Origin: Bibersteinia trehalosi | Lineage (GTDB): Bacteria > Pseudomonadota > Gammaproteobacteria > Enterobacterales > Pasteurellaceae | DNA: 64,000 nt | Assembly (NCBI RefSeq): GCF_004346205.1 | Contig: NZ_SMAM01000001.1 | Coordinates: 310,001-374,000 of the forward strand | Direction of reading: 5' to 3' | Shown here: positions 1 to 64,000 of the stretch, in pieces | Layout of the letters: each line of letters opens with the position of its first letter | Position numbering within the stretch: the stretch's first letter is position 1 | Notes under the pieces: generated by a model | The model's database searches: none | Seen by the model: the letters and a program-made list of their open reading frames with translations, nothing else | Told to the model about the DNA's origin: nothing | Program-made: the position numbers and the translations under genes

Positions 1-98
1 TAGTGAATTCACACCTCGGCAATCACTCCCATCACTTATTCTCAAACGGCCTAGTTACCTAAAATAAGTTGCCTGAGTGTTGCGCCTCTCCCGCTATA
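1..98 (-). promoter_or_regulatory. Lysine riboswitch (L-box), 5' part, gene outside window
   Basis: Read on the minus strand, this stretch matches the start of the lysine riboswitch. The invariant AGAGGCGC block is the complement of 82-89, and the GCCGAGGTG block that follows a G-rich stem in E. coli lysC is the complement of 12-20. A TATAAT -10 hexamer (complement of 105-110) sits just upstream, so transcription would start near 98 and run off the left edge. The 3' half of the aptamer and the controlled gene are not visible; in this family lysine riboswitches usually control lysine synthesis (lysC) or a lysine transporter. Identification rests on conserved motifs recalled from the lysC leader. 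Confidence 0.72.
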
Positions 99-299
99 AT
101 TCGCATTATAACTTTTTTTCGCTTTGGGATACTTCCCAAAATAAAAAACGTGCATAGAAATAACGTTTTATTGCTATTCTGTCAAACAACATTTTATAAA
201 AAAGATATGCCTGCCTAAATAATAGGCTTTTTGCTTTTATGGAACCCTTTTACTAGAATGTAGTCTGTCAATAATTACGGTTTTAATAAAGGACTTTCA
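99..299. other. Divergent intergenic region before mepA
   Basis: This A/T-rich spacer separates the leftward riboswitch transcript from mepA. It holds the -10 of the leftward promoter (105-110) and the AAAGGA ribosome binding site of mepA at about 289-294. I see no small gene or operator in the rest. Confidence 0.5.
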
Positions 300-1124
300 A
301 TGAAATTACTCAAACTTGCCTTAGCTTCTTCGCTTGCAATATATTCTTTTTCTAGTTTTGCTACCCCGTGGGAAAGTATTAAGACCCCAGTAGCGGGTAA
401 AGCACAATCTATTGGCGGCTACAGCAATGGCTGTATTATTGGCGCTCAACCACTCGAATTAAAAGGCGAAGGCTATCAAGTTATTCGTTATCAACGTAAT
501 CGCTATTATGGTCATCCCAATTTATTAGCGTACCTACAAAACCTCGGAAAAAAAGCAAAACAAGCAGGGTTACCGCCTATTTTAATTGGGGATATGGGTA
601 TGGTCGCAGGCGGACGTTTCTCATCAGGACACGCCAGTCACCAAACAGGGCTTGATGCAGATGTTTGGTTACGTTTCGGGCCTATGGACGATAAAACCGC
701 CGCAAAACCAGATGGATTAGGTTTGCTTGTTGTTGATCGTGAAAAGCAAGTGATTAATTCAAATTGGAAGCCAGAGCACGCCAAATTAATTAAAATAGCT
801 GCGCAAGATCCGCAAGTTGATCGTATCTTCGTAAACCCCGCAATTAAAGTACAACTTTGCTCAACCGCAGGGCAAGATCGAGAATGGCTACGCAAAATCC
901 GCCCTTGGTATTATCACGATTCTCACTTCCACGTTCGTTTACGCTGCCCAGCAGATGCACCACATTGTGAAAACCAAGCGCCAGTGCCAACTGGTGATGG
1001 TTGTGGCGCAGAACTTTATTCTTGGTTTGAACCAGCTAAACCAAGCAGCACACCAAAATCTAAAACACTACCTCAACCCCCTGCACAGTGCCAAATGTTG
1101 CTTTCTGAACGTGGGCTAAATTAA
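300..1124 (+). CDS. mepA: Penicillin-insensitive murein endopeptidase MepA
   Basis: This is a periplasmic zinc peptidase (M74 family) that cuts D-Ala-meso-DAP cross-links in peptidoglycan. The 274 residues match the E. coli length. A signal peptide (residues 1-21, ending SSFA) precedes the mature start TPWES. The zinc/active-site block GHASHQTGLDADVW lies at 110-123 and the second block HDSHFHVRL at 206-214, supplying the expected His and Asp ligands. Six cysteines suit a disulfide-bonded periplasmic protein. The ATG at 300 has AAAGGA upstream. The gene is followed by a short GC hairpin and an uptake signal, then topB, so it is probably transcribed alone. Confidence 0.95.
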   Translation: MKLLKLALASSLAIYSFSSFATPWESIKTPVAGKAQSIGGYSNGCIIGAQPLELKGEGYQVIRYQRNRYYGHPNLLAYLQNLGKKAKQAGLPPILIGDMGMVAGGRFSSGHASHQTGLDADVWLRFGPMDDKTAAKPDGLGLLVVDREKQVINSNWKPEHAKLIKIAAQDPQVDRIFVNPAIKVQLCSTAGQDREWLRKIRPWYYHDSHFHVRLRCPADAPHCENQAPVPTGDGCGAELYSWFEPAKPSSTPKSKTLPQPPAQCQMLLSERGLN

Positions 1125-1134
1125 TCCATAATGT

Positions 1135-1150
1135 GGGGCATTGCCCCCTT
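1135..1150 (+). terminator. Weak terminator after mepA
   Basis: GGGGC-ATT-GCCCC forms a five-pair GC stem 10 bases after the mepA stop, followed by a short T-rich stretch. The stem is small, so termination may be partial. Confidence 0.45.
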
Positions 1151-1158
1151 TCTTAAAT

Positions 1159-1196
1159 ACAAGCGGTCAAAATTCGCTTAAAATTTGCAAATTTAT
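1159..1196 (+). repeat. DNA uptake signal sequence (Apl type)
   Basis: A perfect ACAAGCGGT core at 1159-1167 is followed by the extended TCAAAATT...AAATTTGCAAATTT tail typical of the A. pleuropneumoniae-type uptake signal. It sits between mepA and topB. Other intergenic cores on either strand include 9009-9017, 10591-10599, 16487-16495, 23026-23034 and 28365-28373; cores inside genes include 6527-6535, 56807-56815 and 57670-57678. A one-mismatch copy lies at 25756-25764. Confidence 0.9.
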
Positions 1197-1213
1197 GTTT
1201 ATTGAAATTACCT

Positions 1214-3121
1214 ATGCGTCTATTTATTGCTGAAAAACCTAGTCTTGGGCGGGCGATTGCCGATGTTTTACCGAAACCACACACCAGAGGCGATGGCTTT
1301 ATTCAGTGTGGCGAAGGGGATACGGTAACTTGGTGTATCGGCCATTTACTTGAACAAGCCGAGCCAGATGCCTACGATGAACGCTTTAAACTGTGGCGAA
1401 TGGAGCATTTGCCGATTGTGCCAAGCCAATGGAAGCTCATTCCCAAAAAAGAAACGCTTAAACAGTTTAAAGTGGTTGAAAAACTCATCAAACAAGCAGA
1501 CCAAATTATCCACGCTGGCGACCCTGATAGAGAAGGGCAGCTTTTAGTGGACGAAGTATTCGGCTATCTCAATTTGGAAAGCGAAAAACGCAACCAAATC
1601 CAACGCTGTTTAATCAGCGATCTGAACCCTAATGCGGTGAAAAAAGCGATTGAAAAATTGCAAAATAATCGAGATTTTATCCCGCTTGCAACGTCAGCTT
1701 TGGCTCGTGCAAGAGCCGATTGGCTGTATGGAATTAATATGACTCGAGCCTATACCTTGCAAGGGCGTTGGGCAGGCTATAGCGGCGTGTTATCGGTAGG
1801 CAGGGTACAAACACCCGTGTTAGGCTTAATCGTTCGCCGTGATTTAGAAATTGAGCATTTTGTGCCAAAAGACTATTTTGAAGTACTTGCCCATGTCGTC
1901 GTGCCAGAAACGCAAGAACAATTTAAAGCTCAATGGCAACCAAGTAAAGCGTGCGAAGATTATCAAGACGATGAAGGACGGGTACTTTCCCGACCTTTAA
2001 CGGAAAATGTGGTCAAACGCATTACCAATCAGCCTGCAAAGGTGGTGGATTATCAAGATAAAATGGAAAGTGAAACGGCACCATTGCCTTATTCGCTCTC
2101 TGCGTTACAAATCGATGCGGCACGTCGTCACGGTTTGTCAGCTCAAGCCGTACTGGATATTTGTCAAAAACTGTACGAAACACATAAACTGATCACTTAC
2201 CCTCGCTCAGATAATCGTTATTTGCCGAATGAGCATTATGCGGATAGGCATAAAGTGATGGCGGCTATTTCGCATCATTTAACCGAATATACCGAAAAGC
2301 CAGAAGCAATTGATTCAAACCGTAAAAATCGCTGTTGGAATGACAGCAAAGTTGAAGCTCACCACGCGATTATCCCCACTGCACGACAAGGTAATGTAAA
2401 TTTAACCGAAAGTGAACGCAATGTTTACCGCCTGATTGCTCGCCAATATCTCTTGCAATTTTGCCCCGATGCAGAGTATCGCAAAGGCAAAATCGAGCTG
2501 AATATTGCTGGGGGAGTATTTACAGCGTCAGCTCGAAATTTAATTGTGGCAGGCTGGAAATCGCTACTCGGCAAAGAAGATAGCGATGAAATTTTTGAAC
2601 CACTTTTACCCAAAGTGCAAAAAGGGCAGACGTTGCATTGCGAAAAGGGTGAAATCGTAGAGAAGAAAACCCAACCACCACGCCATTTTACCGATGCGAG
2701 TTTAATGTCAGCAATGACAGGTATTGCCCGCTTTGTGCAGGATAAACAGCTCAAAAAAATTCTCAGAGAAACTGACGGCTTAGGCACAGAAGCCACTCGT
2801 TCAGGCATTATTGAACTGCTGTTTAAACGAGGATTTCTGATTAAAAAAGGGCGGAGCATTCACAGTACAGAAACGGGTAGAACCTTAATTCAAGCACTAC
2901 CTGAAATTGCCACTCAACCAGATATGACAGCACACTGGGAAATGCAACTAACGGATATGAGCAAAAAACAGGTGAGCTATCAGCAATTTATGGCACAGCT
3001 GACAGGCAGATTACCCGATCTACTCAGATCGCCTAATAGCCAAGTATTACAGCAACTTGCCAAATTAAGTCCGCCGAAAAAAACGTGGTCAAAAACAAAA
3101 AAATCTCCGCAAAAAAGTTGA
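1214..3121 (+). CDS. topB: DNA topoisomerase III
   Basis: A type IA topoisomerase that decatenates single-stranded or gapped DNA and works with RecQ-type helicases. The N-terminal TOPRIM domain shows FIAEKPSLG at residues 3-11 and the acidic GDPDREGQ motif near 102-109. The catalytic tyrosine is Y329 in [10 protein letters not shown]. Length is 635 aa against 653 in E. coli. A TTG start at 1202 is in frame, but the ATG at 1214 gives [12 protein letters not shown], which matches the E. coli N terminus exactly, so I chose it. No strong ribosome binding site is visible because the uptake signal occupies the upstream region. The C terminus is Lys-rich and lacks obvious zinc fingers. Confidence 0.95.
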
Positions 3122-3163
3122 TTGTGCTAGAATCCAAGCATTTTTTGATGCTTGGGTTTTACT

Positions 3164-4492
3164 ATGGATCTTGCTTATCTCGCTAAACTTCCTCAATCTG
3201 AATTTACCGCTCGCCGTGAACGTGTATTTGCTCAAATGCAGGATAATTCTGCGTTGGTAATTTTTACTGAGAGTGAAAAACGTCGTAATCACGACTGCGA
3301 TTATCTTTTTCGCCCTGATAGTTATTTCTGGTATCTCACAGGTTTTGCCGAACCACAATCTGCACTGTTGCTCGTTAAAAAAGCAGGGAAGTGCGAGAGT
3401 ATTATTTTCTTGCGAGAAAAAGACCCACTAATGGAAACGTGGAACGGTAAGCGATTAGGCACGGCTCAAGCCCCAGCCGTTTTGGACGTGGATCAAGCGG
3501 TCGAAATTGAGCAATTTTCTGCAAAATTTGCAGAAAAAGTCGCAAATCTTACCGCTTGTTACTATGCTTTTGGCATACAGGAATGGGGCGATAAACTTAT
3601 TTTTGATGGTTTGGAACAGATTAAAACCGCCCGTCAAAAAACGCCAATAAACTTGATTGATTGGCAGCCGATGTTGAGCGAAATGCGCTTAATTAAATCA
3701 GAATTAGAAGTCGCATTAATTCAAAAAGCTTGCGAAATTTCTGCACTCGCCCATATCCGAGCAATGAAACAGACTCGCCCTAATCGCTATGAAATGGAAA
3801 TTGAAGGTGAAATTCAACACGAATTTACTCGTTTCGGGGCAAGATTTCCTGCCTACAATACGATTGTTGCAAGCGGTAGCAATGCTTGTATTCTTCATTA
3901 CACTGAGAATGATCAAGTGCTAAAAGATGGCGATTTATTGTTGATTGATGCTGGGGCGGAGTTTGCGATGTATGCAGGTGATATTACCCGAACATTCCCA
4001 ATTAACGGCAAATTCAGCCCAGCCCAGCGAGAGATTTATCAGCTTGTACTCAATGCTCAAAAAGAAGCGATGAAATTACTCGCCCCAAATTCGTCAATTA
4101 AAGTGGCTAATGATAAAGTGGTGGAGATTATGACCACAGGCTTAGTAGAATTGGGGATTTTAAAAGGTGATGTTGTCACGCTTATCCAAGAAAAAGCCTA
4201 CCGCCGTTTCTATATGCACGGTTTGGGGCATTGGCTCGGGCTAGATGTTCACGATGTGGGGAATTATGGCGAAGATCGAAGTCGATCCCTAGAAATTGGA
4301 ATGGTACTTACTGTTGAACCGGGATTGTATATCCCAAATGAAGAAGATATTCCTCAAACATATCGGGGAATTGGTGTGCGAATTGAAGATAATGTGCTGA
4401 TTACCGATTATGGCTGCAAGAATTTAACCAGTGGCGTACCGAAGGAGATTGAGGATATTGAGAGTTTGATGGGAGTAAACTCCCCTCTTTAG
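3164..4492 (+). CDS. pepP: Xaa-Pro aminopeptidase (aminopeptidase P)
   Basis: A cytoplasmic dimanganese peptidase (M24B) that removes an N-terminal residue preceding proline. It has an N-terminal creatinase-like domain and a C-terminal pita-bread domain. The metal ligands are visible in order: IDAGAEFAMYAGDITRTFP (two Asp), HGLGHWLGLDVHDVG (His), TVEPGLY (Glu) and GIGVRIEDN (Glu). Length is 442 aa, as in E. coli. A TTG at 3152 is in frame, but the ATG at 3164 gives the expected short N terminus. An inverted pair of uptake signal cores lies inside the N-terminal domain (3493-3559), in a region of low conservation. Confidence 0.94.
   Translation: MDLAYLAKLPQSEFTARRERVFAQMQDNSALVIFTESEKRRNHDCDYLFRPDSYFWYLTGFAEPQSALLLVKKAGKCESIIFLREKDPLMETWNGKRLGTAQAPAVLDVDQAVEIEQFSAKFAEKVANLTACYYAFGIQEWGDKLIFDGLEQIKTARQKTPINLIDWQPMLSEMRLIKSELEVALIQKACEISALAHIRAMKQTRPNRYEMEIEGEIQHEFTRFGARFPAYNTIVASGSNACILHYTENDQVLKDGDLLLIDAGAEFAMYAGDITRTFPINGKFSPAQREIYQLVLNAQKEAMKLLAPNSSIKVANDKVVEIMTTGLVELGILKGDVVTLIQEKAYRRFYMHGLGHWLGLDVHDVGNYGEDRSRSLEIGMVLTVEPGLYIPNEEDIPQTYRGIGVRIEDNVLITDYGCKNLTSGVPKEIEDIESLMGVNSPL
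3493..3559. repeat. Inverted uptake-signal pair inside pepP
   Basis: TCAAGCGGT at 3493-3501 (one mismatch to the core) and the complement of a perfect ACAAGCGGT at 3551-3559 face each other across an A/T-rich spacer containing GCAAAATTTGC. This is the usual layout of intergenic uptake-signal terminators, here within a coding sequence. Confidence 0.8.
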
Positions 4493-4590
4493 TAGAGAGC
4501 AGAGGGAAATTTAACAGAATAGATAACGAAGAAATACTTTGTATAAACTAGAAAAACTCTCTATTCATTCTCTCACTTCGTAAATGACTA

Positions 4591-4634
4591 TTGCCAAATC
4601 TCCCCTAACCCCTTTTTGCTAAAGAGGGGAATTT
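4591..4634. repeat. Palindromic intergenic repeat (AAATCTCCCC family)
   Basis: The block has a CCCCT...AGGGG hairpin (CCCCTTTTTGCTAAAGAGGGG) preceded by GCCAAATCTCCCC. The same terminus, inverted, ends the mod-res spacer near 62732, which marks it as a dispersed family. It lies in the 190-base pepP-serC spacer, which otherwise shows nothing recognisable. Confidence 0.65.
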
Positions 4635-4682
4635 GATATAGATTTTCAACTTAACAAAAAACAACCAAAAGGAACAAACACA

Positions 4683-5765
4683 ATGACGCAAATTTACAAC
4701 TTTAGTGCAGGCCCAGCAATGATGCCAAAAGCCGTATTGGAACAAGCTCAAAATGAACTATTAAACTGGCAAGGTTTAGGCACTTCGGTCATGGAAGTAA
4801 GCCATCGTGGCAAGCCATTTATGGAATTGATTGGCGAAGCGGAAGCGGATTTCCGTAAGCTGTATAATATTCCTAGCAACTACAAAATCTTATTCTTACA
4901 AGGTGGTGCAAGGGGGCAGTTTGCAGCAATTCCGATGAATTTAATCGGTGAAAAAGGCAAAGCACTTTATTTAACCAGCGGACACTGGTCGGCAACCGCA
5001 GCGAAAGAAGCTCGCAATTTCTGTGAAATTGATGAAGTGAATATCTTGGAAGATAGCGAAACGCTAAAAGTGAAAAACTTAGATTTCAGCAATATCGCTG
5101 ATCAATATGACTACGTTCACTATTGCCCAAATGAAACCATCAGCGGTGTGGAAATTTTTGATGTGCCAAATGTAGGTAATGCAGTACTTGTGGCAGATAT
5201 GTCGTCAAATATCATCTCTCGTCCAATCGATATTGCTAAATTTGGTATTATTTATGCGGGTGCACAAAAAAATCTCGGCCCATCTGGGATTACGATTGTG
5301 ATTGTACGTGAAGATTTAATTGGTAAAGCGCGCAAAGAAACTCCAAGTATCTGGAACTATCAAACGCAAGCGAATAGCGATTCCATGATCAACACCCCAC
5401 CGACTTTTGCGTGGTATCTCTGCTCATTAGTGTTCAAACATTGGTTAAGTGAAGGTGGCATTGCAGAAATTGAAAAACGCAATGCAGAAAAAGCAGAGTT
5501 GCTGTATCGCTATATTGATAACAGCAAACTTTACCGCAATGTTGTAGCAAAAGAGAACCGTTCATTGATGAATGTAACGTTCACGACTGGTGATGATGAA
5601 CTCAACGCAAAATTTATGGCACAAGCTCTAGAAAATGGTTTACAAGCCTTAAAAGGACATAAAGTGTTAGGTGGAATGCGTGCATCAATCTACAACGCAA
5701 TGCCTGTTGAAGGCGTACAAGCCTTGATTGAATTTATGCAGAAGTTTGAGAAAGAGAATAGCTAA
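4683..5765 (+). CDS. serC: Phosphoserine aminotransferase
   Basis: A PLP enzyme that converts 3-phosphohydroxypyruvate and glutamate to 3-phosphoserine, and also acts in pyridoxal phosphate synthesis. The protein is 360 aa (E. coli 362). The N terminus YNFSAGPAMMP and the PLP lysine K196 in YAGAQKNLGPSG are diagnostic. The ATG at 4683 has AAAGGA upstream. A terminator follows. In E. coli serC is cotranscribed with aroA; here aroA lies about 12 kb away beyond the pur cluster, with hisC in front of it. Confidence 0.97.
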   Translation: MTQIYNFSAGPAMMPKAVLEQAQNELLNWQGLGTSVMEVSHRGKPFMELIGEAEADFRKLYNIPSNYKILFLQGGARGQFAAIPMNLIGEKGKALYLTSGHWSATAAKEARNFCEIDEVNILEDSETLKVKNLDFSNIADQYDYVHYCPNETISGVEIFDVPNVGNAVLVADMSSNIISRPIDIAKFGIIYAGAQKNLGPSGITIVIVREDLIGKARKETPSIWNYQTQANSDSMINTPPTFAWYLCSLVFKHWLSEGGIAEIEKRNAEKAELLYRYIDNSKLYRNVVAKENRSLMNVTFTTGDDELNAKFMAQALENGLQALKGHKVLGGMRASIYNAMPVEGVQALIEFMQKFEKENS

Positions 5766-5781
5766 TTAGTTATTTTGTTTG

Positions 5782-5806
5782 GGCGGATTATTTCCGCCTT
5801 ATTTAT
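5782..5806 (+). terminator. Terminator after serC
   Basis: GGCGGA-TTATT-TCCGCC stem at 5782-5798 followed by a T-rich tail (TTATTTATTT), 16 bases past the serC stop. It would separate serC from the DUF711 gene. Confidence 0.75.
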
Positions 5807-5822
5807 TTGAGAAATTTATATA

Positions 5823-7040
5823 ATGTCTTATACCGATAAATCTTTATGCCGTGTTCGGACCGTAACGTTATTTTTATCACTTAGTTCGGATCGTTCAACA
5901 TGGGCGGGGCGTTTAAACTTCGCTAAGCAACAATTTGATAAGCTTGTACCAGCTATTCAAGCTAAAGGTTATACCGTGCAATCTATTCGTATTGTAACTA
6001 ATGCCTTTGGGGAATACCTCAATTTAGCTTCATTAGAAACTGCAAAAGCCGATTTAGCTTACCTAAAACAGTTATTAAATGAGCTAAATGATACTGGATT
6101 ACGCATTCGTTTTGCCATTGGTGAAGCGAAAACCAAGAAAGAAATGGCGATCTTACCTGATCTGATCGCAGAGTATGGGGATTTAGCCAATGCTTGCGTG
6201 AATGTAGCCCAAGATCAAAATGGGATTTTGGATAATGAGCGTATTACACAAGCGGCTGAAATTGTGCAAAAAATTGCAAAAATAACACCAAGGGGTGAAG
6301 GTAACTTCAACTTTACCGTTAATTTTAATTGCCAGCCATTTATTCCTTATTTCCCAGCAGGCTATCATTCATCAGATTTGCCTGATAGTCTTGTGATTGG
6401 CTTTGAAACACCTGATTTACTTTTGGATGTCATAAAAAATATCCCAAAAGAAAATCACAATGACTTATTATATCAAGCTCGTCAAGCAATGTCACAAGCT
6501 CTGCAATATCATGTTGATGAAGTGCGACAAGCGGTAAATTCTGCCGAATCTTCTGCAAATTTACACTTTGCTGGCATTGATAGTTCAGCGGCTCCGTCAA
6601 AAAATTGTGCTTCAATGTGTGAGCTTTATCAACAGCTTGGAGTGCCTTATTTTGGGGCAGCTGGAACAGTAGAAATTTCATCATTGCTCACTTCCGTGTT
6701 CAAATCCGTCAAAAATGTGCCTTTAGTGGGATTTTCTGGTTTAATGCTTGCGGTTGTAGAAGATACAGGTTTAGCAGCAGGAGCAAATACTGAATATGAT
6801 ATTCGGTCATTGCTAACTAATAGTGCTGTTTGTGGCATTGGATTAGATACTGTCCCTATCCCTGAAAATACGACAATTAGTCAAATTGCAGCTTTAATGC
6901 GAGATACGGGAACAATGGCATTCCGTTTAAATAAACCTTTAACTGTGCGTTTATTTCCTATTCCCAATCGGCATTCTGGCGAAATGACTTATTTTGAAAG
7001 TGATGATTTATGTAACGGGCAAGTTCTAGCAGTAAAGTAG
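5823..7040 (+). CDS. DUF711 / UPF0210 (PFL) family protein, unknown function
   Basis: The 405-residue protein matches the DUF711 family (formerly UPF0210/PFL) in overall pattern. It has an N-terminal IRTVT-like segment (RVRTVTLFLSLSSD, about 10-23), a central GIDSSAAPSKN motif near 255, and a C-terminal run VPYFGAAGTVEISSLLT, VVEDTGLAAGA and CGIGLDTVPIP. Family members are usually nearer 450 aa, so this one is somewhat short. Structures exist for the family but I know of no established reaction. No signal peptide or membrane segment is seen. The gene stands alone between two terminators, next to the purine cluster but on the opposite strand. An uptake signal core lies inside it (6527-6535). 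Confidence 0.75.
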   Translation: MSYTDKSLCRVRTVTLFLSLSSDRSTWAGRLNFAKQQFDKLVPAIQAKGYTVQSIRIVTNAFGEYLNLASLETAKADLAYLKQLLNELNDTGLRIRFAIGEAKTKKEMAILPDLIAEYGDLANACVNVAQDQNGILDNERITQAAEIVQKIAKITPRGEGNFNFTVNFNCQPFIPYFPAGYHSSDLPDSLVIGFETPDLLLDVIKNIPKENHNDLLYQARQAMSQALQYHVDEVRQAVNSAESSANLHFAGIDSSAAPSKNCASMCELYQQLGVPYFGAAGTVEISSLLTSVFKSVKNVPLVGFSGLMLAVVEDTGLAAGANTEYDIRSLLTNSAVCGIGLDTVPIPENTTISQIAALMRDTGTMAFRLNKPLTVRLFPIPNRHSGEMTYFESDDLCNGQVLAVK

Positions 7041-7050
7041 ATCAAAATAA

Positions 7051-7075
7051 AAAGCAGAGAATTTTCTCTGCTTTT
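7051..7075. terminator. Bidirectional terminator between DUF711 gene and purK
   Basis: AAAGCAGAGA-ATTT-TCTCTGCTTTT is a near-perfect stem flanked by A on the left and T on the right. It lies 10 bases after the DUF711 stop and 18 bases after the purK stop on the other strand, so it can serve both. Confidence 0.85.
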
Positions 7076-7092
7076 CGTTATAACGTAACGGA

Positions 7093-8229
7093 TTAGAATT
7101 TTTCTTTTACATCTACAAGACTTGCCAACCATTCCGCTTTTTCTGCTTCCGACCCCAATAAAGTGAAATGCCCCATTTTGCGTTGTGGTTTCGCATCACC
7201 TTTATTGTAAAGGTGGAACATTGCTTGTGGGTAGCGGTTGAAAAGTTCGGGGAGATCGGCAATGTGCTGACCGAGCAAATTCACCATCAATGCAGGGCGG
7301 TGTTGGTAAATTGGCTGTAAGGCTCTGCCTGTGATGGCAAGGATATGCTGATCAAATTGGGAAACGTTACAGGCTTCCATTGTGTAATGTCCGCTGTTAT
7401 GGGGGCGTGGAGCGAGTTCGTTTACCACTAAGCCGCCATCTTTTTTCACAAAAAATTCAATCCCACAAACTCCTACTAATTCCCCATTTTCAGCAATTTT
7501 ACGTGCATATTCTTGCACGTTCGCGACTTGTTCTGCGGAAAGTTGAGCGGGTGCGGAGCTGGTAAACAGAATGCCTTTGCAGTGTTCGTTTTGGCTAACA
7601 GGGAAAAAATCTACCGATCCGAGCTGATCTCTTGCCACCATTACCGACACTTCAAACTCAAACGGGCAGAATGCTTCGGCAATACACGGCTGTTGCAACA
7701 GTTTTTCCACTTCGGCTTGTTGGGCAAGCAATTCAGCCTGACGGTCAATTTTTATTTGCCCTTTGCCGTCATAGCCAAAACGAGCAGTTTTTATAATCAC
7801 AGGGTAGCCGTGTGATTTTGCAAAATTTTCAATATCTTGCACCGCTTGCACTTCGGCAAAATTCACCACAGGCACACCAAGAGAAGCGAGCCACGTTTTT
7901 TCTTTAATGCGATCTTGCGAGGTTAAAAGCAGTTTTGTGCCTTGCGGTAGATTTGTCTGGCTATGCAGCGTTTGCAAAATTTCGCCGTTGATATTTTCAA
8001 ATTCATAAGTGAGTACATCAACTTTTTTCGCAAAAGCGAGTAGGGCATCGGCATCGTTAAAATCGGCAACGGTGTGCCAATCAGCAACGGCAAAACCGCA
8101 AGATGTAGCGTTTGGATCAAACATTGCCACACGATAACCCATTTTTTGAGCGGATTGCGCCAGCATTTTACCGAGCTGCCCCGCTCCAATAATGCCGATA
8201 GTTGCGGTTGGAAGGAGTGTTTTAATCAT
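7093..8229 (-). CDS. purK: 5-(carboxyamino)imidazole ribonucleotide synthase
   Basis: An ATP-grasp enzyme that carboxylates aminoimidazole ribonucleotide on nitrogen using ATP and bicarbonate; PurE then moves the carboxylate. The protein is 378 aa. Visible signatures are GIIGAGQLGKML (12-23), TYEFENIN, the grasp loop GYDGKGQ and NELAPRPHNSGHYTMEAC. It is longer than E. coli PurK (355 aa) and carries the LPQGTKLLLTSQDR segment typical of Bacillus/Streptococcus PurK. Its start overlaps the end of purE by 8 bases, so the two are translationally coupled. It is the last gene of the purine cluster and is followed by a strong terminator. Confidence 0.95.
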   Translation of the reverse strand: MIKTLLPTATIGIIGAGQLGKMLAQSAQKMGYRVAMFDPNATSCGFAVADWHTVADFNDADALLAFAKKVDVLTYEFENINGEILQTLHSQTNLPQGTKLLLTSQDRIKEKTWLASLGVPVVNFAEVQAVQDIENFAKSHGYPVIIKTARFGYDGKGQIKIDRQAELLAQQAEVEKLLQQPCIAEAFCPFEFEVSVMVARDQLGSVDFFPVSQNEHCKGILFTSSAPAQLSAEQVANVQEYARKIAENGELVGVCGIEFFVKKDGGLVVNELAPRPHNSGHYTMEACNVSQFDQHILAITGRALQPIYQHRPALMVNLLGQHIADLPELFNRYPQAMFHLYNKGDAKPQRKMGHFTLLGSEAEKAEWLASLVDVKEKF

Positions 8230-8713
8230 TTAAATTCTCACTACTAGAAAGGGCGAGTTGATATTGCTCTTCACGGTAATTCACAAGAGCTTGGCGGATT
8301 TTTTCATCATTAACGGCAAGCATTCGGGCGGCTTGTAATGCCGCATTTTTCGCACCAGCAACCCCAATTGCCATTGTTGCCACAGGCACGCCAGCAGGCA
8401 TTTGCACAATAGAAAGCAGGGAATCCACGCCACTTAATGTACTGGATTTAATCGGCACACCAATCACAGGGAGTAAGGTTTTTGCTGCAATCATACCCGG
8501 TAGATGAGCCGCTCCACCAGCAGCAGCGATAATAATTTCTACACCATTATCCGCAGAAGTTTCCGCAAAACGGAACATTTCATCAGGCATACGATGGGCT
8601 GAGACCACAGCTTTGCTGTAAGTGATGCCGAGTTGATCAAGCAATTCACAACAAAATTTCATTTGAGCCCAGTCGGATTGACTGCCCATTACGATGGTGA
8701 TTTTTGGGATCAT
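8222..8713 (-). CDS. purE: N5-carboxyaminoimidazole ribonucleotide mutase
   Basis: Class I PurE (163 aa) converts N5-CAIR to CAIR in the sixth step of IMP synthesis. The MGSQSDW motif with the substrate-binding Ser, the catalytic His in SAHRMPD, and AAAGGAAHLPGM are all present. An AGGAAT ribosome binding site precedes the ATG. The upstream neighbour purD is separated by a 439-base palindromic element, so purE-purK may depend on readthrough or on a promoter I could not identify. The motif LSGVDSLLSIVQMPAGVPV reads like Gram-positive PurE, in line with the rest of the cluster. Confidence 0.96.
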   Translation of the reverse strand: MIPKITIVMGSQSDWAQMKFCCELLDQLGITYSKAVVSAHRMPDEMFRFAETSADNGVEIIIAAAGGAAHLPGMIAAKTLLPVIGVPIKSSTLSGVDSLLSIVQMPAGVPVATMAIGVAGAKNAALQAARMLAVNDEKIRQALVNYREEQYQLALSSSENLND

Positions 8714-8765
8714 TGTTATTCCTTATTTTTGTAAATCTAGAAAATAGAGTTCGGTGCATTTACCT

Positions 8766-9204
8766 GTTACTTTTCTTTGCTTCGCCAAAGAAAAGTAACC
8801 AAAAGAAAGGCGACCCGAGCAAAATTGCTTATCCGCCCTTTGTTGCGATTTTCTTAACGGAAAATTTGTAAACTCGCCAACTACGTTGGCTCAAACAGTA
8901 CAAATTTTCCTAAAAACCGCAAGTCGGTCGGGCAATTTTGATGGGACAAACGGTGCACTATTCGAGGTTTTTTACAAAATCTATTTTGCAAAATTTTTAT
9001 TAAAAATCACCGCTTGTTACGACCGATCGGGTTCCCTTCTGAACCGCCTGAGCGACTTTGAATTTGCAGGAAAAATTCCTTGTTTGAGCCGTCAGGCGAG
9101 TTTGGAATTTTTCCGTTAAGCAAATTCAAACAAAGCGAAGATCTGCGGTTCAGCAGGGCGTGCTTTCTTTTGCTACTTTTCTTTGCACGAGCAAAGAAAA
9201 GTAG
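8766..9204. repeat. 439-bp palindromic MITE-like element between purD and purE
   Basis: The element begins with a hairpin GTTACTTTTCTTTGC...GCAAAGAAAAGTAAC-like block (8766-8799) and ends with an inverted copy (9173-9204). The inverted termini extend inward over the AAAAGAAAG block, giving imperfect terminal inverted repeats of about 45 bases. It encodes no convincing protein: the short frames inside it are low in sense. It carries a perfect uptake core at 9009-9017. It fills nearly all of the 512-base purD-purE spacer. No transposase is present, so if mobile it would move in trans. Confidence 0.75.
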
Positions 9205-9225
9205 AGAGTATTTCAAAGTGAGAGA

Positions 9226-10485
9226 TTAATTTCTCTGTAAATCCTTCCCAAACCCAATATCTCTCCGATAAAACGACTTCTCAATCTTCACTTTTTCAAG
9301 CAATTCATACACTGCTTTGCGTGCTGAAATGAGATCATCTTGTTGGGTAGTAACCATTAAAATACGCCCACCGTTTGCGGTGAGTTTGCCGTCTTTTTCG
9401 GCCACACCAGCAAAACAGACATTCTCCATTGGGAAATCATCGGCAAAATGGATTTTCATTCCTTTGGCGTAATCTTGTGGATAGCCTTCTGCGGCAACGA
9501 TAACACCTAATGATGTTTTGTTGGAAAGTTTGACATCAATATCGCTTTTCGCAAGATGAGCTGAAACTAAATCAAAGAAATCGGTTTCAATTAACGGCAG
9601 TAAAATTTGTGTTTCAGGATCGCCAAAGCGAGCGTTAAATTCAATCACTTTAATGCCACTTTGTGTTTGCATTAGCCCAGCATAAAGAACACCAGTATAA
9701 GGCGTGCCTTCTTTCACTAATTGGGCGAGCAATGGACGTAGTACCTTATTCATAATTTCTTGCTCAATAGCACTATCCACCCATTGCAATGGTGAATAAG
9801 CCCCCATTCCGCCTGTATTTGATCCCTCATCATTGTCGTAAGCACGCTTGTAATCACGAGCAAAACCAATCGGGATAATGTGTTCGCCGTTTACCAATAT
9901 GAAAAACGAGAGTTCTTCGCCTGTCATAAATTCTTCAATCACCACCGGACTATTCAGATCTATCATCATTTCACGTACGGTATTTTTGGCTTCTTCTAAG
10001 GTTTGAGCGATAACAACGCCTTTACCTGCGGCTAAACCGTCTTGCTTGATTACGATAGGCATTGATTGGCTTTCAAGGTAAGCGGTAGCTTTTTCCAACT
10101 CTTTTGCAGAAAAAGATTGATAACTTGCGGTCGGTACATTGGCTCTATCCATCACACCTTTGGCAAAGGCTTTTGAAGACTCCATTTGTGCCGCATATTG
10201 GGTTGGCCCTACGATGGGCAAATGATGAGCATTGAAATCGTCCACAATCCCTTCTGAGAGAGGCACTTCTGGCCCAACGAAAGTGAATGCGATATGGTTT
10301 TCTGCAACAAATTGACGGAGTGCAGGGAAGTCAGTGATGCCGATATTGACGCATTCAATTTTACTTGATGGCATACCAGCGTTGCCTGGTGCAACAAAAA
10401 CGTTTGCGACTTTCGGGCTACGTTCAAATGCTTTGGCTATGGCGTGTTCACGACCCCCTGAGCCGATAATGAGCACATTGTTCAT
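9226..10485 (-). CDS. purD: Phosphoribosylamine-glycine ligase (GAR synthetase)
   Basis: An ATP-grasp ligase joining glycine to phosphoribosylamine in the second step of purine synthesis. The protein is 419 aa. N-terminal VLIIGSGGREHAIAKAF, ATP-grasp motifs KQDGLAAGKGV and SNTGGMGAYSP, and the metal-binding EFNARFGDPETQ are all clear. FYRRDIGFGKD at the C terminus resembles the Streptococcus/Lactobacillus form (FYRHDIG) more than E. coli (CFCRKDIGW). The upstream spacer to purH holds a palindromic repeat of about 158 bases. Confidence 0.96.
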   Translation of the reverse strand: MNNVLIIGSGGREHAIAKAFERSPKVANVFVAPGNAGMPSSKIECVNIGITDFPALRQFVAENHIAFTFVGPEVPLSEGIVDDFNAHHLPIVGPTQYAAQMESSKAFAKGVMDRANVPTASYQSFSAKELEKATAYLESQSMPIVIKQDGLAAGKGVVIAQTLEEAKNTVREMMIDLNSPVVIEEFMTGEELSFFILVNGEHIIPIGFARDYKRAYDNDEGSNTGGMGAYSPLQWVDSAIEQEIMNKVLRPLLAQLVKEGTPYTGVLYAGLMQTQSGIKVIEFNARFGDPETQILLPLIETDFFDLVSAHLAKSDIDVKLSNKTSLGVIVAAEGYPQDYAKGMKIHFADDFPMENVCFAGVAEKDGKLTANGGRILMVTTQQDDLISARKAVYELLEKVKIEKSFYRRDIGFGKDLQRN

Positions 10486-10506
10486 ATTATAAATTCTCCT
10501 AAAAAT

Positions 10507-10664
10507 CCCTCTCCCTTTTAAGGGAGAGGGTGGAGCAAATTCATAGAATTTGCGGAGGGAGAGGGATTTGCAAAATTTTTGCGGAAAACTACCGCTTGTT
10601 ACCCTCTCTCTGCCAAAATTGCTGAATGCAATTTTGCCTGTCTCTCTCCCTAAAAGGGAGAGAG
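10507..10664. repeat. Composite palindromic repeat between purH and purD
   Basis: The block opens with CCCTCTCCCTTTTAAGGGAGAGGG, continues through AGCAAATTC...GAATTTGC, and closes with CTCTCTCCCTAAAAGGGAGAGAG. A closely similar block stands between purM and purN (12918-13042). This copy carries about 33 extra bases holding a perfect uptake core (complement of 10591-10599). Several nested hairpins would form in the transcript. Confidence 0.8.
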
Positions 10665-10671
10665 TAAATGA

Positions 10672-12270
10672 TTAGTGTCTAAAATGACGAATCCCTGTTT
10701 TCACCATAGCGATATTGTGTGCGTTACACACGGCAACCGAATCCGCATCTTTAATTGAGCCACCTGGTTGAATAACAGCGGTTACGCCATAGTCTTTTGC
10801 CATTTCCATCGTATCGCCCATTGGGAAGAAAGCATCGCTAGCAAGCACTAACGGCTGTTCGTTAAATAATGGATGCGCTTTGGCTTGTTCAAGGGCGATA
10901 TGCGCCGCACCAACACGGTTCATTTGCCCAGCACCGATACCAAGTGTCATATAACTATTACCCACGACAATCGCATTACTTTTCACGTGTTTGCAGACAC
11001 GCATGGTGAAGTTAAGTGCGTGAAGTTCTGCGGTATTTGGTGTGCGTTCGGTCATCAATTCCCATTCTGCTGGTAGGCTGTTTGGGGTGTCTTTATGTAA
11101 GTCGTTTGAGTGGTCTGCACTTTGCTCTAAAATGCCGCCGTTTACAGACACAAATTCACGCTCGTAAGAGCGATCTTTTGCCGAGAAATCCAACGTCATT
11201 AAGCGGATATTTTTCTTTTGCGAAAGTAGTGCAAAAGCTTCATCATCAAAATGTGGTGCGATGATGATTTCTAAGAAAATGTTGTGCAATTTCTCTGCAA
11301 GCGTAAGAGTAACAGGGCGGTTTAATACGATAATACCACCGAAGATAGACACAGGATCGGCTGCATAGCAACGGTCAAAGGCTGTATTGATCTCATCGCC
11401 AATTGCCACGCCACAAGGGTTCATATGCTTAACGGCAACTGCACAAGGTTCATCAAATTCTCGGGCAATTTTGATTGCGGCATCGGCATCTTTGATATTG
11501 TTGTAAGAAAGCGCTTTGCCGTGTAATTGGGTTGCATTTGCTAATGAAAATTGAGGGGCGAACACGCTCGTGTAGAAATTCGCTTGTTGATGGCTGTTTT
11601 CGCCATAGCGTAAAGTCTGTTTGTTGGAATAGGCAAGGGTTAAGTGATCCCATTCATTTTTCGGGAAATCCACTTCGTTGTTAGCCTGTTCACGTGCAAG
11701 ATATTCACCAATTAAGCTATCGTAATGTGCGGTTAATTGATACACCTTACGAGCTAAGTATTGACGGAAAGCAAGGCTGGTCTCGCCATTTTGTTCTAAT
11801 TGTGAGATTAAGGTTGGGTAGTCCGCAGGATCGGTGACCACAGTAACAGAACGATGATTTTTTGCCGCACTGCGTAGCATTGAAGGGCCACCAATATCAA
11901 TGTTTTCAATGGCTAAATCAAAGGTACAATCAGGGCGTTCAATGGTTTGACGGAAAGGGTAGAGATTGACAATTACATAATCAATATGAGCAATTTGATG
12001 TTCGGTCATCGCTTTTTGGTGTTCGGCATTGTCTCGCACGCCAAGCAAACCACCGTGAATTTTAGGGTGAAGTGTTTTTACTCTACCGTCCATCATTTCA
12101 GGGAAACCAGTGTAACTATCCACACTTTGCACAGGGATACCTGCATCTTTAATCGTTTGGAATGTCCCGCCAGTGGAAAGTAAGATAATGCCTTGTTTAA
12201 CAAGTGCATTGGCTACATCTAACACGCCAGTTTTGTCAGAAAGGCTAAGAAGTGCGTATTGTTGAGTCAT
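10672..12270 (-). CDS. purH: Bifunctional AICAR transformylase / IMP cyclohydrolase
   Basis: Catalyses the last two steps of IMP synthesis. The protein is 532 aa. An N-terminal MGS-like cyclohydrolase domain (ALLSLSDKTG, STGGT, TGFPEMMDGRVKTLHPKIHGG) is followed by the AICARFT domain with KHMNPCGVA (catalytic Lys-His), KHVKSNAIVV and GAGQMNRVGAA. The ending TGIRHFRH and the segment LHNIFLEIIIAPHF are the Bacillus/Streptococcus type; E. coli ends TDMRHFRH. It lies in the purine cluster between purN and purD, each junction carrying a different palindromic repeat. Confidence 0.97.
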   Translation of the reverse strand: MTQQYALLSLSDKTGVLDVANALVKQGIILLSTGGTFQTIKDAGIPVQSVDSYTGFPEMMDGRVKTLHPKIHGGLLGVRDNAEHQKAMTEHQIAHIDYVIVNLYPFRQTIERPDCTFDLAIENIDIGGPSMLRSAAKNHRSVTVVTDPADYPTLISQLEQNGETSLAFRQYLARKVYQLTAHYDSLIGEYLAREQANNEVDFPKNEWDHLTLAYSNKQTLRYGENSHQQANFYTSVFAPQFSLANATQLHGKALSYNNIKDADAAIKIAREFDEPCAVAVKHMNPCGVAIGDEINTAFDRCYAADPVSIFGGIIVLNRPVTLTLAEKLHNIFLEIIIAPHFDDEAFALLSQKKNIRLMTLDFSAKDRSYEREFVSVNGGILEQSADHSNDLHKDTPNSLPAEWELMTERTPNTAELHALNFTMRVCKHVKSNAIVVGNSYMTLGIGAGQMNRVGAAHIALEQAKAHPLFNEQPLVLASDAFFPMGDTMEMAKDYGVTAVIQPGGSIKDADSVAVCNAHNIAMVKTGIRHFRH

Positions 12271-12301
12271 TAAAAATTCCTGTGTATCAATTTGAATGAA
12301 T

Positions 12302-12325
12302 GGGCGTATGCAATACGCCCCTACA
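12302..12325. repeat. Short palindromic repeat (GTAGGGGCG family)
   Basis: GGGCGTATGCAATACGCCC followed by CTACA is a near-perfect palindrome between purN and purH. Related blocks ending CCCCTACA or CCCTACA occur at 15553-15628 and 42509-42558, which marks it as a dispersed family. Confidence 0.7.
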
Positions 12326-12327
12326 AT

Positions 12328-12894
12328 TTATCGTTGTGAAACAATCTGCTGAATCGTTTTCGGATAAAGCTGATGTTCAATTTTATGGATTTCATTGGCA
12401 AGTTGATCTTGCGTCCAATTTGGATCGATTGTTAAAGCTTGTTGAGCAATAATAGGACCAGTATCCACACCACTATCGACCCAATGGATTGTCACCCCAG
12501 TTTCAGCTACTTTAGCACGGAACGCATCGCCAATTGCATCTGGCGTACCACCAAAGGCTGGAAGTAGAGAAGGGTGAATGTTGATAATTTGATTTGGATA
12601 GGCTTCGAGCATTGTGTTACCTAAAATTCGCATAAAGCCTGCTAAAATAACCAAATTGATCTGTTTTGGTTGCAAATAGGCAACGACTTGTTGCTCCCAC
12701 TCTGTGCGAGTAATGCCTTGACGAGCAAGTACGAAGCAATCAATATTGGCAATCTTGGCACGCTCAATCACATAGGCTTGTGGTTGGTCGCAAATAATAC
12801 AAGCAATTTTTGCAGAAATATCGCCATTTTGTACCGCTTGAATAATCGCTTGTACATTTGAGCCGTTACCAGAGGCGAAAAGGGCTAGGTTCAT
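12328..12894 (-). CDS. purN: Phosphoribosylglycinamide formyltransferase
   Basis: Transfers a formyl group from 10-formyl-tetrahydrofolate to GAR. The protein is 188 aa. FASGNGSNVQAI at the N terminus, the catalytic core NIHPSLLPAFGG and the WVDSGVDTGPIIAQ segment are visible. E. coli PurN is about 212 aa with a C-terminal extension that is absent here. Length and wording (IICDQPQAYVIERA, HKIEHQLYP) match Bacillus PurN (about 195 aa) much better. The gene lies between purM and purH in the purine cluster. Confidence 0.95.
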   Translation of the reverse strand: MNLALFASGNGSNVQAIIQAVQNGDISAKIACIICDQPQAYVIERAKIANIDCFVLARQGITRTEWEQQVVAYLQPKQINLVILAGFMRILGNTMLEAYPNQIINIHPSLLPAFGGTPDAIGDAFRAKVAETGVTIHWVDSGVDTGPIIAQQALTIDPNWTQDQLANEIHKIEHQLYPKTIQQIVSQR

Positions 12895-12917
12895 TTGGGG
12901 TATTATCTCCTGTTATT

Positions 12918-13042
12918 CCCTCTCCCTTTGGGGAGAGGGTGGAGCAAATTCGTAGAATTTGCGGAGGGAGAGGGGATAACCCTCTCTCTGCCAAAATTGC
13001 TAAACGCAATTTTGCCTGTCTCTCTCCCTAGAAGGGAGAGAG
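12918..13042. repeat. Composite palindromic repeat between purM and purN
   Basis: This is the shorter sister of the 10507-10664 block: the same CCCTCTCCC...GGGAGAGGG opening, AGCAAATTC/GAATTTGC middle and CTCTCTCCC...GGGAGAGAG close, but without the uptake-signal segment. Confidence 0.8.
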
Positions 13043-13050
13043 TATAAATA

Positions 13051-14076
13051 TTATTTAATTAAACGCACCGTCGCAGTTTCATCTGCAACGACTTTACCCA
13101 CCACTTTTGCACTTGGTACTTGGCTTAATACGCTGTCCACATTTTCCGCAGGCACAGCAATCACCATACCTAAGCCCATATTGAACACTTGATACATTTC
13201 ATCTTCTGCGATGTTGCCGAGTTCTTGAATGGTTTGGAACACAAGTGGAATATCCCACGAGCCAAGTTTAATTTCGGCACATAAGCCGTCTGCGAACATT
13301 CTTGGCACATTTTCATAAAAACCACCGCCAGTGATATGAGAAATGCCGTGAATTAAGCCTTGTTGCACCAGAGGTAATACCTCTTTTACATAAATTTTGG
13401 TAGGGGTGAGTAGGGTGTCAATGAGTGTGCTTCCGTCAGCAAGTTTATCGTCAAATTGCCAGTTATGGTCTTTGAAGAAGACTTTGCGCACCAGTGAAAA
13501 ACCATTTGAATGCACGCCTGAGCTTGGCAAGCCGATTAACACATCGCCTGCGACCACTTGGTTACGGTCAAAAAGTTTGGCTTTATCACCAATCCCCACA
13601 CAGAAACCTGCAAGATCAAATTCATCTTCTTTATAGAGATCAGGCATTTCAGCGGTTTCGCCACCAATTAATGCCGCACCTGCTTGCACACAACCTTCGG
13701 CAACGCCAGCCACCATTTGCTCAATCTTAGCAGGATCATTTTTGCCTACGGCTAAGTAATCTAAGAAAAAGAGAGGCTCTGCACCTTGTGCTAACACATC
13801 GTTTACGCACATTGCCACACAATCAATCCCAACGGTATTTAAAATACCTGATTGTTGGGCAAGCAAAATTTTTGTACCGACACCGTCCGTGCCACTGACT
13901 AAAACAGGCTCTTCAAATTTGTGCCCAGCAAGGGAAAATAAGCCTCCAAAACCACCGATTTGGGAAAGCACTTCGGGGCGGTTGGTGCGTTCAATATGGC
14001 GTTTCATTCGTTTAACGGCTTCGTAGCCTTGTTCAATGTTCACACCAGAAGCACTGTATGCGTTACTCATCGACAT
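13051..14076 (-). CDS. purM: Phosphoribosylformylglycinamidine cyclo-ligase (AIR synthetase)
   Basis: Closes the imidazole ring to give AIR, using ATP. The protein is 341 aa. Family signatures are [46 protein letters not shown] and [13 protein letters not shown]. The N-terminal [14 protein letters not shown] matches the Bacillus protein closely and differs from the E. coli one. The start overlaps the end of purF by 14 bases (an ATG two codons in still overlaps by 8), so purF and purM are translationally coupled, as in Gram-positive pur operons. Confidence 0.97.
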
Positions 14077-15544
14077 TTTCTCCGTTTAAAATTTGGCGTT
14101 GGACTAGGGTTAATTGGCTCTCTAATTGAGCTTGATAATCGCATAATTCAGCGGGGTATTCTCCGGTGAAAGCGGCAACACATAGGCCGTTATTTGGTGC
14201 ATCAAATTTTGTACCAATTCCTTCAATTAGACCTTGCACAGAAAGGAAACCTAAGCTATCACAGCCGAGATATTCCACCATTTCACTATGTGTTTTATTC
14301 GCGGCGAGCAATTCGCCACTGGTACTCATATCAATCCCATAGAAATTGGGGAAACGAAATGGCGGGCTAGCAATGCGTAGATGAATCTCTTTTGCCCCTG
14401 CTTCACGCAGTAACTGTACAATGCGCTTACAAGTTGTACCGCGTACGATAGAATCATCTACTAAAACGATAGATTTTCCACGGACTACACTGTTTACGGC
14501 AGAAAGTTTTTTACGTACTCCTTGTTCTCGTAAGGCTTGAGTAGGCGCAATAAAAGTTCGTGCGACGTATTGGTTTTTGATCAACCCCATTTCATAAGGC
14601 AAACCTGATTCTTCTGCATAGCCACTTGCGGCAGAAAGTGAAGAGTTCGGCACTCCAACGACCATGTCCGCAAGCGGAGCAGGGCACTCCCGTGCTAATA
14701 CCTTACCAGTTTCTTTACGTACAGAATGGACATTAATACCGGCAATATCAGAATCAGGGCGAGCAAAATAGATATATTCCATTGCTTCAATTGCTACTTG
14801 CGTTTCATGGGTATATTGCTCAAGCCGAATACCATCATTGTTAATGACGACATATTGACCAGCATGGACGTTACCCACAAATTTTGCCCCGATAGTATCA
14901 AGTGCACAGGTTTCACTTGCTAGCACATATGCACCATTAGATAATTGCCCAATAGCAAGAGGGCGGAATGCATTTCTATCTACAGCGCCCATTAAGCCAT
15001 CATTGGTTAAAATGACATAGTTAAAACCACCACGCAGCTGAGCAAGCGATTCTGCAAGTTTTTGCTCAAAACCAACCGCTTGACTTTGACGGATTAAATG
15101 GATTAACACCTCGCTATCACTGGTAGCATGAAAGACTGCACCGTTTTGTTCTAATTGCTTACGTAACGTTCTAGCATTAGTGATATTACCATTATGCGCA
15201 ATTGCTATGTTTTGATCATGAAAGCGAAATAAAAATGGTTGCACATTCACTAAATCGTCTGAACCGCCACAAGTCGCATATCGAACATGACCAATGCCAT
15301 TATTGCCCTTTAATGTGCCAAGGACATTGGGATCTTCAAATACCTGGCTGAGTAAACCAATACCACTATATTGATGAAAGTCTGCTTTTTGCGAAGTAAC
15401 AATCCCGGCGCCTTCTTGCCCACGATGTTGTAGTGAATGTAAGCCATAATAGACAATTTGATTTGCATCTTCGTGTCCCCAAACACCGAAGATACCGCAC
15501 TCTTCATTTAATGAGCGAGAGTGTTCATATTCGTATTCAAACAT
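14063..15544 (-). CDS. purF: Amidophosphoribosyltransferase (Gram-positive type)
   Basis: Commits PRPP to purine synthesis with glutamine as nitrogen donor. The protein is 493 aa. Unlike E. coli PurF, whose catalytic Cys follows the initiator Met, a propeptide [15 protein letters not shown] precedes Cys16 in [14 protein letters not shown], as in Bacillus and Streptococcus. The PRPP loop [12 protein letters not shown] is intact. The Cys ligands of the B. subtilis 4Fe-4S cluster appear lost: the matching places read [20 protein letters not shown] and NNGLCVAAF, leaving at most one Cys. Maturation by removal of the propeptide is inferred from the family. Confidence 0.96.
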
Positions 15545-15552
15545 AAAGTTTC

Positions 15553-15628
15553 CGTAGAGACGAACCGAGGTGTTCGCCCAGATATTTTACCGATGTTTAT
15601 TTGGGCGGGCACATAGGCCGCCCCTACA
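15553..15628. repeat. Palindromic repeat between purC and purF
   Basis: The block starts CGTAGAGACGAACC and ends GGCCGCCCCTACA with internal GGTGTTCGCCC and GGGCGGGC arms; it belongs to the GTAGGGGCG family. It fills the place where purL stands in streptococcal pur operons. Confidence 0.6.
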
Positions 15629-15632
15629 ATAA

Positions 15633-16343
15633 TTAAAGAGAAATATGTTTAGCTAAACGCTCATATACTTCTTGATAAACAGGAATAATATCGCCCAAAT
15701 CACGGCGGAAGTTGTCTTTATCTAATTTTGCTTGGGTCGTTTTATCCCAAAGACGACTGGTATCTGGCGAGATTTCATCGCCTAAAATAATCTGCCCATC
15801 ACTGGTTTTACCAAATTCAAATTTAATATCCACGAGGATAATGCCAATCGCATCAAACAATTCAACCAATTTCTCATTCACTTGGAGAGAGAGTTTTTCA
15901 ATTTCTTGCAGTTCGTCCATTGTCGCAATGCCGAGTGCTGAAAGTTGGCTGTTATTTACCATTGGGTCGCCTAAAGCATCATCTTTATAACAAAATTCTA
16001 CGATAGGGTGGTTAAGTGTTTTCCCCTCTTCCAACCCCATGCGCTTTGCAAATGAACCCGCCACACGGTTACGTACAATGGCTTCAACTGGCACAATAGT
16101 TAATTTGCGTACAATTTGGGAGGTTTCATCAACTTGTTTAACGAATTGGGTGGGAATCTGTTGGGCGTTGAGCCATTGGAAGATAAGTGAAGAGATTTTG
16201 TTGTTTAGTACACCTTTGCCTTCAATTTGTGCTTTTTTTTCGCCGTTAAAGGCGGTCGCTTGGTTAGAATAGACGACGAGCAGTTCTTCAGGATTATCGG
16301 TAGTGTAAAGGGCTTTTGCTTTCCCTTCGTAGAGTTTTTGCAT
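15633..16343 (-). CDS. purC: SAICAR synthetase
   Basis: Joins aspartate to CAIR with ATP. The protein is 236 aa. YEGKAKALY, ATAFNGEKKAQIEGKG, VRNRVAGSFAKRMG and GDEISPDTSRLWD are visible. The ATAFNGEKKA and CYKDDALGDPM stretches match Bacillus PurC, where E. coli has a different ARIEQFDRKG segment. The ATG at 16343 has a GGAG ribosome binding site. It is the first gene of the cluster and lies behind a promoter with two PurR-type operators, divergent from hisC. Confidence 0.97.
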   Translation of the reverse strand: MQKLYEGKAKALYTTDNPEELLVVYSNQATAFNGEKKAQIEGKGVLNNKISSLIFQWLNAQQIPTQFVKQVDETSQIVRKLTIVPVEAIVRNRVAGSFAKRMGLEEGKTLNHPIVEFCYKDDALGDPMVNNSQLSALGIATMDELQEIEKLSLQVNEKLVELFDAIGIILVDIKFEFGKTSDGQIILGDEISPDTSRLWDKTTQAKLDKDNFRRDLGDIIPVYQEVYERLAKHISL

Positions 16344-16377
16344 AAGAAGTTACTCCAGTAGTGAAATGTCTGACGTG

Positions 16378-16407
16378 ATTCTATCACGCAAACGGTTGCG
16401 CATTCAA
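16378..16407 (-). promoter_or_regulatory. purC promoter
   Basis: On the minus strand, TTGAAT (complement of 16402-16407) and TAGAAT (complement of 16378-16383) are separated by 18 bases, with the purC ATG 34 bases past the -10. PurR box 1 fills the spacer. Confidence 0.6.
16386..16401. promoter_or_regulatory. PurR operator 1
   Basis: ACGCAAACGGTTGCGC matches the E. coli PurR consensus (ACGCAAACGTTTNCNT) at nearly every informative position and is palindromic. It lies between the proposed -35 and -10 of purC, the classic place for repression by PurR with hypoxanthine or guanine. Confidence 0.85.
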
Positions 16408-16421
16408 GCAATCGTTTGCTT
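16406..16421. promoter_or_regulatory. PurR operator 2
   Basis: AAGCAATCGTTTGCTT is a second 16-base palindrome of the PurR type. Its start is exactly 20 bases from the first, about two helical turns, so both dimers would sit on the same DNA face. It is nearer to hisC and may also affect that promoter. Confidence 0.75.
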
Positions 16422-16530
16422 TATTTTTTCATTGAGCAATAAAGACGTTTATGGAAGAATAGCCGTACAGTGAGCACAATTCTTTAACAAGCGGTATAAA
16501 AATACCCCAAATTTACTAAAGGAAGACATA

Positions 16531-17628
16531 ATGCAATATATCAACATCGCTAATGACGGCGTAAAAACCCTTTCTCCTTACCAAGCAGGCAAGCCTATTG
16601 AAGAATTAGAACGAGAGTTAGGTATTTCAAATATTATCAAACTTGCCTCAAACGAAAATCCATTTGGTTTCCCTGAATCTGCTAAGCAAGCAATCATCAA
16701 TCAACTCAACGAGTTAACTCGTTATCCTGATGCCAACGGCTTTGAATTGAAAGCAACCATTGCCAAAAAATTTGGTGTGAAAGCAGAGCAGATTACTCTC
16801 GGTAATGGTTCAAATGACCTCCTTGAGCTTTTTGCCCACACTTTTGCAGATCAAGACGATGAAATTATTTATTCGCAATATGCGTTTGTGGTGTATCCAC
16901 TGGTAACCAAAGCAATCAATGCCACAGCTCGTGAAATTCCTGCTAAAAATTGGGGACATGATTTGGAGGCTTTTTTGGCGGCAATTAATGAAAAAACCAA
17001 ATTAATTTTTATCGCTAACCCAAATAATCCAACAGGCAATTTCTTGACCCATAATGAACTTGATGCTTTCTTGGCAAAAGTACCTGAAAAGGTCTTGGTA
17101 GTGCTTGATGAAGCTTACACAGAATTTACCGCAGAACAAGAGCGGGTGGACTCTTTCGCATTAAGTGCAAAATATCCAAATTTAATCATTTCTCGCTCGC
17201 TTTCAAAAGCTTATGGTTTGGCTGGACTAAGAATTGGCTATGCGGTCTCGAATCCTGAAATTGCTGATCTCCTCAACCGTGTTCGTCAGCCATTTAACTG
17301 CAACAGCCTTGCATTAGCAGCAGCACAAGCGGTCTTAAATGACGATGAATTTGTCAAAAAAGTGGCAGAAAATAACCGCTTGGAAATGGCTCGCTATGAG
17401 GCATTTTGCACAGCTCAAGGATTAGAATTTATTCCATCAAAAGGCAATTTCATCACAATTGATTTTAAGCGTCCCGCTCAAGCGATCTATGAAGATCTTC
17501 TACGAGAAGGGGTTATTGTTCGTCCAATTGCAGGTTACGGAATGCCAAATCAGCTTCGGGTAAGTATTGGATTACCAGAAGAAAACGAGCGGTTTTTTAG
17601 TGCTTTGTTGAAAGTATTGAATAAATAA
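16531..17628 (+). CDS. hisC: Histidinol-phosphate aminotransferase
   Basis: A PLP class II aminotransferase acting on imidazole-acetol phosphate in histidine synthesis; members of this subgroup may also act on aromatic acids. The protein is 365 aa. LASNENPFGFP, the cofactor residues in NPNNPTGN (about 163-170), VLDEAYTEF and the PLP lysine K226 in SRSLSKAYGLAGLR are clear. AAAGGAAG precedes the ATG at 16531. No other his gene is nearby. It stands directly upstream of aroA (44-base gap), which suggests a shared transcript and a link to aromatic amino acids. An uptake signal core lies in the promoter region (16487-16495). Confidence 0.92.
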   Translation: MQYINIANDGVKTLSPYQAGKPIEELERELGISNIIKLASNENPFGFPESAKQAIINQLNELTRYPDANGFELKATIAKKFGVKAEQITLGNGSNDLLELFAHTFADQDDEIIYSQYAFVVYPLVTKAINATAREIPAKNWGHDLEAFLAAINEKTKLIFIANPNNPTGNFLTHNELDAFLAKVPEKVLVVLDEAYTEFTAEQERVDSFALSAKYPNLIISRSLSKAYGLAGLRIGYAVSNPEIADLLNRVRQPFNCNSLALAAAQAVLNDDEFVKKVAENNRLEMARYEAFCTAQGLEFIPSKGNFITIDFKRPAQAIYEDLLREGVIVRPIAGYGMPNQLRVSIGLPEENERFFSALLKVLNK

Positions 17629-17672
17629 TCCCGACAAGTCGCAAAATTTTTACATAAGGAAACACAACATTA

Positions 17673-18968
17673 ATGGAAAAACTAACATTACAACCTATTT
17701 CTTTAGTTTTGGGAGAAATTAATTTACCAGGTTCTAAAAGCCTCTCTAACCGTGCATTACTTTTGGCGGCTCTCGCACACGGCACAACAACGGTAACCAA
17801 TCTTTTAGATAGCGATGATATTCGTCATATGCTCAATGCATTGAAAGCCCTAGGAGTGCAATATGACCTCTCCGAAGACAAAACAGTTTGTACAGTGCAG
17901 GGCGTAGGCGGTGCTTTTGAATGGAATGACGGGCTCTCACTCTTTTTGGGCAATGCGGGCACTGCAATGCGCCCATTGACTGCTGCACTTTGTTTAAAAG
18001 GGCAGAGTGAGGCTGAAGTCATTCTAACGGGCGAGCCTAGAATGAAAGAACGCCCAATTTTGCATTTGGTGGATGCTTTACGCCAAGCAGGTGCGAGTGT
18101 GCAGTATTTGGAAAATGAAGGTTATCCGCCAATTGCCATTCGTAATACAGATTTAAAAGGGGGCAAAATTCAAATTGATGGTTCAATTTCTTCGCAATTT
18201 TTAACCGCACTTTTAATGGCAGCACCGCTGGCGGAAGGCGATATGGAAATTGAGATCAAAGGCGATTTGGTTTCTAAACCTTATATTGATATTACGCTTG
18301 CAATGATGCAGGATTTCGGTGTAAGTGTGCAGAATAACGATTATAAAACCTTTTTTGTGCAGGGTAATCAGCATTACGTTGCACCGAAAAATCGTTATTT
18401 GGTGGAAGGTGACGCGTCTTCAGCAAGCTATTTCTTAGCCGCAGGAGCAATTAAAGGCAAGGTAAAAGTAACGGGGATTGGTAAAAATTCTATCCAAGGT
18501 GACCGCTTGTTTGCTGATGTATTGGAGAAAATGGGCGCAAAAATCACTTGGGGGGAGGATTTTGTGCAAGCAGAGCGTGGTGAGTTACGTGGGGTAGATA
18601 TGGATATGAACCATATTCCAGATGCCGCAATGACGATTGCCACAACGGCTTTATTTGCTGAAGGTGAAACGGTCATTCGTAATATCTATAACTGGCGTGT
18701 AAAAGAAACCGATCGTTTAACGGCAATGGCGACCGAATTGCGTAAAATCGGGGCAACAGTAGAAGAAGGAGAAGATTTTATCCGTGTTCAGCCGCTGAAG
18801 TTAAGCGAGTTTAAACATGCTGAGATTGAAACCTATAACGATCACCGTATGGCGATGTGTTTTGCACTCGTCGCCTTGAGTAATACACCCGTGACAATTT
18901 TAGATCCGAAATGTACGGCTAAGACTTTCCCAACTTTCTTTGATGAGTTTGCTAAAATAAGTCTGTAA
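17673..18968 (+). CDS. aroA: 3-phosphoshikimate 1-carboxyvinyltransferase (EPSP synthase)
   Basis: Transfers the enolpyruvyl group from PEP to shikimate 3-phosphate in the sixth step of the shikimate pathway. The protein is 431 aa (E. coli 427). [18 protein letters not shown] (about 17-34), the [15 protein letters not shown] motif, [10 protein letters not shown] and the C-terminal YNDHRMAM segment mark the class I enzyme. TAAGGAAA lies upstream of the ATG. Ends at a bidirectional terminator. Confidence 0.97.
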
Positions 18969-18974
18969 TGTAAC

Positions 18975-19000
18975 AAAGGGCGTATTAAACGCCCTTTATT
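18975..19000. terminator. Bidirectional terminator between aroA and dld
   Basis: AAAGGGCG (18975-18982), loop TATTAAA, CGCCCTTT (18990-18997), followed by TATT on the plus strand. It lies directly past the aroA stop and just past the dld stop on the minus strand. Confidence 0.85.
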
Positions 19001-19004
19001 GTCT

Positions 19005-20699
19005 TTACTCTTGCCAGAATTTTTTCTTCGAAGTATGCCCAATGCCTGGGTTGAAACTATTCGTTGGATCAAGTGCTTTATAGAATTTGCGTAATTCAGG
19101 TTTCGCTTCATATAAATGCCCTACATTATGTTCTGCAGGATATTGTGCTCCTCGTTTATCTAGCAATGCTAGCATTTGATGTTCTAGCTCCATACAGTCA
19201 TTGCCTTTCTTGACAATATAATCTTGATGGAAAACGTGACACATAAAGTGGCCGTAGTAAAGTTTATGGCTAATTTTGTTATCAATTTCTTCGGGTAACA
19301 CTTCAAACCATTCTCTGTCATTACGACGTAACGCAATATCTAATGCCACAATATCCTCGACTTCTTTATCGTGAATCGCACGATAGCGGACGGCCGCTGA
19401 AGCTACCGCAAAACGGTGAAGCATCGCTGCTTGGCTCTCTTCAGGATTACATTCAAAATAACCGCCTCTGGATTTATCTGAAAAGTATTGAGAAAGGTAG
19501 TTTCTAGCCTCTTGCACACCTTTTCCGCCCATTTTTACAATAAGATGATGTTCATATTGATCACGATAATTGCGTAGGCTCTCTGGCAAGTGTTGTGGTA
19601 AAACTTTGGAAACCGCTTGTAACAACTTATCGCTTAAATGAGCGGGTAAGAAATTCATTTTTTTAGCGATACGATCGACTTTCGCTTTCAAGGCAAATAG
19701 GGCAGGTAAGCGGTGTGTTCCCAGCTTTTTAATCACCCAAAATGTATCTTTACCGTAATTAGCAGCAATATCAAAGGCATCTCGATGAATATACTCACCG
19801 GAAATAGGTAAAGATTCAAAATTTGCCAACATATTACGGCGAATATCATTAAAGACATTTGTATCGTTTGTGCCAAGATAGAATACCGCAGTCTCTTTTT
19901 CAAGTGGGAATGTATCTAGACGTACTGCAAAAATCGCCAACTTTCCTGCACTACCTGATGCCTCATAGTGGCGTGCTGGATCCGCATTAAAACGAGCAGG
20001 GGAGTCTTCATCCACTTGGCGAACGTGATTACAGTAAGCGTGGTCGTGTCCTTTACCACAATCTTTCGTAATATCTTTACGTTGGTAGCGTTGCCCTTGT
20101 AGATTTTCAAGAATTTCTTCGGGGGTTTCGCCTAAATCAATGCCGAGATGATTTTTTAACTCAAGTGAGCCATCTTCATTTAATTGGGCAAAGAGTGCCA
20201 TTTCGGTATAAGCCGGCCCTCGTTGTACCAATGCACCACCTGAATTATTACAAATCCCACCAATGACCGAAGCACCAATACATGATGAGCCAATAACAGA
20301 GTGGGGTTCTCGCCCGTGTTCTTTAAGCTGTAATTCAAGTTCGTTTAAGGTTGAGCCGGGTAAGCAGACTACTTGTTCAGCGTTGTTGATAAGCTGAATA
20401 CCATTAATCCGCATAGCGTTAATGATAACAACATCACGATCGTAATCATCGCCATTTGGCGTTGAACCACCTGTTAATCCAGTATTTGCAGCTTGCGTAA
20501 TCACAATCATGTCTGCTGCTACACAGGCTTGTAGCACTTGCCAAAATTCGAGTAGCGTGGCGGGTTTTACTACTGCAATCGCAGTGCCACTACCAAATCG
20601 ATAACCGCTACGATAAGCTTCCGTCTTACTTGGCTCGGTAATCACATAGTTTGATCCGACAATGTTTGTCAGCTGAGAGATAAGTTGTGTTTTTGTCAT
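19005..20699 (-). CDS. dld: Quinone-dependent D-lactate dehydrogenase
   Basis: A peripheral inner-membrane flavoenzyme that oxidises D-lactate to pyruvate and feeds electrons to quinone. The protein is 564 aa (E. coli 571). The FAD-binding PCMH domain shows VITQAANTGLTGGSTP and GSSCIGASVIGGICNNSGGALVQRG. The C-terminal half has the Dld membrane-binding region and ends HNVGHLYEAKP...LDPTNSFNPGIGHT. A TTG at 20717 is in frame, but the ATG at 20699 stands 6 bases after AAGGAG and is the better start. Transcribed alone, converging on aroA. Confidence 0.95.
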   Translation of the reverse strand: MTKTQLISQLTNIVGSNYVITEPSKTEAYRSGYRFGSGTAIAVVKPATLLEFWQVLQACVAADMIVITQAANTGLTGGSTPNGDDYDRDVVIINAMRINGIQLINNAEQVVCLPGSTLNELELQLKEHGREPHSVIGSSCIGASVIGGICNNSGGALVQRGPAYTEMALFAQLNEDGSLELKNHLGIDLGETPEEILENLQGQRYQRKDITKDCGKGHDHAYCNHVRQVDEDSPARFNADPARHYEASGSAGKLAIFAVRLDTFPLEKETAVFYLGTNDTNVFNDIRRNMLANFESLPISGEYIHRDAFDIAANYGKDTFWVIKKLGTHRLPALFALKAKVDRIAKKMNFLPAHLSDKLLQAVSKVLPQHLPESLRNYRDQYEHHLIVKMGGKGVQEARNYLSQYFSDKSRGGYFECNPEESQAAMLHRFAVASAAVRYRAIHDKEVEDIVALDIALRRNDREWFEVLPEEIDNKISHKLYYGHFMCHVFHQDYIVKKGNDCMELEHQMLALLDKRGAQYPAEHNVGHLYEAKPELRKFYKALDPTNSFNPGIGHTSKKKFWQE

Positions 20700-20831
20700 A
20701 GCATACTCCTTGAACAAGCTAAGTGAGCAAAATTATAACAACTTGATAACATTTAAGAAGTCATTGAGTGCTATTTTGTGAAGTAGTTAGCAGAATTTCA
20801 TTGCAATCGGTTAAAAATAGGTATTTTTTGC

Positions 20832-20859
20832 AAAAAAATACCCCCGCAAAGCGGGGGTA
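20832..20859 (-). terminator. Strong terminator after pta
   Basis: TACCCCCGC-TTT-GCGGGGGTA stem (20839-20859) followed on the minus strand by seven T residues (complement of 20832-20838). It lies 13 bases past the pta stop. Confidence 0.92.
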
Positions 20860-20872
20860 GGGGAGGAAATTA

Positions 20873-23008
20873 TTATTGTGTTGCTTGAATTGCAGTTAAT
20901 GCAATGGTGTACACAATATCATCAACTAATGCACCACGAGATAAATCATTTACTGGCTTACGCATACCTTGTAACATCGGACCGATAGAAACAAGATCTG
21001 CAGAGCGTTGTACTGCTTTATAAGTAGTGTTACCTGTATTCAAATCTGGGAAGACAAATACCGTTGCTTTACCTGCAACCGGCGAATCCGGCGCTTTGGA
21101 ACGAGCAACATCTTCCATTACTGCAGCATCATATTGTAATGGGCCATCAATCACGAGATCTGGGCGTTTTTCTTTGGCAATACGTGTTGCTTCTTTTACT
21201 TTCTCCACATCAGCACCAGAGCCTGAGGTACCTGTAGAGTAAGAGAGCATAGCAACACGAGGATCAATACCGAATGCTTTTGCTGATTCAGCCGATTGAA
21301 TAGCGATTTCTGCCAGCTGTTCTGCGGTTGGATCTGGATTTACTGCACAGTCACCATACACAAGCACTTGGTCTGGTAAGAGCATAAAGAAGATAGAAGA
21401 AACAATTGAGCTACCTGGTGCAGTTTTAATGATCTGCATTGGTGGACGAATGGTATTTGCGGTAGTGTGAACTGCCCCTGATACTAAGCCATCTACTTCG
21501 TTTGCTTCAAGCATCATAGTACCTAATACTACGGTATCTTTTAACTGTTCACGCGCAAGCATTTCCGTCATACCTTTGGCTTTACGTAATTCAACTAAGC
21601 GCTCAACATAATTTTCTGCAATGCTTTCAGGATCAATCACTGTAATGCCTTTGCCTAATGTTACACCTTGCGCTTCTGCCACACGTTCAACATCGCTTGG
21701 TTTTGCTAAGAGAACACACTCTGCGATACCGCGTTCTGCACAAAGCACAGCAGCTTTAACTGTACGTGGCTCATCACCTTCTGGTAGCACAATGCGTTTT
21801 TTCGCTTCGCGTGCTAATTCTGTTAATTGATAACGGAATGCAGCAGGGGAGAGGCGGCGTGCGCGAACAACGCCATTTGAAACGCTGTCAATAAAACTTG
21901 CATCAAACTTCTCTGAAACAAATTGCTTGATCGCATTGATGCGTTCTTTATCATCAACAGGAACTTCTAAACTAAAACTGTGCAGGTTTAATCCCGTTTG
22001 CCATGTTGTGCCTTCTACTCGGAAAATTGGCAAGCCTTTTTCAAATGCTGGTTCGCATAATTTTGCGATCTGGCTATCAATTTTGTAACCACCTGTTAAA
22101 AGAAGTGCACCAATTTCCACACCATTCATTGCAGCAAGGGCTGCTGCAACAATGACATCTGGTCGATCGGCTGAAGCAACTAATAAGCAGCCAGCTTTAA
22201 TATGCTCAACCATATTTGGTAGACTTCTTGCACAGAAAGTTACACTGCGGATGCGGCGTTTTTGAATTTCACCTTCTTTAATGATTGAAGCACCGAGATG
22301 TTTTGCCAAATCCACCGCACGTGGCGCACTTAATTCTGCATTCCATTCGATACATGCAAGCAGTTTCACACTATCTTTACTGAAAAGTTTTTCTACTTCT
22401 GCCACGTTATTCGCACTGTGTTTGAAAGAGTCAAACATTTCTGCAAGATCAGGACGGGTGCGACCCGATTCATCAACTGGCGCATTAAATTTGTTAATCA
22501 CAACACCTAACAGGTTAGGATTGTTACGACCACCAAACTGTGCAACGGCAGTATCAACACGTTCTTTTAGTTGCGCTGGGTTGTCTGCAAGCGGTGCAGC
22601 GACTAGCACAATTTCCGCATCTAACGTTTGTGCAATTTCATAATTAACTTTATGTGCATATGCACTAGTACGCGTTGGAATTAAACCTTCGATCACGATG
22701 ATTTCATTGTTTTTTGCTAGCTGTTGATGGCGCTCAACAATTTTCTCAAGTAATACATCAGTTTGATTTTGACCAATTAAGGCTTCTGCCGCACTCAGCA
22801 TAAATGGTTCACCAACTTCGGTTGTTTGTGAGGTACGAATGATGGCAGTAGAGCGGTCAATAATATCTTCACCACTAGAAGGTTGTGAAATTGGTTTTAA
22901 GAAACCAACTTTAGCGCCTTTTTGTTCAAGCGAATGTACTAAACCTAGACTAACACTGGTTACGCCTACGCCAGCACTGATAGGGATTAAAATAATTGTT
23001 CTAGACAT
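20873..23008 (-). CDS. pta: Phosphate acetyltransferase
   Basis: Interconverts acetyl-CoA and acetyl phosphate; with AckA it makes ATP and acetate. The 711-aa length matches the long enterobacterial type (E. coli 714). The N terminus has the dethiobiotin-synthetase-like P-loop domain ([18 protein letters not shown]), a middle DRTGG domain, and a C-terminal PTA domain ([24 protein letters not shown]). A TTG start at 23029 is in frame but lies in the uptake signal; the ATG at 23008 (MSRTIILIP) is preferred. Downstream of ackA, with a terminator hairpin and an uptake signal in the 124-base spacer. Confidence 0.95.
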
Positions 23009-23103
23009 TTTTTTATTCCATATTAACAAGCGGTATTTTTACAGAAATTTTTGCAAATTTTCATAAAAAAACGAGCGCTTGGTCGGGTAGTTAAAAAGAG
23101 AAA

Positions 23104-23125
23104 AAACCTGCCTCTCGGCAGGTTT
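23104..23125 (-). terminator. Terminator or attenuator between ackA and pta
   Basis: AAACCTGCC-GAGA-GGCAGGTTT stem followed by TTT on the minus strand, 7 bases past the ackA stop. It could uncouple pta from ackA, or act as partial terminator in an ackA-pta operon. Confidence 0.85.
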
Positions 23126-23132
23126 GGGAGTA

Positions 23133-24332
23133 TTATAACACTAAACGTGCAGTATCTTGTGCGATAACTAATTCTTCATTAGTTGGGATAACGATTGCTT
23201 TGATTGCAGAATCGTCAGTTGTGATAACACCTTCTTTACCAAAACGAGCTGCTAAATTACGTTCTTCATCTACTTTAATGCCGAATAATTTAAGTTGTTT
23301 TAAGGTTAATTCACGCACTAATGAGGAGTTTTCACCAATACCACCAGTAAATACAATCGCATCTAAGTGGTCGGCATCTAAACTCGCCATGTAAGAACCA
23401 ATATATTTTGCTAAACGGTAGCAGAACACATCCATTGCACGAGTAGCCGGCTCTTCTTTGCCATAGTTATCTTCTGCATAGCGGCAGTCGCTAGTTACTT
23501 CTGTTAAGCCTAATAAACCTGATTTTTTCACAAGTGTATCTTCAACTTCTTGCACTGACATACCTAACGTATTGTGTAGATAGAATACGATAGCAGGGTC
23601 TAAATCACCAGAACGTGTTCCCATCACTAAACCTTCAAGCGGTGTTAAACCCATTGAGGTATCTACACATTTGCCTTCACGGATAGCAGCAACCGATGCA
23701 CCATTACCTAAGTGGCAAGTAATGATATTTGCTTTTTCTGGCGCAACACCAACTGCTTTTGCAGCCTCTTGGCTAACAAAGTAGTGGCTAGTACCGTGGA
23801 AACCGTAACGACGTACGCCATGTTCTTTATAAAGAGAGTATGGAAGAGCATAAAGGTATGCTTTTTCAGGCATGGTTTGATGGAAAGCGGTATCGAATAC
23901 CACAACATTTTTTTCTTTTAATGCAGGGAAGATTTTGAATGCTTCTTCAATACCAATTAAGTGAGCAGGGTTGTGGAGTGGTGCAAATTGTGTTGCATCT
24001 TTGATGCCTTGAATAACTTCATCAGTCACAATTGCAGAAGAAGTAAATTTCTCTCCACCGTGCACGATACGGTGACCAATTGCGCCGATACTGTCTTTTA
24101 ATTCTGCACTTAAAATATTCGATGCTAAATAAGTTAAGGCTTCGCTATGTGCTGCACCTGCACCTAATTGTGCTTCACCTTTCTCACCATTTAATTTCCA
24201 CTTAATACGGGCATTTTCAAGATTAAAGTTTTCCGCTAGGCCAGATAATTTTTCATCGCCAGAGATAGGATCTAAGATAGCAAATTTTAATGAAGAGCTA
24301 CCACAGTTCAAAATAAGAATGTTTTTTGACAT
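23133..24332 (-). CDS. ackA: Acetate kinase
   Basis: Makes ATP and acetate from acetyl phosphate and ADP. The 399-aa protein (E. coli 400) has [11 protein letters not shown] at the N terminus, [24 protein letters not shown] and [10 protein letters not shown], all ASKHA-fold motifs. A longer frame starts at 24374, but the ATG at 24332 (MSKNILIL) follows AAGGTAA and matches the family. It precedes pta in the same direction, the usual gammaproteobacterial order. The upstream 271 bases are A/T-rich; I recognise no operator there. Confidence 0.97.
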
Positions 24333-24603
24333 ACGAATTACCTTATTGTGATATACAAAGAACCACGTTAACACGTGAATACTGCACTATGATACGCTTT
24401 TCAAATTAAAAAATAAATTGAAATTAATCGAAAAGGGGAATAAATATCTGAAAAATAAGTATAAATCAGAGTGATATACATATAAAAATAAATAGCGACA
24501 CTTTCATTATTACCCAAATTAATTTAACATAATCTACGTTATGCGATATAAAATTAGCGGTTAATCCTTTGCAGTTTTTTGCATTTTTTTAACCGCTTGC
24601 TTA

Positions 24604-25734
24604 TCAATTAACAACAATCTTTCTCAATGTTTCTAACAATTGTAGTCCAAATGCTCGCCGCCAACCAATTAATAATTCCGGTAATTTTTCTGTATTTTCT
24701 CCTTTCCGTTGCCAGCCAAAAAGTTGATTCAATTGTCGTTTGCTGGCAAGTAATTCTATCGGTAAATTTTCAGGCAAAATTTCGACTAAGCGACGTTGTA
24801 GCGCCTGGAGACTCGGTTTATATCCAACGAAATCCACAATGCGCATAATTTCATCAGGATAATCTTCTTGTGCTAAATGTTTACTTTGCTCAACAATGCG
24901 TAATAGCTTCTTGCCGTGAATTCGCACTTCATTTGGATGCATAAATTCCAGTAATGCCGATGTATGTTTTGGTTGCTCTTTGGCTATACGCCATAAACTC
25001 TGTTCTTTCACAATAAAATTGAGAGCTAAATCTCGCTTAATTGCTTCTTCAATACGCCATTTTGCTAATAAGTGTAACACAGAGAGTTGCTGAGCATTGA
25101 GTTGCCAAGCATTGCTAATATCCTTATAGGCTTTATCCAAATCTACCGGCAGACTCACTTTAGTACAAACACTACGGCATTCTTCTTGAACCGCATTTTC
25201 CCAAGGGGTTTGCGCAAGCGCTGTTGCGAGTTGATGATAAATGGGCAATAAATACCAAACATCTGCAGCTGCATACTGAAGTTGTTTCTCGCTTAATGGT
25301 CGAGCCAACCAATCTGTACGAGAGGCACCTTTATCTAATTCAGTATTTAGATAATGTTGCACTAATTTAGCAAATCCTACTGAAGTCCCGAGGCCTGCAA
25401 ACCCAGCCATTATTTGCGTATCTAGCATTGGCACAGGCATTTGCTGAAAATAATGGTGAAAAACCTCAAGATCTTCACTACAAGCATGAAGTACTTTTAA
25501 GACTTTTGTGTCAGCAAGTAGCTGAACAAATGGCGTGAAATCATTAATTGCTAGCGGGTCAATAAGCGCAACATGATTTCCATCGAAAAGCTGAATAAGC
25601 CCTAATTGTGCATAATAAGTACGAATACGAATGAATTCTGTATCTAGAGTCACAACCGGCTGCATGCGTGCGTTATGACAAATTTCAGCAAGTTGTTGAT
25701 CCGTTTCAATCCATTGATATGGTATAGGATGCAT
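24604..25734 (-). CDS. rnd: Ribonuclease D
   Basis: A 3'-5' exonuclease that trims tRNA and other small RNA 3' ends. The 376-aa length equals that of E. coli (375). The DEDD exonuclease domain shows TLDTEFIRIRTYYAQLGLIQ (about 29-48), HACSEDLEV and ASRTDWLARPL...YAAADVWYLLPIY. Helical HRDC regions follow. ATG at 25734 is preceded by GAGGAG. An uptake-like signal (25756-25764) lies just upstream. Confidence 0.94.
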   Translation of the reverse strand: MHPIPYQWIETDQQLAEICHNARMQPVVTLDTEFIRIRTYYAQLGLIQLFDGNHVALIDPLAINDFTPFVQLLADTKVLKVLHACSEDLEVFHHYFQQMPVPMLDTQIMAGFAGLGTSVGFAKLVQHYLNTELDKGASRTDWLARPLSEKQLQYAAADVWYLLPIYHQLATALAQTPWENAVQEECRSVCTKVSLPVDLDKAYKDISNAWQLNAQQLSVLHLLAKWRIEEAIKRDLALNFIVKEQSLWRIAKEQPKHTSALLEFMHPNEVRIHGKKLLRIVEQSKHLAQEDYPDEIMRIVDFVGYKPSLQALQRRLVEILPENLPIELLASKRQLNQLFGWQRKGENTEKLPELLIGWRRAFGLQLLETLRKIVVN

Positions 25735-25824
25735 TTTTATACTCTCCTCAATATAGCAAGCGGTCGAAATTTAATGAAAATCTGCAAAAAATTTACGCAT
25801 TTAATTCAATAAATAAAATAATTT

Positions 25825-25840
25825 TGTGAGCTTATTCTCA
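25825..25840. promoter_or_regulatory. Possible CRP site upstream of mlc-like gene
   Basis: TGTGAGCTTATTCTCA matches the CRP half-sites TGTGA-N6-TCACA with one mismatch, about 98 bases upstream of the regulator start. E. coli mlc is itself CRP-controlled, which makes the site plausible but unproven. Confidence 0.4.
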
Positions 25841-25937
25841 TAATTGATGTAAAACAGTTGCGATTAGCAATTTTACCTTCAAAATAAAGAAATTATCTTC
25901 TGGAGCGCTAAACACGTTCCTTATAGGAGTATTATCT

Positions 25938-27140
25938 ATGAAAATTGCATCACCAGAATATCGTTATCAACATTTAGGTCGCGTTTATCGATTAATTGAA
26001 CAATTTGAGCTGATTTCCCGAACAGATTTAGCCAAGCTATCTGGATTTGCACCAGCCTCTATGACAATGCTAACTAAGTTGTTGATTGAGAATCAATTTA
26101 TTATAGAACGCACATCTCAAAATTTAGCATCGCGGGGACGTCCAGCAGTAGGATTATCACTCTCCCCTTTCCATTGGGCTTTACTTTGTTTAACCGTTTC
26201 AAGCGATAAGGTAACAGTTGCATTATGCCAATTAAATGGCTCACCTATTACTCAAGAAACATATTCTTTTAGTGAGCAAGATTATGAACAACTTTCCTTG
26301 TTTATTTTGCAAAGTTTGCAACACTTTATACAGCACAATGCTGTTGAAACCGATAAACTTTTTGCGGTATCTGTAAGTGTAGTTGGGAAAATTAATGCAA
26401 CTAAAGACACCATTGTACAACTCGGACACAAAGCTCTCACTTGCGAACTAAAAAGTACTTTAAGTTCTCTATTTAGCCAGCCAATATTTATTAATGAACA
26501 TTTCCAACTTTGGTTTTTGGCCGAATCTACACTGGGCAATCTTATTAGCGATGATGATGTGATCTATTTACAATTAGATAATGATGTCAATTTAAGTGTA
26601 TTACTAAAAGGAGCTTTATTACATCAAGATGAACATAAGCGCATGAATGTAGATAAAATGCTAATGCCTCAGTTCCCATTAAGTGATGAAATTGGTGCGG
26701 AATTGCCGCTGCCGGATCGCTATCAACTCAAAAATCAAGTGACATTCCCTGCTCTTCTACCTTTAATTGATCGCTATCTCCCTAATGCTTTTAATACAAG
26801 CCAAGAAAAAATAGATTGGTTTTGTGAACATGTTGAGCAACAAACACCTAATGCCATCAAAATTCTTGAACATATTACGGATAATCTTGCTTATATGTTA
26901 ATGAATCTTATCAACCTGTTCTCTACTCCAAAAGTGATGATCAATTCACCTCTGCTAAGGATTAAACCGTTTTTATTTACTCTACTACACCAAAAACTAC
27001 ATAGCCAAAGGCTACTTGGTAATATCAATGTTGATCTCGTTACTAGCCAATATGATTGGGATAGTGCATATATTCCTGCTGTTGCGATTAAACTTGGATT
27101 ATATGAAGGTACTCTCTTAAAACACTATATCCGCTTTTGA
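25938..27140 (+). CDS. mlc: Degenerate Mlc/NagC-like ROK transcriptional regulator
   Basis: The 400-aa protein has an N-terminal helix-turn-helix close to Mlc (VYRLIEQFELISRTDLAKLS, then APASMTMLTKLL, 16-48) and the SRGRPAVGLSL linker. A ROK-like body follows. The ROK zinc motif (GHxxxxxxGxxCxCGxxGCxE) is absent, as are the DNxxxA and glycine-rich sugar/ATP motifs, so it should not bind metal or sugar like E. coli Mlc. The next gene is bioD2, the neighbour of mlc in E. coli too, which supports orthology. In E. coli Mlc represses PTS genes and is sequestered by EIICB-Glc; whether that holds here is unknown. Confidence 0.75.
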   Translation: MKIASPEYRYQHLGRVYRLIEQFELISRTDLAKLSGFAPASMTMLTKLLIENQFIIERTSQNLASRGRPAVGLSLSPFHWALLCLTVSSDKVTVALCQLNGSPITQETYSFSEQDYEQLSLFILQSLQHFIQHNAVETDKLFAVSVSVVGKINATKDTIVQLGHKALTCELKSTLSSLFSQPIFINEHFQLWFLAESTLGNLISDDDVIYLQLDNDVNLSVLLKGALLHQDEHKRMNVDKMLMPQFPLSDEIGAELPLPDRYQLKNQVTFPALLPLIDRYLPNAFNTSQEKIDWFCEHVEQQTPNAIKILEHITDNLAYMLMNLINLFSTPKVMINSPLLRIKPFLFTLLHQKLHSQRLLGNINVDLVTSQYDWDSAYIPAVAIKLGLYEGTLLKHYIRF

Positions 27141-27281
27141 TACCTATCTGAACTGGGATTTTGCTCATAAAATCCCATTTATTTAAACTACTTCTCCATT
27201 TATTGATCGAAAACAAAGCCTTTCTCTCCTTATTCGCTACACTTATAATAATTTGTAACTTTTTTGTAACAAGGTTGAAGT

Positions 27282-28001
27282 ATGGCTTGTTTATTTATTA
27301 CTGGAACAGACACTAACGTTGGTAAAACCGTTGTCACGCGAGCACTATTGCAATTACTTTCTCTCTATAATATCCCTATTGTAGGATACAAACCTATTGC
27401 CTGCGGGGGCGATGACTCTTTGCCCAATGAACCTCATCCTGCTGATTATGCCTGCGAAGATAATAGTGATGTGTTAGTCATTCAAAATAGTTGTCCACAC
27501 AATGTGCAATATAAAGAAATCAATAGCTACTCCTTTATTCATTCGAGTACTCCCATCTTTGCAGCATTAGATGCAGTACATAGCATTGCAGTCGATAAAC
27601 TAAATACCGATCTCAAGCGTTTGAGTAAGCGCTATCAAAATGTATTAGTAGAAGGCACTTATGGTTGGCTTACGCCTATTAATAAGGATGTGAGCTTTGC
27701 AGACTGGGTGAAAGAGAACCAAATGCCGGTAGTATTGGTTGTTGGCATCAAAGAAGGTTGTGTAAATCATGCACTGCTTACCGCAGAAGCCATTAAACAA
27801 AAAGGGTTGAATTTGGTCGGATGGGTCGCTAATCGGGTAAATCCAGGATTACGCCATTATGCAGAATTAATTGAATTACTAAGTCAAAAAATAGATGCTC
27901 CGCTGTTAGGCCAACTACCCTATATTTGGCATCCTGAACAAAAGGAGTTAGCGCATTTCATTGAAAATCCAGAGCCGCTATTGCATTATTTCCATAAATA
28001 A
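27282..28001 (+). CDS. bioD2: Dethiobiotin synthetase, BioD2 (YnfK) type
   Basis: A P-loop ATPase that closes the ureido ring of dethiobiotin from DAPA, CO2 and ATP. The 239-aa protein begins FITGTDTNVGKTVVTRALL with the P-loop at 8-15. The stretches VVLVVGIKEGCVNHALLTAEAI and GWVANRVNPGLRHYAEL match E. coli BioD2 (YnfK) closely and are not those of BioD1. No other bio gene is nearby. It lies 141 bases after the Mlc-like regulator and ends at a bidirectional terminator. BioD2 activity in vivo is poorly defined, so biotin synthesis is the family expectation. Confidence 0.88.
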   Translation: MACLFITGTDTNVGKTVVTRALLQLLSLYNIPIVGYKPIACGGDDSLPNEPHPADYACEDNSDVLVIQNSCPHNVQYKEINSYSFIHSSTPIFAALDAVHSIAVDKLNTDLKRLSKRYQNVLVEGTYGWLTPINKDVSFADWVKENQMPVVLVVGIKEGCVNHALLTAEAIKQKGLNLVGWVANRVNPGLRHYAELIELLSQKIDAPLLGQLPYIWHPEQKELAHFIENPEPLLHYFHK

Positions 28002-28025
28002 AAAAGGGCGTTTTGCCCTTTTTTA
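28001..28025. terminator. Bidirectional terminator between bioD2 and yciH
   Basis: AAAAAGGGC (28001-28009), loop GTTTT, GCCCTTTTT (28015-28023). The A and T tracts serve both converging genes. Confidence 0.9.
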
Positions 28026-28029
28026 TTCT

Positions 28030-28341
28030 CTAGCCACCAGCAAACTTTACTGTGAAACCTTTCTGCTCTAGCATTTGCTTGAGCTGATCTCGGTTATCGC
28101 CTTGAATCTCAATAATGCCATCTTTCACTGATCCACCACAACCACTACGACGTTTTAATTCTGAAGCTAAGGACATTAATGCTTTATCCGCTAAATCCAA
28201 GCCAGTGATGACACAAACCCCTTTTCCTTTTCTACCACTAGTTTGTCGCTGAATTCGCACAATACCATCACCTTTCGGACGAGTGGTTTTCACAACCTCT
28301 GGTTTAATTCTGCCTATTTCTGTTGAATACACTAAACTCAT
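28030..28341 (-). CDS. yciH: SUI1/eIF1-like translation factor YciH
   Basis: A small cytoplasmic protein of the SUI1 family that resembles eukaryotic eIF1 and may affect start-codon fidelity or stress translation. The 103 residues include RPKGDGIVRIQRQTSGRKGKGVC (about 22-44), KRRSGCGGSVKDG and the ending FTVKFAGG, as in E. coli YciH (108 aa). A GTG at 28356 is in frame; the ATG at 28341 is preferred. It follows pyrF by 31 bases, the same order as in E. coli. Confidence 0.93.
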   Translation of the reverse strand: MSLVYSTEIGRIKPEVVKTTRPKGDGIVRIQRQTSGRKGKGVCVITGLDLADKALMSLASELKRRSGCGGSVKDGIIEIQGDNRDQLKQMLEQKGFTVKFAGG

Positions 28342-28372
28342 TTGTAAAATTCTCACTAAAATCTACCGCTTG

Positions 28373-29065
28373 TTAAACGATAGATTGATTAATTGATTTT
28401 AAGACCACAAGGGGATCTGTTGCTTGAGTAATTGGACGACCAATTACAAGATAATCTGCACCAATATCAATCGCTTGTTTTGGTGTCATAACGCGTCGTT
28501 GATCTCCTATGTCGCTACCTGCAGGTCGGATACCAGGGGTGACTAGTTTGAAATCTTTACCACAATGTGTGCGTAACACTTCCACTTCTTGAGGAGAACA
28601 AACTACCCCATCCAAGCCTGCACGTTGGCACAAATGCGCTAACCGAATAACTTGTTCCATGGGAGAGGCATTAATACCAATTTGAAGCAAATCAAGATCT
28701 TCCATGCTAGTTAAAACAGTCACGCCTATCAATAATGGCGCATCTTTGCCGTAAGGCTCAAGAATTTGCTTTGCAGTTTCCATCATTCTTAAACCACCTG
28801 AGGCATGTAAATCGACCATCCATACTCCTAAATCAGCGGCAGAACGTACTGCTCTCGCTACGGTATTAGGAATATCGTGGTATTTTAAATCTAAAAAAAC
28901 ATCAAATTTACGTTCTTGTAATTGCTTGATGAAATTTGTACCTAATGTAGTAAACATCTCTTTGCCGACTTTTAAACGGCAGAGAGAAGGATCAACCTGA
29001 TCAACAAAAGCTAAAGCTTCTTTCTCTGTTTCATAATCAAGCGCTACAATAATTTTGTTTTGCAT
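28373..29065 (-). CDS. pyrF: Orotidine 5'-phosphate decarboxylase
   Basis: Converts OMP to UMP, the last step of UMP synthesis. The 230-aa TIM barrel shows IVALDYET at the N terminus, the catalytic [13 protein letters not shown], and [19 protein letters not shown]. It lies between lapB (14-base gap) and yciH. A perfect uptake signal core (complement of 28365-28373) touches its stop codon. Confidence 0.97.
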
Positions 29066-29079
29066 AAAAACTCCTGTTT

Positions 29080-30264
29080 CTAGATTTCATCAATGCTCTG
29101 TAATGGTTTAATACTTTCCCAACGACGACAAGAGGGGCAATGCCACATCAAACGATAACTTTGATAACCACAATTGAGACAACGATAATGAAAGCCTTTT
29201 TGAATACGACTTCCCACCATTTTATATAGCAAAGAAAGATGCTCTTTGCCTCTTCCCTCTTCCGTTTCATGTATTTGATAAAATATAAAACGATGAAATG
29301 TGGTTAAATTAGGATATTGTTTGACTTGTTGATATAACGCAGTTTGCGCAGCCTCTACACCATCTTTTTGTTCAATCAACGCAGCCAGAGCAAGATCAAC
29401 ACTGCTATTATGCTGAATCTGATTCGCTTTAATAAGAAATAGCTCAAAACTTTCTAAATCATCTGTTTGTATATAACATGTTTTTACTTTATCTAGAATT
29501 TCACTAATATAAGAAATATCTTGTGCTAAAATACGTTGATAATTGTTTAGTGCTGCATGATATTCTTCGCGAGCCAGATAAAAATCACCTAATAAAATAG
29601 AAGCTCGAGCACAATTTGGCTGGCAATCAAGCGCTTGGCTTAATATTTGGACAAACTCTTTTTCAGAGTGTTGTAATAAAGCATATTCACAATAAAAATG
29701 AGCCAGTGGTGTTTTATCAGTATCAGGTGATATTTTTAATAATTTCTCAGAGACATTAATCGCTTTACGCCATTCTCTAGTCTTTTGATAAATAACCGAA
29801 AGTTGTTCCAAAGAATTCACCGCAAACTCAGGCTCATCCAGTAAAGCTATATAATAATTCTCAGCCCTATCGTAAAAACCGACCGCCATAAAATCCTTTG
29901 CTAATTGCTGTTTAGCCAGTAATTTCTGTTCAAAAGAATAATTAGGATTGTTTTCTAAGCCTTGATGGATACGTAAAGCCCTATCAACTTCGCCACGTGA
30001 ACGAAATAAATTACCAAGCGTAAGCTCTGCTTCAAATTGGGATTGAGAACTGATTTGATGCTCCGTTTCCTGCTTTTGGAGCATAGAGAGAAATAAATCA
30101 ACAGCTTTATCCTGTTGATTTGATAACAGAAAATTTAACCCTGCAACATAGTCACGGGAAAATTGATTATTAATCGATTCTTGATCCTTTTTCGCGCTTC
30201 TCTGCCCCATATACCAACCATAAAGTGCGGCAACAGGCAATAAAAGGAACAACAGCTCAAGCAT
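29080..30264 (-). CDS. lapB: Lipopolysaccharide assembly protein LapB (YciM)
   Basis: An inner-membrane TPR protein that controls LPS synthesis by presenting LpxC to FtsH. The 394-aa protein (E. coli 389) has one N-terminal membrane helix ([19 protein letters not shown]), then tandem TPR helices over most of its length, and a C-terminal rubredoxin-like zinc ribbon with paired CLNCGYQS and CPSCRRW. It directly abuts lapA (no gap) and precedes pyrF. Confidence 0.96.
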
Positions 30265-30552
30265 TTATTCAGCCTTTGGTAAACTTAACTCACTAATCTG
30301 CTGTGCTTGACGTTTTACTCGACGGTTTAATGCTACGTTCTGTAATTTAACTTTAAGGTAAAAGAAACCGGTAATAATCCAACCTAGAATTAAACCAAAA
30401 CCAAATAAAATTGCAACAAGCGTTGAGAGCCTTAACTCGCTTTTTGCGATAAGATAATTAAATGTAATAATTTGATCGTTATTAACACCGATAGTCACCG
30501 CAACGAGCGCTATAGCTAAAATGATAACGATACCAAGTATATATTTCATCAT
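30265..30552 (-). CDS. lapA: Lipopolysaccharide assembly protein LapA (YciS)
   Basis: A small inner-membrane partner of LapB. The 95 residues contain two hydrophobic helices (about 4-22 and 40-67) and a basic, coiled-coil C-terminal tail (VALNRRVKRQAQQISELS). Size and layout match E. coli LapA (102 aa). The stop abuts the lapB start, indicating translational coupling. Confidence 0.93.
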   Translation of the reverse strand: MMKYILGIVIILAIALVAVTIGVNNDQIITFNYLIAKSELRLSTLVAILFGFGLILGWIITGFFYLKVKLQNVALNRRVKRQAQQISELSLPKAE

Positions 30553-30589
30553 GTACTCCGTTATTACATTACTCGAATATATAGAAATG

Positions 30590-30871
30590 TTACGACAAAT
30601 CTACACGTTCTTTAAGTTCTTTCCCTGCTTTAAAGTGAGGAACATATTTTGAAGATAATTTTACACTATCACCTGTTTTAGGATTACGTCCCACTCGAGA
30701 CTGACGATAGTGCAGTGAAAAGCTACCAAATCCTCTTACTTCAATGCGAGAACCCTTTTCTAGAGCAGCAATCATTTGCTCTAAAATTTCTTTAACGCAT
30801 TCATCAACAGATTTGGATTGAATAGAAGGATTTTTAGCTACTAAATTCTCAATCAATTCTGATTTAGTCAT
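30590..30871 (-). CDS. ihfB: Integration host factor subunit beta
   Basis: DNA-bending architectural protein working as a heterodimer with IhfA. The 93-aa protein shows the HU/IHF fold: [23 protein letters not shown] and the DNA-arm segment [12 protein letters not shown] with the intercalating proline. In E. coli ihfB also follows rpsA. Here it is joined directly to lapA (37-base gap), so two loci that are separate in E. coli lie on one strand in series. Confidence 0.97.
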
Positions 30872-30893
30872 TATTTCTCCTTAAAACTTATAA

Positions 30894-30923
30894 AAAGCGG
30901 ATACACTTTTGTGTATCCGCTTT
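30894..30923 (-). terminator. Terminator after rpsA
   Basis: AAAGCGGATACAC-(TTTT)-GTGTATCCGCTTT, a 13-pair perfect stem followed by T residues on the minus strand, 12 bases past the rpsA stop. It should separate rpsA from ihfB. Confidence 0.9.
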
Positions 30924-30934
30924 AGAAAGGTTAA

Positions 30935-32581
30935 TTATTCGCCTTTTGCTGCTTTGAAAGCTTCTGCAAATGCGTTTGGCATAACCACTTCTTCTTTATT
31001 CACTTGAGCAATCGCAGCTGACTCTTCTGCTTGATCTTTTGCGCGTACAGATAAGTGAACAATGCGAGATTTGCGATCAACACCAGTGTATTTCGCTTCA
31101 ACTGTATCGTTTACTGCAACTTCTTCAGTTAAATCAGCGGCACGGATAAATCCTTCAACGCCTTCGATTAATTCAACTTTAGCACCTTTTGCATCAACTT
31201 CTACAACTTTAGCTGAAACGATTTCACCTTTTTTGGTGCTATCAACAAAGTTTGTGAAAGGATCAGACTCTAATTGTTTGATACCTAAAGAGATACGCTC
31301 TTTAACTGCATCTACTTGTAAAACAACCGCTTCTACTTCATCACCTTTTTTGTAGTTACGTACAGCTTCTTCACCTGCAACATTCCAAGAAATGTCAGAT
31401 AAGTGAACAAGACCATCAATACCACCTTCTAAGCCGATAAAGATACCGAAATCAGTGATAGATTTGATTTTACCTTTCACTTTATCGTTTTTGTTGTGAG
31501 TTTCTGCGAAGTGTTCCCAAGGGTTTGCTTTGCATTGTTTTAAGCCTAAAGAGATACGACGACGCTCTTCATCAACTTCTAACACCATCACTTCAACTAC
31601 ATCACCTACATTAACCACTTTAGATGGGTGGATATTTTTGTTAGTCCAATCCATTTCTGAAACGTGAACTAAGCCTTCAACTCCATCTAAAATCTCAACG
31701 AAACAGCCGTAATCTGTTAAGTTAGTTACTTTACCAGTTAATTTGCTGTTTACTGGGTGATTTTGAGCAATTGCAACCCAAGGATCTTGGCCTAATTGTT
31801 TTAAACCTAGTGATACACGAGTTTTCTCTTTGTCGAATTTCAATACTTTAACTGTTAATTCGTCACCTACATTAACCACTTCACTTGGATGTTTAACACG
31901 TTTCCAAGCCATATCGGTAATGTGTAATAAGCCATCTACACCGCCTAAATCAACGAATGCACCGTACTCAGTTAAGTTTTTAACAGTACCTTTAACTTCA
32001 GAACCTTCAACTAAGTTCGCTAATACTTCTTCGCGATCTGCACTGCTGGTTGATTCAATTACTGCACGACGAGAAACAACGACGTTGTTACGTTTTTGGT
32101 CTAATTTGATTACTTTAAGTTCTAAAGTTTGACCTTCTAGGTTCACTTCGCTGCGAACTGGGCGAGTATCAACTAAAGAACCTGGTAAGAATGCGCGAAC
32201 ACCGTTTAATTCAACAGTGAAACCACCTTTCACTTTACCGTTAACATAACCAGTTACAGTAGCTTGCTCTTCGAATGCTTTCTCTAAAGCAGCCCAAGAT
32301 TCGTTGCGTTTTGCTTTTTCACGAGAAAGTTTGGTTTCACCGAAACCATCTTCTACTGCATCAAGCGCAACATCAACAACATCACCAACTTGAACCTCAA
32401 GTTCGCCTTGTGCATTGAAGAATTCTTCCGCTGGAATAGCTGATTCAGATTTTAAACCTGCATCAACGAATACAAGACCTTTTTGGATCTTAACAACAGT
32501 ACCTTTAACGATAGAACCTAAACGGGTCTCTTGGCCTTTTAGTGATTCTTCAAACAGTTCAGCAAATGATAATTCAGACAT
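30935..32581 (-). CDS. rpsA: 30S ribosomal protein S1
   Basis: Brings mRNA to the 30S subunit. The 548-aa protein (E. coli 557) carries six S1 OB-fold repeats; the repeat signature ([59 protein letters not shown]) is clear for repeats 3 to 5. The longer frame starts at 32611; the ATG at 32581 ([10 protein letters not shown]) is the conserved start. The 93-base leader holds a GTCTGCTA hairpin and another near 32609, which could serve autoregulation as in E. coli. cmk lies upstream as in enterobacteria. Confidence 0.97.
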
Positions 32582-32644
32582 AATTAATCTTCTTAAAAAT
32601 AAAACGTCCACTTAGCATCCATTTAAGTGGGGTTGATAATAACA

Positions 32645-32666
32645 GTCTGCTATTCCATTAGCAGAC
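32645..32666 (-). terminator. Hairpin in the cmk-rpsA spacer
   Basis: GTCTGCTA-N6-TAGCAGAC, an eight-pair stem 8 bases past the cmk stop. The following minus-strand sequence is only moderately T-rich, so this may be a weak terminator or part of the rpsA leader. Confidence 0.4.
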
Positions 32667-32674
32667 AAACGGAT

Positions 32675-33343
32675 TTACAAATTTTTATCGATATACGCTA
32701 ACGCTTGTTGGATAACTTCCTCGATAGATAAATGCGTTGAATCTAAAATTAACGCATCATCAGCCGGAACAAGAGGCGCAACTGGACGATTTCTATCTCG
32801 ATAATCGCGCTCTTTTATCTCGGCTAAAATCTCGTCAAAGTTAGCATTAAATCCCTTTTCTTGCAACTGTTTTACGCGTCTTTTTGTGCGTTCTTCAGCA
32901 CTTGCATCTAAAAAGAATTTAATTTGAGCATCCGGAAACACGATTGTGCCCATATCTCGTCCATCTGCAATTAGCCCTCTTTCTGTACTAAAATCTCGTT
33001 GTCGTTGCAATAATGCTTCTCGCACTTTAGGGAATACGGCAACTTTAGAGGCATTTTGTCCAGCCTCCGCAGTGCGAATTTGGTCTCCGACATTTTCACC
33101 ATCCAAAATCACCTTAATTTCACCCTGCTCAGGCACAAATTTAACATTAAGGTGAAGTGCTAATGTTGCAAGCGCATTCTCATCATCTAAAGAAACTGCT
33201 TGTTTAAGCGCAGCAAGCGCCAAAATTCGATAAATAGCACCAGAGTCTAAAAACTCAAAATTTAATTTTTCTGCTAATGCATGGCATAATGTTCCTTTAC
33301 CTGCACCGCTTGGTCCATCTACTGTAATGACTACATGTTTCAT
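32675..33343 (-). CDS. cmk: Cytidylate kinase
   Basis: Phosphorylates CMP and dCMP with ATP. The 222-aa protein has the P-loop [16 protein letters not shown] (about 8-23), the [15 protein letters not shown] motif, [14 protein letters not shown] and a DYRDRNRP segment. It lies 8 bases after degS and upstream of rpsA, the enterobacterial cmk-rpsA order. Confidence 0.97.
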
Positions 33344-33351
33344 TTTAATTC

Positions 33352-34386
33352 CTAATTCGTTTCTGGAAATTCGTCGATTACCACATCAAACTCTAGTAAA
33401 ATACCTTGGCGAAGTACAACTATCTTCGCAAGATCCCCCGGTTTCATGTCTGCAATCATATTCATCATTTTCTCAGGGCTCTCTGCCTCAACATCATTAA
33501 TACTAATAATTAAATCTGCTGTTCTTAAGCCTGCCTTTGCTGCAGGGCCATTCGCCGCTGTTCCTGTAATTAATACACCACTGTTGGAGAGTTGGAAGGT
33601 ACTGGAACTGACACCAATATAACCCCGAATTACACGACCGTTTTGAATAATTTGTTTTAATACCTTATTTGCAATATTGATCGGTATTGAAAAATTCAAC
33701 CCTTCAGCTAATTCTGCACTATTTTTGCCTAAACTTAAGGTATTAATACCTATAAGTTCTCCTGCAGTATTAATCAATGCGCCACCAGAATTCCCTTTGT
33801 TAATGGACGCATCAGTTTGAATAAAATTCTGTCGCATACTATCAGATAATGCATTGCGTCCAATCGCACTCACAATCCCCTGAGTAATACTTTGCCCTAA
33901 GTTCAATGGATTACCAATTGCCAGTACGACATCACCAATTTGAGGCTTTCTTTTCTCATTTTGAGGAATAGTCGGCAAATTATCCGCTTGAATTTTTAAT
34001 ACAGCAAGATCCGTTAATTGGTCAGTCCCGACAACCGCTGCACTATAGATGGCACCAGATTGCAGCGCGACAATAATTTTATCTGCGTTTTCAATTACAT
34101 GCTTGTTAGTTAAAATATACCCAGATGAAGTCATAATGACACCAGAGCCAAGATTATTGATCTCTAGATCTTCATCATTATTCTGCGTTTGAGCTGTTTC
34201 AAAAGCTTGGCTATAAACATTGACAACCGCAGGAGAGGCTACTTTTACTGCACCATTATAACTTTCAATTTTAGATAGTGATGGGAATCGAGCACTATTC
34301 TTATTCACTAAAGGTGCTACATATAGAATGAGTATTGCAGAAAAAAGCCCAAAACCGACCGCTTGTATAATTTTTTTCAATTTCAT
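33352..34386 (-). CDS. degS: Periplasmic serine protease DegS
   Basis: Membrane-anchored protease that senses misfolded porins and cuts RseA to release sigma-E. The 344-aa protein has one N-terminal membrane helix (6-27), a trypsin-like domain with H96 (TNKHVIE), D126 (LTDLAVLK) and S200 (NKGNSGGAL), and one C-terminal PDZ domain. The single PDZ and the membrane anchor distinguish it from DegP/DegQ. It is clustered with cmk, not next to degQ as in E. coli. Confidence 0.93.
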
Positions 34387-34430
34387 AAAAACACAAGGGA
34401 TAACTATAGCTATCCCTTATTTTCAATAAA

Positions 34431-35318
34431 TTATAATGTTTCAGCTAAACGTTTCAGATAGTCTTTGAAATCTTGACCAAATTTATCATGATTTAGGCTA
34501 TATTCAACGAATGCTTCCATATATCCCAGTTTGTCTCCACAGTCAAAGGTTTTTCCTGACATATGAAAAGCTTCTACGCACTGCTGATCAATCAACATAT
34601 CAATCGCATCCGTTAATTGAATCTCATCACCTACGCCAACAGGCGTTTTTGCCAATAAATCCCAAATATCAGCAGAGAAAACATAACGACCAACCACAGC
34701 AAGATTAGATGGCGCTTCATGAACTGGTGGTTTCTCGACAATACGCACAATGGCAGCGGTCTCACCAGCGTTTAACTCAGAACCTGCACAATCAACCACA
34801 CCGTAGCTACTTACATCTTCTTGAGCCACAGGCGCTACCATGATTTGGCTATTTCCTGTTTCTTTAAAACGCTGAATCATTGCTGCTAAATTTTCTCTCG
34901 ACTGATCCGCAGTAAAATCCGCCAATAGCACGTCTGGGAGCACTACAGCAAATGCCTCATTCCCTACTAATGCACGACCACATAAGACAGCATGCCCTAA
35001 ACCTTTTGCTTGACCTTGACGTACATGCATAATAGTCACATCTTTTGGCACAATAGAACGCACTTCTTCAAGCAATTGGCGTTTCACGCGTTTTTCTAGC
35101 ATGGTTTCCAATTCAAATGATGTATCAAAGTGGTTTTCGATAGCATTTTTAGATGAATGTGTGACTAACACAATATCCTTAATACCCGCTGCAACACATT
35201 CATTTACAATATATTGAATAAGCGGTTTATCTGCAATGGTGAGCATCTCTTTTGGAATAGCTTTGGTCGCAGGCAACATACGAGTACCTAAACCAGCTAC
35301 AGGAATAATCACTTTCAT
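34431..35318 (-). CDS. galU: UTP-glucose-1-phosphate uridylyltransferase
   Basis: Makes UDP-glucose for LPS and capsule sugars. The 295-aa protein has the nucleotide-binding [19 protein letters not shown] (8-26), [10 protein letters not shown], and [20 protein letters not shown]. It lies between csrA and degS in a minus-strand run. Confidence 0.96.
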
Positions 35319-35361
35319 ATAAGTTCCTTTTATATAAGAAATTCAGATAGACATTAAATTT

Positions 35362-35544
35362 CTAAGATTGTTTACATTCTGACGTTGATTTTATCTTTTG
35401 ATAAATTTCCTCACGGTGAACACTCACATCTTTTGGGGCATTAACCCCTAATTTGACTTGTCCACCACGGGTATTTAACACGGTAATTTCAACATTATCA
35501 CCGATTAATAGTTTTTCACCTACTTTTCGGGTTAATATCAGCAT
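35362..35544 (-). CDS. csrA: Carbon storage regulator CsrA
   Basis: A 60-aa RNA-binding homodimer that binds GGA motifs in mRNA leaders to control translation. [16 protein letters not shown] and [19 protein letters not shown] with the RNA-binding Arg/Val-His-Arg region are intact. AAGGAG precedes the ATG. It lies 51 bases after alaS, as in E. coli. Confidence 0.98.
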
Positions 35545-35595
35545 ATATTCTCCTTTTATGTGTATGAGGGGAAATGCCCCCTCTAGATTGATTTA

Positions 35596-38223
35596 TTATA
35601 GTTTTGTCGAAATACATTGTTCAGCGATAGCTAGCGCTTGTGGAATATTTTCCACTTGGGCGCCACCTGCCATTGCCATATCTGGGCGACCACCACCCTT
35701 TCCGCCTACTGCTTGTGCCATTAAACCCACCAATTCTCCCGCATTTACTTTTGCGGTCAAATCTTTGGTGACACCCACAATTAAACTTACTTTACCTTCA
35801 CTTTCCGTAGCAAATGCAATCACCGCGGAACCTAATTGGTTTTTCAAATCATCAACCATTGTTCTTAATGCTTTACTATCTACCCCTTCAAGCTTCTGTA
35901 CAACAACATTAACACCATTAATTTGTTTTGCAGATTTTGCCAATTCTCCACCCGCTTGCGCAGCTTGTTTCTCTTTTAATTGCTGTAACTCTTTTTCTGC
36001 TTTTTTGACTTTTTCTTGTAGCTGCTGGATCTTCTCAACCAATGATGTGCTATCTGCTTTTAATAACTCACTAGCTTGGTTAATCACTTGTTGCTGTTGA
36101 TGTAACAATGCAATCGCATTTTCGCCAGTTACCGCTTCCACACGACGCACACCGGCTGCAACTGCACCTTCAGACACAAATTTAAATAAGCCAATATCAC
36201 CCGTTTGTTTTACATGAATACCGCCACATAATTCAATAGAGAATGGCCCCATATCTACAACACGTACGACATCACCATATTTTTCACCAAACAGAGCCAT
36301 AGCCCCTTTCGCTTTTGCTTCTTCAATATCCATTGTTGAAATAGAGACATTCAAGTTTTCACGAATTTTCTGGTTTACAATACGTTCAACTTCTTCTAAA
36401 TCTGATTTAGCAATCGCTTCAGGTTGAGAGAAGTCAAAGCGCAAGCTCTGTTCTGACACCAGTGAACCTTTTTGTGCAACATGATCACCGAGAACTTGGC
36501 GTAAAGCCGCATGCAACAAGTGAGTTGCACTGTGGTTTAACGTAATAGCGTGACGACGTTGCGCATCAACTTGAGCAGAAACCGTATCACCCACACGCAA
36601 TGATCCTGAAGTTAATTGACCAATATGTCCAAATACTTGACCATATTTCTGTGTGTCACTGACTGCAAAATGGCAAAATTCATTTGAAATTAAGCCACTA
36701 TCCCCGACTTGTCCCCCTGATTCACCATAGAATGGCGTACTATCTAGGATAACAACAGCATTTTCACCCGACTGGATATGTTCTACGGCGACCCCATTAC
36801 TAAATAAGCCAACTACTTTTATAGCACTAAGTTCTGCCGTTTCATAACCTTTAAATACTGTTGAGCCTTCAACTTTAATGACATTATTGTAATCTACACC
36901 AAAATTACTGCTTGCTTTTGCACGCTCGCGCTGTGCGGTCATTTCGGCTTCAAAACCAGCTTCATCAATGACAATATCACGCTCACGACACACATCAGCT
37001 GTTAAATCAAGAGGGAAACCGTAAGTATCATAAAGTTTAAATGCTACCTCACCTGATAAGGTTTTGCTTTCAACTTTTGCTAATGCCTCTTCTAATAATG
37101 CTAAACCACGCTCAAGCGTACGTGCAAATTGCTCTTCTTCCGCTTTTAAGGTTTTTTGAATATGAGCTTGCTTCGCTGTCAAAATCTCACCCGCTTTTCC
37201 CATCACTTTTGCCAACACAGGCACTAATTGATAGAAAAATGCTGCCTTCGCACCAAGCAAATTACCATGGCGTACAGCGCGGCGAATAATACGGCGCAAT
37301 ACATAGCCTCGCCCTTCATTTGAAGGCACAACACCATCTGCAATTAAGTAAGAACACGCACGAATATGATCAGCTACAACACGCAATGATTTATTATCTA
37401 AATCACTAACATTCAATAATTCTGCCACCGCCTTAATAAGCGTTTGGAAAATATCAGTTTCATAATTGGAATTCACATGCTGCATTACCGCCGTAATACG
37501 CTCTAATCCCATCCCGGTATCCACTGATGGTTTTGGCAATTTCTCCATTGTGCCATCCGCTAAGCGATTAAATTGCATGAAAACAATATTCCACACTTCA
37601 ATATAGCGATCACCATCTTCTTCTGGTGTACCGGGTAAGCCGCCCCAATATTTATCACCATGATCGTAGAAGATCTCTGTGCAAGGCCCACAAGGCCCAG
37701 TATCTCCCATTGCCCAGAAGTTATCCGAAGCATATGGAGCACCCTTATTATCACCAATTCGAATGATATGATTTTCAGGTACACCAACTTCTTTATGCCA
37801 GATATCATAGGCTTCATCATCCGTTTCATATACCGTGACATAGAGCTTTTCTTTAGGCAAACCTAACCATTGTGGTGAAGTTAAAAATTCCCAACCAAAT
37901 TTGATCGCATCCTGTTTGAAATAGTCTCCAAAACTGAAGTTACCCATCATTTCAAAAAAGGTATGATGGCGCGCAGTATAACCCACATTCTCTAAATCAT
38001 TATGCTTACCACCCGCACGTACACAACGCTGAGCCGTAGTTGCACGAGTATAAGGGCGTTTTTCTAAACCAAGAAATACATCTTTGAACTGGTTCATCCC
38101 CGCATTAGTAAAGAGTAAAGTTGGATCATTTTCTGGAACAAGTGAGCTACTTTCTACAACAGTATGCCCTTTAGAATGGAAAAAATCTAAGAAACTTTGT
38201 CTAATTTCAGAAGTGGTTTTCAT
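35596..38223 (-). CDS. alaS: Alanyl-tRNA synthetase
   Basis: Charges tRNA-Ala. The 875-aa protein (E. coli 876) has the class II catalytic core from [15 protein letters not shown] through motif 2 ([19 protein letters not shown]), the editing domain with [17 protein letters not shown] and [13 protein letters not shown] as zinc-binding sites, and the C-terminal coiled coil and C-Ala domain ([15 protein letters not shown]). Followed by csrA. A paired uptake signal hairpin (38329-38368) lies upstream and separates it from uspA. Confidence 0.98.
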
Positions 38224-38328
38224 TAAAATTACCTTTAATACGTTTTACATCGTTATGCTTAACGGGCGATATTCTACACGTTTTTTAATTAGCTGTATTG
38301 AGGCAATGCAAAATTTCAGGCAAAAATA

Positions 38329-38368
38329 TACCGCTTGTAGCAATAAATTCCTACTGCTACAAGCGGTA
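38329..38368 (-). terminator. Uptake-signal hairpin terminator downstream of uspA
   Basis: TACCGCTTGTAGCA (38329-38342) and TGCTACAAGCGGTA (38355-38368) form a perfect 14-pair stem with a 12-base loop, and each arm contains a full uptake core. On the minus strand the stem is followed by TATTTTTG. It would end the uspA transcript. Confidence 0.85.
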
Positions 38369-38426
38369 CTAGCTTAATCCTAGAGCGTTTAAGCAATAAC
38401 GCATTGAACTAAATTATCAACAGCTC

Positions 38427-38852
38427 TTACTCATCTGCCAAAGGAACAACCAGCATATCAATACTAATACTGTTCATCACTTGACGAGTTGAAGACATAA
38501 ATTTACTCCAAAAGTCTTGATGATGCCCTGTTACTAAAAGATCTACTTGATATTTATCGACAGCTTCTTCCAATACCTGACTGAAATCACCACTGCCATT
38601 AAGACGCTCAGTAACAGGATAATCACTCTTACTAGCAAGTTCGTCTAACGCCTTCACAGTATCTTCAGACACTGAATTTTGCACTGACTGCATATTAATA
38701 TCAATCAACCCTGTATATAGATCTGAAAAATTTACATCCACATGGATAATCGACAATTTTGCGCCGTGCCGTTTCGCAATATCAGCCCCTTTACGGACTA
38801 AAATCAAACTCTCTTCGGAAAGATCGACAGCAACTAAAACATGTTTATACAT
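38427..38852 (-). CDS. uspA: Universal stress protein A
   Basis: A 141-aa cytoplasmic stress protein (E. coli 144). MYKHVLVAVDLSEES starts the Rossmann-like fold, and LLVTGHHQDFWSK is the second conserved block. The family G-2X-G-9X-G(S/T) ATP site is not clearly present, as in UspA-type members that do not bind ATP. Stands alone, with AAAGGAG upstream. Confidence 0.93.
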   Translation of the reverse strand: MYKHVLVAVDLSEESLILVRKGADIAKRHGAKLSIIHVDVNFSDLYTGLIDINMQSVQNSVSEDTVKALDELASKSDYPVTERLNGSGDFSQVLEEAVDKYQVDLLVTGHHQDFWSKFMSSTRQVMNSISIDMLVVPLADE

Positions 38853-38964
38853 AATAAACTCCTTTGCTTATGGATGATTTGTTGTATCGGATAATAACAA
38901 ACTTTACAAAAAGAAAATTTGAACTAGATCTCAAATTTAGAAAATTTCTTGCTAGATAAAAAAA

Positions 38965-39009
38965 CAAGCGGTTGAATTTTGCAAAATTTCTGCAAATTCC
39001 AACCGCTTG
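38965..39009 (-). terminator. Uptake-signal hairpin terminator after lpd
   Basis: CAAGCGGTTG (38965-38974) and CAACCGCTTG (39000-39009) form a ten-pair stem; the loop contains the GCAAAATTT extension of the uptake signal. Lies 25 bases past the lpd stop. Confidence 0.75.
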
Positions 39010-39033
39010 AAGAGTACATTAATCGCCAAGCAA

Positions 39034-40458
39034 TTATTTTTTCTTCGCTTTAGGATTTGGTAAATCTGTTACTGAACCTTCGAATACTTCAGCGGATAAA
39101 CCAATAGACTCATGTAAAGTTGGGTGAGCATGGATAGTTAATGCAATATCTTCAGCATCACAACCCATTTCAATCGCTAAACCAATCTCACCTAGCAATT
39201 CACCACCATTCGTTCCCACGATAGCACCACCAAGGATACGATGTGTATCTTTATCGAAGATTAGCTTAGTCATACCGTCTGAACATTCAGAAGCAATTGC
39301 GCGACCAGAAGCAGCCCAAGGGAATTTTGCCACTTCATAGTTTAAGCCTTCTTGCTTACACTCTTTCTCGGTTTTACCTACCCATGCCACTTCTGGCTCA
39401 GTATAGGCAATAGAAGGAATCACTTTTGGATCGAAATAGTGTTTCATACCAGCAATCACTTCTGCTGCCACATGACCTTCGTGAACACCTTTATGTGCTA
39501 ACATTGGCTGACCAACAATATCACCGATAGCAAAAATGTGTGGGACATTAGTACGCATTTGTTTATCCACAGGAATAAAACCACGTTCATCCACATTCAC
39601 ACCTGCTTTACCAGCATCAATTAATTTGCCGTTCGGTGCGCGACCAATAGCCACTAACACAGCATCATAACGCTTAGTATCATTACACGCTTTGCCTTCC
39701 ATAGAAACATAGATACCATCATCTTTTGCTTCTACCGCAGTGACTTTGGTTTCCAGCATGAGTTTGAATTTTTTCTCAATACGTTTAGTGAAGATTTGTA
39801 CAATATCTTTATCCGCAGCAGGAATAACCTGATCGAACATCTCTACCACTTCAACTTCAGAGCCTAACGCTTCATATACAGTCCCCATCTCTAAACCGAT
39901 AATACCACCACCCATAATGAGTAATTTTTTCGGAATTTCTTTGAGTTTTAGTGCATCAGTAGAATCCCAAATGCGTGGATCTTCGTGTGGAATAAATGGT
40001 AATTGAATTGGGCGAGAGCCTGCTGCAATAATGGCATTATCAAATTTAATCGTTGTTGGATTACCATCACGATCACGAGCAACTAAAGTATTTGAGTCTG
40101 TAAATGTAGCTTGACCTTCAACCACAGTTACTTTACGTGCTTTTGCCATACCCGCAAGACCGCCAGTTAATTTAGCAACAACAGCCTCTTTACCTGCACG
40201 AACTTTGTCTAAATCAATGGTTGGCTCACCAAAGGTGATTCCATTTTTTTCTGCATGTTTCGCTTCTTCTAATACCTTAGCAACATGTAATAATGCTTTT
40301 GATGGAATACAGCCCACATTTAAACAGACACCGCCAAGTGTTGAATAGCGTTCAACAATCACAGTCTCTAAACCTAAGTCTGCACAGCGGAATGCCGCTG
40401 AATAACCTGCAGGGCCTGCACCGAGTACCACTACCTGTGTTTTAATTTCTTTGCTCAT
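39034..40458 (-). CDS. lpd: Dihydrolipoamide dehydrogenase (E3)
   Basis: FAD enzyme that reoxidises lipoyl groups of the pyruvate and 2-oxoglutarate dehydrogenase complexes and reduces NAD+. The 474-aa protein (E. coli 474) has the FAD-binding VVLGAGPAGYSAAF, the redox disulfide C45-LNVG-C50, the NAD-binding GGGIIGLEMGTVYEALGS and the C-terminal HAHPTLHES catalytic His-Glu pair. A longer frame from 40524 is not supported; the ATG at 40458 follows AAAAGGAAA and gives the conserved MSKEIKTQ start. Third gene of the aceE-aceF-lpd set. Confidence 0.97.
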   Translation of the reverse strand: MSKEIKTQVVVLGAGPAGYSAAFRCADLGLETVIVERYSTLGGVCLNVGCIPSKALLHVAKVLEEAKHAEKNGITFGEPTIDLDKVRAGKEAVVAKLTGGLAGMAKARKVTVVEGQATFTDSNTLVARDRDGNPTTIKFDNAIIAAGSRPIQLPFIPHEDPRIWDSTDALKLKEIPKKLLIMGGGIIGLEMGTVYEALGSEVEVVEMFDQVIPAADKDIVQIFTKRIEKKFKLMLETKVTAVEAKDDGIYVSMEGKACNDTKRYDAVLVAIGRAPNGKLIDAGKAGVNVDERGFIPVDKQMRTNVPHIFAIGDIVGQPMLAHKGVHEGHVAAEVIAGMKHYFDPKVIPSIAYTEPEVAWVGKTEKECKQEGLNYEVAKFPWAASGRAIASECSDGMTKLIFDKDTHRILGGAIVGTNGGELLGEIGLAIEMGCDAEDIALTIHAHPTLHESIGLSAEVFEGSVTDLPNPKAKKK

Positions 40459-40471
40459 AGTTTTTTCCTTT

Positions 40472-40530
40472 TGTAGGATGGGCTTTAGCCCATCGTAGGG
40501 AAAGAATAATGGGCTAAAGCCCATCCTACA
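40472..40530. repeat. Nested palindromic repeat (TGTAGGATGGGC family)
   Basis: TGTAGGATGGGCTTTAGCCC at the left is mirrored by GGGCTAAAGCCCATCCTACA at the right, each half being itself a GGGCTTTAGCCC palindrome. The 59-base element lies in the aceF-lpd spacer next to an inverted uptake signal pair. Confidence 0.8.
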
Positions 40531-40576
40531 ACAAGCGGTCGGTTTTGCAAAATTTTCTGCAAATCTGACCGCTTGT
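40531..40576 (-). terminator. Inverted uptake-signal pair between aceF and lpd
   Basis: ACAAGCGGTC (40531-40540) and GACCGCTTGT (40567-40576) form a ten-pair stem only 5 bases past the aceF stop. Adjacent to the nested repeat it may reduce or process the aceF-lpd transcript. Confidence 0.7.
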
Positions 40577-40581
40577 ATTGA

Positions 40582-42486
40582 TTACATTACTAAACGGCGA
40601 ATATCCGCTAATACTTGACCTAAGTAGGTTAAGAATCTTGCACCATCTGCACCATCAATGACACGGTGGTCAAATGATAATGAGAGAGGTAACATTAAGC
40701 GTGGCTCAAACTCTTTACCGTTCCAAACTGGGCTCATATCAGAACGAGACACGCCTAAAATAGCCACTTCTGGTGCATTCACGATTGGGGTAAAGTGAGT
40801 TGTGCCTAAACCACCAAGACTTGAAATGGTGAAACAGCCACCTTGCATATCCGCAGCAGTTAATTTACCTTCACGCGCTTTCTTAGATACTTCCATTAAT
40901 TCACGAGAAAGTTCAATAATGCCTTTTTTGTTCACATTTTTGAACACTGGTACAACTAAACCATTTGGTGTATCTACAGCAACACCGATGTTGATGTATT
41001 TTTTCAGCGTGAGTTTTTGACCATCTTCAGAAATAGAACTGTTGAAGCGAGGGAAAGCTTCTAATGCTTTCGCTGCTGCTTTCATAATGAAGACCACTGG
41101 CGTGATTTTCACATCTAATTTTTGTTTTTCCGCAACTTTATTTTGCTCTTTACGGAATGCTTCTAATTCAGTGATATCTGTACGGTCAAAGTGCGTTACA
41201 TGTGGAATCATTACCCAGTTACGGTGTAAATTTGCACCTGAAATTTTATTGATACGGCTTAATTCAACTTCTTCAATTTCACCAAATTTGCTGAAATCGA
41301 CTTTTGGCCAAGGTAATAAACCTAAACCTGCACCATTTGCGACACCAGTACCTGCCGCTGCTGGCGCTTTACCGGCTTTCACATCTTCAAAGACTTGCAC
41401 TGCTGTTTTCACATAAGCTTGCAAGTCTTCTTTCACGATACGACCTTTACGACCCGTACCTTGTACCTTGTCTAAGTTTACGCCAAATTCACGCGCTAAA
41501 CGGCGAATTACTGGGGTTGCGTGTGCATAATTTGCACTTGCTGCTACAGTTTCTTGGCTTAAGCCTGCTACGTTACCGCTTGCAGGTTGTGCAGCACTCA
41601 CTGAAGAAGCTGCAGCTGGTGCAGCAGCTTGTGCAACCAGTGCAGGAGCTGCTGCTGGAGCTGCGCCTGCGACTTCAAAACGCATAATCAATGAGCCAGT
41701 TTTCACTTTATCGCCCACGTTGATTAAAATTTCTTTCACCACGCCAGCCACTGGTGCAGGGACTTCCATTGACGCTTTATCACCTTCAACGTTGATGATA
41801 GATTGATCCACTTCAACAGTATCGCCCACTTTCACCATAATTTCAGTTACGTTTACTTCATCGCCACCGATATCTGGTACATTCACATCTTGCACAGATG
41901 CTGCAACTGGCGCTGCTGCTTGAGCTGGTGCAGCCTCTGCAACAGGAGCCGCTGCACCTGTTGAGAATTTCATAATCAATGAGCCGGTTGAAACTTTATC
42001 ACCTACATTGATTAAAATTTCAGTTACTGTACCTGCAAATGGCGCTGGCACTTCCATAGAGGCTTTATCACCTTCTACGTTGATGATAGATTGATCGGCT
42101 TCAACACTATCGCCCACTTTTACCATAATTTCGGTAACATTAACTTCATCGCCACCAATATCAGGGACGTTTACTTCAACGATAGCAGCCGCTTGTACTG
42201 GTGCTGGTGCAGCTTCAACCGCTGGGGCTGCTGCTTGTGGAGCTGGTGCAGCATCTGCACTTTCTAATTCTAACATTGGTGTGCCCGTGGTTACTTTGTC
42301 ACCCACTTTCACTAATACTGCTTTAACCACACCTGCTTCAGGCGCTGGGACTTCCATAGAAGCTTTATCACCTTCTACATTAATCACAGATTGATCAGCT
42401 GAAATGGTATCACCTACGTTTACCATTACTTCGGTTACGGTAACTTCATCGCCACCGATATCAGGAATTTGAATTACTTTTGACAT
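40582..42486 (-). CDS. aceF: Pyruvate dehydrogenase E2, dihydrolipoamide acetyltransferase
   Basis: The core of the pyruvate dehydrogenase complex; moves the acetyl group from lipoamide to CoA. The 634-aa protein (E. coli 630) has three tandem lipoyl domains with [11 protein letters not shown] and lipoyl lysines K41, K141 and K236, joined by Ala/Pro-rich linkers. A peripheral-subunit-binding domain ([16 protein letters not shown]...[11 protein letters not shown]) and the catalytic domain with [12 protein letters not shown] follow. The near-identical lipoyl repeats also appear as DNA repeats. It follows aceE by 77 bases that hold a palindromic repeat. Confidence 0.98.
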
Positions 42487-42508
42487 TTTATTTTTCCTTT
42501 ATGAAAAA

Positions 42509-42558
42509 TGTAGGGGCGCACGACGTACGCCCGCGGACGCAAACATTGCGTCCCTACA
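42509..42558. repeat. Palindromic repeat between aceE and aceF
   Basis: TGTAGGGGCGCACGAC at the left and GCGTCCCTACA at the right give inverted ends, with inner arms GGCGCACGACGTACGCC and GGACGCAAACATTGCGTCC. It belongs to the GTAGGGGCG family seen also in the pur cluster. Confidence 0.75.
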
Positions 42559-42563
42559 GTTTA

Positions 42564-45227
42564 TTACGCATATAACGGATTGATACGATCTACATTCAAA
42601 CCAAATTTCGCAATCGCTTCTGCAACCACTTTAGTTTCCACTGTGCCTTCTTTCGCTAATTGAGAAAGCGCAGCAACAACAACGTAACGTGCATCAACCT
42701 CGAAGTGTTCACGTAAGTTTGCACGGCTATCTGAACGTCCGAAACCGTCAGTACCTAATACGTGATAGTGTTTGCTTGGTACGTATGCACGAATTTGTTC
42801 TGCATAAAGTTTCATATAGTCGGTTGAAGCAACGGTTGGTAAATCTTGTAACACTTGTGCAACATAAGGAACACGAGGTGTTTCAGTTGGGTGTAATAAA
42901 TTCCAACGTGCTACATCTGCTCCATCACGGCCTAATTCGTTAAATGATGGGGCTGAGAATACATCAGAAGAGATACCATAGTCGTTTGCAAGGATTTGTG
43001 CAGCTTCACGTACGTGACGCATAATCGCACCAGAACCTAATAATTGAACGCGACCTTTACCTTTTGCTTCAACGCTTTCAAATTTATATAAACCTTTACG
43101 GATACCTTCTTCTGCACCTGCTGGCATTGCTGGTTGCTCAGTGATTTCATTTAAAGTGGTGATGTAGTAGAACACATCTTCTTGTTTCTCACCGTACATA
43201 CGGTTAATACCGTCTTGTACAATAACAGCTACTTCAAATGCAAATGATGGATCGTAGGTTACACAGTTTGGAATAACGCCCGCTTGAATATGGCTATGAC
43301 CATCTTCGTGTTGTAAACCTTCACCATTTAAAGTTGTACGACCTGATGTACCACCTATCATAAAACCACGTGCTAATTGGTCACCGGCAAGCCACATCAT
43401 ATCGCCCACACGTTGGAAACCAAACATTGAGTAGTAGATGAAGAATGGAATCATTGGTTGGTTGCTAACAGAGTAAGAAGTTGCTGCCGCTACCCAAGAT
43501 GCGGTTGCACCTAACTCGTTGATACCTTCTTGTAACACTTGACCATCCGTTGCTTCACGATAATAAGCCACTAAATCACGGTCAGAAGGCACATAGTTTT
43601 GACCCGCTGGTGAGTAAATACCGATTTGACGGAATAAACCTTCCATACCGAAAGTACGTGCTTCATCTGCAATAATCGGCACAATGGTCTTACCAATATT
43701 TTTATCTTTTAATAACGCGTTTAATACACGGCTAAATGCCATTGTGGTAGAAATACCACGCGGTTGCGCTTCTAATAATTTTTGGAAATCAGGTGTATCT
43801 AAGCTAGGAACTTGATATTCGCCCGTAAATTTTGGATTACGTGCAGGTAAGTAGCCTTTCAATGCTTTACGTTGTGCATGTAAGTAATTGTACTCTGCAC
43901 TGCCTTCAGCAAATTTAATATATTCCAGATTCTCAACTTGTTCATCTGTTAATGGCAATTCAAAATAGTCACGGAAGCCTTTTAAGCTCTCTAATGACAT
44001 TTTTTTAGATTGGTGAGCGGTATTTTTACTTTCCGCTTCTGGAATTTTATACCCTTTTACTTGATGTGCTAAGATCACAACAGGTTTGTCTGATTTTTGT
44101 GCTCTTGCATATGCAGCATAAAGTTTTTCGCTATCGTGTGCACCACGGCGTAATGCCCAGATTTCATCATCTGTCATATCTGCCACTAATGCTGCAGTTT
44201 CTGGGTAACGACCGAAGAAGTGTTCACGAATATAAGCACCGTTTTTAGATTTGAAGGTTAAGTAGTCACCATCAACAACTTCCATCATTAACTGTGCTAA
44301 TTTACCACTTGTATCTTTAGCAAAGAGCTTATCCCACTCACTGCCCCACAATACTTTGATTACTTCCCAGCCCGCACCGGTAAATAGGCCTTCTAACTCT
44401 TGCACAATCTTACCGTTACCATGAACTGGACCATCTAGACGTTGTAAGTTACAGCTAATAGTGAAGATTAAGTTGTTTAATTTTTCACGTCCAGCAATGG
44501 TTAATGCACCTTTAGATTCGATTTCATCCATTTCACCATCACCTAAGAACGCATACACTTTTTGTTCAGAGGTATCTTTTAAACCACGGTTTTCAAGATA
44601 TTTTAAGAAACGCGCTTGATAAATCGCATTCACAGGGCCTAAACCCATAGAAACTGTAGAGAACTGCCAAAACTCTGGCATTAATTTCGGGTGAGGGTAA
44701 GAAGAAAGACCATCAGCAAATGCTTCTTGACGGAAATTATCCATTTGTGCTTCAGTAATACGGCCTTCAACAAATGCACGTGCATAAATACCCGGTGCTG
44801 CATGACCTTGGAAGAAAACTAAATCGCCGCCATCTTTTTCAGTTGCAGCTTTGAAGAAATGGTTAAAGCAAACTTCATACATTGTCGCTGCAGATTGGAA
44901 TGTAGAAATATGGCCACCTAAATCTAAATCTTTTTTCTGGCTACGTAACACCATTGCAATCGCATTCCAACGAATTGCAGAACGGATACGACGCTCAATA
45001 GCGTGATCGCCTGGATATGCTGGCTGCTCTGCCACCGAAATAGTATTCACATAATCAGTTGTTACACCTGATTGAATTGCCACACCTTTACCGCGTGCTT
45101 GTTGCATTACCTGATCGATAATAAATTGTGCACGCTCTACGCCTTCTTCGCGAACTAATGAATCAACAGCTTCTAACCAATCGTTCGTTTCGATTGGATC
45201 TACGTCATTTCGAATAATTTCTGACAT
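42564..45227 (-). CDS. aceE: Pyruvate dehydrogenase E1 component
   Basis: Thiamine diphosphate enzyme that decarboxylates pyruvate and acetylates lipoamide. The 887-aa homodimeric type equals the E. coli length. The ThDP motif GDGEMDEIESKG...NLQRLDGPVHGN is clear, as are HEDGHSHIQAG and VLGTDGFGRSDSR. A longer frame starts at 45302; the ATG at 45227 (MSEIIRNDVDP) follows AAAAGGAAAA and matches the family. First gene of aceE-aceF-lpd. No pdhR gene stands upstream. Confidence 0.98.
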   Translation of the reverse strand: MSEIIRNDVDPIETNDWLEAVDSLVREEGVERAQFIIDQVMQQARGKGVAIQSGVTTDYVNTISVAEQPAYPGDHAIERRIRSAIRWNAIAMVLRSQKKDLDLGGHISTFQSAATMYEVCFNHFFKAATEKDGGDLVFFQGHAAPGIYARAFVEGRITEAQMDNFRQEAFADGLSSYPHPKLMPEFWQFSTVSMGLGPVNAIYQARFLKYLENRGLKDTSEQKVYAFLGDGEMDEIESKGALTIAGREKLNNLIFTISCNLQRLDGPVHGNGKIVQELEGLFTGAGWEVIKVLWGSEWDKLFAKDTSGKLAQLMMEVVDGDYLTFKSKNGAYIREHFFGRYPETAALVADMTDDEIWALRRGAHDSEKLYAAYARAQKSDKPVVILAHQVKGYKIPEAESKNTAHQSKKMSLESLKGFRDYFELPLTDEQVENLEYIKFAEGSAEYNYLHAQRKALKGYLPARNPKFTGEYQVPSLDTPDFQKLLEAQPRGISTTMAFSRVLNALLKDKNIGKTIVPIIADEARTFGMEGLFRQIGIYSPAGQNYVPSDRDLVAYYREATDGQVLQEGINELGATASWVAAATSYSVSNQPMIPFFIYYSMFGFQRVGDMMWLAGDQLARGFMIGGTSGRTTLNGEGLQHEDGHSHIQAGVIPNCVTYDPSFAFEVAVIVQDGINRMYGEKQEDVFYYITTLNEITEQPAMPAGAEEGIRKGLYKFESVEAKGKGRVQLLGSGAIMRHVREAAQILANDYGISSDVFSAPSFNELGRDGADVARWNLLHPTETPRVPYVAQVLQDLPTVASTDYMKLYAEQIRAYVPSKHYHVLGTDGFGRSDSRANLREHFEVDARYVVVAALSQLAKEGTVETKVVAEAIAKFGLNVDRINPLYA

Positions 45228-45597
45228 AGTCTTTTCCTTTTTGTGAGTGAATAAACAGACAAAGTACTCAATACTTTGTTTACTTGTAAAATTTTTAAAC
45301 AAAAACTTTTATCTTTCTTCACATTTATTTTATCGACATTCAGGCAATAGGCAGCGCTCAATTGCCAAGTTCAAACTTATCCAATTGATTTATAAGAACT
45401 TTTTATGACATTATAAAAATGCTAAAAAAGATTGATAAAAAGTTGCGTAAAGGTTACCAAAAATGGCTTATTTTGTCTAATTTCTTAGGTTCGACTAAGG
45501 CATGAGAAGAATTTAAATAAGCGCCTTATCACTTAGTGACAGACGATTTGCTAGAGTTATGCTATGCTTTAAAGAAATGTTGTAAAAGGAATCACAA
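45228..45597. other. Divergent regulatory region between aceE and asparaginase
   Basis: This A/T-rich spacer of 370 bases holds the ribosome binding sites of both genes (AAAAGGAAAA for aceE, AAAAGGAAT for the asparaginase). I looked for PdhR, FNR and CRP palindromes and saw none convincing. A small CTTAG-N6-CTAAG hairpin occurs at 45484-45499. Confidence 0.4.
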
Positions 45598-46563
45598 ATG
45601 CATAAAAAACTACTCATTCTACATACTGGTGGCACTATTTCAATGAGTGAAGGCGAAGATGGCAAAGTCTCACCAAGCACAAAAAACCCCTTATTAGCCT
45701 CATTAGCTAAACTCAATCATCCAGCAACACTACACCAAGAGGCGATCTTGAATGTACCATCACCCCATATAACGCTTAGCCATTGGTTAGTTTTAAAATC
45801 TCGCATTGAAAAAGGGGTAAACGAAGAAGGATTTGATGGTGTCATTATCACCCATGGCACAGACACACTAGAAGAAACCGCTTACTTTCTCGATTTGGCC
45901 CTAGATATCAATGTTCCTGTAGCAATTACGGGAGCGATGCGTTCAAGCAATGAATTGGGGGCAGACGGTTTAATTAATTTACAAAGTGCGATTTTGGTTG
46001 CGTTAAGTGACGAAAGTAAAGGTAAGGGCGTGTTGGTCGTGATGAACGATGAAATTCATAATGCCAAATTTGTCACCAAAACACACACGACAAATGTGGC
46101 AACATTCCAAACACCTACGTTTGGCCCTTGTGGTCTAATTGCTAAAAATAGGGTGATCTATTTCCAAAGTTTAGAACACTATGAGCGTTTTCCTATTAAA
46201 AAAGTAGAAAAAACCAACGTTCAGCTCATTAAAGCCTATGTTGGCATGGACAGCTTCTTATTAGAGCAACTAGCCCTAAGCCAATGTGATGGTGTCGTCA
46301 TTGAAGGTTTAGGCGCAGGTAATTTACCGCCATCTTGTCTAGCCGGTGTAGCCGCACTGATGAATGCAGGTATTCCAGTTGTGTTAGTTTCTCGTTCATT
46401 TAATGGTGTCACTCAAGATGTTTATGATTATCTTGGTGGTGGAAAGCAATTAAAACAGCAAGGCGTTATTTTTACAACGGGTTTAAGCGGGCAAAAGGCA
46501 CGTATCAAATTGATGGTTTTGCTTAACCAGCAACTAGAAAAACCATTAGCGGAATATTTTTAA
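45598..46563 (+). CDS. L-asparaginase, cytoplasmic
   Basis: Hydrolyses asparagine to aspartate and ammonia. The 321-aa protein has LHTGGTISMSEGEDG with the nucleophile T13 and the second active-site block THGTDTLEETAYFLD. The next stretch TGAMRSSNELGADGLINL matches type II (AnsB/AnsZ) enzymes, yet there is no signal peptide, so it should stay in the cytoplasm like type I enzymes. It is transcribed alone, divergent from aceE. Often called ansA or ansB in related genomes; I leave the symbol open. Confidence 0.88.
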   Translation: MHKKLLILHTGGTISMSEGEDGKVSPSTKNPLLASLAKLNHPATLHQEAILNVPSPHITLSHWLVLKSRIEKGVNEEGFDGVIITHGTDTLEETAYFLDLALDINVPVAITGAMRSSNELGADGLINLQSAILVALSDESKGKGVLVVMNDEIHNAKFVTKTHTTNVATFQTPTFGPCGLIAKNRVIYFQSLEHYERFPIKKVEKTNVQLIKAYVGMDSFLLEQLALSQCDGVVIEGLGAGNLPPSCLAGVAALMNAGIPVVLVSRSFNGVTQDVYDYLGGGKQLKQQGVIFTTGLSGQKARIKLMVLLNQQLEKPLAEYF

Positions 46564-46640
46564 TCTTAGCAAGCGGGTAAAAAAGAACAATTTTTTGCAA
46601 AATGTCCATAAAAACACACCGCTTGCATAAGCACACATAA

Positions 46641-46664
46641 AAAAGGCAGCCTAAGCTGCCTTTT
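46641..46664. terminator. Bidirectional terminator between asparaginase and pckA
   Basis: AAAAGGCAGC-CTAA-GCTGCCTTTT, a perfect ten-pair stem with A and T flanks, 20 bases past the pckA stop on the minus strand. An imperfect inverted uptake pair (about 46569-46627) precedes it. Confidence 0.9.
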
Positions 46665-46683
46665 ATTCTTTTAGAATGCAATA

Positions 46684-48294
46684 TTAGAGCTGTGGGCCTG
46701 CCACTACTAATGCTTTACCTTCATCATTGGTGGTGTATTTGGTAAAGTTTTTCACAAAACGACCCGCTAGATCTTCCGCTTTTGCTTGCCATTGTGCTTT
46801 ATCAGCATAGGTATCACGAGGATCTAGAATAGCAGGATCAACGCCAGGTAACGCTGTTGGCACTGCTAAATTAAAGATTGGCAATGTTTTCATCTCTGCA
46901 TTTTCGATAGAACCATCTAAAATTGCATCAATAATACCACGGGTGTCTTTAATTGAAATACGTTTACCTGAACCATTCCAGCCCGTATTAACCAAGTATG
47001 CTTCCGCACCTGATGCTTCCATACGTTTTACTAATACTTCTGCATATTTTGTTGGATGTAATGACAAGAATGCCGCACCAAAACAGGCAGAGAATGTTGG
47101 GGTTGGCTCAGTAATACCACGCTCTGTGCCTGCCAATTTTGCTGTAAAACCAGATAAGAAGTAATATTTGGTTTGCTCTGGGGTTAATTTAGATACTGGA
47201 GGTAATACGCCAAATGCATCCGCCGTTAAGAAAATTACTTTCTTCGCATGCCCTGCTTTTGATACTGGCTCAACGATGTTTTTAATATGATAAATTGGGT
47301 AAGAAACACGGGTATTTTCAGTTTTTGAACCATCTGCAAAATCAACTGAGCCATCTTCACGCACAACTACATTTTCTAATAACGCATCGCGTTTAATTGC
47401 CGCATAAATATCTGGCTCATTTTCCGCAGATAAATTGATAGTTTTCGCATAACAACCACCTTCAAAGTTGAATACGCCATCATCGTCCCAACCGTGTTCA
47501 TCATCACCGATTAATTTACGTTTAGGATCGGTTGAAAGTGTTGTTTTACCTGTACCAGATAAACCGAAGAATATTGCAACATCACCATCTTCACCAACGT
47601 TTGCAGAGCAGTGCATTGATGCAATACCTTTCAGTGGTAATAGGTAGTTCATCATTGAGAACATCCCTTTTTTCATCTCACCACCGTACCAGCTACCACC
47701 AATTAATTGAACCGCTTCAGTTAAGTTAAATGCAATAAAGTTTTCAGAGTTTAAGCCCTGCTCTTTCCAATTAGGGTTAGTCACTTTAGAACCATTCATG
47801 ACAACAAAGTCTGGTTTAAATGTGGCTAACTCTGCCTCACTTGGACGGATGAACATATTTTTCACGAAGTGGGCTTGCCACGCAACTTCAGTAATAATAC
47901 GCACCGCCAAACGGCTATCTGGGTTTGCGCCACAGAAGGCATCAATGACGAATAAACGTTTATTAGAAAGTTGATTTGTTACCAAACCTTTTAAGTGAGT
48001 CCAAGTTTCTTGGGTCATTGGCTTATTATCATTTTTGACTGCATCCGTTGTCCACCATACGTTTTCACGGCTAGTGTCGTCTAACACAATATATTTATCT
48101 TTTGGTGAACGACCTGTGAAAATCCCTGTATCTACTGCAATCGCACCACTTGTGGTTAAACGACCTTTCTCAAAGCCTTCTAACTCTGGTTTCATCTCCT
48201 CTTCAAACAGTTGCTCATAACTTGGGTTATAAACAATTTCAGACACATTTGTAATACCTAATTGAGCAAGCTCTTGTTCTACACGATTTAACAT
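46684..48294 (-). CDS. pckA: Phosphoenolpyruvate carboxykinase (ATP)
   Basis: Interconverts oxaloacetate and PEP; in capnophilic Pasteurellaceae it commonly fixes CO2 in the succinate branch. The 536-aa protein (E. coli 540) has [10 protein letters not shown], the P-loop GLSGTGKT at 244-251, the metal-binding [10 protein letters not shown] and the adenine loop near the C terminus ([14 protein letters not shown]). Stands alone, divergent from ftsB; the 163-base spacer shows no recognisable operator. Confidence 0.98.
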
Positions 48295-48457
48295 AAATTA
48301 CCTCTGTTAGATAACGATAAAAAAAAGATATGCGAATTATAAAATTTTTCTTTAGAAAAAAATGTTACCTACTTCAAATTTTTACACATTACATGAAAAA
48401 ATTTCCAAAGCTTCGACGGGCAATGTACAATAGCAATTGTTTAAAAAAGGAAGATAT

Positions 48458-48733
48458 ATGCGACTATTGATTGTATTTTTAGCGGTCACCCTTGTCTATT
48501 TCCAATATCTCTTTTGGTTTGGCGAAAATGGGTGGCTAGATTACCAAAAAGCAGAAACTGCATTCAAAGAACTGAATGAGCGTCATGATAAATTAGAAGC
48601 GCGCAATAAAATGATTGAAGCAGAAATCGACAACCTGCAACGAGGCTTAGAAGCGTTAGAAGAACGCGCTAGAATGCAACTTGAGATGGTAAAACCCGAT
48701 GAACGCTTTTACCGAATTATCCCTAAAAACTAA
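48458..48733 (+). CDS. ftsB: Cell division protein FtsB
   Basis: A bitopic divisome protein that bridges FtsL and FtsQ. The 91-aa protein has a membrane helix ([20 protein letters not shown], 3-22) and a periplasmic coiled coil (about 28-70). A TTG at 48437 is in frame, but the ATG at 48458 follows AAGGAAG at the right spacing. First gene of ftsB-ispD-ispF, the same operon as in E. coli. Confidence 0.95.
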
Positions 48734-48742
48734 GGAATCAAT

Positions 48743-49438
48743 ATGCTACATGCTCAACGCAATATTGTTGCAGTGATCCCTGCATCTGGCGTAGGTAGTC
48801 GAATGAATGTTCCTCTGCCTAAGCAGTACCTCAAAATTCAAGGGCAAACTATCTTAGAACACACACTCAAGGCATTTCTTGAACATTCTGGTATTAGCAA
48901 AATTGTCGTCGCGGTCTCACCGACGGATCCCTATTACTCTCAACTTGAACTATTAAAACATCCTAAAATTCAGATTGTTTTTGGTGGAGAAACACGGGCA
49001 GATTCCGTCTTTAATGCCTTACAAGTAGTAGAGGACAGCGATTGGGCATTGGTTCATGATGCTGCAAGACCTTGTCTCAAGCGCTCAGATCTCGACAAAA
49101 TTTTGCAAAGTAATGATGAACACGGTGCGATCCTTGCCATTCCTGCGGTTGATACCATAAAACGTGCAAGTGGTGAAAAAATTGTACGTACAGAAGATCG
49201 CTCAACGCTCTGGCATGCATTAACCCCTCAGTTTTTTCAAGCGGGTTTACTCAAGAGAGCGTTACAGTCTGCATTTTGCCAACAAGCGATAATCACAGAT
49301 GAAGCCTCGGCAATGGAATTTGCAGGCTATTCACCGCGCTTAATTGCCGGGCGAAGCGATAATCTAAAAGTGACTCGCCCTGAAGACTTGGCTCTTGCTG
49401 AATTTTATTTAACTAGAGGAAACGAAGAACATGATTAG
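48743..49438 (+). CDS. ispD: 2-C-methyl-D-erythritol 4-phosphate cytidylyltransferase
   Basis: Makes CDP-ME in the MEP isoprenoid pathway. The 231-aa protein has the CTP-binding [20 protein letters not shown] (about 11-30), [18 protein letters not shown] and [17 protein letters not shown] precedes the ATG, 9 bases after ftsB. Overlaps ispF by 8 bases. Confidence 0.97.
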
Positions 49439-49907
49439 AATTGGACACGGATTTGATGTTCACGCCTTTGGGCAGGCTCGCCCGCTAATGATTTGTGGTG
49501 TTGAAGTGCCTTATCATACCGGCTTTATCGCCCATTCCGATGGCGATGTTGCGCTACACGCATTAACCGATGCGCTACTCGGAGCCGTGGCGCTTGGTGA
49601 TATTGGCAAGCTATTCCCTGATACTGATATGCAGTTTAAAAACGCCGACAGCCGAAAACTTCTGATTGAAGCTTACCGTCAAGTACAAGCTACCGGCTAT
49701 AAAGTAGGTAATGTAGATGTCACCATTATTGCTCAAGCACCTAAAATGCGCCCTTATATCGATCAAATGCGAGCGACCATTGCACAAGATCTAAATTGCG
49801 ATATTTCACAAATTAATGTTAAAGCTACTACCACCGAAAAATTAGGCTTTACCGGACGCAGTGAAGGTATCGCTTGCGAAGCAGTAGCGCTATTAACAAA
49901 AGCTTAA
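49431..49907 (+). CDS. ispF: 2-C-methyl-D-erythritol 2,4-cyclodiphosphate synthase
   Basis: Cyclises CDP-ME 2-phosphate, the step after IspD and IspE. The 158-aa trimeric zinc enzyme shows [12 protein letters not shown] (metal ligands Asp and His), [18 protein letters not shown] and [22 protein letters not shown]. Starts within the end of ispD, so the two are coupled. Confidence 0.98.
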
Positions 49908-49918
49908 TCTCAGATCTA

Positions 49919-49952
49919 AAAAGGCTAACCGATTACTCGATTAGCCTTTTCT
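49919..49952. terminator. Bidirectional terminator between ispF and porin
   Basis: AAAAGGCTAA (49919-49928) and TTAGCCTTTT (49941-49950) form a perfect ten-pair stem with a 12-base loop, between convergent ispF and the porin gene. Confidence 0.88.
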
Positions 49953-49976
49953 TAATTTATGCTATTGGTAAATTAA

Positions 49977-51053
49977 TTACCAGTATACACGCATACCTAC
50001 ACCGATTGCTTTATCAATTTCTTTACCTGTATAGGTGCTTGAACCAGTATAAGATTTAGTTTGTTTATGAGAACCTTCCACGAAAGCAACCACTTGTTTG
50101 TGGAATTTGTAGTCTGCACCTGCTAAGAAACCATGAGTTTTTGATTTGCTTACATCAACATCATGATCTTTTGATTTTAAGCGTTCATAAATATAGTTAC
50201 CATAAACACTAACTGCTGGAGTTACTTGGTAAATTACACCTGGAGACACATAGAAACCGTGAGTTTTTAATTCGTCTTCTTTCTCAAATTTATAACCAGC
50301 TTCGTGTACTAAAGTTAAGTTTTCAACTTTATAGCCTAGAGAGAAAATTACGCCATCTTTACGATGTTTGTAATTAGCGTGAGTTTCGTAGTTAGTATGA
50401 CCATAACCACCTTTAACGAATAAGGTTTGAGCTGGAGCTACTTCTGTCTCATAAGTTGCACCAATACCATATGCATTTTTGATTGGAGTTTTTAATGCAC
50501 CACCTTTATCATTTTCGCTTTGTGCAAAGTTATAGTTTGCACCTACTTGTAAGCCTTCAATGCCTTTGTAATCATAGCGAACGACAGAATTACCAGCGGT
50601 TTCAATATATTTACTTTTTGGAATCATGCCGTATTCGTAATCTTTAGTTAAGCCATAATCATCTGCAATGGTTAATTGACGACCGAAAGTTACTTCACCA
50701 AACTGTTTGCTACCTAAGCCAACATAAGCACGTTTAGTATAAATATCACCGAATTTATCACGGCTTGAATTTACACCATCGAAACGTAACTCAGTGCGTG
50801 CAAAAGCAAATAAGTCTTCGTTAATATCATGTTTTACACGTAACGCGATACGAGTGCCTGCATTACGTAAGTTTGAGCGAGTTTGCCCTGATTTCACACC
50901 ATTTGCAGTTTTAGTTGTAGTTCCAGCTTCTTCCATGATGAAACGTAAAGAACCATCAAAGTTAATGCTAGTACCATCATTGTCATAAATAGTAACTGCT
51001 GATGCTGATGCTGCGAAAGCGGTAACTGCTAATGCGACAAGAGTTTTTTTCAT
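49977..51053 (-). CDS. OmpP2-like general porin
   Basis: An outer-membrane trimeric porin for small hydrophilic solutes. The 358-aa precursor has a signal peptide MKKTLVALAVTAFAASASA (1-19) and a mature start VTIYDNDGTSINFDGSLR, typical of Gram-negative 16-stranded porins. FGEVTFGRQLTIADDYG is the conserved porin block before loop 3. The protein ends VGMRVYW, an aromatic C-terminal residue expected for BAM recognition. A longer frame from 51062 is in frame; the ATG at 51053 follows AAGGTG. The long upstream region carries a CRP-like palindrome 329 bases away. Resembles OmpP2 of Haemophilus and Actinobacillus; I do not assign a symbol. Confidence 0.92.
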   Translation of the reverse strand: MKKTLVALAVTAFAASASAVTIYDNDGTSINFDGSLRFIMEEAGTTTKTANGVKSGQTRSNLRNAGTRIALRVKHDINEDLFAFARTELRFDGVNSSRDKFGDIYTKRAYVGLGSKQFGEVTFGRQLTIADDYGLTKDYEYGMIPKSKYIETAGNSVVRYDYKGIEGLQVGANYNFAQSENDKGGALKTPIKNAYGIGATYETEVAPAQTLFVKGGYGHTNYETHANYKHRKDGVIFSLGYKVENLTLVHEAGYKFEKEDELKTHGFYVSPGVIYQVTPAVSVYGNYIYERLKSKDHDVDVSKSKTHGFLAGADYKFHKQVVAFVEGSHKQTKSYTGSSTYTGKEIDKAIGVGMRVYW

Positions 51054-51550
51054 AGTGTTCACCTTAAATAGTTTTAGTTTAATTTAAAAATTACCCTCGT
51101 AAGGTATAAGAGTAATTCATCGAACTGCATTTTGCCTCTACACAGAAAAGACTGTAAGTAAAGGCAATCTTTGTTGCGGGTGAATAATGCCGAAAGAGCG
51201 TATAACTGTCAAATCAATAGCTTAGCAACACCAAATTTAAACAAATCCTTAAATATCAATAAGTTACGATTTAAATTTATGCTAATTTATGATTTATTCC
51301 ATTTCAGAATAAAACGACAACCAGAGCTAACACATTGATTTTAAAGTGGTTTTGTATAAATTTTTAAAAAAATCAAAATTCTGTGAACTATTTCACATTT
51401 TTAGAATAAATCCTATTTTGAAGGCGATTAAATGAACAGCTTTTGCAAAATATTCTTATTTTTTAAGCGCTTGTCTCATTGTTCTATATAAGGCTTTAAG
51501 CTAGAATTGTGAAACTTCTCTTCGAAGCTATTACTATATTGAACGGTATC
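51054..51550. other. Long A/T-rich divergent region between porin and priC
   Basis: About 500 bases without a gene. It contains the porin ribosome binding site (complement of about 51061-51066), a long probable porin leader, and a CRP palindrome at 51382-51397. Nothing else is recognisable; a small regulatory RNA cannot be excluded. Confidence 0.5.
51382..51397. promoter_or_regulatory. CRP binding site
   Basis: TGTGAACTATTTCACA has both perfect CRP half-sites with the correct 6-base spacing, embedded in A/T-rich flanks. It lies about 330 bases before the porin and about 150 bases before priC, so the porin is the likelier target only if its transcript has a long leader. Confidence 0.7.
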
Positions 51551-52060
51551 ATGTCGATGTTTTACTCTGCTCTTCAACAAAAATTGCAAGCACTTTCGCC
51601 TTTTGCCCACTTAGAAATTCGCTTAAGCCATCCGCTATTTACGATAAAACAGGGGGCGGTTGCACAATTTGTGCAAGAAATAGAACAGACTGGTAAACAC
51701 CTAAGCCGACAAACAGATAGCCATTATGCAGAATTCTATGCACAAAAATTAGTACAACAATTTGATTTACTACAACGTGCGATTACACAACAAAAAAAGA
51801 CGCGCACTCAAACTCATCGATTTCACCAAACATACCGCTTCCCTAAAAATATTCATAATCTGCCACCAGAAAAGCGCTTGGCTGAATACCGTAAAGCCCT
51901 GCGTTTACTCAATGAAAAACTGACATGGCTCACAACGCAAGCACAAACTGCTGATAAAATGCAACGTATTAGCTATATCGATCAAATAAATGAAACAGAA
52001 TATCGCAAGATGAAATGTTTGAAAGCGATTGATGAGCTAGAAAGTATAAAGAAAGGGTAA
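51551..52060 (+). CDS. priC: Primosomal replication protein PriC-like
   Basis: Replication-restart protein that loads DnaB at stalled forks. The 169-aa product (E. coli 175) is helical and basic, with FAHLEIRLSHPLFTI near the N terminus and the tail RKALRLLNEKLTWLT...YRKMKCLKAIDELES, matching the PriC pattern. A GTG at 51509 opens a longer frame; the ATG at 51551 better fits the family length, with another ATG at 51557. Identity is weaker than for neighbouring genes because PriC is poorly conserved. Confidence 0.75.
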   Translation: MSMFYSALQQKLQALSPFAHLEIRLSHPLFTIKQGAVAQFVQEIEQTGKHLSRQTDSHYAEFYAQKLVQQFDLLQRAITQQKKTRTQTHRFHQTYRFPKNIHNLPPEKRLAEYRKALRLLNEKLTWLTTQAQTADKMQRISYIDQINETEYRKMKCLKAIDELESIKKG

Positions 52061-52084
52061 AATGACATTTACATATTAACATAA

Positions 52085-52104
52085 ATGGTGGGCTCGCCCA
52101 CCAT
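52085..52104. terminator. Palindrome between priC and aroC
   Basis: ATGGTGGGC-TC-GCCCACCAT, a nine-pair stem with a very tight loop, between convergent priC and aroC. T-tracts are weak, so it may be a bidirectional terminator or a small repeat. Confidence 0.6.
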
Positions 52105-52125
52105 CTATAAAACCACCCGCTGAAA

Positions 52126-53208
52126 TTAACGACACTGTGCTTTAAAACGCAATAGATGATCGAGTAACACAATTGCCATCATGGCTTCAGCAATTGGCAC
52201 TGCGCGAATGCCAACACAAGGATCATGTCGCCCTTTAGTGATTAATTCCACTGCCTCATTATTGAGATTTACACTTTTCCCAGGAATAGTAATACTTGAA
52301 GTGGGTTTAAGAGCAATATGGGCAATAATAGGTTGTCCTGAGCTGATGCCACCTAAAATCCCCCCTGCATGATTAGAAATAAACCCTTCTGGTGTCATTT
52401 CATCACGGTGATCTGTCCCTTTCTGCTCGACCACGGCAAAACCATCACCAATTTCTACCCCTTTTACTGCATTAATTGACATTAACGCATGTGCAAGATC
52501 AGCATCTAAGCGGTCAAAAACAGGCTCACCTAAACCAACCGGCACATTCTCTGCAATCACGGTCAATTTTGCGCCAATCGAGTTACCCTCTTTTTTTAGC
52601 TCTCGAATAAGCGCATCAAATTGCTCAACGGCATGCTCATCTGGGCAGAAAAACGGATTACTGTTTACTTTGTCCCAATCAATATTGGCTAGATTTTCAA
52701 CGCTTTTCGGATTGATTTTCACATTGCCAATCTGTGATAAATAACCACGTATTTGAATGCCAAACTGCTCTTTTAAATACTTTTTCGCAATAGCACCTGC
52801 GGCGACACGCATTGCAGTTTCTCGCGCAGAAGAGCGCCCACCGCCGCGATAATCGCGAATACCATATTTTTGTTGATAAGTGTAATCGGCATGCCCTGGG
52901 CGGAATTTATCCATAATATCGCCATAATCTTTTGAGCGTTGATCACCATTTTTGATCATTAAACCTATGCTTGTTCCGGTGGTTTTTCCTTCAAATACGC
53001 CCGATAAAATTTGCACCTCATCATCTTCACGGCGGGGGGTGGTATAACGAGATGTCCCCGGTTTACGCCGGTCAAGATCAGGTTGAATATCTGCCTCACT
53101 GAGTGTCATATTCGGTGGTATGCCATCAACAATACACCCTAACGCAATACCGTGTGATTCGCCAAAAGTCGTTACTTTAAAAAGCTGTCCAATACTGTTT
53201 CCTGCCAT
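52126..53208 (-). CDS. aroC: Chorismate synthase
   Basis: Makes chorismate from EPSP, needing reduced FMN. The 360-aa protein (E. coli 361) shows the signatures [19 protein letters not shown] (16-34), [29 protein letters not shown] and the C-terminal [19 protein letters not shown]. Lies after mscK with a 143-base spacer that contains uptake-like sequences and no clear terminator. Confidence 0.98.
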
Positions 53209-53351
53209 AAATTTTCCTGTGTTTGCAAAAAATTAACTAACAATAACCGCTTGATTAGCGCTTGTCTAGGGATATTACTCTCTGTCTAACAACTACTTGC
53301 GCTTGCCTATACCAAGCACTTCTGCTAGTGCTAAAAGATGCGAAATTATCC

Positions 53352-56300
53352 CTAATTTGAGCTTTTTCTCTCTGCTTGATGCACATGGACATCAAGTTGA
53401 TTAAAGGCAATTTGAATTTGATGCTGTTTAAAGAGCTGATCAATACGCTGATAGAGAAAATTGCGTGTGGCCGAGCGATCATCAATTTCCGCCACAAAAA
53501 CATTCAGCTCATGCTCAATCCAGCCATCACCAAAGTGCGTGAGATTAACACTTGGGGAAGGTTCATGCATCACTTTTTCAGCTTCCTCTGCAGCTTGCAG
53601 TAAGAGCTGACGCACCAGTGGCAGGTTTTCACCAGAATTAATCTTCATTTTTAATTGTACTCTCGTCACGGTGTTATTCAGTGTCCAGTTAATAAAGCGA
53701 TCGGTCACAAATGCCTGATTCGGCAGAACAACTTCCATGTTTTCGTCATCAATTAAAGTTGTTGAACGCAAACGAATACGGGTAATCACCCCAGTAAAAT
53801 TACCTACTGTTACTTTATCACCAACACGAATTGGACGCTCCACCAACAATATCGTCCCCGAGACAAAGCTACCAAAAATCTCACGAACCCCAAAACCAAG
53901 ACCCACTGACAATGCGGTAAAAATCCACTGCACTTTACCCCAAGATATCCCTAAAGCAAGAAAGGCGGAAATACTGCCGATTGTCACAATTAAGTAAGTA
54001 AGCACTGCAATGATGGTATGAGGCGTGCCTTTAGAGAATTTACTCCGAGAGAAAACGGTGACCTCTAAAATCCCTGCAATATTCTTAACTAAGAAGTAGG
54101 TAATCGCAATATAAAGCACCGAACGCAATAAATTCAGCAATGTGATGGATTCAACCACACTGCCCTGCGCAGTGTTTTCAATCTGCTCCCAGAGTATAAC
54201 GGTATTTAAATAGTTTGCGACACTAATAAGGTCAGACCAAATCGCATATAGCCATGCAAAAAGCACAACCCAACCAACCAAATCGGCCACACGGAAAATT
54301 TGTTGGTTTACCGTTGAGATCTTAATTTTTTCTTCCGGTTTTTCTTTACTTGGCTCTACCCCTTGTTCTAAATGTTGCAGTGCCTGTTCACGGATCTTCT
54401 CACGTTTGCTTTGTAAACGGCGATATGCCATCCGGCGTGAAGAGATCGTCAAAGAGCGGTAAGCAAAATAGCGCCCAAACACCCAGACTAATGCAATTAA
54501 GTAACTTTTAATCAGATGTTCGATCAGATAAACCGCGGTATAATAGTAACCCAATACAATTAATACAATTAAACTAATCGGGGCAACAAATAACACCAAT
54601 CTCAGCAGTTTAAATAAACTCACATTACGCTTTGTACCATCTTCTGTCTTAGCGTTCTCATACTCTTGAATACCGCGATCGAGCAATGGACGCAAAACAA
54701 AGGTACAAAGTGCAAGCGCAACAATTGTCATTACTTGTCCAATAACATCATTGCTAAAGCCAATCAGATCAACTTGTGAAAAAATAGATGACACAAGTAA
54801 TAACACAACAATCCAAACTGACTGACGAATAATGCGTTGGAAAATCTCATTGCTCGCTTGTGGCATACCAAAGTGGCGATATGCCATGCCATTCGGGCGC
54901 AATAATGCCAGTACCGTGGCAAAGAAAATCCAATAGTAGAATGCCCGAGTTACCCATTCCCAGCTGGCTAAAGGATTAGGCACAAAAAGATATAAGCTGA
55001 TAATCGCGACAGCTAAAAATAGCAATCCGCTTGGCAGTGCCAAAATAATTGTCCAAAACATTGCTTCTGGCGAATGCCAATGACTATCGCTAGTTAGCGT
55101 ATTCACTTGGCTTGCCAGCGTCGAGAGTCGAGCCTTAATCGCGGCTTTCTTCCAAGCAATTAAGCCATAAATGGCAAATAAAAAGAGAATAAATGCCAAC
55201 GTTGAAGGCAGGTTTTTGCCTAAATTATCAAAACCCAAATATTTCGCTAAAATAGCAATTTCATCTACTGCTAAGCTCGGAAATTCTTTTAGCCAAGAGA
55301 GATCAAGCGGGTTATTACTCTGTACCCAGAAGCTCTGCTGTTGCAATTTATCTTGTAGCGCATCACTAATCTCAATAATCTGTTTTTGTGAAAGATCCAT
55401 TTCACTTGAAAGTGTCAGCTGCGCATTGAGTGTTTTAATCAACTCAACCAGAATTTTCTCTCTGTCTTTCAATACCAGTGCTAACGTATCCCGCTCCGCG
55501 CTATCCAACACACTATTATGTTCGCTTTCAATGCGGCTAAGCACATTGGGTAAGTTATAGAGTTCATCTCTGCGCTGTGAAAGATCAAAAATCTCTACCC
55601 GCAATTTCGCAATATCTTTCGCTAATCCTTTGTTTACACGCTCGGTCGGCAACGACAATTTCTGTTGATTAATAATGCGAGACAGCACTAAAGTGCCTTG
55701 TAGTGCATTAATCTGTTCCTCAACTTCGCGCTGAGTTTTGGTTAAATTATCGAGAATGCTCTTAATTCGCTGATTATCTTGAAATAACACATTAGAACGC
55801 TGTGTTTGTTCCACAAGATACTGGCTCAAATCCGTGTTGATACCCAATTCTTCTTGGATAAGCGGGTTTTCTGCCTTATCACTCGCTTTCAGTTGTTCTG
55901 TTTGCTTGGCTTGTGCTTCATGTTCTTCCAAGCGCTTGTTATTCAAGGTTTCTTGCACCGCTGACAACTGTAATTGTAGCCATTGCTGTTTTAAGCTTGC
56001 TTCTGTTTTTTGTGATTCATCAAGTGAAATGAGCACATCAATATTTTGTGCTAACAGATTGTTATATTTATTATTAATATCTAAATATTTCAGCTCGGTA
56101 TCGTATTTATCAATTAACGAACGACTTGCTTGGCTATTGAATTTCCAACGGCGCAACTGCTCGGCTTTTACACCATTCTCGGTAATCTGTTTACGTGTTT
56201 GCTCTAATGCCGAACGATAATTCGCCACACTGGAATTTAATTCACTATTTAGCAACTTTTGGCTATCTGTTTCTTGTTGCAATGCAATCTGCTTTTGCTC

Positions 56301-56645
56301 TAATGCCTTAATAGACAATGGCTCAAACTGTTGATTATCAAAGTGTTCCAGTTTTTGCTGCAAACTTTGAATAGCACTCTGTAAGGCTGCTAACGTTTTT
56401 GGAGACTCTTTTACTTTGGTCTCTAATAAAGCAATTTCTGTTTGCTGTTTCTTAATTTTATCTAACAGCTGGAGTGAGCCTTCCAAGTTTTTAATTAGCT
56501 GGATATTTGCTTCATTATTTTCCGCTTTTAGCTCTTCAATTTGCATTCGCAAATCCACTGCATCATCAAGTGTGAGCTCAGCGCTCATTGTATAAGCGGT
56601 AAAAAAGCTAAATAAACAAATTATCCAAATATATCTTTTAATCAT
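53352..56645 (-). CDS. mscK: Large mechanosensitive channel, MscK/MscM (KefA) family
   Basis: Inner-membrane channel that releases solutes on osmotic downshift. The 1097-aa protein has a signal peptide (MIKRYIWIICLFSFFTAYTMSA), a long periplasmic coiled-coil region (about 25-480), then some eleven membrane helices and a C-terminal MscS domain with the pore helix and GFGVREIFGSFVSGTILLVERP and VVLPNQAFVTDRFINW. A longer frame reaches 56753 inside menE; the ATG at 56645, 4 bases past the menE stop, gives the signal peptide. Size is between E. coli MscK (1120) and MscM (1107); the symbol follows the neighbourhood in Haemophilus and is uncertain. Confidence 0.88.
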   Translation of the reverse strand: MIKRYIWIICLFSFFTAYTMSAELTLDDAVDLRMQIEELKAENNEANIQLIKNLEGSLQLLDKIKKQQTEIALLETKVKESPKTLAALQSAIQSLQQKLEHFDNQQFEPLSIKALEQKQIALQQETDSQKLLNSELNSSVANYRSALEQTRKQITENGVKAEQLRRWKFNSQASRSLIDKYDTELKYLDINNKYNNLLAQNIDVLISLDESQKTEASLKQQWLQLQLSAVQETLNNKRLEEHEAQAKQTEQLKASDKAENPLIQEELGINTDLSQYLVEQTQRSNVLFQDNQRIKSILDNLTKTQREVEEQINALQGTLVLSRIINQQKLSLPTERVNKGLAKDIAKLRVEIFDLSQRRDELYNLPNVLSRIESEHNSVLDSAERDTLALVLKDREKILVELIKTLNAQLTLSSEMDLSQKQIIEISDALQDKLQQQSFWVQSNNPLDLSWLKEFPSLAVDEIAILAKYLGFDNLGKNLPSTLAFILFLFAIYGLIAWKKAAIKARLSTLASQVNTLTSDSHWHSPEAMFWTIILALPSGLLFLAVAIISLYLFVPNPLASWEWVTRAFYYWIFFATVLALLRPNGMAYRHFGMPQASNEIFQRIIRQSVWIVVLLLVSSIFSQVDLIGFSNDVIGQVMTIVALALCTFVLRPLLDRGIQEYENAKTEDGTKRNVSLFKLLRLVLFVAPISLIVLIVLGYYYTAVYLIEHLIKSYLIALVWVFGRYFAYRSLTISSRRMAYRRLQSKREKIREQALQHLEQGVEPSKEKPEEKIKISTVNQQIFRVADLVGWVVLFAWLYAIWSDLISVANYLNTVILWEQIENTAQGSVVESITLLNLLRSVLYIAITYFLVKNIAGILEVTVFSRSKFSKGTPHTIIAVLTYLIVTIGSISAFLALGISWGKVQWIFTALSVGLGFGVREIFGSFVSGTILLVERPIRVGDKVTVGNFTGVITRIRLRSTTLIDDENMEVVLPNQAFVTDRFINWTLNNTVTRVQLKMKINSGENLPLVRQLLLQAAEEAEKVMHEPSPSVNLTHFGDGWIEHELNVFVAEIDDRSATRNFLYQRIDQLFKQHQIQIAFNQLDVHVHQAERKSSN

Positions 56646-56649
56646 GCTG

Positions 56650-58062
56650 CTACCTGTTCGAAATCTGCTGAAGATAGTCTTGAAGACCTTTTCGGGAGAT
56701 TTTAATCCCTGTGTTTGTAGAAGTGAGATAGTCGTCCAATGAAAAATAGGCAATGGGCTGTTTAAATTTCTCTAAATATTGTTTGGCAAAATTTTGCAAT
56801 TTTTCGACCGCTTGTGAACTGAAATCTTCAATAAATTGTACAAACGCCACAGGACGTTGCCCAAATTCTGCATCATCTTGAGGGATAACCAACACATTTT
56901 GTACGAGCATGGAAGCATATAACACTTGCTCAATCTGCTCTGGCTGAATATTTTCCCCACCAGAGATAAACATATTATCTAATCGACCATTTATGATCAG
57001 CTTACCATCAGCCGTCCACACGCCTTTATCTTTGGTTGCAAACCAACCCTCTACTTTAGGCAATGGCTCAATTCGCCCAGCTTGCCAATAGCCTAAAGCA
57101 AGACAATCACTTTGCAGATAAATCTGATCTTGTATGATCTTGACTAAACGCCCAAGCAGTGGCTTACCCACATTATCTGTCTCTTGTTCCACTGCACAGA
57201 TTGTTGATGCCATTTCAGTCATACCATAGCCTGCGAAAGTGGTAATACCAACTTGCTGTGCAGCCGAGATTAACTCCGCAGGGATATAACTGCCTCCCAG
57301 TAAGATTTTTTGCCCATATTTCTTTGCAAGATCTGTATATAAATAGCGCTGTAGCTGGGTTGGTACCAGTGAAGCATGACTCGTCTTTGCCAATAGTGGA
57401 TAAAAATCTGCTTTCTCTTCACATAAACTTAAACTCGCACCACGTAGTAACCAGCGCCAAACAATCCCCTGTCCTGAGACATGAAATAACGGCAAGCTTA
57501 ATAGCCAACTATGCTGTTGCTCAAACTGCATTAAACGACATACGCCCTCGGCATTAAGCAAATGGGAGAAAAGGGAGTGTACCACCGCCTTTGGCTTACC
57601 AGAAGAACCAGAGGTTAGGGTAAAAGTGGCAGGACGTTTCAGATCCCAATCGATCTGCCATTGCTTGTTACAAGCGGTTAAATTTGGCGAAAATTCTACA
57701 AAATCATTATCTTGAAGCAATAAATCAACGTGATTATCTGCCAAAATAGCTTTTTGTTGTATGCTTGGCAAGTTAGGATTCAAGACTAAAATCCGCCCAC
57801 CTTCTGCAATAACAGAAAGATAACAGAGTAAGCCTGCTAACCGATGTGCGCCGCTATAGGCAATAATCTTGTCTTTAAATGGAATATGCCTGCGCTGTAG
57901 CCAATGGCTTGTTTGGGCTAACAGTTGATAGAATTGCCGCCAAGAAAGTGAAGATGGAAGCTGTGAGAAAAGTACAGAATTTCCCTTCTTCCAGACGATG
58001 GCTGTTTGTTGGGGAATTTGATTTGCCCAATAAACAGGCGGAAAAACGGGAAATTCTGTCAT
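56650..58062 (-). CDS. menE: O-succinylbenzoate-CoA ligase
   Basis: Activates o-succinylbenzoate with CoA and ATP in menaquinone synthesis. The 470-aa adenylate-forming enzyme has the P-loop FTLTSGSSGKPKAVVHS (about 152-168), FAGYGMTEMAS and INGRLDNMFISGGENIQPEQIE. No other men gene is close. It lies between seqA (9-base gap) and mscK (4-base gap), so the three probably share a transcript. Two uptake cores lie inside the gene (56807-56815 and 57670-57678). Confidence 0.95.
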   Translation of the reverse strand: MTEFPVFPPVYWANQIPQQTAIVWKKGNSVLFSQLPSSLSWRQFYQLLAQTSHWLQRRHIPFKDKIIAYSGAHRLAGLLCYLSVIAEGGRILVLNPNLPSIQQKAILADNHVDLLLQDNDFVEFSPNLTACNKQWQIDWDLKRPATFTLTSGSSGKPKAVVHSLFSHLLNAEGVCRLMQFEQQHSWLLSLPLFHVSGQGIVWRWLLRGASLSLCEEKADFYPLLAKTSHASLVPTQLQRYLYTDLAKKYGQKILLGGSYIPAELISAAQQVGITTFAGYGMTEMASTICAVEQETDNVGKPLLGRLVKIIQDQIYLQSDCLALGYWQAGRIEPLPKVEGWFATKDKGVWTADGKLIINGRLDNMFISGGENIQPEQIEQVLYASMLVQNVLVIPQDDAEFGQRPVAFVQFIEDFSSQAVEKLQNFAKQYLEKFKQPIAYFSLDDYLTSTNTGIKISRKGLQDYLQQISNR

Positions 58063-58071
58063 AGATAAAAG

Positions 58072-58632
58072 TTATGCGAATAATGCTTTGACACGCTCAA
58101 TCAGCGGTTTTGGTAATTCCATTGATTCCATTAAGGCACACAAAATAATCCCTTTTCGTTCGGTATTATTATTGGTAATGACCCAAAATGGCGAATCTGG
58201 AATCTGTTTCGCTTTAGCGCCACTTCCGTTAGTTAAGATCGTCTCTGCATCACGAGCAAAGTAGATACGTTCACTACCTTGAATATTTTCAGTGGCATGT
58301 GCAAAGCCTTTTGGATAAGCAGTATAAAGCGCAGAAAGTAGCTGCAAAAACCGGTTTACCCCTTTTGTTTCATTCACAAAACTATTTGAGGCAAGCACGA
58401 ATTCTACTTTCTTGACGATCTTTTCTTGCTGATTTAAATTCTGCTTTTTCTTTGGAATTTGCGCCAGATCTTTTAGTTCATTTAACATATTTTCCTGAAC
58501 TAAAACAAAAGGTTGCGGAGATGCCGGCAAGCGTAACAATCGACGCAGAATATCAGAGGAACTCTCACCGATCACTTGTGTACGGCTGGCAATATAATGA
58601 TATAATTCGTCATCTACTTCGATCGTTTTCAT
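58072..58632 (-). CDS. seqA: Negative regulator of replication initiation SeqA
   Basis: Binds hemimethylated GATC sites and sequesters oriC after replication. The 186-aa protein (E. coli 181) has the N-terminal oligomerisation domain MKTIEVDDELYHYIAS...SSSDILRRLLRL and the C-terminal DNA-binding domain (NRFLQLLSALY, YFARDAETILTNG, PFWVITNNNTERK). The ATG at 58638 lies too close to AAGGAT; the ATG at 58632 has proper spacing and gives the conserved start. Divergent from the ybfF-like gene, as in E. coli. It implies Dam methylation in this organism. Confidence 0.96.
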   Translation of the reverse strand: MKTIEVDDELYHYIASRTQVIGESSSDILRRLLRLPASPQPFVLVQENMLNELKDLAQIPKKKQNLNQQEKIVKKVEFVLASNSFVNETKGVNRFLQLLSALYTAYPKGFAHATENIQGSERIYFARDAETILTNGSGAKAKQIPDSPFWVITNNNTERKGIILCALMESMELPKPLIERVKALFA

Positions 58633-58739
58633 TGGCATATCCTTGTTTCTTTTGCTTACGAAAAATTATTGGCATTATACGCATTTCATGATGTTTTTTA
58701 TAGATCCTTTCGCAGATATTGCATAACACTAGACAAATT

Positions 58740-59522
58740 ATGAACAAAAATCCTTTATTAAATTTTCATTTTCAGCCGGCTGAAACACCCAAAACTGATA
58801 AACCAAGCACGCTTGTTTTCATTCATGGCTTATTTGGCGATCTCAATAATTTAGGCATGATCTCTCGTGCCTTTGCCACAGATCACAATATTTTACGCAT
58901 TGACCTACGTAACCACGGGCAATCATTCCACCATGAAGAAATGCGCCTATCTCAAATGGCAGAGGATCTTTATCAAGTGGTTGAACATTTAAATTTAAAT
59001 AATTTGATCGTTATTGGGCATTCGCTTGGCGGCAAAACTGCAATGATGTTTGCCCACCTCTTCCCCAACCTTGTACAAAAGTTAGTCATCATTGATATTG
59101 CCCCTGTTCGCTATATCAGCAACCGTCATGATGCCAATTTTGCTGGGCTATTTGCTGTTCGTGATGCACAGCCTGAAAATCGCCAACAGGCCAAGCAGGT
59201 TTTTCTTAAGCATATTGCTAACGAAGGTGTCGTGCAATTTATGCTGAAATCCTTTGATGCTAATAGCCCTGAACGTTTTAAATTCAATCTTTCTGGATTG
59301 TATAAAAATTATGCTAATGTGATGGGTTGGCAAGATGTGTTCGTGGAAAAACCAACGCTGTTTATCAAAGGGGCAAATTCAGACTACATGTTGCCCGCCT
59401 ATACGGCTCAAACTGTCGCCCAATTCCCAAATGCAAAAGTAAAGGTGATTGCCAATACGGATCACTGGGTACATGCAGAAAAACCGGAAGCCGTTATTCG
59501 AGCAATTAAGGAATTCATTTAA
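58740..59522 (+). CDS. ybfF: Alpha/beta hydrolase, YbfF-type esterase
   Basis: A 260-aa acyl-CoA/ester hydrolase. The fold is shown by VFIHGLFGDLNNLG (oxyanion region), the nucleophile elbow GHSLGGK, IIDIAPV, and the catalytic His near the C terminus in NTDHWVHAEKPE. E. coli YbfF (254 aa) matches over the whole length, and the seqA-ybfF divergent pair is conserved. A TTG at 58719 is in frame; the ATG at 58740 is preferred though its ribosome binding site is poor. The natural substrate is not settled. Confidence 0.9.
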   Translation: MNKNPLLNFHFQPAETPKTDKPSTLVFIHGLFGDLNNLGMISRAFATDHNILRIDLRNHGQSFHHEEMRLSQMAEDLYQVVEHLNLNNLIVIGHSLGGKTAMMFAHLFPNLVQKLVIIDIAPVRYISNRHDANFAGLFAVRDAQPENRQQAKQVFLKHIANEGVVQFMLKSFDANSPERFKFNLSGLYKNYANVMGWQDVFVEKPTLFIKGANSDYMLPAYTAQTVAQFPNAKVKVIANTDHWVHAEKPEAVIRAIKEFI

Positions 59523-59539
59523 GTCTTTTCTGACAAATA

Positions 59540-59572
59540 TTCCCCCTCCCTGTGCTTCGCTAGGAGGGGAAA
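59540..59572. terminator. Bidirectional hairpin between ybfF and res
   Basis: TTCCCCCTCC and GGAGGGGAA form an imperfect stem around TGTGCTTCGC, between two convergent genes. It resembles the CCCCTC-type palindromic repeats at 4591 and 62586. Confidence 0.65.
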
Positions 59573-59577
59573 TAAAC

Positions 59578-62562
59578 CTATTTCACCAGACTTATCAATC
59601 CTTCAAAATCTTTCACCACATCGTAATGAACAGTATCAGCGCTCATTTTCTGGAAGAATTTTCTTGCACATTCAATTTTTGCTTTTTCTGTTCCCCGTAG
59701 ATCCATTGAAGAAATAGAGCCTTTGGTTTCAGCAATAAAATAGGTATGTTTAACCTCTCCACTCATAAAGGAAATTGCCCAATCTGGATTGTAATCACCC
59801 ACTGGAGTTGGAATAGCAAAACCGCGCGGTAACTTCGCATAAACCACTACATCGCGATCTTTATCTAACGCTTCAACAAAGTTTCTCTCAATACCCTGCG
59901 AATCCACCACCGCATAATCATAAATATGCTTTTTCAGCCCAATGACGGCTTTACTAAAATCCCGAATGGTTTGTTCTGCGGTGAACAAGGTTGTATCAAA
60001 CACTTCATTGGTTCGGTGATAACTCAGCCGATCGATAAAGATCGTAGCAAGCTGTTCTTTAATCAAGCGACTCGCTTCACTGATAAATTGCTCTGGATTT
60101 AGTGCAAATTTTGCGAAACTCTGAGAGCTAATCTGCTTTAAAATTACCGCAATTGTCTTGCGAGTTAAGCCAACATTTTTTGCCAGCGTACCTACTAAAT
60201 CGTATTTCACCTTGCTATTTAGCGTGACATTGTATTGATTTGTTACTGCTTCTCTTACCTTGAATTGATCAATACCAATTTGTTCACCACTTTCTAGCCT
60301 ATAAGTTAAAGGCATAACGTTTAGTTCCCGCTCTAATGCTCGCACGGCATTGCTAATAAGTTCTTGACTATCAAAATTCACCTGATATACCGCTTTATGA
60401 TGAATTTTCTGCCATAGTGCTTGAAACTCTTTACGGTTAAAATTAGCATTAAGCGGATTACTTTTCGCTCTATTGGTATTTTCAATTGGCACATGGCTTT
60501 GCGCTGAGCGACAAATTAAAGCCACAAGCGCTGCTTGATACTCAACAAATTCTGCTGGTAGTGCTAAAGCCCCATTTTCTACTGCGGAGTGAAACTCAGG
60601 AGTAAGCTGATCGTCATCATCAACAAAATCATTTTTTAGGAGATATTTATACAGAAGACGTGCTTGTTTTTCGTTGATTTCGAGCTTTTTATCATGCCCA
60701 CACAACACTTTCCCCACAAAAAACGCCTCATTAAAAACTGATAATCGTGACAACGTTTCGCTAATTTCTGATTGTAATCCTTTAACAAAATCCGTATAGC
60801 TTTCATTTGCTACAACGGTTAATTCATTAATTTGATGAACGGTATTCAGATTATCTTGGCGCTCCCCTTTTTTATTCACCGCTAAACGTAATCCTCGCCC
60901 TACTTCTTGCCTTCTCGACACATTATTATCACTGTGTTTCAGTAAGCAAATCGTAAACACATTGGGATTATCCCAACCTTCACGTAATGCGGAATGCGAA
61001 AAAATAAAGCGAGTAGGCTCTTCAAAGGAAAGCAGTTTTTCCTTATCTTTCAAAATCAGATCATAAGCGTCTGTATCATCCGAAAGCCCGGCTTCCTCAC
61101 CTCGCCTTTTCACGCTTGGATCAGTTAAACGCTTGGTTTTATTATCGATAGCAAAATAGCCATTGTGGGTTGCCCCCACCTGAATTTGTTGCAAATAGTC
61201 GGCATAATCACGGTTTAAATATGGTTCAGCGAGCAGCTCGGCAACTTGGGTAGCATACTCTTGTTCAAACATTCGGGCATATTCACCCTTTTCATCTGCC
61301 TGAGTGTAATCCCGATATTTCGCGACTTCATCTATGAAAAATAGCGACAAAGTTTTAATCCCTTGCGTAAACAATATCCGTTCTTTGAGAAGGTGTGCTT
61401 TAATCGTTTCACGGATTTGGATACGGCGTAACGCTTCTTCGCTAAGATCACCTACGGCATCCCCCACTGCGAGTACGATGCCATTAAGAAAATGTAGTTG
61501 ATCTGTACGAGCATCAATATCGCTAACATTCCAGCCCTGATATTGTGCCAAACCATTACTTAATGTGTGTAAACTATCACCTTTTTTGATTTTGCAAATT
61601 TTACGTTTAATCTCACCGCTTGCCAGCTGTTGTTCTATTTCCACCACCGCAACAGGATCGCGTTTAGAAATCTCAATCCCTTGCAGATACAAATATCCAC
61701 CCAAGCCATTCAACCCCTGGATTTGAATGCCTTTTACCGCAATTTTCTTCACCAATTTTTGATGAAAGGCATCTACCGCATCAAGACGATAAATTTTATT
61801 GTGCTCGGTTTTATGCGTTGCAGAATAACGCAGAATAAATAGCGGCTTGAATTTTGCCAAAGCATCCTGTGTTTTCTTACCTTCCATTTTCTGCGGTTCG
61901 TCTAAAATCAATATCGGACGCGTTTGTGCAATCACCTCTATCGGCTGGCGAGATTGAAAACTATCCAACACTTCATAAATTCGACGATTATCTTTACCTC
62001 CGGCATTAAACGCCTGAATATTGATAATCATCACATTGATATTACTATCCGCTGCAAAACTTTCTAACTCATGTAAACGCTTAGAATTGTAAATAAAGTG
62101 CCGTGCTTTTTTGCCGTAATCTTGCTGAAAATGTGTCGCCATCACTTCAAAGGATTTTTTCACCCCTTCACGAATCGCAATACTCGGCACAACAATAATA
62201 AACTTACTCCATCCATATTTGCGATTAAGCTCAAAAATAGTGCGAATATAACAATAGGTTTTGCCTGTGCCCGTTTCCATTTCAATATCAAGGTTGATAG
62301 GCAAGCTACCCGTGCCAATCAAGCGGTCGGATTTCGGCAAATTTTTGCTAAGCTGGATTTGTTGTATATTGGTTAGCAACTCCATCTCACTTAAAGTGAG
62401 TTTCGGATTGGCAAAGATTTCACTCAATGTTTGCTGACCGCTCTGCTCCTCTCTTTTACTGAAATAATTTTGCATCGAACGAAACGGCTCACCATTAAAG
62501 CAATCGGCAACGGCGTTTACTGCATCTAGTTGGTACTGTTGGTGTTTGAACTGGAGTTTCAT
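59578..62562 (-). CDS. res: Type III restriction enzyme, Res subunit
   Basis: ATP-dependent translocase and nuclease that cuts DNA when bound with Mod to two head-to-head unmodified sites. The 994-aa protein has SF2 helicase motifs: Walker A METGTGKTYCYIRT (near 95-110), LILDEPQKMEGK (motif II), RFIFSHSALREGWDNPNVF and the motif VI run RRQEVGRGLRL. The C-terminal PD-(D/E)XK nuclease shows NPDWAISF and then FIAETKG. The frame is uninterrupted. It follows mod on the same strand with a 176-base spacer that contains a palindromic repeat. Confidence 0.96.
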   Translation of the reverse strand: MKLQFKHQQYQLDAVNAVADCFNGEPFRSMQNYFSKREEQSGQQTLSEIFANPKLTLSEMELLTNIQQIQLSKNLPKSDRLIGTGSLPINLDIEMETGTGKTYCYIRTIFELNRKYGWSKFIIVVPSIAIREGVKKSFEVMATHFQQDYGKKARHFIYNSKRLHELESFAADSNINVMIINIQAFNAGGKDNRRIYEVLDSFQSRQPIEVIAQTRPILILDEPQKMEGKKTQDALAKFKPLFILRYSATHKTEHNKIYRLDAVDAFHQKLVKKIAVKGIQIQGLNGLGGYLYLQGIEISKRDPVAVVEIEQQLASGEIKRKICKIKKGDSLHTLSNGLAQYQGWNVSDIDARTDQLHFLNGIVLAVGDAVGDLSEEALRRIQIRETIKAHLLKERILFTQGIKTLSLFFIDEVAKYRDYTQADEKGEYARMFEQEYATQVAELLAEPYLNRDYADYLQQIQVGATHNGYFAIDNKTKRLTDPSVKRRGEEAGLSDDTDAYDLILKDKEKLLSFEEPTRFIFSHSALREGWDNPNVFTICLLKHSDNNVSRRQEVGRGLRLAVNKKGERQDNLNTVHQINELTVVANESYTDFVKGLQSEISETLSRLSVFNEAFFVGKVLCGHDKKLEINEKQARLLYKYLLKNDFVDDDDQLTPEFHSAVENGALALPAEFVEYQAALVALICRSAQSHVPIENTNRAKSNPLNANFNRKEFQALWQKIHHKAVYQVNFDSQELISNAVRALERELNVMPLTYRLESGEQIGIDQFKVREAVTNQYNVTLNSKVKYDLVGTLAKNVGLTRKTIAVILKQISSQSFAKFALNPEQFISEASRLIKEQLATIFIDRLSYHRTNEVFDTTLFTAEQTIRDFSKAVIGLKKHIYDYAVVDSQGIERNFVEALDKDRDVVVYAKLPRGFAIPTPVGDYNPDWAISFMSGEVKHTYFIAETKGSISSMDLRGTEKAKIECARKFFQKMSADTVHYDVVKDFEGLISLVK

Positions 62563-62585
62563 TTTATATTTCTCATTTTTATTGG

Positions 62586-62733
62586 AAATCTCCCCTCTCT
62601 CCTAAAAAGGGAGAGAGCAATTATCGAAAAATGTTCATTCATCTTTCTTCATTATGATTTTGGAAAATCAGATGAATATTTATTCCTTTCTAAACGAGCC
62701 CCCTCTTAGTCAAAGAGGGGGGAGATTTGCCAC
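62586..62733. repeat. Inverted-end repeat between mod and res
   Basis: The spacer begins AAATCTCCCCTC and ends GGGGGGAGATTTGCC, about 148 bases with inverted termini. Inner hairpins are CTCTCTCCTAAAAAGGGAGAGAG-like near 62592 and CCCCCTCTTAGTCAAAGAGGGGG near 62700. The outer sequence matches the repeat at 4591. It resembles a small non-autonomous element. Confidence 0.65.
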
Positions 62734-62738
62734 ACTCT

Positions 62739-64000
62739 TTAAATCACACTCAACCCTGTATTTGGGCAAATCTGTTTAAAAATCTGCACGGCATTGATTT
62801 TCACACTGTCACTTGCAAATTTTGCATCTAAAAAGACCGCTTGTTGTGGTTTCATTTCCGCAAGTTCGGTAATCAGATTTTCGTCAATCTCATCAAAACA
62901 GGCGATCAACTGTTTATCCGCTACGTTAAATACCGTTCTTCCCTGAATTTCTCGGTTTTCAATCGGGCTACTTAATGCAATTCCCAGATCCAACATGGCT
63001 TGGAATAGCAAATCTTCTGCTGTACGGTCGTTTTTTATCGCATTGGTAAACAAATCATCTTGACTTAATTGTTGTGGTGTATAGAAAATGTCCGCCATAT
63101 TACTACTATCAACTTTCAACACACGAAAACCGACATCTACTCCACTATTCTGCTCGGCAATCTGTTTACCTGCACGGCGAATGCGTTCTTTGGAAATTTC
63201 GGCAATGGTGGCAAAACCCGCTTTATATGCTTCGGATTGAATATCCGTTTTTTCAGGTAACTGCACCATAATAAATTTGCGATTGCCGCCGTCTTCAGCA
63301 TTAAGTTGCATTACAGCGTGGGCGCTAGAACCTGTCCCAGCAAAAAAATCCAAAATTAGAGCATCATTTGAAAGTACCTGTGAAAGAATTTTTTTCATTA
63401 ACTCTAATGGTTTCCGATATAAGAAAACCTTGCTTTCCATCAGTTTATCAACTGATTTTTCTGTTCTTGATTGAGGATCAAACCACCCTAATTGTGATTT
63501 TATCGGCATATAAGGATTATCAAATTCAGAAAAGAATTCTTTTTGTTTTGGTAGCCCGTCTAGATTCTTTGGAAAAATAACTCTCCCTTCCAAAATCATT
63601 TTGGTTAAAGATTTTTGTGAAAATGCCCAATAATTGGTGTATTCATTGCCTGTATTAGGATCTTTAATAGTAAATTTGTCAGCTTCTCTTTCTAATGTAC
63701 TTTTTATATTCGATAATCGCCATAAACCTCTTGGATCATTATCTGGGTTAGAAAACCCCTCTATCGTCCGCAACTCTCCTAGCAACTTTCCGGCATTTTG
63801 CCTTGTATAACATAAAATATATTCATGAATATTCACGACCATATTTTTAGGAGGAACACCTTTTGCTGAATTCTTCTTATCCCAAATAAAACATTCAACA
63901 AAATTCTGCTCCCCAAAAATCTCATCACAGACCCTTTTCAAATTTGCTTGTTCATTATCATCAATCGAGATAAAAATTACGCCGTCATCGGCAAGCAGAT
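62739..64000 (-). CDS. mod: Type III DNA methyltransferase, Mod subunit (5' part outside window)
   Basis: Recognises the target site and methylates adenine. The frame runs off the right edge: at the boundary it reads LLADDGVIFISIDDNEQANL, the conserved stretch after the DPPY motif of beta-class Mod proteins, so the catalytic motif and N terminus lie outside. The visible part, about 419 codons, includes motif I DFFAGTGSSAHAVMQLN (needed for AdoMet binding) and the C-terminal dimerisation region. No simple repeat or frameshift is seen here; phase-variable repeats, common near the 5' end of such genes, could not be checked. Confidence 0.93.
   Translation of the reverse strand, partial: LLADDGVIFISIDDNEQANLKRVCDEIFGEQNFVECFIWDKKNSAKGVPPKNMVVNIHEYILCYTRQNAGKLLGELRTIEGFSNPDNDPRGLWRLSNIKSTLEREADKFTIKDPNTGNEYTNYWAFSQKSLTKMILEGRVIFPKNLDGLPKQKEFFSEFDNPYMPIKSQLGWFDPQSRTEKSVDKLMESKVFLYRKPLELMKKILSQVLSNDALILDFFAGTGSSAHAVMQLNAEDGGNRKFIMVQLPEKTDIQSEAYKAGFATIAEISKERIRRAGKQIAEQNSGVDVGFRVLKVDSSNMADIFYTPQQLSQDDLFTNAIKNDRTAEDLLFQAMLDLGIALSSPIENREIQGRTVFNVADKQLIACFDEIDENLITELAEMKPQQAVFLDAKFASDSVKINAVQIFKQICPNTGLSVI

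Follow-up and report, generated by a model that had tools for sequence, protein, structure and literature searches.

A gene at positions 25938-27140 on the forward strand of the analysed stretch of Bibersteinia trehalosi DNA (64,000 nucleotides, hereafter the window) encodes a regulator that resembles Mlc in its DNA-binding part and lacks the zinc site of the ROK family. This raises the question of whether such a protein still functions and, if so, which genes it regulates and what signal it reads. An earlier reading of the letters alone (the sequence-only reading) had left two alternatives, a protein working by a different signal or a decaying regulator.

The open reading frame was confirmed to be intact, as had been claimed, with an ATG start, 400 codons and no internal stop, and it was the sole match of its kind in the genome at E 0.001. 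The protein scored 49.4 bits with the Pfam ROK profile against a gathering threshold of 22.9, which places it in the ROK family. Among the curated NCBIfam models, the best score was obtained with Mlc (181 bits; cut-off 530), and NagC gave 127 bits. Four other zinc-less members scored 188-200 bits with the Mlc profile, also below the equivalog cut-off of 530, and the Mlc profile exceeded the NagC profile in all five zinc-less proteins scanned. These cut-offs are narrow for Pasteurellaceae, because a scanned Pasteurellaceae NagC misses its own (568 vs 650). The best solved relatives were V. cholerae 1z05 (E 2.7e-36) and E. coli Mlc (3bp8, 9srt and 1z6r), and both 1z05 and E. coli Mlc could be aligned over nearly the full length of the window protein. 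The Mlc assignment of the sequence-only reading held.

The helix-turn-helix (residues 17-51; 25986-26090, forward strand), with limits set by eye, was placed by aligning the protein with E. coli Mlc and with rows from Pasteurellaceae. Residues 21-35 formed the most conserved 15-residue window of the orthologues (0.37 bits), and the DNA-binding part is well kept, as had been stated. It is followed by the linker R66-G67-R68-P69 (26133-26144, forward strand), which retains the Mlc-type RGRP found in 77 of 78 zinc-less rows, so that the description of helix-turn-helix and linker as Mlc-like also held. The RGRP linker has a role in Mlc specificity. In the 11 NagC rows of the alignment, one from E. 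coli and ten from Pasteurellaceae, the corresponding positions read G, G, R and R.

The zinc-motif residues H247, C257, C259 and C264 of E. coli Mlc aligned with K240, I252, A254 and L258 of the window protein, in agreement with the reported absence of the CxCGxxGCxE site. The expected place of the ExGH motif and the zinc loop is residues 237-260 (26646-26717, forward strand), and ExGH is lost as well. The former catalytic segment NEHFQLWFLAESTLG (residues 186-200; 26493-26537, forward strand), one of the most conserved body windows, carries His188 at the position of the catalytic Asp195 of E. coli. The further claim that the sugar-kinase motifs are missing was accurate for ExGH and the catalytic Asp, but the missing DxGxT nucleotide motif is no loss of the Pasteurellaceae lineage; because E. 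coli Mlc and ten Pasteurellaceae NagC also lack DxGxT, its absence from the window protein is uninformative. The telling losses are the zinc site, ExGH and the catalytic Asp. An AlphaFold2 model built from nine sequences reached a mean pLDDT of 61 and a pTM of 0.45, with pLDDT below 50 at residues 190-208 and 216-242; because of this low confidence no claim is made about a pocket, and the top Foldseek matches of this poor model (1z05, 5f7q and 3bp8; TM ~0.3) back the fold alone.

The gene bioD (dethiobiotin synthetase; 27282-28001, forward strand) begins 141 bp past the end of the regulator gene, in the same orientation, and is a neighbour in common with E. coli, where bidA lies downstream of mlc. 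The bioD2-type neighbour had been pointed out before for the window, and a same-strand bioD at a distance of at most 180 bp was found at 68 of 77 orthologue loci in addition to it. The mlc-bioD order was present in 5/5 genomes of family f18 and absent in 2/2 genomes of family f10. Gene order favours an Mlc origin.

Next, 140 Pasteurellaceae genomes were searched with the window protein, and 88 gave a match. An orthologue was found in 79 genomes, as an open frame in 78 and with an internal stop in one, and none was found in the remaining 61. The 78 intact orthologues span 27 of the 43 Pasteurellaceae genera; left out of this set were L040, the broken copy of [Haemophilus] ducreyi, and L099, one distant ROK protein. 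In [Haemophilus] ducreyi (G070), the bioD adjoining the interrupted gene (loci L040/L038) matches over just 125 amino acids, so that both genes look broken, and PTS_EIIB is also absent from this genome.

Neither the zinc motif nor ExGH was present in any of the 78 intact orthologues. C257 and C264 were retained in none of them, C259 in 2 and H247 in 10, and the catalytic Asp position was occupied by His or Tyr in 77 and by Ser in one. The whole zinc motif was found in 10/10 Pasteurellaceae NagC and in both Mlc and NagC of E. coli, and it is kept by the Mlc/NagC in 22 genomes from other families of the order, read among more matches (26 rows, L130-L155, four of which are the same place twice). 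The loss of the zinc site is family-wide and old, beyond the single protein of the window. In the tree, the 25 zinc-less rows formed one side of a branch with a stem of 1.97 changes per site and a support of 100/100; the tree is unrooted and by itself leaves the choice between an origin from Mlc and one from NagC undecided. One Pasteurellaceae NagC, L093 of G096, is diverged (39.7% identity to E. coli NagC, compared with 50-55% for the other nine; end branch 1.02) and keeps the zinc motif.

If the regulator were decaying, its body would be drifting and the helix-turn-helix would survive by chance. Such a process could account for the identity of only ~25% between the clade and E. coli Mlc, the long stem, the broken copy in [Haemophilus] ducreyi, the 61 of 140 genomes with no orthologue, and the weak conservation of the zinc-loop region (residues 229-265, 1.90 bits; body mean, 1.75 bits). 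However, the purifying selection that the sequence-only reading had proposed to look for across Pasteurellaceae was detected. The median dN/dS was 0.057 over 28 pairs (range 0.013-0.219, the highest at a dS of only 0.024), calculated from 31 pairs after setting aside one with saturated dS and two holding the window protein. The body itself (residues 79-400) gave values of 0.019-0.316 in the 29 pairs with finite dS. For the lineage of the window, the comparison with its nearest relative (66% identity) gave the sole finite estimate, 0.171 at a dS of 1.64, dS being saturated against L005. A ratio near one, named beforehand as evidence against function, was thus seen neither in the clade nor in the window lineage. 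Within the body, residues 182-200 (0.95 bits) and 207-228 (1.01 bits) were more conserved than the mean, and the segments 187-201 and 208-222 were among the most conserved windows. Together with the 78 intact frames and an operator-like dyad that is present alongside the gene (see below), these data rule out decay for the clade and make it hardly credible for the window protein, whose lineage is represented by the single estimate above. The zinc-free Mlc branch is almost surely functional.

A first look at the regions upstream of ptsH in 24 genomes revealed a dyad, ATTTATTTT-N7-AAAATAAAT (18 letters), in six gene-bearing ones. The ptsH promoters of 91 of the 140 genomes, hand-picked among those with a listed position, were then scanned, comprising 28 from the larger subclade of carriers, 22 from the window's subclade and 41 from genomes without an intact gene. 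Among these 41 are G070, with its broken gene, and G005, in which the absence of the gene may be a gap because the assembly is 81% complete. The ptsH gene of G022 was not found by the assumed gene order and was located by direct search instead, and G115 and G120, which among the matches listed have HPr domains inside longer frames only, stayed outside the scan. The dyad scored at least 16/18 in 27 of the 28 larger-subclade promoters (range 16-18), each with p < 0.01 against 300 dinucleotide shuffles, and the 28th promoter, that of G133, contains a perfect dyad with an N6 spacer; since six of the 28 had served to define the motif, the held-out count is 21/22. The same score was reached in none of the 41 genomes without an intact gene, where G030 and G137 attain 15/18. 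Counted by genus, the dyad was found in 15/15 genera of the larger subclade versus 0/18 genera with genomes lacking an intact gene, although neither related genomes nor genera are independent in these counts.

The left half ATTTATTTT was present without the right half in G022, G030, G031, G097 and G137, all of which lack the gene. In G022 the right half is gone, and the four scanned congeners that carry the gene (G014, G017, G019 and G021) score 17/18, a pattern suggesting that the operator decayed once the regulator was lost. In G030, G031, G097 and G137 the left half-site may double as an element of the core promoter. When one mismatch was allowed, a genome-wide search found a site in 69 of the 140 genomes, none with more than five, and 8 of the 69 belong to the 61 genomes without an orthologue; a reversed control pattern was found in 26/140 genomes. 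In larger-subclade genomes with a single site, that site was, among the places listed, the ptsH one in 13/14. The exception was G035, whose genus uses the AATTATTTT form. This form, which is nearer to the E. coli ptsH operator, was also observed in the ptsH promoters of G034, G037, G132 and G133 (genera g10 and g40), the four scanned from the two genera where PtsG and the zinc-free Mlc coexist.

The dyad is placed after a TTGATT-N17-GATACT-like promoter (TTGC in genus g5), read by eye. A CRP-like site precedes it, with an exact TGTGA located 65-71 bp before the dyad in 18 of the 27 promoters and TGTGC/TGTGG-like sequences in the other nine. Lying at or just past the expected start, the dyad has a position that suits a repressor. 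Scored in the form AWTWATTTT-N7-AAAATWAWT, the E. coli promoters that we take to be Mlc targets reached 17 (ptsH), 16 (ptsG), 16 (manX), 15 (malT) and 13 (mlc) of 18. An Mlc-type operator at PTS genes was found at ptsH of the larger subclade, but not at ptsH of the window species, where the best dyad scored 12/18 with a shuffle p of 0.95, no better than chance.

The same operator could also be read as a NagC site, the clade then being a diverged NagC copy. Mlc and NagC sites are very similar according to the account in PMC5432517, the unrooted tree does not choose between the two origins, and the bioD order is absent in both f10 Mlc genomes. Nevertheless, the family possesses a separate zinc-bearing NagC, with the identities to E. 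coli NagC given above, whereas the zinc-less proteins have RGRP instead of GGRR, score higher with the Mlc profile, and adjoin bioD. Moreover, the dyad was present in all seven carriers without NagC (once as N6) and in none of six genomes with NagC and without the zinc-free gene, NagC presence being judged only by second matches to the window protein. The dyad follows the zinc-free Mlc gene, not NagC. Identification of the window protein as NagC was rejected, as it lacks the zinc site and the GGRR linker and scores lower with the NagC profile than with that of Mlc; a NagC-type regulator is a very improbable explanation.

In the window's subclade, the ptsH dyad scored at least 16 in 3/22 promoters, at least 15 in 9/22 and below 15 in 13/22. 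A related site was noticed before the regulator gene itself. In the window, the candidate operator ATTTAATTC-N7-AAAATAATT (25799-25823, forward strand) scores 17/18 in the form ATTTwyTTC-N7-AAAATAAwT of this subclade and 16/18 in the AWTWATTTT-N7-AAAATWAWT form. All 32 own-gene promoters of the subclade scored 15-18/18 in the former, a form read from these same promoters. The site was compared with shuffles keeping base composition alone, and its distance varies between genera. It abuts a CRP-like site (25823-25843, forward strand), which is a conserved block in a ten-promoter alignment and was assigned to CRP by eye; because of this contact, the right half of the own-gene site may be kept for CRP. 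The own-gene site is thus a candidate operator only, and for the window species these promoter comparisons make autoregulation a reasonable guess. The window genome contains three one-mismatch dyad sites compared with one for the reversed control. For the larger subclade, the first scan of own-gene promoters showed weak or no sites.

Other PTS genes provided further candidate targets. In 4/4 genomes of genus g16, the mannose EIID gene is preceded at ~2.07 kb by one site, which by comparison of distances is ~250 bp before the expected manX start. The manX promoters of 14 other carriers scored 17 (G096), 16 (G010, G046 and G098) and 12-15 (the other ten); no contrast with gene-less genomes is claimed for manX, because in the four of these the match was only distantly related and lacked a proper start. 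A 16/18 site in the AWTWATTTT form is present in six ptsG promoters. A mannose-type EIID gene at G042:C3:566876-567682 contains three internal stops and is probably a pseudogene.

The proteins that could release the regulator were then searched for. MtfA was found in 0/140 genomes, E. coli serving as the positive control, and PtsG exceeded the cut-off in 10/140, including seven of the 78 carriers. According to the account in PMC3901232, Mlc of E. coli is bound by PtsG in its dephosphorylated state and has no known small inducer; the complex of Mlc with EIIB has been solved (3bp8). Release by PtsG or MtfA would not be available in most carriers. Of the two alternatives initially posed, decay was rejected for the clade as described above, and a different signal gained indirect support from the lack of MtfA, the scarcity of PtsG, and the changes at F136, ExGH and the catalytic Asp. 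F136 of E. coli Mlc, presumably an EIIB contact, corresponds to Phe in just 8 of the 78 orthologues.

Release could still be brought about by the EIIB of a PTS permease as in E. coli, with a permease that differs by lineage. HPr was found in all 140 genomes, every carrier has at least one searched permease family, and PtsG itself occurs in the seven carriers mentioned. On the other hand, no permease family searched was present in every carrier: PTS_EIIB was missing from G082, EIID from G012, G020, G069 and G089, and PTS_IIB from G083, some of the assemblies consisting of many contigs. With the F136 position so rarely Phe as well, we regard a mechanism of this kind as improbable. A small-molecule sensor is another explanation, in which the former sugar cleft has been rebuilt for a new ligand. 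The above-average conservation of residues 182-200 and 207-228 and the new residues in these former catalytic segments, such as Phe189 (78/78) and Glu187 (71/78), point in this direction, yet the conservation may be structural, the model is of low confidence at residues 190-208 and 216-242, and E. coli Mlc works without a small-molecule inducer (PMC3901232, as far as that account goes). A ligand sensor appears unlikely, though worth keeping in view. The conserved former catalytic segments with new residues and the poorly kept zinc loop fit a changed input.

Taken together, these results suggest, with a probability of roughly 70%, that the Mlc of Pasteurellaceae is a zinc-free regulator of PTS genes whose input has changed, its output being supported best in the larger subclade. 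Such a protein would be a DNA-binding regulator with a ROK body devoid of the zinc site, ExGH and the catalytic Asp, and its helix-turn-helix and RGRP linker would bind an AT-rich Mlc-type dyad. In the larger subclade, where the dyad stands just past the predicted -35/-10 elements and the CRP-like site of ptsHI, we infer that binding would repress transcription; manXYZ, and in the window's subclade the regulator's own gene, may be further targets. Judged from promoter comparisons, the output side appears well supported in the larger subclade, whereas its support in the window species is thin. As for release, a protein partner other than PtsG, including a permease differing by lineage, would be the favoured route, although its chance falls short of even; release through the regulator's own level in competition with CRP is possible but doubtful, and release by a metabolite in the rebuilt cleft is the unlikely route considered above. 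With respect to history, the chances are evenly balanced that an Mlc lost its zinc and its PtsG tether, kept its operator and its target ptsHI and had its cleft rebuilt to read another PTS state, before or during the spread of Pasteurellaceae.

E. coli Mlc is reportedly compromised when the cysteines of its zinc site are changed (PMC5458393, citing earlier work), yet an entire family maintains an Mlc free of zinc, and selection on it is strong. This makes it testable how a ROK regulator operates without the metal and what tells ptsHI the sugar status where PtsG is missing. If the proposed exchange of input is true, the protein would have taken on a new input without giving up its old output. 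The finding also bears on a published virulence regulator, the Mlc that promotes leukotoxin activity in A. actinomycetemcomitans and is probably of the zinc-free type. In that species, mlc (D7S_02207) and nagC are distinct, and the mlc mutant had less leukotoxic activity; for the nagC mutant, the part of PMC5432517 dealing with it gives no significant change in ltxA expression, although the mlc strain is termed a nagC mutant in one sentence of the same article. An Mlc is also named in an A. pleuropneumoniae array paper and in a Haemophilus (now Glaesserella) parasuis genome paper, and the passages concerned make no mention of zinc. Searches of the open literature brought up no title or abstract opening on a zinc-less site or a ptsH operator in Pasteurellaceae, most subscription papers being outside this scope.

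Several known systems may be compared with the zinc-free Mlc. The ROK motifs, including the zinc motif CxCGxxGCx(E/D) and the histidine of ExGH, are listed in PMC5458393, by which zinc-less ROK kinases also exist. NanK of F. nucleatum and of L. monocytogenes shares with the window protein a ROK fold without the cysteine motif; however, both are kinases, and the remaining ROK motifs are retained in F. nucleatum NanK (PMC5458393, in the section on these proteins). NagC has a related helix-turn-helix and a similar class of operator, but it keeps the zinc site, has the GGRR linker and occurs as a separate orthologue in many genomes with the zinc-free gene. Mlc of A. actinomycetemcomitans, which is probably of the zinc-less type, is likewise a Pasteurellaceae Mlc separate from NagC and acting in vivo, whereas it is described as activating the leukotoxin promoter in the relevant part of PMC5432517, where zinc goes unmentioned. 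Compared with E. coli Mlc (DgsA), the zinc-free protein is without the zinc site, ExGH and the catalytic Asp and lives with PtsG in few carriers and MtfA in no genome searched, while the helix-turn-helix, the RGRP linker, the whole-length ROK homology, the bioD2-type neighbour and the operator type are the same, and the two would appear to share ptsHI, and perhaps manXYZ, as targets.
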